From: Cytophagaceae bacterium
Lineage (GTDB): Bacteria; Bacteroidota; Bacteroidia; Cytophagales; Flexibacteraceae
Assembly: GCA_027487695.1 (NCBI GenBank)
Contig: JAIYDB010000049.1
Coordinates: forward strand, 1-40,910
Length of the DNA stretch: 40,910 nt
Direction: 5' to 3'
Part shown: positions 1-40,910 of the stretch, one piece after another
How the letters are laid out: each line of letters begins with the position of its first letter
Numbering within the stretch: the first letter of the stretch is position 1
Program-made: the position numbers and the translations under genes
Notes under the pieces: model-generated
Told to the model about the DNA's origin: nothing
Seen by the model: only the letters and a program-made list of their open reading frames with translations
The model's database searches: none

Positions 1-345
1 ATTATTTCTTTACAAGTATTATTAGTAATTGTAATGATAATAATTGGATTAAAACTTTTTCAAAATTTTGAAGAGGGAAGAGAAAGACATATTAAATTAA
101 AAGAAATTGCTGTAAATGGAATAATAATCCAAGCAAGAGACCAAGGACGTGGTTGTGGAATGGTAAGGATTCAGAAGAAGAATAAGAGCGAAGAGGATTT
201 TCCTTGTTATTTTTCAACAAAATTAAATACCTCTAATATTAAAATAGGCGATAGCCTAAGTAAGGCAGCGCACAGCGATGAAGTATGGTTCTACCATAAA
301 GAAAATGGCAAATTCATAGTTTACTATATTTCTCAATTACCATAG
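1..345 (+). CDS. Small membrane-anchored protein of unknown function, 5' end outside the window
   Basis: The reading frame is open from base 1 to the TAG at 343-345. An internal ATG at 34 exists, but the codons before it encode a run of Ile, Leu and Val that continues into the residues after it. Together they form one hydrophobic helix, so the gene very probably starts to the left of the window and has an N-terminal membrane anchor. The roughly 90-residue soluble part is lysine-rich with alternating beta-strand-like segments, including a GDSLSK turn and a VWFYHKENGKF segment near the C-terminus. I do not recognise a family. The partial gene is followed by a region of palindromic repeats and has no obvious functional partner here. 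Confidence 0.6.
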   Translation: MISLQVLLVIVMIIIGLKLFQNFEEGRERHIKLKEIAVNGIIIQARDQGRGCGMVRIQKKNKSEEDFPCYFSTKLNTSNIKIGDSLSKAAHSDEVWFYHKENGKFIVYYISQLP

Positions 346-437
346 GACATTATTCTTTCTGATAAATTGACTTTTTTGGCTGGTCGCTTATTTCAGGATT
401 ATACAGCGAAGATATAAAAGGTCATTTGATCGAAAAC

Positions 438-467
438 AACCCCGTAGGGGTGAAATTATTATAGCAA
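438..467 (+). repeat. REP-like palindromic repeat, outer copy, left side
   Basis: This 30-base unit has the palindromic core ACCCCGTAGGGGT followed by a GAAATTATTATAGCAA tail. Its exact reverse complement lies at 1033-1062 on the other side of the transposase gene. The core can fold into a short GC-rich hairpin, as expected for elements mobilised by Y1/RAYT transposases. Confidence 0.85.
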
Positions 468-491
468 CGGATTTGTAACGGGTTGGATCAG

Positions 492-511
492 AACCCCGTA
501 GGGGTGAAAGA
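492..511 (+). repeat. REP-like palindromic repeat, inner copy, left side
   Basis: This 20-base unit shares the ACCCCGTAGGGGT core and the GAAA tail with the copy at 438. It is repeated exactly, in inverted orientation, at 991-1010. It ends three bases from the 3' end of the transposase gene. Confidence 0.85.
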
Positions 512-513
512 TT

Positions 514-972
514 TTACAACCATTCGAATAAGTATTTTTCGTTGTATTCTATTTCCAATTTTTGAAGCATCTCAATATATTCGTCTTTAAATGAGTGTAT
601 TTGATGATGTTGCTTTTGGTTTAGGATATAATTATATACTGAATCTAATTGGGAATGTGCATAAGAAAATGCGCCATACCCTTCTTGCCATTCAAAATTA
701 GATTTTAGATATTTCTTGTTGTTAATGAACTTACTAGAGTTATTTTTAATATCTCTGATTAAATCAGAAACGGACATTGTCGGCGAAAGTCCCACGAGTA
801 TATGAACATGATCTGCCATACCATTTATAACGATAGGTTTTTGATTTTTGGTTTTTATGATACCAGCCATATATTGGAAAACCTCTGGTCGCCAATCTTC
901 GTGTAATAAACAAGCCCTACTTTTTACTGCAAATACATATTGAATATAAATTTGTGAATAGGTGTTAGCCAT
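514..972 (-). mobile_element. tnpA: Y1 (HUH) transposase, IS200/RAYT-like
   Basis: The 152-residue product has the single-domain layout of IS200/IS605 TnpA and REP-associated tyrosine transposases (RAYT). The metal-binding HUH motif is visible as HVH at residues 55-57 (context GMADHVHILVGL). The catalytic tyrosine is most likely Tyr115 in the segment YNYILNQKQHH. These enzymes cut and rejoin single-stranded DNA through a 5'-phosphotyrosine link, guided by hairpins at the element ends. No tnpB accompanies it, and the length matches an intact protein. Two palindromic repeats lie on each side in mirror arrangement, which favours a RAYT/REP association over a classic IS200. The gene starts at ATG 972 and has no recognisable partner genes. 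Confidence 0.85.
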
Positions 973-990
973 TGAATATAAGGTGTTTAT

Positions 991-1010
991 TCTTTCACCC
1001 CTACGGGGTT
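991..1010 (-). repeat. REP-like palindromic repeat, inner copy, right side
   Basis: This is the exact reverse complement of the unit at 492-511. It lies just upstream of the transposase start codon, so it could also influence transposase expression. Confidence 0.85.
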
Positions 1011-1032
1011 TATGGTAGTTTTGGTAATTCGA

Positions 1033-1062
1033 TTGCTATAATAATTTCACCCCTACGGGGTT
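1033..1062 (-). repeat. REP-like palindromic repeat, outer copy, right side
   Basis: This is the exact reverse complement of the 30-base unit at 438-467. The two outer copies may mark the ends of the mobilisable unit. Confidence 0.85.
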
Positions 1063-1190
1063 TATTAGTGTTGTGCTAGTTCGATTTTTGAAACTTAGTC
1101 ATACTTGAGAGATGTAAAAGTAATAGATTTTCTTTTCCCCTATTGTTTCTGGTTCTTAAGATATTAAATCGCAACTTTACATTTCTTAAA

Positions 1191-1221
1191 TGTGGACCAC
1201 GCCTAACTTTTTATATATTTG
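1191..1221 (+). promoter_or_regulatory. Candidate Bacteroidota-type promoter
   Basis: A perfect -7 element TATATTTG (1214-1221, consensus TAnnTTTG) is preceded by 19 bases and a -33-like TGTG (1191-1194, one mismatch to TTTG). Transcription would begin near 1228, about 55 bases before the ATG at 1284. Confidence 0.4.
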
Positions 1222-1283
1222 GGTATGGTAACCTTCAATAGCGAATGCTTAAGTTATAGTCAAACCATAAAACATTTTAGTTT

Positions 1284-1727
1284 ATGAATAGTATTTTAAT
1301 CGTTTTTGCTTTTACTTTTCATATGAAGTATGATTTAAGTACTTCAAATATAAGTAAACCTGCGTATATAATTCAAGATACTACATCAATAACCACTAAG
1401 ACCGATTCAGTTGAAGCATTCAAGACTTTCTATACCTTTTTCTTTTCGAATTTCAATAATCAGATATCTAGAGTTAAGTTTCCTTTAAAATATATTACCA
1501 GTATTGGAACTGGAAATCCTAAAAATGGTACTTCTGTTATGTCTAAATCCAAATGGACATTTTTTGATTTGAAAAAAGCTAATTGGAGTGGAAAGATTCT
1601 TTCAAAGTCTAAGTTTGAGCGTTTGGTTAACTTTCAGGTGGAAGAAACAGGAGTTTATTTCAATTGTAAATTTAAGTTAATTCAGGGTAAGTGGTATTTA
1701 GTTGAAGTTTTTGATGGAAGTACGTAA
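1284..1727 (+). CDS. Exported small protein, DUF4348-like
   Basis: The product is 147 residues. The first 15 residues are hydrophobic and could be a short signal sequence, although no clean cleavage site is visible. The body contains FKTFYTFFFSNFNNQ followed by a RVKFPLKYI segment. This resembles the F..F...FS.D..FQ..RI.FPL pattern of the DUF4348 family of Bacteroidota envelope proteins, which have an NTF2-like fold and unknown role. Alternating strands and a terminal GKWYLVEVFDGS strand fit that fold. I rate the family call as moderate because it rests on the motif only. A candidate promoter lies about 60 bases upstream. The gene appears monocistronic, with 100 bases separating it from the next one. 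Confidence 0.5.
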   Translation: MNSILIVFAFTFHMKYDLSTSNISKPAYIIQDTTSITTKTDSVEAFKTFYTFFFSNFNNQISRVKFPLKYITSIGTGNPKNGTSVMSKSKWTFFDLKKANWSGKILSKSKFERLVNFQVEETGVYFNCKFKLIQGKWYLVEVFDGST

Positions 1728-1827
1728 TTATGCTTTACAATCTTTTCCTTAGTTTTCTTCATTTGCCATTGTAAAGCAAAAATGCTTAGTTTGTATAAAG
1801 TTGTTTAAATAGTTAATTTTCAAACCT

Positions 1828-2370
1828 ATGGAAATCGAGTTGAAAGAAGGAAAAGATATTGGTGATGCCCCTTTGAATAAGTTAATCGCAATTGATTTTA
1901 ACTCTGGTAAAACTAGAATGGAAGGTATTTTGCTTTCAAGAAACAAAGACTGGTCATTGTTTCTTGATGTTGTTGGTGATTACGTGATTGATGGTTTTGC
2001 ATTAGTTAATAATAAGCACATCAGAAAATGGCAAAGAGATGAGAAGGAAATATTTACAGAAAAAGTTATTAAGGCAAAAGGATATAGTAGTGTTCTGCCT
2101 TTTACTATTGAACATTTAGACACACAACAGATTTTTGAACAGTTACAAAAGGAGCTCTTAGTGTCAGTCGATGTATATCGTAATGACGTAATTTTTGTAG
2201 GTAAAATAGTTGAGATAAAGGCTAAAAGCATTGTTCTAAAACAAATAAACACCAAAGGCCTTTGGTTAGAAACTGAATCTTATACCTATCAAAGCATATG
2301 GATAGTTAAAATTGGAACTGATTATTCGAATTCGCTAACAGCGTATATGAAAGAATATAATCTATACTAA
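1828..2370 (+). CDS. Protein of unknown function with two repeated beta-barrel-like halves
   Basis: The product is 180 residues, cytoplasmic by composition, with no signal peptide or membrane segment. I do not recognise a named family. Two halves look related. Residues about 15-70 (GILLSRNKDWSLFLDVVGDY, then VIDGFALVNNKHIRKW) and about 115-170 (VGKIVEIKAKSIVLKQINTK, then LETESYTYQSIWIVKIG) share one pattern. In each, a strand starts with G and ends in 'i.L', then comes a connector, then a strand ending in 'I.Ki'. Such a pattern is seen in Sm-like or other small beta-barrel folds, so the protein may be an internally duplicated barrel. This is inference from pattern, not a family match. Neighbours give no functional hint. 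Confidence 0.5.
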   Translation: MEIELKEGKDIGDAPLNKLIAIDFNSGKTRMEGILLSRNKDWSLFLDVVGDYVIDGFALVNNKHIRKWQRDEKEIFTEKVIKAKGYSSVLPFTIEHLDTQQIFEQLQKELLVSVDVYRNDVIFVGKIVEIKAKSIVLKQINTKGLWLETESYTYQSIWIVKIGTDYSNSLTAYMKEYNLY

Positions 2371-2472
2371 AGGATATTTGCTCGCCAGCTTTTAGTATTT
2401 CCATATACCTTTCGGCTAAAGCTAAGTATCACCCTAACCTCCCAACAAGTTATAACCTGTGGCACCCCTCCC

Positions 2473-2500
2473 AAAAAAATACCCTTAGTTTCCTAAGGGT
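2473..2500 (-). terminator. Rho-independent terminator of the biotin carboxylase gene
   Basis: An 8-bp stem ACCCTTAG/CTAAGGGT with a four-base loop (2481-2500) is followed on the minus strand by a run of seven T (plus-strand A at 2473-2479). It lies 11 bases after the stop codon of the minus-strand gene. Confidence 0.8.
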
Positions 2501-2511
2501 AAATATTCTTT

Positions 2512-4026
2512 CTAGTTCCTAAACTCGGCTCGTTCTTGTTTCCAAACGCTGGCGGTGGCGGCGGGTAATTCTTGGAAGCCTAAGGGTTCTGTTTTGCTTA
2601 GGGCTTGTGCCGTAATATAGGCTGCTACTTCTAAGGCATCGTTGGTTAGGGTTTCAACCAATACTTCTGGGGTATAGTGTTGTGCCACAAAACCTGTGGT
2701 GAACTTACCACTGATAAAATCAGGGTGCTTCAATACAAACTTACAAAAGCCTAAAGTATTCTGAATACCTGTAATCTTGTAATCGGCAATGGCTCTCAGC
2801 ATACGAGCAATGGCCTGCTCTCTGGTGCCAGCGTGCACAATAAGCTTGGCAATCATAGGGTCATAGTAAATAGGGATTTCCATACCTTCTTCAAAGCCAT
2901 CATCTACCCGAATACCTGGTCCTGCGGGACGCTGATACCTTTCTAACTTGCCAATATCTGGCATAAAGTTATTGGCAGGGTCTTCGGCATATACCCTTAT
3001 TTCAATACTATGGCCGTGTATTTTTAAGTCTTCTTGCTTGATTGATAGTGGGTGACCTTCCGCAATGCGAATCATCTCGCGTACTAAATCAACCCCTGTA
3101 ATCATTTCCGTAACAGGGTGTTCCACCTGCAAACGGGTATTCATTTCAAGGAAATAGAAGTTCAGGTTTTCGTCCATCACAAACTCAACCGTACCCGCAC
3201 CGTAATAATTAACCGATCTAGCGGCACTTACGGCAGCCTTACCCATCGCTTCCCTCACTTCAGGAGTAAGAACAGGGCTAGGTGCTTCTTCTACTACTTT
3301 TTGGTGCCTACGTTGCACGCTACATTCACGCTCAAATAGGTATATGATATTACCGTGCTTATCGCCAAGTACTTGAATTTCAATGTGCTTCGGATTGGTA
3401 ATGTATTTCTCAATAAAAACAGAGCTATCCCCAAACGACGATTTAGCTTCCGATACTGCTCTTTCTAATTGCTCATCAAATTCTGCCTCGTTTTCAACCA
3501 CGCGCATACCTTTTCCACCGCCACCTGCACTGGCTTTAATCAACACAGGATACCCGATTTCTAGGCATTTGGCTTTTGCTTCTTCAAGGTTATCTAAGGC
3601 AGTAGCCATACCCGGCACTAGGGGAGTACCGTAGCCTTTCACAGCGTTTTTGGCGGCTAACTTGCTACCCATTACCTCAATAGCGTGTGCCGATGGTCCT
3701 ACGAAAAGCATCCCAGCATCTTCCACCATTTGGCTAAAGTTGGCATTTTCAGAAAGGAAACCATAACCAGGATGTATGGCATCTACGCCAAGGGTTAAGG
3801 CAGCTTCAATAATTTTATCGGCACGTAGGTAGCTTTCACTACTCGGCGGAGGTCCAAGCAAAACAGCCTCATCGGCATAATGAACGTGAGGCGATTGCCT
3901 ATCGGCTTCGCTATATACGGCAACAGTAGCAATGCCCATTTCCTTGGCGGTACGCATTACCCTCAGGGCAATTTCGCCACGGTTGGCCACTAAAAGTTTC
4001 TTGATTGTTCTCAAAGGTGTATTCAT
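2512..4026 (-). CDS. accC: Acyl-CoA (acetyl/propionyl) carboxylase biotin carboxylase subunit
   Basis: This 504-residue protein is a biotin carboxylase. It uses ATP and bicarbonate to carboxylate biotin on a carrier protein, the first half-reaction of acetyl- or propionyl-CoA carboxylase. Visible signatures are the N-terminal KKLLVANRGEIALRV pre-ATP-grasp segment, HPGYGFLSENA, the glycine-rich ATP lid KASAGGGGKGM, EKYITNPKHIEIQVLGD, the metal/catalytic FLEMNTRLQVEHPVTE and the C-terminal Biotin_carb_C domain. It is about 50 residues longer than E. coli AccC and has no fused biotinyl domain, typical of Bacteroidota acyl-CoA carboxylases whose carrier and carboxyltransferase subunits are separate. 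Those partners are not adjacent, so acetyl- versus propionyl-CoA specificity cannot be decided. The gene is a single unit with its own terminator. Confidence 0.9.
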   Translation of the reverse strand: MNTPLRTIKKLLVANRGEIALRVMRTAKEMGIATVAVYSEADRQSPHVHYADEAVLLGPPPSSESYLRADKIIEAALTLGVDAIHPGYGFLSENANFSQMVEDAGMLFVGPSAHAIEVMGSKLAAKNAVKGYGTPLVPGMATALDNLEEAKAKCLEIGYPVLIKASAGGGGKGMRVVENEAEFDEQLERAVSEAKSSFGDSSVFIEKYITNPKHIEIQVLGDKHGNIIYLFERECSVQRRHQKVVEEAPSPVLTPEVREAMGKAAVSAARSVNYYGAGTVEFVMDENLNFYFLEMNTRLQVEHPVTEMITGVDLVREMIRIAEGHPLSIKQEDLKIHGHSIEIRVYAEDPANNFMPDIGKLERYQRPAGPGIRVDDGFEEGMEIPIYYDPMIAKLIVHAGTREQAIARMLRAIADYKITGIQNTLGFCKFVLKHPDFISGKFTTGFVAQHYTPEVLVETLTNDALEVAAYITAQALSKTEPLGFQELPAATASVWKQERAEFRN

Positions 4027-4073
4027 CGGGAATTAAGAAGTACAAATATGCACTTTTCAGGCTTTTAATTGCA

Positions 4074-4114
4074 TAAAAAAAGCAGCACCCAAGCGTATTA
4101 CTTTGGGTGCTGCT
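4074..4114 (-). terminator. Rho-independent terminator of the DUF2723 gene
   Basis: A 12-bp perfect stem (4081-4092 pairing with 4103-4114, core AGCAGCACCCAA) with a ten-base loop is followed on the minus strand by seven T residues. It lies 34 bases past the stop codon of the gene at 4148-7135. Confidence 0.85.
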
Positions 4115-4147
4115 ATATGTTTTTCAGAGATTGCTCCGATAATTAGA

Positions 4148-7135
4148 TTAATCTAGTTCGCCTTGGTTCTGATCTGGCGGCAATAAAGCAGAGTTCTTTT
4201 CCAACAATGCCTTGTACTTATCGGCAGTGGCATTATCGCCAGCTTGGGCAAAGCTCATATACAGTTCCTGTAAAATGTACAGGTTGTTCTGTATTTCACC
4301 TTCATTACGTTGACCAGGTTGGCTGTAGTAAGAAAGTATCTGTTCAGATCTGGCAGCCATAATACTAGCAATTTCTTTTGCTTCTTTAGCCATGCCTACT
4401 TTCATCATAAACAACACAAAACGTGGCGTATAAGGATCGTAAGGGATGGTTTTATCTGGCATAATCTCAAAGCACTTCTTAATTACTGCTTTAGCTTCTT
4501 CGTTTTTGCCTTCGTTAATAAGTGCCTCGGTTAAGCGTTGGAAGCTCATACGTAAGCTTAATGGGAACCTGCGGTAGTTCTCATCGAAGTATGCGTTAGG
4601 GTCGTTCAGACCTCTGTAAGCGTATTCCTTCATTAACTTGTTGTACATCACGGTGGTATTTACTGCACCTTGTGAAGCACCAGGAATCTTTATAGGTAGT
4701 AAGCGGTAAGCTAAACCTTCCATTACCATCGATTCTTTCAAGCCTAGGTAGTTGCTACCACTTAAAGAACTTGCAAAGTAAATAGGACGCTTCCAGCCAG
4801 TAGCTGCATTGGTAGCAATCATATCTAACATTAACAGGTCGTTCTTTACAATAGCACCTCTGCCCCAGTTAATATCTAACTTGCTCACCATAAACTGCTT
4901 GAATTGTTCTGGAACAATACCAGATGCAATAACAGCAGCAGTGTCAATAGTTACTTTGAACTTATTGGTAGGAACTATATTCACGTTCATACCATTTTGA
5001 AGCTGACGAGATAAGCTACCATCGCCAGAACCTAATAACTTAATGAAGTTAGCTAGCTCTAATTCACGACCATAAATAGGTGAGCTTTCGTCCATTGGTA
5101 AGTACTCATTAGTACCCTGACCAATTTGATCGTTAGGTAAGCTGATAGGTAAACCATCAGACTCATATACCTTGTTCTTCATTTGAACGCCGTACCAGTG
5201 TGTGCCTAATAAGCTTAGGTTACAAACACGCACATCCGTTCTGAAGCCTTCTACCTCTTGTACATACCAAAGAGGGAAAGTATCGTTATCGCCACCAGTG
5301 AATAGGATTGCGTTTTTCTCGCAAGAGGCAAGCATATTTCTTGCACTATCTACAGAATGGAAACGGTTATGACGGTCGTGATCGTCCCAGCCTTCTTTCG
5401 CCATAATTGCCGGAGCAACAAAGCCAACCAATGCGGCAACTAAAACCACAGGACCAGCCATTTTAGTAAGTTTGGCAATACCTACCACACCTAAACCAAT
5501 CCACATTGCAAAGGCATAAGTTGCACCCGTAAAGGCATAATCACGCTCACGAGGTTCAGCAGGCGGCGGGTTAGCAAATATAATTAGGGCTATACCAGTG
5601 GTAAAGAATAGGGTTAATACTACTAACCAGTTTCTTTCATCCTTCAATAACTGATAGATCAAACCAATAATACCTAAGATAAGTGGAATAGCGAAGAACC
5701 TATTTCTAGCTTTGTTTTGCGCTACTTGTTCAGGAATACCATCATCACTACCTAGGAAAAGTACTCCGTCGTCTTGAACATCGCCGGCTTTACCAATAAA
5801 GTTCCAACCCAAATACCTGAAGAACATGTGTCCTATTTGGTATTTGAAGAAGAAAGAGAAGTTAGCACCACCAGAAGGCTTTCTGCTTGGGTCTTCAGGT
5901 AATTTAACCCACTGCTTATAAGCTTGAATATGCCCTGGTTGTTGGCTATATAAACGAGGGAAGAAAACTTTATCCTTATCGGCATATACGTTTTCAATCT
6001 TATGATCGGCAATTACGTACTTATCGCCTTTCTTTACATAGATAGCATCGCCTTGCTTTTGCTCAATAGGTTGTGCATTGTATTGCGGACCACGAAGAAT
6101 AGGACGATCGCCGTATTGCTCACGCTTTAAGTATGATACGAAGCTGATTACATCAGAAGGATCGTTCTCGTTAATTGGAGGATTGAAGTTAGAGCGAACT
6201 AAGATCACGCCATAACTCGCATAGCCAATCATAATAAACAACAACGAAAGCATACCGAGTTTTAACTCGTACTTATTGTTTTTGATAGCGTAAAGCAAAC
6301 CATAAATCATCCCGCCAATAACAGCAAGGAAGAATATGATAGTACCTGTATTGAATGGTAGCCCAATTGAGTTTTTGCTGAAAATTTCAATTTTAGCAGC
6401 AATACTTGGCAAGCCAGGAATAATTACTGATTGAATTAAGAATATACCGCCATATCCAGCAACAAAAGCAAGCACGGTACCCATAGCGGTTGGCTTGTAC
6501 TTTTTAAAGTAGTAGATGAATGCTAACGATGGAACAGCTAGTAACGATAGTAAGTGAACACCAATGCTCAAACCAATTACATAAGCAATAAAAATAAGCC
6601 ACTTATCGGCGTTTTCTTCTTCAGCAATAGAATCCCACTTCATTACCGCCCAGAATACGATGGCTGTAAATAGAGAAGAAGCTGCGTAAACTTCTGCTTC
6701 TACACCACTGAACCAGAAACTATCTGAAAAAGTATAGGCCGTAGCACCTACAGCACCTGCTGCAATTACTAAAACTTGATCCCAAAGCGGTAGGTTTCCC
6801 GGTTTAGTATCCTTTTTAACTAGGCGAGTGGCCAGGTAAACAATACTCCAGTATAAAAATGGAATGGTGAAAGCACTACAAAGTGCACTTACCATGTTCA
6901 CATAATAGGCAACTTGAGTTACATCGTCGCCTGCTAATAAACTGAACATTCTGCCAATCATCAAGAACAATGGCGCACCCGGAGGGTGAGGAACCATTAA
7001 CTTGTATGATACAGCAATGAACTCTCCACAATCCCAGAAGCTTGCAGTAGGCTCCATTGTAGAGATGTAAGTAAAAGCTGCAATTCCAAATACCGCCCAA
7101 CCGACGATATTATTCCATAATTTAAAATTTTGCAT
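4148..7135 (-). CDS. DUF2723 family membrane protein, O-mannosyltransferase-like, with C-terminal TPR-like region
   Basis: The product is 995 residues. The N-terminal segment contains FWDCGEFIA (Asp35, Glu38) and PHPPGAPLFLMIGR, hallmarks of DUF2723. This GT-C-like family includes human TMEM260 and is thought to transfer mannose from a lipid donor to exported proteins. About ten or more membrane helices fill residues 10-620, interrupted by a loop with PRERDYAF. The large C-terminal part contains GGDNDTFPLWYVQ and GTHWYGVQMK, followed by helical TPR-like segments to the end. This suits a role in periplasmic protein O-glycosylation, which is widespread in Bacteroidota, but the exact sugar and acceptor are inferred. 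It is a single-gene unit with its own strong terminator, and no glycosylation partner gene lies nearby. Confidence 0.85.
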   Translation of the reverse strand: MQNFKLWNNIVGWAVFGIAAFTYISTMEPTASFWDCGEFIAVSYKLMVPHPPGAPLFLMIGRMFSLLAGDDVTQVAYYVNMVSALCSAFTIPFLYWSIVYLATRLVKKDTKPGNLPLWDQVLVIAAGAVGATAYTFSDSFWFSGVEAEVYAASSLFTAIVFWAVMKWDSIAEEENADKWLIFIAYVIGLSIGVHLLSLLAVPSLAFIYYFKKYKPTAMGTVLAFVAGYGGIFLIQSVIIPGLPSIAAKIEIFSKNSIGLPFNTGTIIFFLAVIGGMIYGLLYAIKNNKYELKLGMLSLLFIMIGYASYGVILVRSNFNPPINENDPSDVISFVSYLKREQYGDRPILRGPQYNAQPIEQKQGDAIYVKKGDKYVIADHKIENVYADKDKVFFPRLYSQQPGHIQAYKQWVKLPEDPSRKPSGGANFSFFFKYQIGHMFFRYLGWNFIGKAGDVQDDGVLFLGSDDGIPEQVAQNKARNRFFAIPLILGIIGLIYQLLKDERNWLVVLTLFFTTGIALIIFANPPPAEPRERDYAFTGATYAFAMWIGLGVVGIAKLTKMAGPVVLVAALVGFVAPAIMAKEGWDDHDRHNRFHSVDSARNMLASCEKNAILFTGGDNDTFPLWYVQEVEGFRTDVRVCNLSLLGTHWYGVQMKNKVYESDGLPISLPNDQIGQGTNEYLPMDESSPIYGRELELANFIKLLGSGDGSLSRQLQNGMNVNIVPTNKFKVTIDTAAVIASGIVPEQFKQFMVSKLDINWGRGAIVKNDLLMLDMIATNAATGWKRPIYFASSLSGSNYLGLKESMVMEGLAYRLLPIKIPGASQGAVNTTVMYNKLMKEYAYRGLNDPNAYFDENYRRFPLSLRMSFQRLTEALINEGKNEEAKAVIKKCFEIMPDKTIPYDPYTPRFVLFMMKVGMAKEAKEIASIMAARSEQILSYYSQPGQRNEGEIQNNLYILQELYMSFAQAGDNATADKYKALLEKNSALLPPDQNQGELD

Positions 7136-7254
7136 CAGTTATTAACCACGTAATAAAGTGGCAAGTTAAAGGAACCAACGTATATTAAGCCAATTGAATT
7201 TTACAATTCACTTAAAAAATGCTGATTTTTTTAATAATCGCCCTTTTTTTATAG

Positions 7255-8568
7255 TTAAGGCACCAAAATTTGCTGCACTTTTTGAGTCTTATCAGTGGTT
7301 ACTGCCAAAGTATACAGACCTTTAGGTAACGAAGGGATGGGCTGAAAAGTTCCACGTGAAGCATTTAGTTTTATTTCTTGACCCAAGCAATTTCTCAAGG
7401 TAGTTTTATAGGGCATTGAAGAACTTATCTGGAAACCGCTGAGCTGGTTGTTTTCATTGATAAGCTTTACGGTGATTTCTTCCTTTTCAAAAGTTGTTTT
7501 GGCTGATGTAGGGCGGCACACTACCAAGTTCACTCTTTTCCAAAGTTCATTTACATAAGTAAAGGGTACTAAACTGGTGCCATCGTCTTCACCCATTCGC
7601 ACTACTATTAGCTTTTGACTTGGTACTAGCGATAATATTTGACCATCCTTTCCAATGGCGGCAACCATATCAGCAGGGGCATCTGGCGCGTAACTTCCTC
7701 TAAATTCAAGTTGCGATTGTGGCACTCTATAACTTTCTTGACCATTGAGCCACCATAGGTATCCGTACGACTTATTTATAGTATTACTCGGTCTAGTCAG
7801 AGCGTTGAAATAGGAAGTATCGGTCATAATTTGGGTATTGTTCCAACGTCCACCTGCTTGCATTAAAATCCCAAAACGTGCCATAGATCTGGCAGTGCTA
7901 AAGTAAACATTGTTGTAACCAACCGGAAAAAACAACCCAGTCATCCCCGTGATGTTCTTTACTCTTTGTGTAAAAAATTGATTAAGTGTTTGTCCTGAGG
8001 CCCCTTCAATTACCCCATCTAATATAGTATAGGGACCATTATGATAAGCCCAACGGGTATTCGGTGCTGCTAGATAACGCAGACAAGACGGTAGGGTGCA
8101 AAAATCGTCAGGTACTCTATCGTCTAACCCTGTAGTCATTGTTAGTTGATGCCTAATGGTGATAGCTCTTTCTTGTGCAGGCGTACAGCTGGTCCATCCT
8201 CTACCTAAAAACCGTGAACTGGAATCCGATATCCGCAACCTGTTTTCTTGTTGAGCCAATCCCACACAAAAGGCAGTAATTGTTTTGCCAGCACTAGCCC
8301 ATTGCCAAGCACTATCTTGTCTAAAGGTTCCGAAGTATCGCTCTACCACTATTTTGCCATCCTTCAGAATAAGAAAGGCTTTGGTATTGGTGGCTTGTAA
8401 ATAGTTATAAAGCGTATCTAAATTTTGGGTGCACCAGCCTAAACTATCAGGATTCGTTTGCTCCCAAGCCCCAACATTATTTGCTGGAGGGAAGTACATT
8501 TGCTGGGCTTGTGCAGTAATTCCAACAAGGTTAAACAATAGAACCCCTAAAATCCGTTTTATATTCAT
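7255..8568 (-). CDS. Exported serine hydrolase (class C beta-lactamase fold) with T9SS sorting domain
   Basis: The product is 437 residues. A signal peptide (MNIKRILGVLLFNLVGITAQA) is followed by a beta-lactamase/penicillin-binding-like domain. The nucleophile motif SxxK is visible as SAGK (Ser92-Lys95) and the second motif YxN as YHN (Tyr175-Asn177). The sequences AFLILKDGKIVVERYFG and YGYLWWLNG are typical of the family, which includes esterases and D-amino peptidases as well as beta-lactamases, so antibiotic resistance should not be assumed. The last 70 residues (LRNCLGQEI..., then LPKGLYTLAVTT..KVQQILVP) have the look of a type IX secretion C-terminal sorting domain. The enzyme is therefore probably secreted or surface-attached. 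It is divergently oriented from the lipoprotein gene at 8681. Confidence 0.85.
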   Translation of the reverse strand: MNIKRILGVLLFNLVGITAQAQQMYFPPANNVGAWEQTNPDSLGWCTQNLDTLYNYLQATNTKAFLILKDGKIVVERYFGTFRQDSAWQWASAGKTITAFCVGLAQQENRLRISDSSSRFLGRGWTSCTPAQERAITIRHQLTMTTGLDDRVPDDFCTLPSCLRYLAAPNTRWAYHNGPYTILDGVIEGASGQTLNQFFTQRVKNITGMTGLFFPVGYNNVYFSTARSMARFGILMQAGGRWNNTQIMTDTSYFNALTRPSNTINKSYGYLWWLNGQESYRVPQSQLEFRGSYAPDAPADMVAAIGKDGQILSLVPSQKLIVVRMGEDDGTSLVPFTYVNELWKRVNLVVCRPTSAKTTFEKEEITVKLINENNQLSGFQISSSMPYKTTLRNCLGQEIKLNASRGTFQPIPSLPKGLYTLAVTTDKTQKVQQILVP

Positions 8569-8615
8569 AACCGTATATTTATTGGGTTAGAGTTATTAAG
8601 TAGGCATTAGTTTAA

Positions 8616-8648
8616 TTTGCTGAAATAAATATACGCTATCTATATTGT
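8616..8648 (+). promoter_or_regulatory. Possible promoter for the thioredoxin-NHL gene
   Basis: TTTG (8616-8619) and TATATTGT (8641-8648) resemble the -33 and -7 elements, but the spacer is 21 rather than 19 and the -7 has two mismatches. If real, transcription starts near 8655. That would exclude the TTG at 8645 as start codon and support the TTG at 8681. Confidence 0.3.
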
Positions 8649-8680
8649 ATATTTCCGAGATTAAACCAGAACAACTTACA

Positions 8681-10222
8681 TTGAACCAATATATTAAACC
8701 CATTTTATTAGGTAGTCTAATCTTTTTGCTTGCCGCTTGCAACAGTGGTACCCCAAAAAAGGAACTTCCTAATTACGATGAAGACGAACTTTCTAAGCAA
8801 TCTAAGAAAGAACGTCCTGCTGCACCTGAAATAAACTCACCTTTTGGATGGCTAAATACTTATCGTCCCTACAAGATTGATGATTTCAAAGGAAAAATTG
8901 TTTTGCTTGATTTCTGGACATTTGGCTGTATAAACTGCCAGCACATTATCCCAGACCTTGAAAAGTTAGAAAAGGAATTCCCTTATGACTTAGTAGTTGT
9001 GGGTATCCATAGTGCCAAATTTCAAAGCGAACGCACTACCGCCAATATTAGAAAGGCAATATTAAAGTTTGGCATAAACCATCCTGTTGTTAACGATGCA
9101 GACTATGCGATTTGGAAAGCCTATGGCGTAAAAGCTTGGCCTACGGTGGTGCTCATAAGTCCTGACGGAAAAATTGTAGGACAGCGGAGTGGGGAAGGGG
9201 TTTATGAGGCAATGAAGCCATTGATCAAACAACTCACCATTCAATATGCTGAAACCATAGATAAGAAGCCGATAAACTTTTTGCCTGAAAGTGGAAAGGT
9301 TGCCAAAAGTGAGTTAAGTTTCCCGACAAAAATTGAGACTGGTGCTAACGGCACATTATGGATTGCTGATAGTGGTAACAACCGAGTTTTGAACATCGAT
9401 AAATCGGGTAAAATAAAGCAAGTCATTGGCAGCGGTGCCCAAGGGAATGGTAATGGTTCATTTGCTAGCGTTAGCTTTAACCATCCGCAAGGAATAACAC
9501 GAAATGGCGATTTACTCTATATTGCAGATACCCGTAACCATTTAATTAGAGTTGCTAATTTGGCAACCAAACAAGTAACTACTTTGGCGGGCGATGGCAC
9601 TATAGGCAAATACTTTGGCTCTAAAATGATTGGAGAAGCAGTAAACCCGAACAGTCCTTGGGATTTGCAGGTAGCAAACGGACTGCTATTTGTAGCTAAT
9701 GCTGGTAACCATCAAATTCTTTCCTTGAATTTGAAGGAAAGTGTTTTGAAACGATTTGCAGGTAGCGGCAAAGAAGCTATTGATAATGGAACCTTAGAAA
9801 AGTCAAGTTTTAGTCAGCCAAGCGGCATTGTCTACCAAGGCGATAGCCTTTTCATTGCCGATGCAGAAGCGAGTGCGGTTAGGGTAATCAACTTAAAGAC
9901 CAATACTGTAAGCACTATTTTCGGAAAGGGATTATTCCATTTTGGGGATGTTGATGGCAAAATAGAAACCGCAAAAATCCAGCACAATATGGCAGTATTA
10001 CCTTACAAAGGCTTTGTGCTAGTAGCAGATACCTACAATGGAAAAATAAAATCTATTGACTTAGCCCGAGGCACTATTAGTACCATTGCAAGCGGTTTCG
10101 ATGAACCAAACGATTTACTTGTTGCTGATGGTTACTTATATGTAACAGAAACCAATAACAGTAAACTATGGCGCATTAGCCTTTCAGATAACTCCAAAAA
10201 AGAAATAGCCGTAACCCAATAG
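8681..10222 (+). CDS. Lipoprotein with thioredoxin-like domain and NHL beta-propeller (NHLRC2-like)
   Basis: No ATG precedes the lipobox. I chose the TTG at 8681 because it gives a clean lipoprotein signal (MNQYIKPILLGSLIFLLAAC, lipid-modified Cys20); the upstream TTG at 8645 would add 12 polar residues. The protein is 513 residues. A thioredoxin/TlpA-like domain (about 45-170) carries FWTFGCINCQH (Cys83, Cys86) and the cis-proline segment AWPTVVLI. It is followed by six NHL-type blades with repeated IADSGNNRVLNID-like strands. This domain order and the CINC motif match NHLRC2 and its bacterial relatives. A redox or protein-folding role on the periplasmic face is inferred; the substrate is unknown. 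It is a single gene with a terminator immediately after it. Confidence 0.85.
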   Translation: MNQYIKPILLGSLIFLLAACNSGTPKKELPNYDEDELSKQSKKERPAAPEINSPFGWLNTYRPYKIDDFKGKIVLLDFWTFGCINCQHIIPDLEKLEKEFPYDLVVVGIHSAKFQSERTTANIRKAILKFGINHPVVNDADYAIWKAYGVKAWPTVVLISPDGKIVGQRSGEGVYEAMKPLIKQLTIQYAETIDKKPINFLPESGKVAKSELSFPTKIETGANGTLWIADSGNNRVLNIDKSGKIKQVIGSGAQGNGNGSFASVSFNHPQGITRNGDLLYIADTRNHLIRVANLATKQVTTLAGDGTIGKYFGSKMIGEAVNPNSPWDLQVANGLLFVANAGNHQILSLNLKESVLKRFAGSGKEAIDNGTLEKSSFSQPSGIVYQGDSLFIADAEASAVRVINLKTNTVSTIFGKGLFHFGDVDGKIETAKIQHNMAVLPYKGFVLVADTYNGKIKSIDLARGTISTIASGFDEPNDLLVADGYLYVTETNNSKLWRISLSDNSKKEIAVTQ

Positions 10223-10232
10223 GTACGGCTAT
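10205..10232 (+). other. Hairpin spanning the stop codon of the thioredoxin-NHL gene
   Basis: ATAGCCGTA (10205-10213) pairs perfectly with TACGGCTAT (10224-10232) around a ten-base loop that contains the TAG stop. There is no T run, so this is not a terminator by itself. It may act with the hairpin at 10248. Confidence 0.5.
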
Positions 10233-10247
10233 ACTTTAAGTATATAG

Positions 10248-10278
10248 AAGCTAAACCTAGTTCAGGTTTAGCTTTTTT
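10248..10278 (+). terminator. Rho-independent terminator overlapping the 3' end of the convergent repressor gene
   Basis: AAGCTAAACCT (10248-10258) pairs with AGGTTTAGCTT (10264-10274), and a T run follows to 10278. It terminates the plus-strand gene. The same bases encode the last few residues (LNLN and stop) of the minus-strand gene. Confidence 0.8.
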
Positions 10279-11060
10279 GTTACCATTTGCATTTGCTCTT
10301 GAAGGGCAAGCAAGCCACTCATCATCCCGTCTTTTGAAAGTTGTGGTTCAGGGATTTCTTCACTTATATAATGTACAAAGTGCCAAACTTCTTTCATCTC
10401 ATCAATAGGCACTTCATAGTTTTTGTAAAGTGGATTTAATGATTTTAGCTCCAATACTCTGCCATCGCTAAGTTTTCCATCTAATATCTTGAAAACAATA
10501 CCTTCGGAACTGGTAACGAATATATAGGCCTCACCAATTTTTAGGTTGCGCCAATCATCTACATATTCACCAGTTACCCAGCTACCATCAGGAATAGGCA
10601 ACATACTATCGCCTGAGATTGGGAAGGTTCTGTACTTCCTATCAGAGCGTAGCATTGGCATACGGAATGCAGGCAAGTTTTCAATAAACTCAGGATCTGA
10701 AAAGCCATTGGTATAACCAGCCTTAGCCTTCACTGGAACTAATTCTATATTCTCTTCATTATCTGCCCCCACGGTGGTAGCCAATACTCGAAGATTGGTT
10801 CCTGTTATAAATGGATCGTTACCCATTTCCATTTCTAAAAGTTGCTTTTGCGATACCTTAGATAAATCTTGTTTGATTAAGGTATCTACACTCATCTTAT
10901 AGAAATTGCTGAAAGCGATAAGCGCATCCATATTAGGTTGTGCAATACCGTTTTCATACCCACTTAGGGTAGAACGCTTCATATTCAGGTTTATAGCCAC
11001 CTCATCTTGAGTGCGACCCTTGCGTTTGCGTAGTAGTTTGATATTGTCGGCGAAAAACAT
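10257..11060 (-). CDS. XRE-family repressor with S24 (LexA/UmuD/CI-type) autocleavage domain
   Basis: The product is 267 residues. Residues 3-62 form an XRE/Cro-CI helix-turn-helix (DNIKLLRKRKGRTQDEVA, then RSTLSGYENGIAQPN). The C-terminal half is an S24 domain: Ser152 in SGDSMLP and Lys191 in VFKILDG form the usual Ser-Lys dyad, 39 residues apart (37 in LexA). A plausible scissile bond is Ala114-Gly115 in KAKAGYTNGF, 37 residues before the serine. The protein should thus behave as a self-cleaving damage- or stress-responsive repressor. It faces away from the little-finger-like gene at 11198 across a 137-base region, an arrangement that recalls umuD/umuC pairs. A perfect -7 element (CAAATATA on the plus strand, 11065-11072) lies so close that the mRNA may have almost no leader. 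Its targets are unknown. Confidence 0.85.
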   Translation of the reverse strand: MFFADNIKLLRKRKGRTQDEVAINLNMKRSTLSGYENGIAQPNMDALIAFSNFYKMSVDTLIKQDLSKVSQKQLLEMEMGNDPFITGTNLRVLATTVGADNEENIELVPVKAKAGYTNGFSDPEFIENLPAFRMPMLRSDRKYRTFPISGDSMLPIPDGSWVTGEYVDDWRNLKIGEAYIFVTSSEGIVFKILDGKLSDGRVLELKSLNPLYKNYEVPIDEMKEVWHFVHYISEEIPEPQLSKDGMMSGLLALQEQMQMVTKKLNLN

Positions 11061-11064
11061 AGCA

Positions 11065-11079
11065 CAAATATAACTAGTT
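11065..11079 (-). promoter_or_regulatory. Candidate -7 element and operator of the repressor gene
   Basis: Plus-strand CAAATATA at 11065-11072 reads TATATTTG on the minus strand, a perfect Bacteroidota -7 box, and would place transcription start at or next to the ATG (11060). It touches the 8-bp palindrome AACTAGTT (11072-11079), a possible autorepression site. No good -33 element was found, so confidence is limited. Confidence 0.35.
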
Positions 11080-11093
11080 TTTCGTCAAAAAAG

Positions 11094-11124
11094 TTTGGAG
11101 GTAATTATTTTTTGCCTACTTTTA
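11094..11124 (+). promoter_or_regulatory. Bacteroidota-type promoter for the little-finger-like gene
   Basis: TTTG (11094-11097), exactly 19 bases, then TACTTTTA (11117-11124; matches TAnnTTTG except the last base). Transcription would start near 11131, giving a leader of about 65 bases. A direct repeat CAGTCA (11155-11160 and 11171-11176) lies in that leader and could be a repressor site. Confidence 0.5.
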
Positions 11125-11197
11125 CATCAAGAAACCGATTAAAATATAAACTTTCAGTCAGAAAACTAATCAGTCACCCAAATTTCAACATACAGCC

Positions 11198-11683
11198 ATG
11201 GAAAATTCATTAAAAATCAACACTCGTTACGGTTCATTTACTACCTCACAATACTTTGAGCCAACCTCAGAAAGTATGCAGTTGCAACAGCGTTTACGCC
11301 AACTTTGTAAGCAATTAAATGAACAACTAGTTCTTAATGAAGTTAGTAGTGGAAATATTACCCTACGTGTAATTACTGCTGAAGGCAAACAACTATCGCA
11401 ATCACTTGATTTGGCTGATGGTAGCAACAGACAACTATTAGAAGTTACAGCTCAATTTTTATTACAACAGAGTATGGCAGCAGGTTATTTACCAGTTCAG
11501 CACATACAGTTGAGCATCAATAACTTGGTGTATAAGTATAATAACCACAGCATTGCAGATTCTGCCCAAAAGGAACTACTTCAAAACTTAGATAAGCTAT
11601 CTAAGAAGTATGGCAAGGTGGTAAAATTGAATGCCGATAGCTATTACAAGTATGAACTTACCAGATACGTGGCAGGTTTTTAA
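11198..11683 (+). CDS. Orphan protein resembling a Y-family DNA polymerase little-finger domain plus UmuC-type tail
   Basis: The product is 161 residues, soluble, and not annotated by any motif I can name with certainty. Its pattern of elements follows the little-finger (IMS_C) domain of DinB/UmuC polymerases. A first strand (SFTTSQYFEPT) leads into a long helix (about 25-48). Then come a strand pair (NITLRVITAEGKQLSQSLDL, where polymerases have 'tLKiRyaDFttvtrs.tL'), a second helix (79-95) and a strand VQHIQLSINNL, where polymerases have 'rpvRLlGVslsnL'. The tail LDKLSKKYGKVVKLNAD matches the 'lD.lN.ryGkgtv..a' segment that follows this domain in UmuC-type polymerases. Palm, fingers and thumb are absent, and no polymerase gene precedes it. 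It diverges from an S24 repressor, the usual partner of such polymerases. A DNA- or clamp-binding role is inferred only. Confidence 0.5.
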   Translation: MENSLKINTRYGSFTTSQYFEPTSESMQLQQRLRQLCKQLNEQLVLNEVSSGNITLRVITAEGKQLSQSLDLADGSNRQLLEVTAQFLLQQSMAAGYLPVQHIQLSINNLVYKYNNHSIADSAQKELLQNLDKLSKKYGKVVKLNADSYYKYELTRYVAGF

Positions 11684-11700
11684 TCAAACCAAAGTTTCAA

Positions 11701-12222
11701 TTATAATAATTGCTTAGCTTCTGCTCTAATGGCATTCAAGCCCATTGCAGTAGGATCTTGTCCGCTTTGTACCATAATGCCAAAAATTTGCTCAATCAGT
11801 GCCATTGATGGCGCTTGTGGTTCTACGTTTTCGGCTGCGGTTTCAATTAGAGTAAGTACGTTATCTCTTGAAGCTTTCACAATAGCCCAAAGTTCTTCGC
11901 TTACATATATTTGCTGACTTAGGTTATGGTTCAATTCTTCACCTATAATATTGAGCAGCTGCAATTTAAGTTCAAGCACATTGAACTCAGGATTGTTAGC
12001 TCTTATTACTAAGCTAGTCGGATTAATTCTTTCTAAGAATAACGATAAACGCTCATAAGCTTGCAAACGCAAGGGTAGGGTAGTTTGCTCACTTGCCGAT
12101 CGGATATTAATCAGATCTCGTTCTAACTGCTTTACTATTAAGGTACGCACGGTAATATAAACACCTATAAGCACCAGCGTAGCAGGCAAAAGCATTTTCA
12201 GAATATCGGCAAATAGTTCCAT
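11701..12222 (-). CDS. Membrane-anchored conserved protein of unknown function
   Basis: The product is 173 residues. One N-terminal membrane helix (about residues 8-27, LKMLLPATLVLIGVYITV) precedes a helical, mostly polar cytoplasmic domain. That domain contains LRLQAYERLSLFLERINP and NIIGEELNHNLSQQIYVS, and it ends with GLNAIRAEAKQL. I have the impression that proteins of this layout are common in Bacteroidota, but I cannot assign a function. The stop codon is 17 bases from the convergent stop at 11683, so the two transcripts probably overlap. Upstream lies the DUF58 gene on the same strand, 83 bases away; co-transcription is possible but unproven. Confidence 0.6.
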   Translation of the reverse strand: MELFADILKMLLPATLVLIGVYITVRTLIVKQLERDLINIRSASEQTTLPLRLQAYERLSLFLERINPTSLVIRANNPEFNVLELKLQLLNIIGEELNHNLSQQIYVSEELWAIVKASRDNVLTLIETAAENVEPQAPSMALIEQIFGIMVQSGQDPTAMGLNAIRAEAKQLL

Positions 12223-12305
12223 ACTAAGGAAAGGTAGAGTTGTTTTATGGTAGGGTTGTAATCAAACAATGCGCCAATATAGGCAATCAGTACTTTTGGC
12301 AGTTA

Positions 12306-13202
12306 TTAGGCACCCCTTTTAACGCCGCTTTGTTTTCTAGCTTTACGCTTTACTTTAAATAGTTCAATCAAGCTTGGTAAGTAATCTTCCCGCACATTCA
12401 CTGAAATCATATTCACTTGTTCTTTTCTACAAATGGCGTTCAAGATATTTAAGTTTTCCATAAACTGCTCCCGTACCCTTCTTCTATATTGAATTGAGCT
12501 AGTATTTATCCAAGTCTTTGCACCAGTTTCAGGATTAACAGCTGGTACTATTCCAATGGCGGGCACTTCTTGTTCGTCTGGATCAAACAGATGAATAATT
12601 ACCAAATCGTGGGTACGTGCCATAGCCCCAAGCGCATTTTGGTAGTTACTATCAATAAAATCTGACACTATAATTACTACACTTTTACGCTTTATAATTT
12701 TTAAAGCGAACAAAATGGCATTGTTTAACGATGTTTTTAGTGCCTCTGGTTCATAATTAAATAGACTTCTGATAATCTGATAGGCGTATGAAAGTCCCTT
12801 ACCAGGTTTAATGTACTTTTCTTTCTTGTCAGAAAAAGCAAACAAGCCTACTAACCCACCTTCCTTAATAGCGGAAAGGGTAAGTACCCCACATATTTCT
12901 CTGGCAATATCTAATTTTCTTTGCCCTGCTATGCCAATAGTTTGGGAGCTACTCACATCTAGCAAGAAGAAAACGGTTTGCTGTTTATCCTCTCTAAAGG
13001 TTTTAACAAAGAGCCCGTGTCCTTTACTGCTAACGTTCCAGTCAATCGATCTGATATCATCTCCGTACTGGTAACTACGCACATCATCAAATTCAAGGCC
13101 TGCACCTTTAAATAAAGAATTGAAATTTCCGTTTAAACGAGAATCAACCGCCTTCCGAATTTCAATTTCAAACTTGCGTAGTTTTTGTAAAAGCTCCTTC
13201 AC
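12306..13202 (-). CDS. DUF58 domain protein (MoxR-associated type)
   Basis: The family is recognised by FNSLFKGAGLEFDDVRSYQYGDDIRSIDWNV (shown here in two parts: FNSLFKGAGLEFDDVR and SYQYGDDIRSIDWNV) and a von Willebrand-like core beginning FFLLDVSSSQTIG. DUF58 proteins usually work with MoxR AAA ATPases and vWA proteins in envelope or metal-centre maturation, but no such partner is next to it. No ATG lies near the N-terminus. I chose the GTG at 13202 because it yields MKELLQKLRKFEIEIRKAV, which matches how family members begin, and leaves a 38-base gap to the divergent lipoprotein gene. A TTG at 13250 would add 16 residues and overlap that gene. Predicted length is 298 residues. Confidence 0.8.
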   Translation of the reverse strand: MKELLQKLRKFEIEIRKAVDSRLNGNFNSLFKGAGLEFDDVRSYQYGDDIRSIDWNVSSKGHGLFVKTFREDKQQTVFFLLDVSSSQTIGIAGQRKLDIAREICGVLTLSAIKEGGLVGLFAFSDKKEKYIKPGKGLSYAYQIIRSLFNYEPEALKTSLNNAILFALKIIKRKSVVIIVSDFIDSNYQNALGAMARTHDLVIIHLFDPDEQEVPAIGIVPAVNPETGAKTWINTSSIQYRRRVREQFMENLNILNAICRKEQVNMISVNVREDYLPSLIELFKVKRKARKQSGVKRGA

Positions 13203-13240
13203 CGCTTGAAAGTAAGTAAGGTTTTCGATATTTGCACCCA

Positions 13241-13588
13241 ATGAGAGCAATAATAGCCCTATTCATCCTAATTTCCCTCAATTCCTGCATTAAGGAATAT
13301 GAGTTACCGCCAGCTGAAATATTGCCAGAAGATAAGCTAGTTCAAATCATAGCTGATTTACATACCGAAGATGCTAAAATTACCTTTAAAACTAAGCTTC
13401 AGCCAGATTCTGTTGCAGCGCTCACTAAATTAGCAGAGGCTAAGGTTGTAAAAAAATATAAAACTAACCTTGTAACCTACCGTAAATCAAGGCGTTGGTA
13501 CGAGGAGCACACACATAATTATAACAGAATGTACGAAAAAGTTGTTGATACATTAGCCATGCGCGAACAGATGAAGCGGCTATACTAG
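13241..13588 (+). CDS. DUF4296 lipoprotein
   Basis: The ATG at 13241 gives MRAIIALFILISLNSC, a short lipoprotein signal with Cys16 as the likely lipidation site; a TTG three codons upstream is unnecessary. The 115-residue product continues with PEDKLVQIIADLHTEDAKI, where DUF4296 proteins have 'P.dkm..iL.dlhlaea', and ends with the helical YEKVVDTLAMREQMKRLY. This small Bacteroidota lipoprotein family has no established function. It is followed after 17 bases by an SDR oxidoreductase on the same strand, so the two are probably one operon. Confidence 0.75.
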   Translation: MRAIIALFILISLNSCIKEYELPPAEILPEDKLVQIIADLHTEDAKITFKTKLQPDSVAALTKLAEAKVVKKYKTNLVTYRKSRRWYEEHTHNYNRMYEKVVDTLAMREQMKRLY

Positions 13589-13605
13589 TTCATTTTTAAA
13601 ATCTT

Positions 13606-14415
13606 ATGTTTACAGGAAAAGTTGTAATAATTACTGGCGGTTCAAGCGGTATAGGAAAAGCCTTAGCAAAGGCTTTTGCGGTTAATGAAGCACATGTTAT
13701 AATTACAGGGAGGGAAATTCATAAGTTACACCAAACGGTAAATGAAATTAAGCTATTAGGCTTTGAAGCTATTCCATTTCAGGGCGACGTAAGTAAGCTT
13801 TCGGATTGTGAAGCAATGGCACAATTGGCTATTGATAAATTTGGCAGGATTGATATTTTAGTGAACAACGCTGGCATATCAATGCGGGCTATTTTTGAGG
13901 ACTTAGACCTAGATGTGATTAAGCAATTGATGGATATCAATTTCTATGGAACGGTTTATGCCACCAAAGTTTGCTTGCCATACTTATTAAAAGCAAAAGG
14001 TTCAGTAGTAGGAATTTCTTCCATTGCAGGATATAGAGGTTTGCCAGGGCGTACAGGATATAGCGCTTCTAAGTTTGCGATGAATGGCTTTTTAGAGGCA
14101 TTGCGTACAGAAACAATGAGTCAGGGCTTACATGTGATGATGGTGGCTCCAGGATTTACCGCATCTAATATTAGGAGAACAGCCTTAGTTGCAGATGGAA
14201 GTGCCCAAGGCGAAACTCCTAAGGCAGAAGAGAAATTAATGCCAGCAGAAGCTGTTGCCGATTTAGTACTAAAATCTATCAATAAGCGCAAACGCGATGT
14301 ATTTTGCTCTATGCAAGGCAGAATGACAAAAATGTTGAACTGTTTATGGCCATCTTTTATGGATAGAATGGTGTACCAAACCATGAAAAGGGAGCCTAAT
14401 AGTCCTATAAAGTAA
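13606..14415 (+). CDS. Short-chain dehydrogenase/reductase
   Basis: The product is 269 residues, a classical SDR. It shows the nucleotide-binding GGSSGIGKA near the N-terminus, GDVSK, LVNNAG, and the catalytic Ser-Tyr-Lys set in SSIAGYRGLPGRTGYSASK. The C-terminal region resembles the Bacteroidota DHRS-like 'SDR family oxidoreductase' that ends in a basic amphipathic segment (KMLNCLWPSFMDRMVYQTMKRE) possibly resting on the membrane. Arg in TGRE after the second strand suggests NADPH preference. The substrate is unknown. The gene follows the DUF4296 lipoprotein after 17 bases, and no terminator is obvious downstream. Confidence 0.85.
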   Translation: MFTGKVVIITGGSSGIGKALAKAFAVNEAHVIITGREIHKLHQTVNEIKLLGFEAIPFQGDVSKLSDCEAMAQLAIDKFGRIDILVNNAGISMRAIFEDLDLDVIKQLMDINFYGTVYATKVCLPYLLKAKGSVVGISSIAGYRGLPGRTGYSASKFAMNGFLEALRTETMSQGLHVMMVAPGFTASNIRRTALVADGSAQGETPKAEEKLMPAEAVADLVLKSINKRKRDVFCSMQGRMTKMLNCLWPSFMDRMVYQTMKREPNSPIK

Positions 14416-14572
14416 ACATAATCAGAGCTTTATGCTATATTGATAGGGTGATGCTATCTAATAATATTCCGATTTGTTTCTTTTAAGTTTTTGTACTGCT
14501 TAAACAAAGTGTAGTTTTCTAAACTTATAAGTTTTTTAATCGAAAAAAGACTTGTTTTTATACTGTATTTTT

Positions 14573-14603
14573 TTTGATTTTATGATTTTACCTTATATTA
14601 TTG
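14573..14603 (+). promoter_or_regulatory. Promoter of the MORN/transglutaminase operon
   Basis: TTTG (14573-14576), exactly 19 bases, then TATTATTG (14596-14603; one mismatch to TAnnTTTG). The start of transcription would be near 14610, 18 bases before the ATG at 14628. A TTG start at 14601 would lie inside the -7 box, so it can be dismissed. Confidence 0.55.
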
Positions 14604-14627
14604 CGTTGTACTTCAAAATTTCTGTAT

Positions 14628-17600
14628 ATGAACAAATTGTTCAGCATCCTTTTTTTTATTATTCTTATCCCAGGATTTTTATTTGCTCAGGCAGATACCG
14701 CGTCCCTCAGGAAAATGTGCCAATTTCAAGGCTCAGCCATTTATCAGAAATTTGAGGAGTACTCAAACAAAGACGATAAGTTTAATGCAGCACTTGAGTT
14801 AACTAAAATAGATGTATCAGATACGCTTTATCTGAACTCTGTACTATATGCAGCTGAAGTGCTTTCAGATACTTCTATTGGTATTGAACCAATTAAGAAA
14901 ATTTTGAACGATGTTCAAAAATACTTCCCATATCAAACCGATAAAATATCAAGATTACGTATTCTTAATCATTTGGTTAACAAAAGATTGGATAGTGTTA
15001 TTTATTTAACTGGGAAAGAACTTGAACTGCACCCTGCAAACCAAAAGGCACTCTTATATAGAGTAGCCTGTTTAAATAAGCAAAACAAGCAAAATGTAAT
15101 TGCTGAAGAGGTTGCCAAATACTTGCCTTATAATCCGTCCAATGGCGATTACATCATTAAACTCGTAAGCTCTGCTTTTTTACAAGGCAGAATGGGGCAA
15201 GTTTATGCCTATGCGCTGTATGGGGCTGCGAATGCTGTTACCGCCCAAGAAGCAAGAATGTTTATCGGTTTTATTGAAGAAGCTTTAACTTTCGATGCAC
15301 CTGCAGTGCCAGCTAATGTATCATTACCAGCTATAAATAATCTAGACGATTATACTGATATCCTACAATCTAGAGCGGTTACCAAAAGCAGCTACAAGTA
15401 TAGAGGCGGCTACAGCAATTATAGTGCTATGAAGCAGATAGATTTGTTTATCTCACTTATAAAAAAGAATAAATACGGCGAGGGCACCTTTTTGGAAAAG
15501 GCGGTTTTGCCTTACCTGATAGAAATTGAAAAGGAAGAGCAATGGTCTAAAGTATTCGGGTATTGTTTATACTTGATTGCTGATGGCGATAAAGGGAAGA
15601 AATCTGAATTTCAAAAGTGGATAGACTGGAGAAAGAAATATTTTGAAACCAATCCTTTGTTTAATACGGTTACTTATCAAGGTAAAGAATACACTGTTAA
15701 GTTCAGAAACGAAAGCAATAACAGAGAGCCTAGTGTGCTTTTAGATAAGTCTGGATCCATATTTGAAGGCAAAGAAAAGTGCATTTTCTTAAATGGCAAC
15801 GGATTTAAAGTAGGCGAGGTATTAGTTAAGCCTAATACAGATGTTATTGATGGTAAGTTTATTACCTACTATACTAATGGTGAAATTGAAGCTGAAAAGT
15901 TTATGTATGATGGCAAACTTGAAGGCGTACTTAAAACCTTTAGTAGAAATGGTATTCAACTTTCTGAGCAAAATACTAAGAACGATATTGAAGAAGGCTA
16001 TCAGCAGTTGTTTCACGGAACTGGAGCAAGAAGAAGTACCTATGGTGTTGCAAAAGATAAACTACACGGCGTATTTATGAACTACCATTTTAACGGTAAA
16101 CTACGCGATAGTTTAAACTATGTGTATGGAGAAAGAGATGGCAAGTTTGTATCGTATGAAAACGATGGTTCTTTATCGGCTGTTTCGTTTTACAAAAAAG
16201 GAAAAGTAGAAGGCGAAATCAAGCGCTACTGGAGCAACGGAAATTTAAGAAGCTCTGAATTTTATAAGAATAACGTTCAAGAAGGTAAAGAGGTGAACTA
16301 CTTTAAAAATGGTAGGATTAACTCTATTATCAATTACAAAAATGGTGTACCTGTAGATACTGCCAAGTATTACAACTTAGATGGAACCATAGACTATATC
16401 ATTTTCGTAACCAACTTAGAAAAGGAGTCTTATACGGAAATACAGTATTATGATCAAAGACCTTGCTACAAGCTTTATAAGGTTAAAGGCGAATACACCA
16501 AATTTGAAGTTTTAGATGCCAAAGGTAAGGTAACTGCCAAAAGAGAAAAGCTCGATAAGGGTCCTCAATTGCTTAAGATTTCTCACCCATCAGGTTACCC
16601 AATTAAAGAAATGGCCCTTAAAAATGGTTTGTACGATGGTGTTACCAAGTACTTCTATCAGAATGGTACCATTTCATCAGAAATCTCTTACAAAGAAGGC
16701 AGAAAAAACGGACCAGCTAAATATTTCTTTGCCAACGAAAAGTTAAATTCATACTTTAATTATGTGGATGGCAGAGAAGAAGGCCTAGCTTACACTATGC
16801 ACCCTGCTACTGAAACCGTAGCTAGTGCGGCTTGGTATGAATCTGGCAACCTAAATGGATATAAAATTCAGTATTCAGCGGAAGGTAAGCTAGATACAAA
16901 AACTAGTTACCTTAACGATGAAAAGAATGGTGTATCGGTAGATTATAATACAGCTACAGGTACCACAGAAGTTGAAGCTATAGCCGATAGTGATTTTGAA
17001 GTTTGCTGGTTCTATTATAAAAGCGCAAACAAATACGACAGGGTAAGTATCTTTGATAAGAACCCTAACGTAAAACTTACCGATTCTACAGGCAAAGTAT
17101 ATAGAGAGTTTACCCTTAAAAACGGACACAAGGAAGGTGATTATAAAACCTATGTAAACGGTAAAGTTAACTTTGAAGGGAAGTTTAATGCTGGAATTTT
17201 AGTAGGAAAATGCAAGTATGATGGGTTTCCTATTAACGATTCCAGAACTTATGAATACAATAAATTTGGCGATATGATAGGTACCTATGCTGGTACTTCA
17301 CCAATGGGCAACTCTTACAAATACACCTATTTCTTAGAAAAGGACAGCGTTTATTACGAGTTCTTCGATGAAAAAGGAAAGCTTGTAGATGCTTATGGCG
17401 AACTAAACAATAACGTTTATGGTGAACGTAAAATGTTGGATCCTACAACTGGTATGGTACAAGTTTTCTTGTATTATGGTTTGGATGAACAAATTATAGC
17501 CTATGCAGAAGCCGATGCTCAAAACAAGCCTAAGGCTAAAATAATGATTAAGCCAACTGATAAGTTAATTACCACAAATTTTTCAAATGGTAAAAAGGCA

Positions 17601-17930
17601 TTTGAACTTGAAATTCTTAACGGTATCAGACATGGTAAGCTAACCAAGTACTTTGCAAATGGTAAGCAAATGGCCGAAAGAAACTATGTAAACAATAAAA
17701 TTCATGGTTTAAGCCTAAACTTTTATCCTACCGGAGTAAAAGCGTTTGAAGAACAATATGTAAATGGTTCAGATTCTGGAAAGGAAACCTCTTACTATGA
17801 AAATGGTAAGGTAAAACTTATTAGAAACTACAATAACGACGATCTACAAGGTATGCAGAAGGCCATATCACCTACAGGTAAGGAAACTATCTACAACGTA
17901 TTTAACGATATTTTCTATTTTGTTAAATAA
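14628..17930 (+). CDS. Very long exported MORN-variant (YwqK-like) repeat protein
   Basis: The product is 1100 residues. The ATG at 14628 gives a clean signal peptide (MNKLFSILFFIILIPGFLFA, cleaved before Q). Residues about 25-360 are helical and TPR-like (tetratricopeptide-type spacing in the segment around IYLTGKELELHPANQKALLY). From about 390 to the end there are roughly 15 repeats of about 23 residues with the pattern 'G...G..k.y..nGk..s...y.nGk', in four blocks near 390-570, 655-775, 825-890 and 980-1090. These are MORN_2 / YwqK-type repeats (for example GEIKRYWSNGNLRSSEFYKN). In Bacteroidota such repeats occur in exported proteins of unknown role. The TAA overlaps the next ATG (TAATG at 17928-17932), so translation of the next gene is probably coupled. 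Confidence 0.85.
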   Translation: MNKLFSILFFIILIPGFLFAQADTASLRKMCQFQGSAIYQKFEEYSNKDDKFNAALELTKIDVSDTLYLNSVLYAAEVLSDTSIGIEPIKKILNDVQKYFPYQTDKISRLRILNHLVNKRLDSVIYLTGKELELHPANQKALLYRVACLNKQNKQNVIAEEVAKYLPYNPSNGDYIIKLVSSAFLQGRMGQVYAYALYGAANAVTAQEARMFIGFIEEALTFDAPAVPANVSLPAINNLDDYTDILQSRAVTKSSYKYRGGYSNYSAMKQIDLFISLIKKNKYGEGTFLEKAVLPYLIEIEKEEQWSKVFGYCLYLIADGDKGKKSEFQKWIDWRKKYFETNPLFNTVTYQGKEYTVKFRNESNNREPSVLLDKSGSIFEGKEKCIFLNGNGFKVGEVLVKPNTDVIDGKFITYYTNGEIEAEKFMYDGKLEGVLKTFSRNGIQLSEQNTKNDIEEGYQQLFHGTGARRSTYGVAKDKLHGVFMNYHFNGKLRDSLNYVYGERDGKFVSYENDGSLSAVSFYKKGKVEGEIKRYWSNGNLRSSEFYKNNVQEGKEVNYFKNGRINSIINYKNGVPVDTAKYYNLDGTIDYIIFVTNLEKESYTEIQYYDQRPCYKLYKVKGEYTKFEVLDAKGKVTAKREKLDKGPQLLKISHPSGYPIKEMALKNGLYDGVTKYFYQNGTISSEISYKEGRKNGPAKYFFANEKLNSYFNYVDGREEGLAYTMHPATETVASAAWYESGNLNGYKIQYSAEGKLDTKTSYLNDEKNGVSVDYNTATGTTEVEAIADSDFEVCWFYYKSANKYDRVSIFDKNPNVKLTDSTGKVYREFTLKNGHKEGDYKTYVNGKVNFEGKFNAGILVGKCKYDGFPINDSRTYEYNKFGDMIGTYAGTSPMGNSYKYTYFLEKDSVYYEFFDEKGKLVDAYGELNNNVYGERKMLDPTTGMVQVFLYYGLDEQIIAYAEADAQNKPKAKIMIKPTDKLITTNFSNGKKAFELEILNGIRHGKLTKYFANGKQMAERNYVNNKIHGLSLNFYPTGVKAFEEQYVNGSDSGKETSYYENGKVKLIRNYNNDDLQGMQKAISPTGKETIYNVFNDIFYFVK

Positions 17931-19852
17931 TGAGGTTACTATCAAGGCTTGTCCTAATTATATGTATTGCAGTTAGTAATACAGTTTTTGCCCAAGGGTT
18001 AATACTTACCAATCTGGAATTTGAACTTGAAATAGTTCCGAACAAGGATAAGCGTATAGATTCACCTTATATCACCAAAGTTAAAAAGGTTTTTAGGAAG
18101 AAAATTTTAGCCGATGCCTTGCCTTGGTCAGAATATAACAATGTTCTGGTTTACGATACTGCCGATTGGTTTAACTACAATTACAGTGTAACCTTATTTA
18201 ACCCAAGTGCTGGCAAGCATAAAGTTAGAAAGTACAGAAATGGTAAGGTTGAAAACAGCAATTCTGTAAACTCTAACCGTAGATTTTTGTATTACGAATT
18301 GCCTAAGGTGGAAGCTAATGCAGAAATTGAAGAAGTAAACGAATATGAACTGCACGATGTGTATTTCATGCCATCTCTGCAATTATATTATGGAGTTGAG
18401 TGTACCAAGGTAACCGCGAAAATTACCTACCCCACTAACGCAGATATAACAATAAGAAAACAGTTTTTTAACGATAACCTTCTGGTAGAAGAAAAAGTGG
18501 TTGGCAAGAATACTGTCCTAACAATAACTAATAAGGCAGTAATTCCTAGAGAAGAAAACGATCAGGGGTCCGGCATTGATGAGTCTTATTATCTGCCTGA
18601 GGTTTATGTTAAGGTAAACTCCTATCTGGATAAGGACGGTAAAAAGGTTGAACTTTTTAATAGTTCTAATAATCTAATTAAATGGTACCAACAGTTTTTA
18701 AAGAAAAACTACAATTACGAAGCCGATACTTTACCAAAACAATTGGTCGATTCAATTTTCCTGAACGCTAGAACCAACAAGGAAAAAATATTTGCAGCTA
18801 CCAATTGGGTTCAAAAAAGCATTAAGTATATCTCTACATCTGAGAAACTTGAAGGCTGGATTCCGCAGGTGCCATCAAAAGTTTGCAGACAACGCTTTGG
18901 CGATTGTAAAGGCATGAGTAATATTTTGCATAGACTCCTAAACTATGCCAACGTACCAAATAGCCTTGCTTTGATAGGCACAAGAGATGTTTTTCTGAAA
19001 CCTTCAGATTGGCCATCAGCTTCTATTTTTAACCACATGATAGTAATTGCCTTTGAAACCAAAGGTGGCAATCCCATTGTATTAGATGGCACCGATTCTT
19101 ACTTCCAACCTTATGAGCCATTGGAATCGCTCATTGGTAGAGAAGCACTATTGGTTACTGAAGGTTATGAAGGTATAGTACCTATTCCAATTCCAACAGA
19201 AAAGGAATCTGAAATGGTCGATTCTATTTCAGGTAAACTTGTAGGTTCAAATTTGGAACTTTCTGTTAAGCGCTATTTTTATGGCTTATCTAAATCAGAT
19301 TTTCTTTATAGAAACTATAGGGGTAGAATAGAAAAGGAGGCTAAAAAGAAAATAGAAGATTCTTTTACTTCCAATAAAACGGATGCTAAAATTGATATCT
19401 TAAAAATTGAAGCGAATGATCGCTCTTCCTCGCCTTCTATAGTCACTTATAAAATTACTATTCCTAACGTAGCAAATACATTTGATAGTAAAGTGATTCT
19501 GAAGTTATGGTCGGCCTTGCCTCCACCTAATGAGTTTCATACTATGGATATTAAAGAGAACCAAACGGTGCCCCTATCTATAGAGCATAAAACATTTACT
19601 AGGCAGGTATATGATATAGAGTTGCCAAATAACTTGGTGTTGTCAAAGCCAAATCTCAACTTTTCAGCAACTGATCCTCAAAACTTTACCTATTCAGTGC
19701 AAGGCACCCAAGTAGGAAATAGAATAAAGGCCACCCTTACTCATTCTATGGTAGGTCTTATTCTTCAAAAGTCTGATTTTAAACAGTTTATGGAGAACTA
19801 TAATCAGTTTAAACAGCATTACCTAGGCTCCATAGTTTTAAAGACAAAATAA
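17930..19852 (+). CDS. Exported DUF3857-transglutaminase protein, catalytic triad intact
   Basis: The product is 640 residues. A signal peptide ending VFAQ at residue 22 is followed by an N-terminal beta-rich DUF3857 domain. A transglutaminase-like (papain-fold) domain occupies about 265-400. The catalytic residues are in place: Cys326 in QRFGDCKGMS, His369 in IFNHMIVIAF and Asp386 in IVLDGTDSYF. The C-terminal 220 residues form a further beta-rich domain. Family members are exported to the periplasm or surface and may cleave or cross-link peptides or act as peptidases; the substrate is unknown. The start overlaps the stop of the MORN gene by one base, and its stop is three bases before the next gene. 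This marks a tight operon. Confidence 0.85.
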   Translation: MRLLSRLVLIICIAVSNTVFAQGLILTNLEFELEIVPNKDKRIDSPYITKVKKVFRKKILADALPWSEYNNVLVYDTADWFNYNYSVTLFNPSAGKHKVRKYRNGKVENSNSVNSNRRFLYYELPKVEANAEIEEVNEYELHDVYFMPSLQLYYGVECTKVTAKITYPTNADITIRKQFFNDNLLVEEKVVGKNTVLTITNKAVIPREENDQGSGIDESYYLPEVYVKVNSYLDKDGKKVELFNSSNNLIKWYQQFLKKNYNYEADTLPKQLVDSIFLNARTNKEKIFAATNWVQKSIKYISTSEKLEGWIPQVPSKVCRQRFGDCKGMSNILHRLLNYANVPNSLALIGTRDVFLKPSDWPSASIFNHMIVIAFETKGGNPIVLDGTDSYFQPYEPLESLIGREALLVTEGYEGIVPIPIPTEKESEMVDSISGKLVGSNLELSVKRYFYGLSKSDFLYRNYRGRIEKEAKKKIEDSFTSNKTDAKIDILKIEANDRSSSPSIVTYKITIPNVANTFDSKVILKLWSALPPPNEFHTMDIKENQTVPLSIEHKTFTRQVYDIELPNNLVLSKPNLNFSATDPQNFTYSVQGTQVGNRIKATLTHSMVGLILQKSDFKQFMENYNQFKQHYLGSIVLKTK

Positions 19853-19855
19853 TAC

Positions 19856-21829
19856 ATGAACAAAATTAGTTTGCTCGTATTGCTATTTTTAGGATTGCAC
19901 TTCAATAGCATAGCACAAAAAAAGAATGATGCTGCACCTAAGCTAAATGTTACTCAGCTTATATCTTTGGACGATACTCCTGTTAAGAAATTACCAGATT
20001 CATTATCGAAATACCCGCTTGTTTATGAGTTTTACAGGCACTATGTACAGCAAGAGGTAATAGGAATGGCTCCAAAAGAGTCAATAGCCTATTACGAAAC
20101 CAATCATACAAGGGTTCACTTAATTAATGATGAAGCTTTGAATAGCTTTAATGTGTTTGAATTGGAAGATATCGAAGATGAAAACTTTACTCAATTCAAT
20201 TACAGAATAACCTTTAAAAACGGAAAAGTAAAAGAGGTTAAAAATCCAGACCTTCTTAAATACAAGAATCGTGAAAATCAGAGCTATAAGATTCCTATTG
20301 AAGGGTTAGAAGTAGGTGCAGTTTTAGAGATTCTTTACACAAAAAAATCTGATTCCTTTTCAGATGAACGCCACAACCTATCGTTCGATATCCCTATCCT
20401 GAGTTGGATGTATAAATTTAGCTATTTAAAATCTAGCAAGTTTGATATCAGAACTTATAACTATAAGGGTGCTCCAGTAAAGACCGATTTTACAAGTTCT
20501 GAAACTAAAGCAAGTCAAACTTTAGAAGGAGGTTATTTACCAGCCCTAGTAAAGGAAAGCTTCCAAAATTTGAATGCCATAAGGCCTTATGTGAGAGTGA
20601 GGCAAGTTTCAGGACCAGATTTACAGCAAGCCGCTAGCTGGTCTGGAATATCCAATATCATTGTTGCAAGAATGAATATTGAAGCCGAGACAGAAGGTAA
20701 AGTACTATTAAAGTACCTATACAAAGCAACCAATAAAAAGGCTGACCCATTTGAGCAAATTAAAACGCTAGAAAATTTACTCAAAACCGATTTGCAATAC
20801 AAAGCGGGCTATTCCTTAGAAGCATTTGAGTTTTGCAAGCAAGCTGGTAAGGCTACAGAATTTTCTGCACTACGTTTCTATACCATAGTTGCAAAAAAAT
20901 TAGGACTTAATTATAAGATTGGTTTTACCGTAAATAGGTCTAATGGGATTTTAGATTCCGATTTCCCATCGTTTGATTTTGCCCAGACCTTTTTCCTTTA
21001 TTTTCCAAATGAAAACCAATACCTCTTTCCTGGATCAATCTTGTTAAGGGTAGGAGATATGGATGAAGAAGTAATAAGTCAGAAATCAGTATTCATCCAA
21101 GAATTTGAAATAAACGGCGCACAAGGGGTTAAGTTCAATTTCGATACTATCCCTATGCCAAAAACATTGGTAAAGATTATTGATTTAAAGTGTAAAGTAA
21201 CTGCCGACCTGAAATCATTAACTACTAAAACTGATGTTTTTGAGGTTTATAAAGGTTCGGATGCTGAGTTTTGGCGCCTTAATCATAAACGTAATTCTTT
21301 TGAAGATTTGGTTAAGATTAAAACCTCAATGCAATTTAGCACTGAAAACCCTGGGACTATTGCTAATCTTACCTTTAAAAACATAGACCCTAAACCTACA
21401 GAGTTTAGAGTTCCATTAGAAATAAATTATACCGCCACTTTACCAAACTCAATTGAAAAGATTGATGATGATTATTTAGTAAACCTAGGTTGGGTTATTG
21501 GTACCCAAACCTCATTACCAAAAAGCGAACCTAGGGTTTCGCCTGTAGATCCTACAGAATCTAAAACCTACAACAGAGTTATCGAACTTACTATTCCAGA
21601 AGGGTACACGGTAACTGGTTATGAAAAGGAAGTGAAAAAAATAAGCTACAGGAATGGAACATTGTTCTACGAATCTAAAGCAGAAGTAAAGGGTAATGTA
21701 TTGGTTATCACTAATACGGAAACCTACAATTCTAACATCATGCCAGCTAGCGCATATCTGCAATATGAAGAGGTAATGAATGCCGCAGCCTATTTTAATA
21801 ACCTTAAGGTGTTATTTAAGAAAAAGTAA
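19856..21829 (+). CDS. Exported DUF3857-transglutaminase paralogue, catalytically degenerate
   Basis: The product is 657 residues. It has a signal peptide (MNKISLLVLLFLGLHFNSIA), a DUF3857-like N-terminal domain (NYRITFKNGKVKEVKNPD; EGLEVGAVLEILYTKK) and a papain-fold region at about 300-390 aligned with the neighbouring protein. At the position of the catalytic cysteine the sequence reads GKATEFSALRF, with no Cys. The His strand reads PSFDFAQTFFLYF, with no His, and the DGTD aspartate is missing. It is thus a pseudo-transglutaminase, presumably a binding or scaffolding partner of the active enzyme encoded just upstream, three bases away. This pairing of active and dead copies is inferred from the sequence. 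A terminator follows directly. Confidence 0.8.
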   Translation: MNKISLLVLLFLGLHFNSIAQKKNDAAPKLNVTQLISLDDTPVKKLPDSLSKYPLVYEFYRHYVQQEVIGMAPKESIAYYETNHTRVHLINDEALNSFNVFELEDIEDENFTQFNYRITFKNGKVKEVKNPDLLKYKNRENQSYKIPIEGLEVGAVLEILYTKKSDSFSDERHNLSFDIPILSWMYKFSYLKSSKFDIRTYNYKGAPVKTDFTSSETKASQTLEGGYLPALVKESFQNLNAIRPYVRVRQVSGPDLQQAASWSGISNIIVARMNIEAETEGKVLLKYLYKATNKKADPFEQIKTLENLLKTDLQYKAGYSLEAFEFCKQAGKATEFSALRFYTIVAKKLGLNYKIGFTVNRSNGILDSDFPSFDFAQTFFLYFPNENQYLFPGSILLRVGDMDEEVISQKSVFIQEFEINGAQGVKFNFDTIPMPKTLVKIIDLKCKVTADLKSLTTKTDVFEVYKGSDAEFWRLNHKRNSFEDLVKIKTSMQFSTENPGTIANLTFKNIDPKPTEFRVPLEINYTATLPNSIEKIDDDYLVNLGWVIGTQTSLPKSEPRVSPVDPTESKTYNRVIELTIPEGYTVTGYEKEVKKISYRNGTLFYESKAEVKGNVLVITNTETYNSNIMPASAYLQYEEVMNAAAYFNNLKVLFKKK

Positions 21830-21856
21830 ACTGCATTTCACTTACCAATCAAACTG

Positions 21857-21883
21857 AAAAAAGGGCAGCTAATGCCCTTTTTT
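21857..21883. terminator. Bidirectional-looking rho-independent terminator of the MORN/transglutaminase operon
   Basis: An A-rich/T-rich extended stem (21857-21867 pairing with 21873-21883, GC core GGGCA/TGCCC) with a five-base loop. The T run on the plus strand ends the three-gene operon. An ATG at 21872 lies inside the loop, so it cannot be the start of the next gene. Confidence 0.8.
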
Positions 21884-21888
21884 AATGT

Positions 21889-21896
21889 TATTTTTG
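21889..21896 (+). promoter_or_regulatory. Candidate -7 element of the phosphatase gene
   Basis: TATTTTTG is a perfect match to TAnnTTTG and lies 18 bases before the ATG at 21914. No TTTG lies 19 bases upstream, where the terminator hairpin sits. Confidence 0.35.
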
Positions 21897-21913
21897 CCAA
21901 AAAACCTTTACTA

Positions 21914-22546
21914 ATGCCCCCAAAAAGCCGAACCATCTATTTAATTCGTCACGGAGAAACCGAGTATAACCGCCTTGGAATGGTACAAGGCAGTGGTATT
22001 GATTCAGATTTGAACGAGATAGGTAGGGCACAAGCAGCAGCATTTTTTGAACACTTTAAGCAAATCCCTTTCAAGAAAATCTATACCAGCAAACTGAAGC
22101 GCACCCACCAAAGTGTAGCTAAGTTTATTGAACTTGGCTTACCTTGGGAGCAACATGAAGGCCTGAATGAGATAAGCTGGGGAAATACAGAAGGGCACAC
22201 TGCCTCCCCTGAAACCGACCAAGTTTATTATCAAATTTTGGCTGCTTGGCGCAATGGCGATACCAACCTAGCGGTAAACGGTGGTGAAAGTCCTAACGAA
22301 GTAGCGGCAAGGCAAAAGCCATTCTTAGATTTGATTGATAGTAAGCCCGATGAAGATCCTATATTAATATGTATGCACGGGCGTGCTATACGTATATTAT
22401 TATGTGGCTTGTTAAAATTACCCCTTAGCCGAATGGATATGTTTGAGCACAGAAATTTGTGTTTGTACAAACTCCAACAAATCACTGATGGCAGTTGGGA
22501 AATAAGATTGAGCAACTTTGTTGTGCACCCACCTGCACCCTATTAA
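21914..22546 (+). CDS. Histidine phosphatase (phosphoglycerate mutase) family protein
   Basis: The start at ATG 21914 (MPPKSRTIYLIRHGETEYN) is chosen because an upstream in-frame ATG at 21872 sits in a terminator loop. The 210-residue product shows the phosphohistidine motif RHGETEYN, a TSKLKRTHQS segment, the acid residue region EISWGNTEGH and the second histidine in CMHGRAIRILLC. This is the branch that includes cofactor-dependent mutases, CobC-like alpha-ribazole phosphatases and broad phosphatases, so a specific substrate cannot be assigned. It sits as a single gene between the transglutaminase operon and the ribosomal operon. Confidence 0.85.
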   Translation: MPPKSRTIYLIRHGETEYNRLGMVQGSGIDSDLNEIGRAQAAAFFEHFKQIPFKKIYTSKLKRTHQSVAKFIELGLPWEQHEGLNEISWGNTEGHTASPETDQVYYQILAAWRNGDTNLAVNGGESPNEVAARQKPFLDLIDSKPDEDPILICMHGRAIRILLCGLLKLPLSRMDMFEHRNLCLYKLQQITDGSWEIRLSNFVVHPPAPY

Positions 22547-22634
22547 CAACATTAAATTTTTTGAGCTTCAAAACAGGTGCCAAGTGGAAATAGCAAACCC
22601 CCTGAAAATCAATAATATTTTTTTTAAGGCTATA

Positions 22635-22665
22635 TTTGGATACCAAAAATAATTTCGTAGTTTTG
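22635..22665 (+). promoter_or_regulatory. Ribosomal operon promoter (perfect Bacteroidota consensus)
   Basis: TTTG (22635-22638), exactly 19 bases, then TAGTTTTG (22658-22665), a perfect match to TTTG-N19-TAnnTTTG. Transcription should start near 22672, leaving a leader of about 80 bases before rplC. Confidence 0.75.
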
Positions 22666-22671
22666 CAGTCC

Positions 22672-22712
22672 CTTTTCAAGCTAATGCCATTTTAGTATTA
22701 GCCGCTGAAAAG
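22672..22712 (+). promoter_or_regulatory. Structured mRNA leader upstream of rplC
   Basis: CTTTTCA (22672-22678) pairs with TGAAAAG (22706-22712), and inside it GCTAAT (22680-22685) pairs with ATTAGC (22697-22702). The result is a two-tier hairpin that starts almost exactly at the predicted first transcribed base. It is a candidate site for feedback control by a ribosomal protein of the operon. That role is inferred; the pairing is seen directly. Confidence 0.5.
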
Positions 22713-22750
22713 CAAGAGGTTAAACGCAACCTAAGACATAAAAAGGCAGA

Positions 22751-23368
22751 ATGTCCGGTATCATTGGAAAAAAAGTCGGCATGACAAGTATGTTCGACGC
22801 CGAGGGCCGCAATTTAGCTTGCACTGTTATAGAGGCAAGTGTGAATGTGGTTACTCAGATTAAAACCATCGAGTCAGATGGTTATGTGGCGGTGCAGCTT
22901 GGCTTCGGAGAAGCTAAGGAGAAGCACACCACCAAAGCCCTAATGGGTCACTTTAAGAAAGCGGGTACTACCCCAAAGAAGAAACTTGTTGAGTTTCGCG
23001 AATTCAATCAATCAGTTAGCCTCGGCGATACAGTAGATGTATCAATTTTTGAAGATGGCGACTTTGTTGATGTAATCGGGAAAAGCAAAGGTAAAGGCTT
23101 CCAAGGCGTTGTTAAGCGTTACGGTTTTAGCGGTGTGGGTGGTCAAACCCACGGTCAGCACAACCGTGCGCGTCACCCAGGATCTATTGGTGCATGTTCG
23201 TTCCCATCAAGAGTTTTCAAAGGAACTCGTATGGCGGGCCGCACCGGTAACGATCGTGTTAAGGTTCAAAACCTTCGCGTATTAAAAGTGATGCCAGAGC
23301 ACAACTTATTAATTGTAAGTGGCTCTATCCCAGGCGCTAAGAACTCAATTGTAATCATTGAAAAATAG
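22751..23368 (+). CDS. rplC: 50S ribosomal protein L3
   Basis: The product is 205 residues, the normal bacterial length. It opens with [20 protein letters not shown] and contains the diagnostic [20 protein letters not shown] and [19 protein letters not shown]3 binds 23S rRNA early in 50S assembly, and its long loop approaches the peptidyl transferase centre. The glutamine in GGQTHG lies in the region methylated by PrmB in other bacteria. It is the first gene of the operon here. In most bacteria rpsJ (S10) precedes it, but rpsJ is absent and a strong promoter lies directly upstream instead. Confidence 0.97.
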
Positions 23369-23378
23369 TATCAGAGCA

Positions 23379-24002
23379 ATGGAACTAAGTGTAATTAACT
23401 ACAAAGGCCAAGATACTGGCAGAACGGTAACGCTCTCTGATGCTGTATTCGGTGTAGAACCTAATACTCACGCAGTATATTTAGATGTTAAGCAATATCT
23501 TGCTAATCAACGTCAAGGTACCCACAAGTCTAAGGAACGTGCAGAAATTGCTCGTACCACCAAAAAATTAAAGCGCCAAAAGGGAACTGGTGGTGCAAGA
23601 GCTGGCTCAATGAAGAGTCCATTATTCGTTGGTGGTGGTCGTGTATTCGGTCCAAGACCACGCGATTACAGATTTAAGTTAAACCAAAAAATGAAAGTAG
23701 TAGCTCGCCGTTCTGTGTTAGCAGCAAAGGCAAAAAGCGCTCAAGTAATGGTTTTGGAAGATTTTAACTTCGATAAGCCAAGCACAAAAAGCTATATTAA
23801 CTTTCTAAGCGATGTGAAAGTAACAAACAAGAGCCTTTTAGTATTAGCTGAAAGCACTCCTAATGTTTACTTAAGTGCTCGTAACCTGAAAGGTGTTAAA
23901 GTAGTAACAGCCGATACGCTGAATACCTACGATATTATTAATGCGCAGCAATTGCTCATTTCTGAAAAGTCACTTGAACGAATCACAGCCCTTTTAGCCT
24001 AA
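23379..24002 (+). CDS. rplD: 50S ribosomal protein L4
   Basis: The product is 207 residues from the ATG at 23379, ten bases after the rplC stop. An in-frame TTG at 23358 would overlap rplC and add seven unrelated residues. Family signatures are KRQKGTGGARAGSMKSPLFVGGGRVFGPRPRDY, seen here as RQKGTGGARAGSMKSP and GGGRVFGPRPRDY. These belong to the extended loop that lines the peptide exit tunnel. In E. coli, L4 represses its own S10 operon by binding the leader; whether that holds here is unknown, but a structured leader is present upstream of rplC. Confidence 0.96.
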   Translation: MELSVINYKGQDTGRTVTLSDAVFGVEPNTHAVYLDVKQYLANQRQGTHKSKERAEIARTTKKLKRQKGTGGARAGSMKSPLFVGGGRVFGPRPRDYRFKLNQKMKVVARRSVLAAKAKSAQVMVLEDFNFDKPSTKSYINFLSDVKVTNKSLLVLAESTPNVYLSARNLKGVKVVTADTLNTYDIINAQQLLISEKSLERITALLA

Positions 24003-24007
24003 TCGTT

Positions 24008-24298
24008 ATGGAGATCATTCTTAAAAAACCCATCGTTAACGAAAAGTTCAGCAAGCTGAACGAAAAAGGCGTGTACGGCTTTATCGTTTCCAAGAGCGCT
24101 ACAAAACCAACTATTAAGGCCGTAATTGAAAAAATGTACGACGTTAAAGTGGTTAAAATTAATACAGTGAATGTATTAGGCAAAACAGTAACACGTATGA
24201 GCAAATCTCGTGTTATGCCAGGCAAAAAGCAAAATTACAAGAAGGCATACGTAACCCTACAACAGGGCCAGGTGATTGACTTTTATAACGAGATTTAA
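24008..24298 (+). CDS. rplW: 50S ribosomal protein L23
   Basis: The product is 96 residues, starting five bases after rplD. It begins MEIILKKPIVNEKFSKLNE and contains YGFIVSKSATKPTIKAVIE and the KMYDVKVVKINTVN strand typical of L23. L23 binds domain III of 23S rRNA at the tunnel exit and is the docking site for trigger factor and the signal recognition particle. The order rplD-rplW-rplB is the standard S10 operon order. Confidence 0.95.
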   Translation: MEIILKKPIVNEKFSKLNEKGVYGFIVSKSATKPTIKAVIEKMYDVKVVKINTVNVLGKTVTRMSKSRVMPGKKQNYKKAYVTLQQGQVIDFYNEI

Positions 24299-24310
24299 TA
24301 CGGAACAGAT

Positions 24311-25132
24311 ATGTCGCTAAAGAAACTCAATCCTGTAACCCCCGGCACTCGCTTCCGTATAGCGAACGCCTTTGAGGAGCTTACCGCATCAAGACCAGAG
24401 AAAAGTCTTGTAACCTCAATAAAGAAATCTGGTGGTCGTAACAACGATGGTCGCATGACAATGCGTTACATTGGTGGTGGTCACAAGCGTGCTTACCGTA
24501 TTATCGATTTCAAGAGAAACAAACTGGAAGTTCCAGCAACTGTTAAAACTATTGAATACGATCCAAACCGTAGCGCTCGTATAGCCCTATTGTTCTACGC
24601 CGATGGCGAGAAGCGTTATATCCTTGCTCCAACAGGCCTTAAAGTAGGTCAGAAAATTGTAGCAGGTGTAAGCGTAGCCCCAGAAGTAGGCAATGCATTA
24701 CCATTAGCTAAAATACCAGTAGGTACATTGGTTCACAATGTAGAATTACACCCTGGTAAAGGCGGTCAAATAATCAGAAGCGCAGGTACCTACGCTCAGC
24801 TACTAGCTCGTGAAGGCAAGTATGCAACCTTGAAAATGCCAAGCGGCGAAATGCGTAAAGTACTTTCTGCTTGTATGGCGACAGTTGGTGTAGTTGGCAA
24901 TGCTGACCACATGAACGAACGTAAAGGTAAAGCAGGACGTACCCGTTGGCTAGGAGTAAGACCTCGCGTGCGTGGTGTTGCAATGAACCCAGTAGATCAC
25001 CCTATGGGTGGTGGTGAAGGCCGCAGCAGCGGTGGCCAGCCTCGTTCAAGAAACGGCTTACTATCTAAAGGTAAGAAAACGCGTGCACCAAAGAAATATT
25101 CAGATAAACACATCATTAGCCGAGGCAAATAA
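24311..25132 (+). CDS. rplB: 50S ribosomal protein L2
   Basis: The product is 273 residues, the usual length. It shows [19 protein letters not shown], the central [15 protein letters not shown], and the highly conserved C-terminal [21 protein letters not shown] with the histidine linked to peptidyl transferase activity. L2 is one of the largest core 50S proteins and is needed for subunit association. It follows rplW after 12 bases and precedes rpsS after 5. Confidence 0.97.
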
Positions 25133-25137
25133 GCAAT

Positions 25138-25416
25138 ATGGGACGTTCACTTAAAAAAGGACCTTATATAGATGCCCGCCTTGAGAAAAAGGTTGTGGCT
25201 CAGAACGATAGCAACAAGCGCACCGTAATCAAAACTTGGTCACGCAGATCGCTTATTTCGCCTGATTTTATTGGGCATACTTTAGCAGTACATAATGGTA
25301 ACAAGTTTATACCAGTTTATGTAACTGAAAATATGGTAGGCCATAAGCTAGGTGAGTTTGCTCCTACTCGCAACTTCCGCGGCCACATTGCCAAGAAAGA
25401 CAAAGGCAGAAAATAA
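25138..25416 (+). CDS. rpsS: 30S ribosomal protein S19
   Basis: The product is 92 residues. The start [19 protein letters not shown] and the segments [18 protein letters not shown] and [16 protein letters not shown] are diagnostic. S19 lies in the head of the 30S subunit next to S13 and contacts the A-site tRNA region. It is followed by a 36-base gap before rplV, slightly longer than the other early gaps of the operon. Confidence 0.97.
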
Positions 25417-25452
25417 TTAGCGTAACAGGAGCGAAAAAACCAAGAAAATTAA

Positions 25453-25848
25453 ATGGAAGCAATAGCAAAGTTACGCAATGTACCTACCAGCCCACGCAAA
25501 GCGCGTCTGGTAGCTGACTTAGTAAGAGGAAAGCAAGTATTTCAAGCACTTAGCTTGTTAAAATATCAACCACAGCACTCTGCCATTGATATTGGTAAGG
25601 TGTTGCGTTCAGCCATAGCAAACTTTGAACAGAAGTTTCCTGATATGGGTGTTGAAGATTTATATATCAAGCACATCACTGTAGATGAAGGTCGTATGCT
25701 AAAGCGTATTATACCTGCACCTCAGGGTAGAGCTCACCGCATTCGTAAGCGTAGTAACCACATCACTGTAATTGTTGCAAACCTTCCAGGTAGCATCAAT
25801 TTAGATGTGAACGAAAACGAGGTAGCATTAAATACATCTAATCAATAA
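25453..25848 (+). CDS. rplV: 50S ribosomal protein L22
   Basis: The product is 131 residues. It contains NVPTSPRKARLVADLVRGK near the N-terminus and the tunnel-facing beta-hairpin KRIIPAPQGRAHRIRKRSNH. L22 lines the exit tunnel with L4 and is a known site of macrolide-resistance mutations in other bacteria; no anomaly is visible here. About 20 acidic and polar residues after VIVAN form a C-terminal extension relative to E. coli (110 residues). Confidence 0.96.
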   Translation: MEAIAKLRNVPTSPRKARLVADLVRGKQVFQALSLLKYQPQHSAIDIGKVLRSAIANFEQKFPDMGVEDLYIKHITVDEGRMLKRIIPAPQGRAHRIRKRSNHITVIVANLPGSINLDVNENEVALNTSNQ

Positions 25849-25874
25849 CCAGACCCAAAAATAGATAATTAGAA

Positions 25875-26768
25875 ATGGGACAAAAAGCAAACCCTATTGG
25901 TCTGAGATTAGGCATTATTAACGGCTGGGATAGCAGTTGGTTTGCCAAGCGTGGATATGCCGAGAAATTGGTTGAAGACGTTCAGATTCGTAATTATATA
26001 GCAGCTCGTATTCCGAAGGCTGGTATTAGTAAAGTAGTAATTGAGCGCGCAAGTAAGCGTATCACTATTACAATACATACCTCACGCCCAGGAGTGGTTA
26101 TTGGTAAAGGCGGTGCCGAAATCGATAAAGTAAAAGAAGAGCTAAAGAAAATCACTAAGCAAGACGTTCAATTGAACATTAGTGAAATTCGTAAGCCTGA
26201 AATAGATGCACGTTTAGTAGGCGAAAGCATTGCCCAACAGCTTGAAGCACGTATTAGCTACAGAAGAGCTATGAAAAACGCTATTGCAGCTGCAATGCGT
26301 GTAGGTGCACAAGGTATTAAGGTAAAATGCAGTGGCCGTTTAGGTGGTGCTGAAATGGCACGTACCGAACTTTACAAGGAAGGTAGAATTCCATTGCATA
26401 CACTACGTGCCGATATTGACTACGCTATTAGCGAAGCACAAACGGTATATGGTAAAATTGGTATTAAAGTATGGGTATTCAAAGGCGAAGTATATGGCAA
26501 GCGTGAGCTAAGCCCTAATGTACAAGCTGCCGATGCTAATGCTTCAGCTAATACAGAAATGCGTGGTAACGATCGTGGTGGTCGTGGTGGCAACGACCGT
26601 GGCGGTCGTGGTGGTCGCGATGGCAACGAAAGAGGCAAAGGTGGTAACCCACGTGGTGGTGCAGGCGGCGGTAACGCACGTGGCGGCCAAGGCGGTGGTA
26701 ACCGTGGCGGAGCTGGTGGTGCTAACAAAGGTGGACAAGGCGGTGGAAACCGTGGCCCACGTAAATAA
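25875..26768 (+). CDS. rpsC: 30S ribosomal protein S3 with long Gly/Arg/Asn-rich tail
   Basis: The product is 297 residues. Residues 1-220 are a normal S3: [20 protein letters not shown], the type-II KH domain with [15 protein letters not shown], and [20 protein letters not shown] with the mRNA-helicase-associated arginines. After about residue 228 the sequence becomes a low-complexity tail of roughly 70 residues built from GGR, GND, GGN and GGA triplets, ending NRGPRK. E. coli S3 has 233 residues and no such tail. An arginine-glycine-rich disordered tail would be expected to bind RNA or form flexible contacts on the 30S solvent side. The frame stays open to the stop at 26766-26768, so the tail is real coding sequence. 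Confidence 0.95.
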
Positions 26769-26849
26769 CAACCCAACACCCACGCACAACATAATTCTTA
26801 AACATACAGCGTTTTATGCACCCTTAGGTGCCTCTAAACATAAATAACG

Positions 26850-27272
26850 ATGTTACAACCAAAACGTACCATATACAGAAAGCAGCAGAAAGGCAGAGTT
26901 ACTGGCTTAGCTACACGTGGTGCCAATATATCTTTCGGTAGCTTTGCTATCAAATCATTAGAGATAGGTTGGATTACCTCACGTCAAATTGAAGCTGCTC
27001 GTATTGCTGTTACCCGCGCCATGAAACGTGAAGGTAAAGTATGGGTTCGCATATTCCCTGATAAGCCTATTACAAAGAAACCTGCAGAGGTTCGTATGGG
27101 TAAGGGTAAAGGTGCCCCTGAATATTGGGTAGCTTGTGTAAAACCAGGCACCATTTTATTCGAAAGCGAAGGAGTAAGCCAAGAAATAGCGATGGAATCG
27201 TTACGCCTTGCAGCTCAAAAGCTTCCAGTAAGAACCAAACTTATTGTTCGTAGAGATTACTCTGCTGAATAA
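26850..27272 (+). CDS. rplP: 50S ribosomal protein L16
   Basis: The product is 140 residues. It begins [17 protein letters not shown] and shows [20 protein letters not shown], the [19 protein letters not shown] helix and [18 protein letters not shown], all typical. L16 sits near the A site and helps position aminoacyl-tRNA. It is separated from rpsC by 81 bases, including a small hairpin GCACC-CTTA-GGTGC at 26818-26831, and from rpmC by 156 bases. These are the two widest gaps in the operon. Confidence 0.97.
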
Positions 27273-27428
27273 TTGAACTTTAACCCTAGTTAGCTTAGCG
27301 CAGCGTAAAACCTGCGCTAATTCTAAAACTAACAAACCAAACCAGAAACCGCTGCCGGCTACGCCAGATGCTTTGCAACTGCTCGCCCAAAGTCGGGAAT
27401 GTTTCAAATTAAATGATTTATAGTAATC
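27273..27428 (+). other. 156-base structured gap between rplP and rpmC
   Basis: Neighbouring genes in this operon are mostly 1-40 bases apart, so this gap stands out. It contains a perfect 9-bp stem TTAGCGCAG (27295-27303) / CTGCGCTAA (27312-27320) with an eight-base loop, and further GC-rich self-complementary patches near 27350-27370. No T run follows and no open frame fills the gap. It may be a processing, attenuation or feedback site. An embedded small gene is unlikely. Confidence 0.5.
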
Positions 27429-27629
27429 ATGACAAACAGTGAAATTCAAAAGATGAGCCCAGAGCAGTTGCTCAGCAGCATCGTAGCTGAAGAAGCACGT
27501 TATGCAAAGCTGAAGTTTTCGCACGCAGTGGCTCCATTAGCAAACCCAATGGAAATACGTAACCTACGTAAGCACATTGCTCGTTTGCGCACAGCCCTAT
27601 CATCTAAAGCAGCAACTTTAACGGCCTAA
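27429..27629 (+). CDS. rpmC: 50S ribosomal protein L29
   Basis: The product is 66 residues, starting at ATG 27429. It shows the family pattern in MTNSEIQKMSPEQLLSSIV and the ANPMEIRNLRKHIARLRTAL segment, where L29 has 'np..ir..Rr.IARi.Tvl'. L29 lies at the exit tunnel beside L23. Its order between rplP and rpsQ is standard; only the long gap before it is unusual. Confidence 0.93.
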   Translation: MTNSEIQKMSPEQLLSSIVAEEARYAKLKFSHAVAPLANPMEIRNLRKHIARLRTALSSKAATLTA

Positions 27630-27636
27630 TTAGCGA

Positions 27637-27948
27637 ATGGAAAACTTGGAAACAACAAACACCGGTAGCCTATTAGGTACCCCAGCCAATACCTTAGAGC
27701 GTAACGCACGTAAGGAAAAAATTGGTAAAGTAGTGAGCAATAAAATGGACAAAAGTATCACAGTAGCTGTAGACCGTAAGGTGAAGCACCCTGTGTATGG
27801 TAAGTTCATGCACATTACTAAGAAGTTTATGGCGCACGATGAAAACAACGATTGCCAAATTGGCGATACCGTTCGTATTATGGAAACTCGCCCAATGAGC
27901 AAGTTAAAGCGTTGGAGATTGGTAGAAATTTTAGAAAGGGCTAAGTAA
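27637..27948 (+). CDS. rpsQ: 30S ribosomal protein S17
   Basis: The product is 103 residues, about 18 longer than E. coli S17. The extra length is an N-terminal polar extension ([18 protein letters not shown]). The core shows [39 protein letters not shown] and [19 protein letters not shown], typical of S17, an OB-fold protein that binds 16S rRNA early. An internal ATG is not close to the conserved start, so the extension seems genuine. It follows rpmC after seven bases. Confidence 0.95.
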
Positions 27949-27950
27949 TA

Positions 27951-28319
27951 ATGGTACAACAAGAATCAAGATTAAACGTAGCCGATAACAGTGGTGCTAA
28001 AGAAGTACTAGTTATCCGTGTACTAGGTGGAACCAAAAAGAAGTACGCTTCTATTGGCGATAAAATTGTTGTTACTGTAAAGAGCGCTCTTTCCAGCAGC
28101 AGCATGAAAAAAGGCACAGTTTCTAAGGCCGTAGTAGTACGTACCAAGAAAGAAATTCGCCGCAAAGATGGTAGCTATATTCGTTTCGACGATAACGCAG
28201 CTGTTTTGCTTAATAATAACGATGAGCCTCGTGGTAGCCGTATCTTCGGACCAGTAGCTCGCGAATTGCGTGAAAAGCAATTCATGAAAATTGTATCATT
28301 GGCCCCTGAAGTGTTGTAA
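27951..28319 (+). CDS. rplN: 50S ribosomal protein L14
   Basis: The product is 122 residues, exactly the family length. It begins [19 protein letters not shown] and contains [20 protein letters not shown] and [21 protein letters not shown]14 forms part of an intersubunit bridge and binds the silencing factor RsfS in other bacteria. It starts two bases after the rpsQ stop. Confidence 0.97.
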
Positions 28320-28328
28320 TTACCCCCG

Positions 28329-28664
28329 ATGAAAGAGCCCCTAAAATTTAAGTTCCACGTTAAAACTGGCGATACTGTTAAAGTTATCTCTGGTGGTAGC
28401 AAAGGCAAGCAAGGTGTGGTTGCGAAAGTAGATACCACAACCTACCGTGCAATAGTGCAAGGCGTAAATCTGGTAAAGAAGCACGTTAAGCCATCGGCAC
28501 AAGACCCTCAATCTCAGGGTATCATTGAAATTGAAGCTTCAATCCATATCAGTAACCTTATGGTTATTGAACCTAAAACTGGCAAGCCTACCCGCGTAGG
28601 TCGCAAGTTGAATGAAAAAGGAAAGCTTCAGCGTTACAGCAAGAAAACCAATCAGTTTATCTAA
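28329..28664 (+). CDS. rplX: 50S ribosomal protein L24
   Basis: The product is 111 residues. The KOW motif is seen as [20 protein letters not shown], followed by [19 protein letters not shown] and the C-terminal [21 protein letters not shown]24 is one of the two initiators of 50S assembly. Its stop codon is separated by one base from the ATG of rplE, so the two are translationally coupled. Confidence 0.96.
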
Positions 28665-28665
28665 G

Positions 28666-29217
28666 ATGGCAGCTCGTTTTAAAGAATTATATACCAAAGA
28701 AATTAGCTCAGCATTGAAAGAGCAATTTCAGTATGAGAACGTGATGCAAATTCCTCGCGTCACTAAAATATGCATCAATAAAGGTATTGGCCAAGCCGTA
28801 TCTGATAAAAAATTGGTTGATGTAGGCGTTGAAGAATTAACTACCATATCTGGTCAAAAGGCAGTTCCAACTAAGTCTAAGAAAGCAATTTCAAACTTTA
28901 AGTTGCGTGAAAATATGCCAATTGGTGCTCGTGTTACCTTAAGAGGTGAGAAGATGTACGAATTTATGGATCGTTTAATTTCAATTGCTTTACCACGTGT
29001 AAGAGATTTCCGTGGTGTAAACGATAAAGGATTCGATGGTAAGGGCAATTATACCTTAGGTGTAAAAGAACAAATCATTTTCCCTGAAATTTCAATCGAA
29101 AAGGTTGCTAAAATTAGCGGTATGGATATTACTTTTGTAACCACTGCTAAGACTGACGAAGAGTGCTACGCACTTTTAAGAGCTTTCGGTATGCCTTTCC
29201 AAAACATTAACAAATAA
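28666..29217 (+). CDS. rplE: 50S ribosomal protein L5
   Basis: The product is 183 residues from the ATG at 28666, one base after the rplX stop. An upstream in-frame ATG at 28612 would lie inside rplX and add 18 unrelated residues. Signatures are the [13 protein letters not shown] strand, [38 protein letters not shown] and [22 protein letters not shown]5 binds 5S rRNA and contacts the P-site tRNA. Confidence 0.97.
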
Positions 29218-29246
29218 GCCCAGCGGCTCGCTAAAATACTTATACA

Positions 29247-29516
29247 ATGGCAAAAGAATCAGTAAAAGCCCGTGAGCGCAAGCGCGAAGCACTGGTAGCT
29301 AAATTTGCAGAAAAGCGTAAGGCTTTAAAAGAAGCTGGCAACTGGGAGGCATTAGATGCCCTACCTCGTAATAGCAGTAAAGTACGTTTGCACAACCGTT
29401 GCAAACTTACCGGCAGACCTCGTGGTTACATGCGTAAGTTCGGTATTAACCGTGTAACTTTCCGTGAAATGGCCAACGATGGTAAAATTCCAGGAATTAC
29501 TAAGAGCAGCTGGTAG
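29247..29516 (+). CDS. rpsN: 30S ribosomal protein S14 (zinc-independent form)
   Basis: The product is 89 residues, the length of the longer, zinc-independent S14. Only one cysteine is present (in [17 protein letters not shown]), so the CxxC zinc ribbon of the short form is absent. The end of the protein, [10 protein letters not shown], is typical. S14 lies in the 30S head near the decoding site. It is the last gene of the operon here: a strong terminator follows after 20 bases, while rpsH would normally come next. Confidence 0.97.
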
Positions 29517-29536
29517 TATTCAGCCTCTTTAAATAT

Positions 29537-29569
29537 AAAGCCGATGCCTTTTAAAGCATCGGCTTTTTT
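29537..29569 (+). terminator. Terminator of the ribosomal operon
   Basis: AAAGCCGATGC (29537-29547) pairs perfectly with GCATCGGCTTT (29556-29566) and is followed by a T run to 29569. It shows that the operon ends at rpsN. Confidence 0.9.
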
Positions 29570-29579
29570 CGTATGTTTG
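29549..29579 (+). promoter_or_regulatory. Candidate promoter of the LytTR gene, overlapping the terminator
   Basis: A perfect -7 element TATGTTTG (29572-29579) is preceded by exactly 19 bases and TTTT (29549-29552, one mismatch to TTTG). The -33 lies in the loop of the preceding terminator. Transcription would start near 29586, 13 bases before the ATG. Confidence 0.4.
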
Positions 29580-29598
29580 AAAGCGAACAATCAGATTT

Positions 29599-30507
29599 AT
29601 GTTACTGAAAAAACTACTTGCCCCTTATCCTGCTGTTGGTCATAAAGGTTCAAGGTACCTGTTACCAGTATTGGCGGGTTTTTTTGTAGGCTTTTTCCTT
29701 TGGTTGTTTGAACCATTTCAAATGGGTGAACTTCCCCAAGACCAGCGGTTTTTCCAATCTATGGCTTATGGACTTGTTACGTTTGTTGCTGTGTTATTCA
29801 ATGTTGGCTTTTTGCCTGATTTGTTCCCAGTTATTTTTAGGTCAAAAACCTGGACAGTACTTTCTGAGATACTATTTGAAGTTTATAACGTACTCTGTAT
29901 AACGGTTGGCAATGCATTTATGCACGCCTATCTCATGCATGAGCCTTTTAGGTTTGAAGTATTGCAGGCTTTCTTTTTACCTACATTTTCAATTGGCTTC
30001 TTTCCAGTCGTGTTTTATGTTTTATACCGACAGATAGTTTTAGAAAAGGAAAACATAGCCATCAGTAACGATATCCAGCCTTTAGTTGTCCATCACCTCG
30101 AAGCTGAAAAAGTACATACAAGTCACATAATTGAAACTCCGCAAACGATTACCCTTTCGTCTGAAGATGGTAAAGAGGAATTTACTTTACCAGTTGACGA
30201 TGTTCTCTTTTTGGAATCGGCAGCCAATTATGTTGAGCTGGTTTATATAGTTCTAAATGCTGATAAGCCCAAGAAAATGCTTTTCAGAAATACAATGAAA
30301 AACATTGAAACTATGCTTTCGGCATATCCACAAGTATTTCTACGTTGCCATAGAAGTTTCATAGTTAATATAGAACAGATTAAGCAAGTAAAGGGTAATA
30401 GCCAAGGTGTTAATCTTATGCTGGGTGAAGGTATAGATTACGTACCTGTTAGCCGTACCAATATCCCAAGATTGAAAGAATTACTAGGCGAGGGTGAATT
30501 AGCTTAG
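29599..30507 (+). CDS. Membrane-bound LytTR-domain transcriptional regulator
   Basis: The product is 302 residues. About four membrane helices lie in the first 150 residues (for example LLPVLAGFFVGFFLWLF and FFLPTFSIGFFPVVFYVL). A linker of about 40 residues follows, then a LytTR DNA-binding domain from about 195 to 300 (DVLFLESAANYVELVY, NTMKNIETML, FLRCHRSFIVNIEQIKQV, VPVSRTNIPRLKELL). There is no receiver domain, so signal input probably comes from the membrane part. LytTR proteins bind short direct repeats. The adjacent DUF2306-like gene, with an inverted repeat over its promoter, is a possible target, but this is inference. The gene starts from its own promoter directly after the ribosomal operon terminator. 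Confidence 0.88.
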   Translation: MLLKKLLAPYPAVGHKGSRYLLPVLAGFFVGFFLWLFEPFQMGELPQDQRFFQSMAYGLVTFVAVLFNVGFLPDLFPVIFRSKTWTVLSEILFEVYNVLCITVGNAFMHAYLMHEPFRFEVLQAFFLPTFSIGFFPVVFYVLYRQIVLEKENIAISNDIQPLVVHHLEAEKVHTSHIIETPQTITLSSEDGKEEFTLPVDDVLFLESAANYVELVYIVLNADKPKKMLFRNTMKNIETMLSAYPQVFLRCHRSFIVNIEQIKQVKGNSQGVNLMLGEGIDYVPVSRTNIPRLKELLGEGELA

Positions 30508-30601
30508 GTATTCAACGTTCCTAATTATCCCATAAAACTTGTTTTTTGTCCCTAGGACTACTTTTCATCCCACTGTTTATCAGGTAGGGTTTAGTGCCTC
30601 A

Positions 30602-30643
30602 TAGTTTTGTGCAACACTTCAACAAAGTGTAAACACACAAAAC
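30602..30643 (+). promoter_or_regulatory. Candidate -7 element with nested inverted repeat upstream of the DUF2306-like gene
   Basis: TAGTTTTG (30602-30609) is a perfect -7 element. It overlaps a nested inverted repeat: GTTTTGTG (30604-30611) with CACAAAAC (30636-30643), enclosing ACACTT (30614-30619) and AAGTGT (30625-30630). No clear -33 is present, which would suit an activator-dependent or repressed promoter. The repeat ends 16 bases before the start codon. Confidence 0.45.
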
Positions 30644-30658
30644 AACCCTGAATTTCTT

Positions 30659-31315
30659 ATGCATACCTATCTTTTATACCTGCACATTCTTGGAGGGACT
30701 ATTAGCTTAATTTTAGGCTTAGTACCCATTATTTCTAAAAAGGGAGGAATGCTACACAAAACTACAGGACGTATTTTTGGCATTGCTATGCTCACTGCAA
30801 CCTTTTCTGGAGTAGTATTAGCCGTTATTAAGCCAGAGCAAACTCTTTTTTTGGTTGGGTTATTCTCTAGTTATTTAGTGATAGCAGGTATTTTACCTTT
30901 AAGACTGATGGGACCTCAACAACTGAATACTATTAAGAAAGCTTTGATTTTGCCTACTTTAGGTATAATGTTAGCTGTGGCAATGTTGCTTTTTGCAGTT
31001 TACCATTTGATACAAGGCAATGCAGAAGGCATTGTAGTAGGGGTATTTGGATTAGGTTTATTGACATCGGCCTTGGCAGATTATAAATGGATTTCTAGGT
31101 TTACTGAAACAACACGCTCACAACTTATAAGCATACATGTAGGCAGAATTGTAGGGGCCTATATTGCTAGTTGTACTGCGTTTTTGGTAGTGAACCAACC
31201 TATCCCAGTACCCTTGGTTAATTGGTTTATTGCCAATTTGGTTTTTGTTCCTGTAATCGTGTATTGGCAGAGGAAGTTGGCTAATTCGAAACAAGTTGTA
31301 CCAGTTGCACAATAG
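30659..31315 (+). CDS. DUF2306-like multi-pass membrane protein
   Basis: The product is 218 residues, with about six or seven membrane helices and few charged residues. The start (HTYLLYLHILGGTISLILGL, then GMLHKTTGRIFGIAMLTATF) matches the DUF2306 pattern, in which a histidine in the first helix and an 'H...GR.f' turn are conserved. The conserved histidines could bind haem or a metal, as has been suggested for related membrane families, but I have no direct evidence. It may be controlled by the LytTR regulator encoded upstream. No downstream partner is in the same transcription unit with certainty; ftsW begins 73 bases later. Confidence 0.65.
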   Translation: MHTYLLYLHILGGTISLILGLVPIISKKGGMLHKTTGRIFGIAMLTATFSGVVLAVIKPEQTLFLVGLFSSYLVIAGILPLRLMGPQQLNTIKKALILPTLGIMLAVAMLLFAVYHLIQGNAEGIVVGVFGLGLLTSALADYKWISRFTETTRSQLISIHVGRIVGAYIASCTAFLVVNQPIPVPLVNWFIANLVFVPVIVYWQRKLANSKQVVPVAQ

Positions 31316-31388
31316 TTGTTCAATAATTTATTAGGCTATTTCAATACCTATTTGGTATTTTTACAGTCAATCATTATCTGGACCCAAT

Positions 31389-32564
31389 TTGAAAGAGTGG
31401 CTAAAAAATAACCTGAAAGGCGATCCATACATCTGGACCATCGTAGTGTTTTTGGGTATTATTTCAGTGGCTGTGGTGTATTCGTCGGTAAGTAATTTGG
31501 CTTTCCGATTTACCCATTACAATACTGAGGTTTATTTGCAGAAGCACATTTTACTAGTGCTTGCTGGGTTAGGCTTTATGTATATCGGTCATAGGATTCA
31601 CTACAAATTAGTAGGCCAGGTAAGTAGGGTGCTTGTAATCGTATCCTATCCATTAGTTGCCTATGCGCAGTTTTTTGGTTCATCAGTTAATAATGCCAGT
31701 AGGTGGATTGCTGTTCCTATTATTCAACAACAATTCCAGCCATCAGATTTGGCAAAGGTGGCAGTAGTGGCTTTCGTTGCATTTGTGCTCAGTAAAGCGC
31801 AAAACAAGATTTCCGATGAGAAGGAATCTATCAATGTTATTAAGAAAATTGCTTGGGTGGTACCTTTGATTGGGCTAATAGCAATGAGTAATTATAGTAC
31901 TGCAGCCTTGTTGTTTGCATCTATTTTGCTTTTACTTTTTGTTGGCAGAGTTTCGCTTAAACATATTGGTTATATATGTCTTGGGGTGGTTTTAGTTGGT
32001 TCCTTGGCGTTTTTTGCTGGTGATAGGGGTGCTACTTTCTTAAGTAGGATAACCACCTTCTTTGAAGCAAAAGAACCTGAGGGGCAGTTAGAACAATCGT
32101 TTATTGCTATAGTAAATGGTGGCATAGTGGGTAGGGGACCAGGCGGTAGCCTCCAGCGCGATTTCCTATCGCAGTCATCGTCAGATTTTATTTTCGCCAT
32201 TATCATTGAAGAATATGGCTGGATAGGAGGGTTATTAGTGGTTTTCCTCTATCTAGCATTGCTTTTCCGAGGGATGCAGGCAGTGGCTAAAAGTAAAGAT
32301 TCCTTCGGCGGATTGCTTTCCGCGGGGATATCGTTCTCGCTGGTATTGCAGGCTATGTTTAATATGATGGTAGCCGTAGGTTTAGTACCAGTAACAGGAC
32401 AGCCATTGCCATTTTTAAGTATGGGTGGTACTTCATTGATATTTACAGGCTTTAGTTTGGGAATATTAGTGAGTATTTCTCGATCAGACTTTGAAAGAGA
32501 ATCGGCCATTGGAAGTAAAGAAATCAAGCAAAAAGTAAATTTGAATGTTGGCAAAACAACCTAG
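31389..32564 (+). CDS. ftsW: Cell division peptidoglycan glycosyltransferase FtsW
   Basis: The product is 391 residues, a SEDS-family protein with about ten membrane helices. Family segments are NNASRWIAVPIIQQQFQPSD, VGRGPGGSLQRDFLSQSSSD, FIFAIIIEEYGWIGG and TGQPLPFLSMGGTSLIFTGF. FtsW polymerises lipid II at the division septum with a cognate penicillin-binding protein. There is no ATG near the N-terminus; TTG at 31389 gives MKEWLKNNLKGDPYIW, the usual beginning in Bacteroidota. FtsW rather than RodA is supported by the following murG, whose ATG lies 20 bases inside the ftsW 3' end. Confidence 0.9.
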   Translation: MKEWLKNNLKGDPYIWTIVVFLGIISVAVVYSSVSNLAFRFTHYNTEVYLQKHILLVLAGLGFMYIGHRIHYKLVGQVSRVLVIVSYPLVAYAQFFGSSVNNASRWIAVPIIQQQFQPSDLAKVAVVAFVAFVLSKAQNKISDEKESINVIKKIAWVVPLIGLIAMSNYSTAALLFASILLLLFVGRVSLKHIGYICLGVVLVGSLAFFAGDRGATFLSRITTFFEAKEPEGQLEQSFIAIVNGGIVGRGPGGSLQRDFLSQSSSDFIFAIIIEEYGWIGGLLVVFLYLALLFRGMQAVAKSKDSFGGLLSAGISFSLVLQAMFNMMVAVGLVPVTGQPLPFLSMGGTSLIFTGFSLGILVSISRSDFERESAIGSKEIKQKVNLNVGKTT

Positions 32565-33651
32565 GGTAATTATTTCAGGCGGTGGTACAGGAGGTCATAT
32601 TTACCCTGCCATTGCCATAGCTAATGAGATAAAGCGCCGGTATCCGCAAGCGGAAATCCTTTTTGTGGGTGCATTAGGACGGATGGAAATGCAAAAGGTA
32701 CCTGAGGCAGGCTATGCCATAAAGGGCTTACCCATTGCAGGTATCCAAAGAAAATCTATCCTGAAGAACCTGAGCTTTCCATTCAAATTACTCAATAGCT
32801 TATTAGCAGCTTTTAAGATAGTTGCAGATTTTAAGCCAGATATTGCCATTGGAGTAGGCGGTTATGCAAGCGCACCAACTTTGTACGCAGCATCGGCCAA
32901 AGGAGTTCCAACGCTTATCCAAGAGCAAAATAGCTATGCAGGGCTTACTAATAGGATGCTTTCTAAGCGAGTAAGGAAGATATGTGTAGCCTACCCAAAC
33001 CTTGAAAAGTACTTTCCCGCTCAAAAACTAGTTTATACGGGTAATCCTGTTCGTGCCGATATCTTAGATATTTCCAATAAGCAATTAGAAGCTCGGAATA
33101 ACTTTGGAATTCCTGCCAATGCTAAGGTGTTATTAGTAATTGGAGGCAGCCTGGGTGCTAGAACTATAAATCAGTGCCTAGCTACCCAATACAAGGCATT
33201 AGAAGCAGAAGGTATTTATACCATCTGGCAAACAGGTAAATCGTTTGCAGAAAAGGCAGTGAGTTTGTTTGAGCAAAATCCATCTGAACTTACCAAAGCA
33301 ATGCCATTCCTCAATCAAATGGACTTAGCTTATGCGGCTGCTGATGTAGTGATTAGTAGAGCAGGAGCCTTAAGTATTTCAGAACTTTGTCTTACAGGCA
33401 AGCCTTGTATATTGGTACCATCGCCAAATGTGACCGACGATCACCAGACTAAGAATGCTATGGCATTGGTAAACAACAATGCTGCTTTATTTGTGAAGGA
33501 TAGTGAAGTTGAGGCTAAACTGATTGATACAGTGCTTTCTCTTTTTAACAATATTGAACTTCAGGATAATCTTAGTAACAACATTAAGATTATGGGCAAG
33601 CCAAATGCTGCTTCGGATATTGTTAATGAAATAGAAGCCTTAATTGGTTAA
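32545..33651 (+). CDS. murG: UDP-GlcNAc:lipid I N-acetylglucosaminyltransferase MurG
   Basis: The product is 368 residues. It begins with PRVIISGGGTGGHIYPAIAI, the diagnostic G-loop, and shows GVGGYASAPTLYAA, EQNSYAGLTNR, the second G-loop VIGGSLGARTINQ, and ISRAGALSISELCLTGKP with PSPNVTDDHQTKNA in the UDP-GlcNAc site. MurG adds GlcNAc to lipid I on the inner face of the membrane to form lipid II, the substrate of FtsW. It overlaps ftsW by 20 bases. murC and ftsQ, which usually follow in Bacteroidota, are absent. Confidence 0.95.
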   Translation: MLAKQPRVIISGGGTGGHIYPAIAIANEIKRRYPQAEILFVGALGRMEMQKVPEAGYAIKGLPIAGIQRKSILKNLSFPFKLLNSLLAAFKIVADFKPDIAIGVGGYASAPTLYAASAKGVPTLIQEQNSYAGLTNRMLSKRVRKICVAYPNLEKYFPAQKLVYTGNPVRADILDISNKQLEARNNFGIPANAKVLLVIGGSLGARTINQCLATQYKALEAEGIYTIWQTGKSFAEKAVSLFEQNPSELTKAMPFLNQMDLAYAAADVVISRAGALSISELCLTGKPCILVPSPNVTDDHQTKNAMALVNNNAALFVKDSEVEAKLIDTVLSLFNNIELQDNLSNNIKIMGKPNAASDIVNEIEALIG

Positions 33652-33735
33652 TCAAAAGGAATTCTAACTCAATGTTGAAGGTGAATCTTTTGAAGTTACC
33701 ATAATCCTTCCTTTCTTTTTTGTTATGCCAATGGT

Positions 33736-33779
33736 ATAGCTTGCTTATTAGGATATTTAACAAGGCAAGCTATTTTTTT
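33736..33779 (+). terminator. Rho-independent terminator of ftsW-murG
   Basis: ATAGCTTGC (33736-33744) pairs with GCAAGCTAT (33765-33773) around a 20-base loop and is followed by seven T. It lies 84 bases after the murG stop. Confidence 0.75.
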
Positions 33780-33991
33780 GATAGACTAAAATCAAAATCT
33801 TGGGGTTCTAAACCTTCTTGTTGAGGCTCGAGATTTTTACTTTTTACTGGTACCATCATACATGATAAGATTACTCTATGTATTTTCTTTGAAGCTTCCT
33901 TCAAACTAGTAGCTCAAATGATATGTTTTTTATGGTCTGTTTACTTCAATATTTCGAAGGTTTAGCTGTGAATTGTAGGCTTTTTCTTTGA

Positions 33992-34039
33992 AAAGTGCAC
34001 TTTAAACTTGGGATAGTAGATTTTGAAAGTGCTTTTAAA
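33992..34039. promoter_or_regulatory. Candidate operator pair upstream of the response regulator
   Basis: A perfect palindrome AAAGTGCACTTTAAA (33992-34006) is followed 34 bases later, about three helical turns, by the partial copy AAAGTGCTTTTAAA (34026-34039). Phased repeats of this kind suggest a dimeric regulator binding site. The regulator is unknown. Confidence 0.35.
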
Positions 34040-34297
34040 TAATTTGATTGCCTGTAAACATGTTAAAGTATTAAGTATCAAAAAAAAGTAAAGTTTAGTA
34101 TGTTACTACTTATATGAAAATAGTAATATTAATATATTGATAGTTAAGTGTTTGTGGGTTTTGCCTTTAATTCTGAGGGATTTTGTCTTAAAAATATTCT
34201 AATTACGCTAAAAGGTATGCGAAACAGTATTAACTTTACATGCGGTAAAAACGATTTTAATTACCAAATTTTAATATCGGTACGTATTCAGTAGTTA

Positions 34298-34954
34298 ATG
34301 GAGCCTATTACTTACGCAATAATTGAAGATCAGTCAATTTTCAGACAAGGATTAAAACTTGTCTTGGAGCCTGAAACTTATTTGCATTTGGTATGGGAGG
34401 CCGATAGTGGTTCTAAAGCACAACAAATTCTTGAGTTAGATAACGTGCCTGATATTTTGCTGTTAGATATCAAAATGAGAAACGGCGATGGTATTGAGCT
34501 TTTAAAATGGATTAAGGCAAATGAAATTAAGGTATCGGTAATTGTACTTACTATTTACGATGATGATGCCTATATGATGCATTTGCTTGAATTAGGCGCA
34601 AAGGGCTATTTGCTAAAAGATTCAAAGGCTGAAGAGATAATTGCGGCTATAAAAAAAGTAAAAGAAACAGGTCATTATTATTCTGAAAGAATCCAGAATT
34701 TAATGATTAATAAAATTACAGGCAGAAAGATATCTTTTACTCAATATAAACCAGATGTAAACCTAACTGAACGACAAAGAGAAATACTTATTCTTATTTG
34801 TCAAGAACTTACAACTGCTGAAATTGCTGTAAAATTGAACCTCAGCAAAAGGCGTGTTGAAAGTTTGCGACAAGAACTGCTTAACCTTGTAGGAGTAAGA
34901 AACACAGCAGGCCTTGTTGTGTATGCAATTAAGAGGGGTTACTTTTTCGGTTAA
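34298..34954 (+). CDS. Orphan NarL/FixJ-type response regulator
   Basis: The product is 218 residues. The receiver domain shows IIEDQSIFRQGLK (acidic residues 10-11), the phospho-acceptor Asp57 in ILLLDIKM, the VLTIYDDD switch and Lys in YLLKDSKAEE. The output domain (about 150-215) is a LuxR/NarL helix-turn-helix, LTERQREILILICQELTTAE, then LSKRRVESLRQELLN. These proteins usually work with a histidine kinase; none is adjacent, so the partner must lie elsewhere. The upstream region is long and contains a possible phased operator pair. No terminator with a T run follows on this strand. Confidence 0.92.
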   Translation: MEPITYAIIEDQSIFRQGLKLVLEPETYLHLVWEADSGSKAQQILELDNVPDILLLDIKMRNGDGIELLKWIKANEIKVSVIVLTIYDDDAYMMHLLELGAKGYLLKDSKAEEIIAAIKKVKETGHYYSERIQNLMINKITGRKISFTQYKPDVNLTERQREILILICQELTTAEIAVKLNLSKRRVESLRQELLNLVGVRNTAGLVVYAIKRGYFFG

Positions 34955-34985
34955 CAAAAAAAGAGCTTGTTGTTAAACAAGCTCT
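34954..34985 (-). terminator. Rho-independent terminator of the acyl-CoA dehydrogenase gene
   Basis: AGAGCTTGTT (34962-34971) pairs with AACAAGCTCT (34976-34985) around a four-base loop. On the minus strand it is followed by a seven-T run (plus-strand A at 34955-34961). It lies directly after the convergent response-regulator stop. Confidence 0.85.
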
Positions 34986-35010
34986 CATTCTTCATAGCCT
35001 TTTTTAGGTG

Positions 35011-36177
35011 TTACTTAAGTATTGCGCGGCTAATTACAAGCTTCTGAATTTCAGAAGTGCCTTCGCCAATTGTGCAAAGCTTAGAATCGCGGTAGAACTT
35101 TTCTACGGGGAAATCTTTGATATAACCGTAACCACCGAATATTTGAACAGCTTCATTAGCTACTCTTACGCAAACTTCAGATGCGTAGTATTTAGCCATT
35201 GCACTTTCAAGATTTACGTTATTGCCATCGTTCTTAAGCGCGGCAGCACGGTAGGTTAGTAATTCCGCGGCATCAATTTCTGTAGCCATATCAGCTAACT
35301 TGAACGATATTGCTTGGAAAGAACTAATAGGCTTATTGAATTGGTGGCGTTCTTTGCTGTACTGAAGTGCAGCATCGTAAGCACCATAGGCAATACCTAA
35401 AGAAAGTGCAGCAATAGAAATTCTGCCGCCATCTAAAACCTTCATTGATTGGATAAAGCCTTCGCCAACCTCGCCAATAACTTGGCTATTGTGTACGCGG
35501 CAGTTATCGAAAATCATTTCGCAGGTTTCGCTTGCGCGCATGCCTAGCTTATCTTCTTTCTTGCCTCCACTAAAACCTGGGGTACCACGTTCAACTATGA
35601 AAGCAGTCATTCCATGGCTATCGCCAACTTCGCCAGTGCGAACAATAACAACAGCAACATCGCCACTTTTACCATGGGTAATGAAGTTTTTTGCTCCATT
35701 GATTACCCAATAGTCACCATCTTTGTAAGCAGTGGTACGCATATTACCAGCGTCTGAACCAGTGTTAGGCTCTGTTAAGCCCCAAGCACCAATCCATTCA
35801 GCAGTAGCAAGTTTTGGTAAGTACTTACGCTTTTGTTCTTCGTTTGCGTGTTGTAAAATATGACCAGTGCACAATGAGTTGTGTGCGGCCATTGATAATG
35901 AAATTGAAGGATCTACTCTGCCCAGTTCAGCAATTGCTGTAACATATTCCAAATAGCCAAATCCACTACCGCCGTATTCTTGAGGAACCAAAACGCCCAT
36001 TAGGCCAAGATCTCCCAACTTCTTCATTAATTGAACGGGAAATTCTTGACTTTCGTCCCATTCTCTTATAAAAGGTGCCATTTCACGTGCAGCAAAATTG
36101 CGCACCATCTCGGCAATCATTTTTTGATTTTCGGTAAAACCGAAAGTCATAGTACTTCCAGCAACTGCAGTTTCCAT
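35011..36177 (-). CDS. Acyl-CoA dehydrogenase
   Basis: The start at ATG 36177 gives 388 residues and matches family length. An in-frame TTG at 36201 lies at the predicted transcription start and is dismissed. Signatures are PQEYGGSGFGYLEYVTAIAE, WIGAWGLTEPNTGSDAGNMRT (here shown as AWGLTEPNTGSDAGNM), HQFNKPISSFQAISFKLADM and the C-terminal CTIGEGTSEIQKLVISRAIL. In that last segment the Glu of GEGTSEIQ is at the position of the catalytic base of short- and branched-chain enzymes. The flavoenzyme introduces a 2,3-double bond into an acyl-CoA, passing electrons to an electron-transfer flavoprotein. Substrate chain length is not determined. It stands alone with its own promoter and terminator. 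Confidence 0.93.
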   Translation of the reverse strand: METAVAGSTMTFGFTENQKMIAEMVRNFAAREMAPFIREWDESQEFPVQLMKKLGDLGLMGVLVPQEYGGSGFGYLEYVTAIAELGRVDPSISLSMAAHNSLCTGHILQHANEEQKRKYLPKLATAEWIGAWGLTEPNTGSDAGNMRTTAYKDGDYWVINGAKNFITHGKSGDVAVVIVRTGEVGDSHGMTAFIVERGTPGFSGGKKEDKLGMRASETCEMIFDNCRVHNSQVIGEVGEGFIQSMKVLDGGRISIAALSLGIAYGAYDAALQYSKERHQFNKPISSFQAISFKLADMATEIDAAELLTYRAAALKNDGNNVNLESAMAKYYASEVCVRVANEAVQIFGGYGYIKDFPVEKFYRDSKLCTIGEGTSEIQKLVISRAILK

Positions 36178-36204
36178 TAAAATAAATGTTGGTGTATTCA
36201 ATCA

Positions 36205-36235
36205 CGAAGGTAGCATTTTAGTTTTGCCTAGCAAA
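36205..36235 (-). promoter_or_regulatory. Promoter of the acyl-CoA dehydrogenase gene
   Basis: On the minus strand TTTG (plus 36232-36235) is followed by exactly 19 bases and TACCTTCG (plus 36205-36212; one mismatch to TAnnTTTG). Transcription would start near 36199, about 22 bases before the ATG at 36177. Confidence 0.55.
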
Positions 36236-36270
36236 AACTAACCTTCTAAATCCTTAAAATTAAGGTGTAT

Positions 36271-37158
36271 TTAACTAAAACTTACTTCTTCAACCAAGTT
36301 TACCAATCTGCTTATATCTGGAATTATTTCCATATTCTCGGCAAGATTTAAATCTTGGCCAACTACTTGGTAGCCAGTAAGTAATATCTGACTTTCTTTA
36401 AACAACTTACCCATTGTTTCTAAATAACCTTGTATTTCGCTCTGGTTTGGGGTTGTTGTGCAAATAGTTAACAGATATTGTGGGTTGTAAATTTTGTAGG
36501 CTTCATGTACATCTGAAATAGGTAATGATTGTCCTAAATAGATGCACCTATGACCTCTGCTTCTAATTATATACGATGCAAAAAGCAAACTAAGCTCATG
36601 TAGTTCGCCTTCTGGCAGGTACAACATAAACTTAGTGGCCCCTTCTTTCTTATTACCGAGCTGCCCATCAATAGCTACAATTAGCTTCTGTCTGATAAGA
36701 AGGGTAATAAAGTGTTCTTGCGCCGGATTTATTGATCCAGTTTGCCATAAGTAGCCTACTCTTATTAGGAATGGAAATACAACGTTGATCATTGTTTTTT
36801 CAAACCCGTGGTGAAGCATATTGGTATTGATCACCTTTTCGAAGCGGTCTTCTTCCAAATCGACCATGGCAATGGTTAATGCCTGAATCTGGTCTGGAAA
36901 TTTGTAATTACGTTCGGTAAGTGAAATTACCTCTTTGCTCATTTCATCTACACTCATATTAGCAATCTTGCTAATCTTGTAGCCATTTTCATTGAGCAAA
37001 GAAATATTAAGGACCAGTTTAAGGTCCTCATCGTCGTACAAACGAATGTTTGAGTCAGTTCTGCTAGGCTTTAAGATATTATAGCGTTGTTCCCAAATAC
37101 GTAAAGTATGGGCCTTAATACCTGAAAGATGCTCTAAATCCTTTATAGAATAACTCAT
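36271..37158 (-). CDS. MerR-family regulator with B12-binding domain (CarH/LitR-like photoreceptor)
   Basis: The product is 295 residues. Residues 1-70 are a MerR helix-turn-helix (KDLEHLSGIKAHTLRIWEQR, then RTDSNIRLYDDEDL). The middle helical part carries the exact W-x9-EH motif of CarH photoreceptors: Trp138, then Glu148-His149 in LWQTGSINPAQEH. The C-terminal Rossmann-like domain has ELHELSLLFA, where His187 is the expected lower cobalt ligand of an E-x-H-x-x-G motif; the glycine is Ser190 here. CarH proteins bind adenosylcobalamin, repress carotenoid genes in the dark and release DNA on light. The gene lies 35 bases downstream of a carotenoid-type enzyme on the same strand, which fits such a role. 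Light sensing is inferred, not shown. Confidence 0.8.
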   Translation of the reverse strand: MSYSIKDLEHLSGIKAHTLRIWEQRYNILKPSRTDSNIRLYDDEDLKLVLNISLLNENGYKISKIANMSVDEMSKEVISLTERNYKFPDQIQALTIAMVDLEEDRFEKVINTNMLHHGFEKTMINVVFPFLIRVGYLWQTGSINPAQEHFITLLIRQKLIVAIDGQLGNKKEGATKFMLYLPEGELHELSLLFASYIIRSRGHRCIYLGQSLPISDVHEAYKIYNPQYLLTICTTTPNQSEIQGYLETMGKLFKESQILLTGYQVVGQDLNLAENMEIIPDISRLVNLVEEVSFS

Positions 37159-37193
37159 TGTGTTAAATGTTTAATATAGATACTGTGATCTGA

Positions 37194-37895
37194 CTAACAA
37201 CTACCGAATAGTAATAACTTTAAATTGAGCGCTCCGAAGAAGCCAATCTGCATTAATAAAACTGGTAGGGCTAATGAGTTTTGTGTGTTTTGTTTGTGAC
37301 CTAATGTAAGTATACTGTTTAGTAGTACTGCTGTTAGAAACCAACCTATGTAGTTTTGAAATGGGATTATATTGTTATCCCAGCTCCAAAAATTTAGGTT
37401 TATTGCAACTGGTTCAATGAGTACATCTAATAAAGTAATACCTATAGAACCAGTAATAATTAGTATAAGTTTATTGTTTACGTTAAACTGTTGTAAAACC
37501 GAATTTGAACTGTAAACCATTAATATCCAATTTACTCCAATTAAAGGCGGAACATCTGCAATCTTAATTCCTAAAGCACCTTCATATTGATAGTTGCCAA
37601 AAATAAGACCCGTTTTTACGCCAATAAGTTCAACTAACCAGCCTATAACGCCCACTAATATTAGGCGTATAGCAAAACCTTTGGATTTTTCAGGGTTAGC
37701 TATTAACAACGCAGTTGCTGTAATAAGTAAGTGAAAGGGAACAAGGAATGTAAACCAATCGTTCCAAAATCCACAAAAAGAAAAACCACCTATCCCAACC
37801 ACATGCAAAATTGCAAGTACCCAAATGATATTATTTGGCTTGTTGAATGTTAGCAGGATTGGGTTAAGCACTTTATTTTGGTAGATACCGGTCAC
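37194..37895 (-). CDS. Carotenoid biosynthesis membrane protein (CruF-like)
   Basis: The product is 233 residues with about seven membrane helices. It is recognised as the carotenoid-synthesis/CruF family (PF04240) by WLVELIGVKTGLIFGNYQYE, then LGIKIADVPPLIGVNWILMVYS and LLDVLIEPVAINLNFWSW. CruF enzymes hydrate the psi end of acyclic or monocyclic carotenoids, giving the 1'-hydroxyl group of myxol- or saproxanthin-type pigments. The start is a GTG at 37895 because no ATG lies upstream of the first helix. It is the first gene of a probable two-gene unit with the CarH-like regulator. Its upstream region holds inverted repeats that may be operators. The exact reaction is not certain. Confidence 0.8.
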   Translation of the reverse strand: MTGIYQNKVLNPILLTFNKPNNIIWVLAILHVVGIGGFSFCGFWNDWFTFLVPFHLLITATALLIANPEKSKGFAIRLILVGVIGWLVELIGVKTGLIFGNYQYEGALGIKIADVPPLIGVNWILMVYSSNSVLQQFNVNNKLILIITGSIGITLLDVLIEPVAINLNFWSWDNNIIPFQNYIGWFLTAVLLNSILTLGHKQNTQNSLALPVLLMQIGFFGALNLKLLLFGSC

Positions 37896-37918
37896 TTTAT
37901 ATTTACGATTAACTATAT

Positions 37919-37968
37919 AACACTATGTGTTGTTTCTTGTTTAACTATTGACTTGGTAATTTAAACAA
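37919..37968. promoter_or_regulatory. Inverted repeats in the carotenoid gene / SDR divergent region
   Basis: Two inverted repeats are visible: AACAC-TAT-GTGTT (37919-37931), and TTGTTTAA (37937-37944) paired with TTAAACAA (37961-37968) 16 bases apart. The half-site TGTTTAA also occurs at 37168-37174, just upstream of the CarH-like gene. They are candidate binding sites for that regulator. Confidence 0.4.
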
Positions 37969-38038
37969 ATACTTTTGAGGTTTAAAAATGGAAGTGTTAA
38001 AATTTTAAATATAGTACTACCTTACCTTAAAATAATAA

Positions 38039-38794
38039 ATGATGAAGTTAGCTTTTATAACTGGCGCCACAAGTGGAATAGGTGCTGCAACCACTCAATT
38101 ATTGCTTGATTCTGGTCTATACAAGGTTATTGTTTGTGGGAGAAGAGCCAATAGACTAAAAGCTTGGACAGAGAATGAGGCTTATGCAGGCAAAGTTTAT
38201 GCACTATGTTTCGATGTAAGAAACGAATTAGAAGTAAAGACTGCAATTGATAGCCTTCCAGAAAATTGGAGAAATATTGATTTTCTTTTGAATAATGCAG
38301 GGAACGCTCACGGTTTGAGTGCCTTTCAGGATGGCGATACTGCAGATTGGGATGCTATGATGGACGGGAATGTGAAAGGCTTACTATATGTTAGTAAATA
38401 CATTGTACCCTTTATGATTGCGAGAAAGCAAGGCCATATTATCAATATAAGTTCAATTGCTGGAAAAGAAACGTATGCCAATGGTGCTGTTTATTGTGCA
38501 AGTAAGGCAGCAGTTGAGGCAATAACCAAGGGTATGCGGATTGATTTACTTCCTCATAATATAAAAGTAGGTAGTATAGCTCCTGGTATGCTTAATACTG
38601 AGTTTAGTTTAGTTCGTTTTAAGGGCGATAGTGAAAAAGCGGAATCAGTTTATAAAGGGATGGACCCTTTGGTTGCCGATGATATTGCAGAATTAATTTG
38701 GTTTATGATAACCCGCAAAAGCCATATCAATTTAGCAGATGTGCTTATTTTGCCAACAGCACAGGCTGCAGCTACAATTGTGAAAAGGGACTAG
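38039..38794 (+). CDS. Short-chain dehydrogenase, YdfG-like
   Basis: The product is 251 residues (a second ATG at 38042 would remove only one). It shows ITGATSGIGAATTQLL, Arg residues after the second strand (CGRRANRL) pointing to NADPH, LLNNAGNAHGLSAFQDGD, and the catalytic set INISSIAGKETYANGAVYCASK. The segment NAHGLSAFQDGDTADWDAMM is characteristic of the YdfG branch, NADP-dependent 3-hydroxy-acid (serine/allo-threonine) dehydrogenases. Mild substrate promiscuity is usual, so the physiological substrate is uncertain. It is divergent from the carotenoid gene and could share its control region. Confidence 0.85.
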   Translation: MMKLAFITGATSGIGAATTQLLLDSGLYKVIVCGRRANRLKAWTENEAYAGKVYALCFDVRNELEVKTAIDSLPENWRNIDFLLNNAGNAHGLSAFQDGDTADWDAMMDGNVKGLLYVSKYIVPFMIARKQGHIINISSIAGKETYANGAVYCASKAAVEAITKGMRIDLLPHNIKVGSIAPGMLNTEFSLVRFKGDSEKAESVYKGMDPLVADDIAELIWFMITRKSHINLADVLILPTAQAAATIVKRD

Positions 38795-38822
38795 TTTAAA
38801 TAATAATTGCCTTTATGCTACA

Positions 38823-38865
38823 AACTACGAAGCGGAATTGCCGTAGGCAATTCCGCTTCGTAGTT
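38823..38865. repeat. Perfect 20-bp inverted repeat with three-base loop between convergent genes
   Basis: The 20 bases from 38823 to 38842 (beginning AACTACGAAGCGG) are exactly complementary to 38846-38865, with GTA as the loop. No T run follows on either strand. It separates the SDR gene from the convergent VOC gene. Confidence 0.8.
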
Positions 38866-38879
38866 GATATAAGCTTCCC

Positions 38880-39218
38880 TTATTCAGGTATTACAGAACC
38901 AAAGCCAAAGTGATTCCCGAAAGGGTCAACCATATTAAATTCGCGCATACCATAAGGCTGGTTTATTAACTCGGAAACCTCAATACCTTTTGCCTGGTAT
39001 TCAGCATGAACAGCATCTACATTTTCAGGTTCTAAGTAAACCATAGATACCGTTTGAGGTATTTCATTGCTATAATGAAAATCTATTCCTGAATGACCTA
39101 AAATTAGGTAATTGGGCATTTCGGCTACAATATTCCAATCTAGTTTTTCCCAAAAGGCTTTGGCTTCTGCTATTGAAGAGCAGTAAATAATTGGGGCAAT
39201 CGATTTAAAAGTGGTCAT
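38880..39218 (-). CDS. VOC (glyoxalase/bleomycin-resistance fold) family protein
   Basis: The product is 112 residues, a single-domain vicinal-oxygen-chelate protein. It has two beta-alpha-beta-beta-beta modules: FKSIAPIIYCSSIAEAKAFW, then YLILGHSGIDFHYS, and VYLEPENVDAVHAEYQAKGI followed by MREFNMVDPFGNHFGFG. The pattern REF...DP.GN...FG is typical of the bleomycin-resistance and glyoxalase branch. Such small proteins may bind antibiotics or metals, but residues for a specific activity cannot be assigned. It ends 14 bases from the perfect hairpin and is separated from the PorZ-like gene by 55 bases on the same strand. Confidence 0.85.
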   Translation of the reverse strand: MTTFKSIAPIIYCSSIAEAKAFWEKLDWNIVAEMPNYLILGHSGIDFHYSNEIPQTVSMVYLEPENVDAVHAEYQAKGIEVSELINQPYGMREFNMVDPFGNHFGFGSVIPE

Positions 39219-39273
39219 GAGGTTGTTAGGATTAAAATTGGTTGAGGTTAAAAACTAACCCAAATAACCCCAA

Positions 39274-40910
39274 TTATTCCACAACTGCAAACTTGCCAAC
39301 TAAAGTTTCAGTGCCTTCGTCGTCGCTGGCGTAAACTAGGTAAATACCTGTTTTGGCTCTGCGGTTGTTATAGTCTTTCAGGTTCCAACTAAAACCACCG
39401 CCATTGCTATTGCCTTCAAAAACTTTGCGTCCTGCAATATCTGTAATCTTTACTTGGCTATTCGCTGGCAAGCCTCTGATACCTAATAAGCCATTAAATT
39501 CAGGACGAACAGGATTAGGGTAAACTACTATTTCGTTACCATCAGCAGTTGGGTCTGTAGCATTATATCTAAAGCTAACTATACCATTTTCGGTAGAAAT
39601 AAAAACTTCGCCAGTTAATTTATTGATAGCTATATCAATGATATTGTTGCTAGGTAGCGGGCTATTATCAGTATTAAAAAACAGGATTGACCTTGAAATA
39701 TCCTTATCATAAAGGTAAACACCATTCCTTTTGGTTCCAAACCATTTTCTGCCTCCGCCGTCAATAGCAACAGCAGTAATTTGCTCTTCTTCCAATAATG
39801 GTCTGCCTTCAAAAATAGGTGTAATGGCATTGATTGGTTGGTTTGCAGAACGAGTAGCCGATGAAGGACTATAAAATACTGCCACACCAATATTAGTACC
39901 CACCCAAATGCTGCCATCAATATCTTTAGCCATATCGTTTACTGTTTCACTTGGTAAACCACCATTATTGGTCGCAGTATTTAAACTACGTTGAATGCCT
40001 TGGTCAGATACCACCCAAATACTAGCAGGTGAAGTACGGTTAGGGGCTATTCTTACCCACTTATCGTTATTATCAGCAACCAAAATATCAATTGGACATT
40101 CATAGCTATCTGCTGAATTATCGGGCGATTGTATTTCTGTAAACGACTTGTCTGAGAAGTTGTAACGATGCAAACCAGGCTTGCTAGTTCCTAAAGTAAA
40201 ATTACCAATGAATAATTGGTTTCTTAGGTCAATCGCTGTTGAGGTAATTCTAGTAAAACCCGGTTGGCTTAGTAAAGAATTTAATGTAGAGTTGCTTGGG
40301 AACGATTCGTCCCAGCGTTCATAACTGATTGTTCTACCGTTCCTATCAATATCTGAAATTAGCAAACCACCTCCCCATAAAGAAGCGTATAATTTTGTGC
40401 CACTAGCATTTGTATTGATATGCACACAGTCTTCAAAAAATGGTTTTGGTAATCGTTCAAAGTTAAAGTTTTGCCAACCTTCATCGCCAAGAATAGAATA
40501 GCCTGCCGTGTTTCCTAGCTTGTTATAAATAGCGGCCCCGTAACCACCTGCGGCAAAGGCAACTTTATTACTGTAAGGATGCATTTTTAATGCAGTCTTC
40601 ATAATAGGCGATTCAAACCGAACCGTATTTAGCCTCCCATTAACCAAATAGCCAGGCGTTTTAGTAAAGTCAGAAACCCAGATAGTGCCGTTGGCCTCTT
40701 GTGCTGCACTAAGCAGAATATAAAAGGAAGTATCGGTAAAGGACTTTGGAACAAAGTCTGAACCCATAGTAATGAGGTTATTATTATTACGCGCAAATAG
40801 ACTATCAGAACCAGCGTTTAAATTTTCAATTCTGCCTGTTAAATAGGGTAATTGAGCATTTTCTAACCTTCTCCCATTTTTACGATACAAAAAGCCGTTG
40901 CCACTATTCC
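39274..40910 (-). CDS. porZ: PorZ-like type IX secretion protein, 5' end outside the window
   Basis: The frame is open to the right window edge, and the first in-frame start-like codon (TTG at 40890) has open frame upstream, so the N-terminus is missing. The visible 545 residues are beta-propeller blades (for example DGSIWVGTNIGVAVFYSPSS, GGRKWFGTKRNGVYLYDKD, GEVFISTENGIVSFRYNATD). The C-terminal domain contains VVYPNPVRPEFNGLLGIRGL and KITDIAGRKVFEGNSNGGGF, ending KTGIYLVYASDDEGTETLVG. The exact YPNPVRP...IRGL arrangement is the hallmark of PorZ, a surface component of the T9SS attachment complex with PorU that helps anchor cargo to lipopolysaccharide. PorZ keeps its C-terminal domain uncleaved. 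Other T9SS genes are not seen here. Confidence 0.8.
   Translation of the reverse strand, partial: NSGNGFLYRKNGRRLENAQLPYLTGRIENLNAGSDSLFARNNNNLITMGSDFVPKSFTDTSFYILLSAAQEANGTIWVSDFTKTPGYLVNGRLNTVRFESPIMKTALKMHPYSNKVAFAAGGYGAAIYNKLGNTAGYSILGDEGWQNFNFERLPKPFFEDCVHINTNASGTKLYASLWGGGLLISDIDRNGRTISYERWDESFPSNSTLNSLLSQPGFTRITSTAIDLRNQLFIGNFTLGTSKPGLHRYNFSDKSFTEIQSPDNSADSYECPIDILVADNNDKWVRIAPNRTSPASIWVVSDQGIQRSLNTATNNGGLPSETVNDMAKDIDGSIWVGTNIGVAVFYSPSSATRSANQPINAITPIFEGRPLLEEEQITAVAIDGGGRKWFGTKRNGVYLYDKDISRSILFFNTDNSPLPSNNIIDIAINKLTGEVFISTENGIVSFRYNATDPTADGNEIVVYPNPVRPEFNGLLGIRGLPANSQVKITDIAGRKVFEGNSNGGGFSWNLKDYNNRRAKTGIYLVYASDDEGTETLVGKFAVVE

Follow-up and report, generated by a model that had tools for sequence, protein, structure and literature searches.

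The repressor and little-finger genes

We analyzed a 40,910-nucleotide stretch of DNA from a Cytophagaceae bacterium, hereafter the window. Within it, two divergently transcribed genes, whose start codons lie 137 bp apart, encode an XRE-S24 repressor and a small protein related to the little finger (LF) of Y-family DNA polymerases, and operator-like sites and a candidate promoter lie between them (Table 1).

Table 1. Features of the repressor/little-finger locus (window coordinates)
Feature	Position	Strand	Basis
XRE-S24 repressor, 267 aa, by sequence a non-canonical LexA of Bacteroidetes	10257..11060	-	HTH_3 44 bits; Peptidase_S24 24.6 bits (cut-off 23.3); orthologues; PMC8565304
Catalytic Lys191 codon	10488..10490	-	invariant, 13 homologues
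Catalytic Ser152 codon	10605..10607	-	GDSM invariant, 13 homologues
Predicted self-cleavage site A114-G115	10716..10721	-	13 homologues
Operator-like site ATAACTAGTTTTTCGTCAA, 10.1 bits	11070..11088	.	PWM from relatives
Candidate Bacteroidetes-type promoter TTTG-N19-TACTTTTA for the LF gene	11094..11124	+	read from sequence
Operator-like site TTGCCTACTTTTACATCAA, 12.8 bits, overlapping the -7 box	11112..11130	.	top score in the 40.9-kb window
Second operator-like site CCGATTAAAATATAAACTT, 8.1 bits, 23 bp from the site at 11112	11135..11153	.	spacing as in relatives
Orphan LF protein, 161 aa	11198..11683	+	profile, structure matches, gene-like codon use
LF fold, residues 10-114	11225..11539	+	IMS_C residues 17-111; structure matches to model residues 9-114
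Place of lost beta-clamp motif, residues 113-123	11534..11566	+	0/6 conserved columns kept; QLxLF in 59/59 relatives
RecA-NT-like tail, residues 123-146 (QKELLQNLDKLSKKYGKVVKLNA)	11564..11635	+	invariant columns; RecA identity

The Pfam profile IMS_C (PF11799) matches the LF protein with an E value of 4e-6 and 27.6 bits (gathering score, 20.7) and is its sole Pfam domain, the rest being a short tail. An AlphaFold2 model was built from the single sequence, an input without an alignment, so that the fold was not borrowed from homologues. At a mean pLDDT of 60.6, all its Foldseek matches with E values of ≤0.001 are Y-family polymerases, and comparison with the LF of Dbh (VIA) gives a Z score of 9.3 at 2.8 Å over 103 residues. 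A second model, which leans on an alignment of 35 DinB homologues, reaches a pLDDT of about 90 in the LF and matches solved Y-family LFs with Z scores of about 15 (1.4 to 2 Å, about 101 residues). The structure matches listed for the models are all Y-family. A sequence-only reading of this DNA had called the protein a Y-family LF and had named a profile search and a structure comparison as the means of checking it; both bear the identification out. Its motif assignments also stand, with NITLRVITAEGK and VQHIQLSINNL aligning at the corresponding LF positions and KKYGKVVKLNAD aligning with the C-terminal tail of the polymerases, although the RecA-NT (DUF4113-like) motif of Y-family polymerases (PMC6511836) describes this tail better than the term "UmuC-like" that had been applied to it.

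The LF protein is a free little finger without polymerase domains. It lacks the palm, fingers, and thumb, with their catalytic acids, that make a Y-family polymerase, and no IMS palm was found at the locus. As the sequence-only reading had noted, nothing of the kind precedes the LF: the two start codons are too close, and the one IMS palm domain of the genome is encoded on a different contig (C110).

By its sequence, the S24 repressor belongs to the non-canonical LexA family of Bacteroidetes, published in 2021 (PMC8565304), with which it shares a CI-like helix-turn-helix domain joined to an S24 peptidase, a cleavage site, and a conserved Ser/Lys pair. Residues A114, S152, and K191 are invariant among 13 homologues, and residue 115 is Gly in 11 and Ser in 2. 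With both domains matched and these residues conserved, the repressor had been correctly read, including its position, strand, cleavage site, and Ser152/Lys191 dyad. Orthologues that are 37 to 58% identical occur in related genomes and Bacteroidales metagenome-assembled genomes (MAGs). In Elizabethkingia anophelis, mitomycin C induces both the regulator gene and the opposite error-prone polymerase gene (PMC8565304). Damage induction and RecA-dependent cleavage would be predicted for the LexA of the window.

An inherited lexA/dinB slot

S24 orthologues were gathered from relatives and 80 named contigs, the majority of them Bacteroidales MAGs, and 71 of their loci had at least 700 bp of upstream sequence available. 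At least 53 of these 71 carry a divergent full-length DinB-type polymerase gene within 2 kb of the S24 gene; one more locus (L192) also has a divergent DinB but falls outside this pattern-based count. The same slot in the window holds only an LF and a tail, and the orphan LF thus occupies an inherited lexA/dinB slot. Conserved linkage with the S24 gene, which the sequence-only reading had made a test of its proposal, therefore holds for the pairing of repressor and dinB but not for that of repressor and LF, since no relative of the LF protein was found. Similarly, its statement that no such system had been described needs dividing: the repressor family is described (PMC8565304) and usually diverges from a full-length polymerase gene (53 of 71 loci), whereas no described stand-alone LF was found.

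One intact DinB is encoded in this genome, on contig C110, where its gene is divergent from an SRAP (SOS response associated peptidase) gene; this DinB has both the clamp motif and the RecA-NT tail. Tandem operator sites are visible between dinB and the SRAP gene at about positions 643 to 786 of that contig (L002).

Among the Bacteroidales MAGs (L123 to L202), an S24 LexA with a divergent full-length DinB is common, with a tandem TTGATTA-N5-TAATCAA operator in between. Both regulator groups have been reported as absent from Bacteroidales, and other motifs have been given for them (PMC8565304).

Operators and a predicted SOS regulon

The operator PWM, which describes the palindromic motif TTGATTAnAnTnTAATCAA, was trained on 44 intergenic regions from relatives, with the window left out. 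Where related loci have two sites, their spacing is 23 or 24 bp in 36 of 37 cases. The window contains a single pair with such spacing, the one before the LF gene, and only 1 of 200 shuffled windows contained any. Operator-like pairs spaced by 23 bp also precede the genome's own dinB (9.0 and 15.8 bits) and its own recA (14.7 and 6.6 bits, about 31 to 54 bp before the start; L204). The candidate promoter of the LF gene was recognized by the Bacteroidetes consensus, TTTG / TAnnTTTG. Given the tandem sites here and before recA and dinB, the sequences predict a shared SOS regulon for the LF gene, recA, and dinB, so that the SOS-like control suggested by the sequence-only reading stands as a prediction.

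Palindromic operators upstream of recA, dinB, and the regulator gene, with a 5-bp spacer and often repeated, are also features of the published non-canonical LexA loci, as is an error-prone polymerase locus as the divergent partner (PMC8565304). Two differences are evident. The motif of our relatives is TTGATTA-N5-TAATCAA, unlike the published GGA-N5-TCC or CTAA-N5-TTAG, and the partner in the window has been reduced to the LF and tail of a polymerase.

What was kept and what was lost

Aligned with 59 related DinB ends, which share 57% identity with one another, the LF protein has a mean identity of 16.6% and a maximum of 20.3%. It keeps 10 of 52 conserved columns in the LF, 4 of 10 in the tail, and none of the 6 at the clamp motif. 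All 59 of these relatives carry the beta-clamp motif QLxLF, which the LF protein lacks. Furthermore, the LF has a net charge of 0, compared with a mean of +4.8 (+2 to +9) in relatives; only one of eight conserved Lys/Arg positions up to the LF end is still basic, and R45, R59, R95, R96, and R101 are replaced by V, I, A, G, and Q.

By sequence conservation, the best-preserved part of the protein is the C-terminal helix that resembles RecA (RecA-NT). Four of the six columns invariant across 36 sequences fall in the tail (L127, D132, G139, and A146), and the homologue-based model predicts a helix at residues 116 to 138, with low confidence beyond residue 140. The tail has the form expected of a RecA-NT motif, an amphipathic helix ending in Gly and resembling the RecA N terminus. 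Its segment KELLQNLDKLSKKYGK is identical to residues 17 to 32 of the genome's own RecA (KALQLTIDKLDKTYGK) at 9 of 16 positions, with a score of 43; shuffled tails scored 21.3 ± 4.2, with a maximum of 42, and none of 2,000 did as well. Compared with RecA, the turn that follows YGK lacks two residues. Related DinB tails are also RecA-like (median score of 33, and 51 for the genome's own DinB), and the resemblance in the orphan may be merely inherited. RecA-NT tails have been described in Y-family polymerases, for which RecA binding was proposed (PMC6511836), and ImuB has been shown to bind the RecA homologue ImuA' through its RecA-NT (PMC11791113).

A profile of the LF and tail of S24-linked DinB proteins matches orphan residues 20 to 147, including the tail, at 17.4 bits. 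Classic DinB, whose profile matches the LF only (12.2 bits), was ranked lower as an origin. A similarity between MENSLKI and the DinB start MDNTIVH hints at an internal deletion, but the echo is too short to use.

Distribution

The LF protein was found in one genome only. No relatives above chance were found in the genome_contigs database, 59 relatives, the family, plasmids, phages, or IMG/VR. Across 390 genomes of the order there were likewise none, the best match (E value of 0.0035) being the LF of a classic DinB, and across 395 genomes of the class there were none either, a 184-aa frame (L208) proving unrelated when read. Sequence searches of the PDB gave chance matches only, and PHROGs and PADLOC gave nothing beyond chance. 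When all IMS_C matches in the 74 nearest genomes were counted, the only frames of <200 aa were the window ORF and one fragment (L083); for the 390 genomes, the IMS_C matches are the best ones listed, and weak stand-alone LFs are possible beyond those.

Three short frames were set aside as counterparts. That of L082 runs to the edge of its locus and corresponds to the end of a normal DinB, and those of L083 and L084 are classic-DinB LF fragments that have no RecA-NT tail and look decayed. The latter two (L083, positions 1465 to 1704; L084, positions 1591 to 1782) come from two genomes of the same genus, each next to a tyrosine-recombinase-like gene.

Alternative explanations

One alternative to a working gene is a decaying remnant. 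A lexA-side dinB made redundant by the dinB on contig C110 would have lost its 5' part, leaving the LF frame to drift without function; confinement to a single genome, loss of the clamp motif and basic residues, the intact DinB elsewhere, and the decayed-looking LF fragments in other genomes all fit this account. Those fragments differ, however, in being closer to their parent sequence yet short or broken in frame, whereas the 161-codon frame is unbroken. Its codon use gives 0.203 bits per codon, as compared with 0.06 to 0.28 for neighboring genes and negative values in the other five frames. When neutral decay was simulated from the end of the genome's own DinB, sequences at 35% identity had accumulated a mean of 5.9 stops and 0 of 300 were stop-free, and the same was true (0 of 300) at 30%. 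An intact frame with gene-like codons at 17 to 20% identity thus argues for a maintained rather than a decaying gene if most of the divergence followed truncation; this is a single sequence, and part of its divergence may predate truncation, which weakens the simulation argument. The LF fold also remains recognizable from the single sequence, and the start codon, operators, and tail are all retained. Overall, we regard a remnant as unlikely, although it is the strongest of the alternatives.

The other alternatives grant the protein a function. It might bind the S24 LexA and tune the shared operators as a corepressor or antirepressor, by analogy with DdrR and UmuDAb in Acinetobacter; there too, a small SOS-regulated gene is divergent from an S24 repressor (PMC7273328), and here the intergenic region holds the operators. 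Since no homology of DdrR to other proteins is reported (PMC7273328), the analogy is one of layout only, involving another repressor family and another phylum, and the retained RecA-NT tail points to RecA instead, which leaves this role improbable. About as improbable, and if anything slightly more so, is an accessory subunit of a mutasome, acting in trans with a RecA-bound intact DinB or another polymerase, in the manner proposed for stand-alone ImuB-C proteins. Stand-alone polymerase modules such as ImuB-C are known in SOS operons (PMC6511836), and the genome's own DinB has a clamp motif, a RecA-NT tail, and the same operators, but that DinB already carries its own LF, and neither dnaE2 nor imuA lies beside the LF gene or dinB in the stretches read. 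The proposal of the sequence-only reading, that a free LF regulates translesion synthesis by occupying the sliding clamp or lesion DNA, draws on the LF fold and on the Pol IV LF seen on the beta clamp (PDB 1unn). With QLxLF, the net positive charge, and nearly all conserved basic residues lost, the usual LF contacts with either the clamp or lesion DNA are unlikely, and we consider this role very improbable.

A possible brake acting through RecA

The retained tail, the SOS-type promoter, and the intact DinB elsewhere favor action on RecA or on the contact between RecA and polymerase. Our preferred reading, which we hold at somewhat less than even confidence, is that the LF protein is an SOS-induced DinB derivative without catalytic domains that acts through RecA. 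The gene would be a maintained descendant of the DinB-type gene that is normally divergent from the Bacteroidetes non-canonical lexA, having lost the palm, fingers, and thumb, along with the clamp motif and the basic surface that contacts DNA, and having kept the SOS promoter, the LF fold, and the RecA-NT tail. DNA damage would activate RecA and lead the S24 LexA to cleave itself, upon which the LF protein would be made alongside RecA and the intact DinB of contig C110. The RecA-NT helix of the LF protein may then dock on the RecA surface at the site for the next RecA subunit or the DinB tail, and the docked protein could cap RecA filaments or compete with DinB for RecA, thereby braking recombination or error-prone synthesis. 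Rather doubtful, in our estimation, is the more specific claim that such a stand-alone LF and RecA-NT, derived from a lexA-linked dinB, is a new SOS regulator that uses RecA mimicry to cap filaments or exclude the polymerase and so provides a dominant-negative brake on mutagenesis.

Relation to known systems

Already known are the repressor, the divergent arrangement of lexA and dinB, RecA-NT motifs, and Y-family proteins that are catalytically dead. DinB-type polymerases with a RecA-NT tail (PMC6511836, PMC12926913) resemble the LF protein in LF fold, LF-then-tail order, and SOS-type promoter but have the palm, fingers, thumb, and clamp motif that it lacks; its neutral LF surface and low identity also set it apart. 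A literature search found no published description of a stand-alone little finger, which is weak evidence given the scope of the library, and a stand-alone LF and RecA-NT without thumb, clamp motif, and ImuB-C was not encountered in PMC6511836, PMC12926913, or PMC11791113. A truncated umuDC operon in Acinetobacter baylyi (Hare et al. 2006, as cited in PMC3978071) is, as far as that citation conveys, a further case in which an SOS repressor locus carries a truncated polymerase gene.

Here, an SOS polymerase locus has been reduced to its noncatalytic end, with regulation and the RecA-like tail kept, and this separates the roles of the LF and RecA-NT from DNA synthesis. If the LF protein binds RecA, it would offer a natural minimal protein for testing how RecA holds Y-family polymerases and would represent a new genomic means of restraining error-prone synthesis.

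ImuB, including its drastically reduced forms (PMC12926913, PMC11791113), is likewise a dead Y-family descendant with an LF and RecA-NT that serves as an SOS adaptor. The most reduced ImuB still retains the thumb, LF, and ImuB-C, whereas the LF protein has neither thumb nor ImuB-C domain and no clamp motif. In two genomes of one genus (G144 and G330; loci L075 and L076), the sole IMS_C match is weak (about 30 bits) and falls in a 441-aa frame that is possibly ImuB-like.
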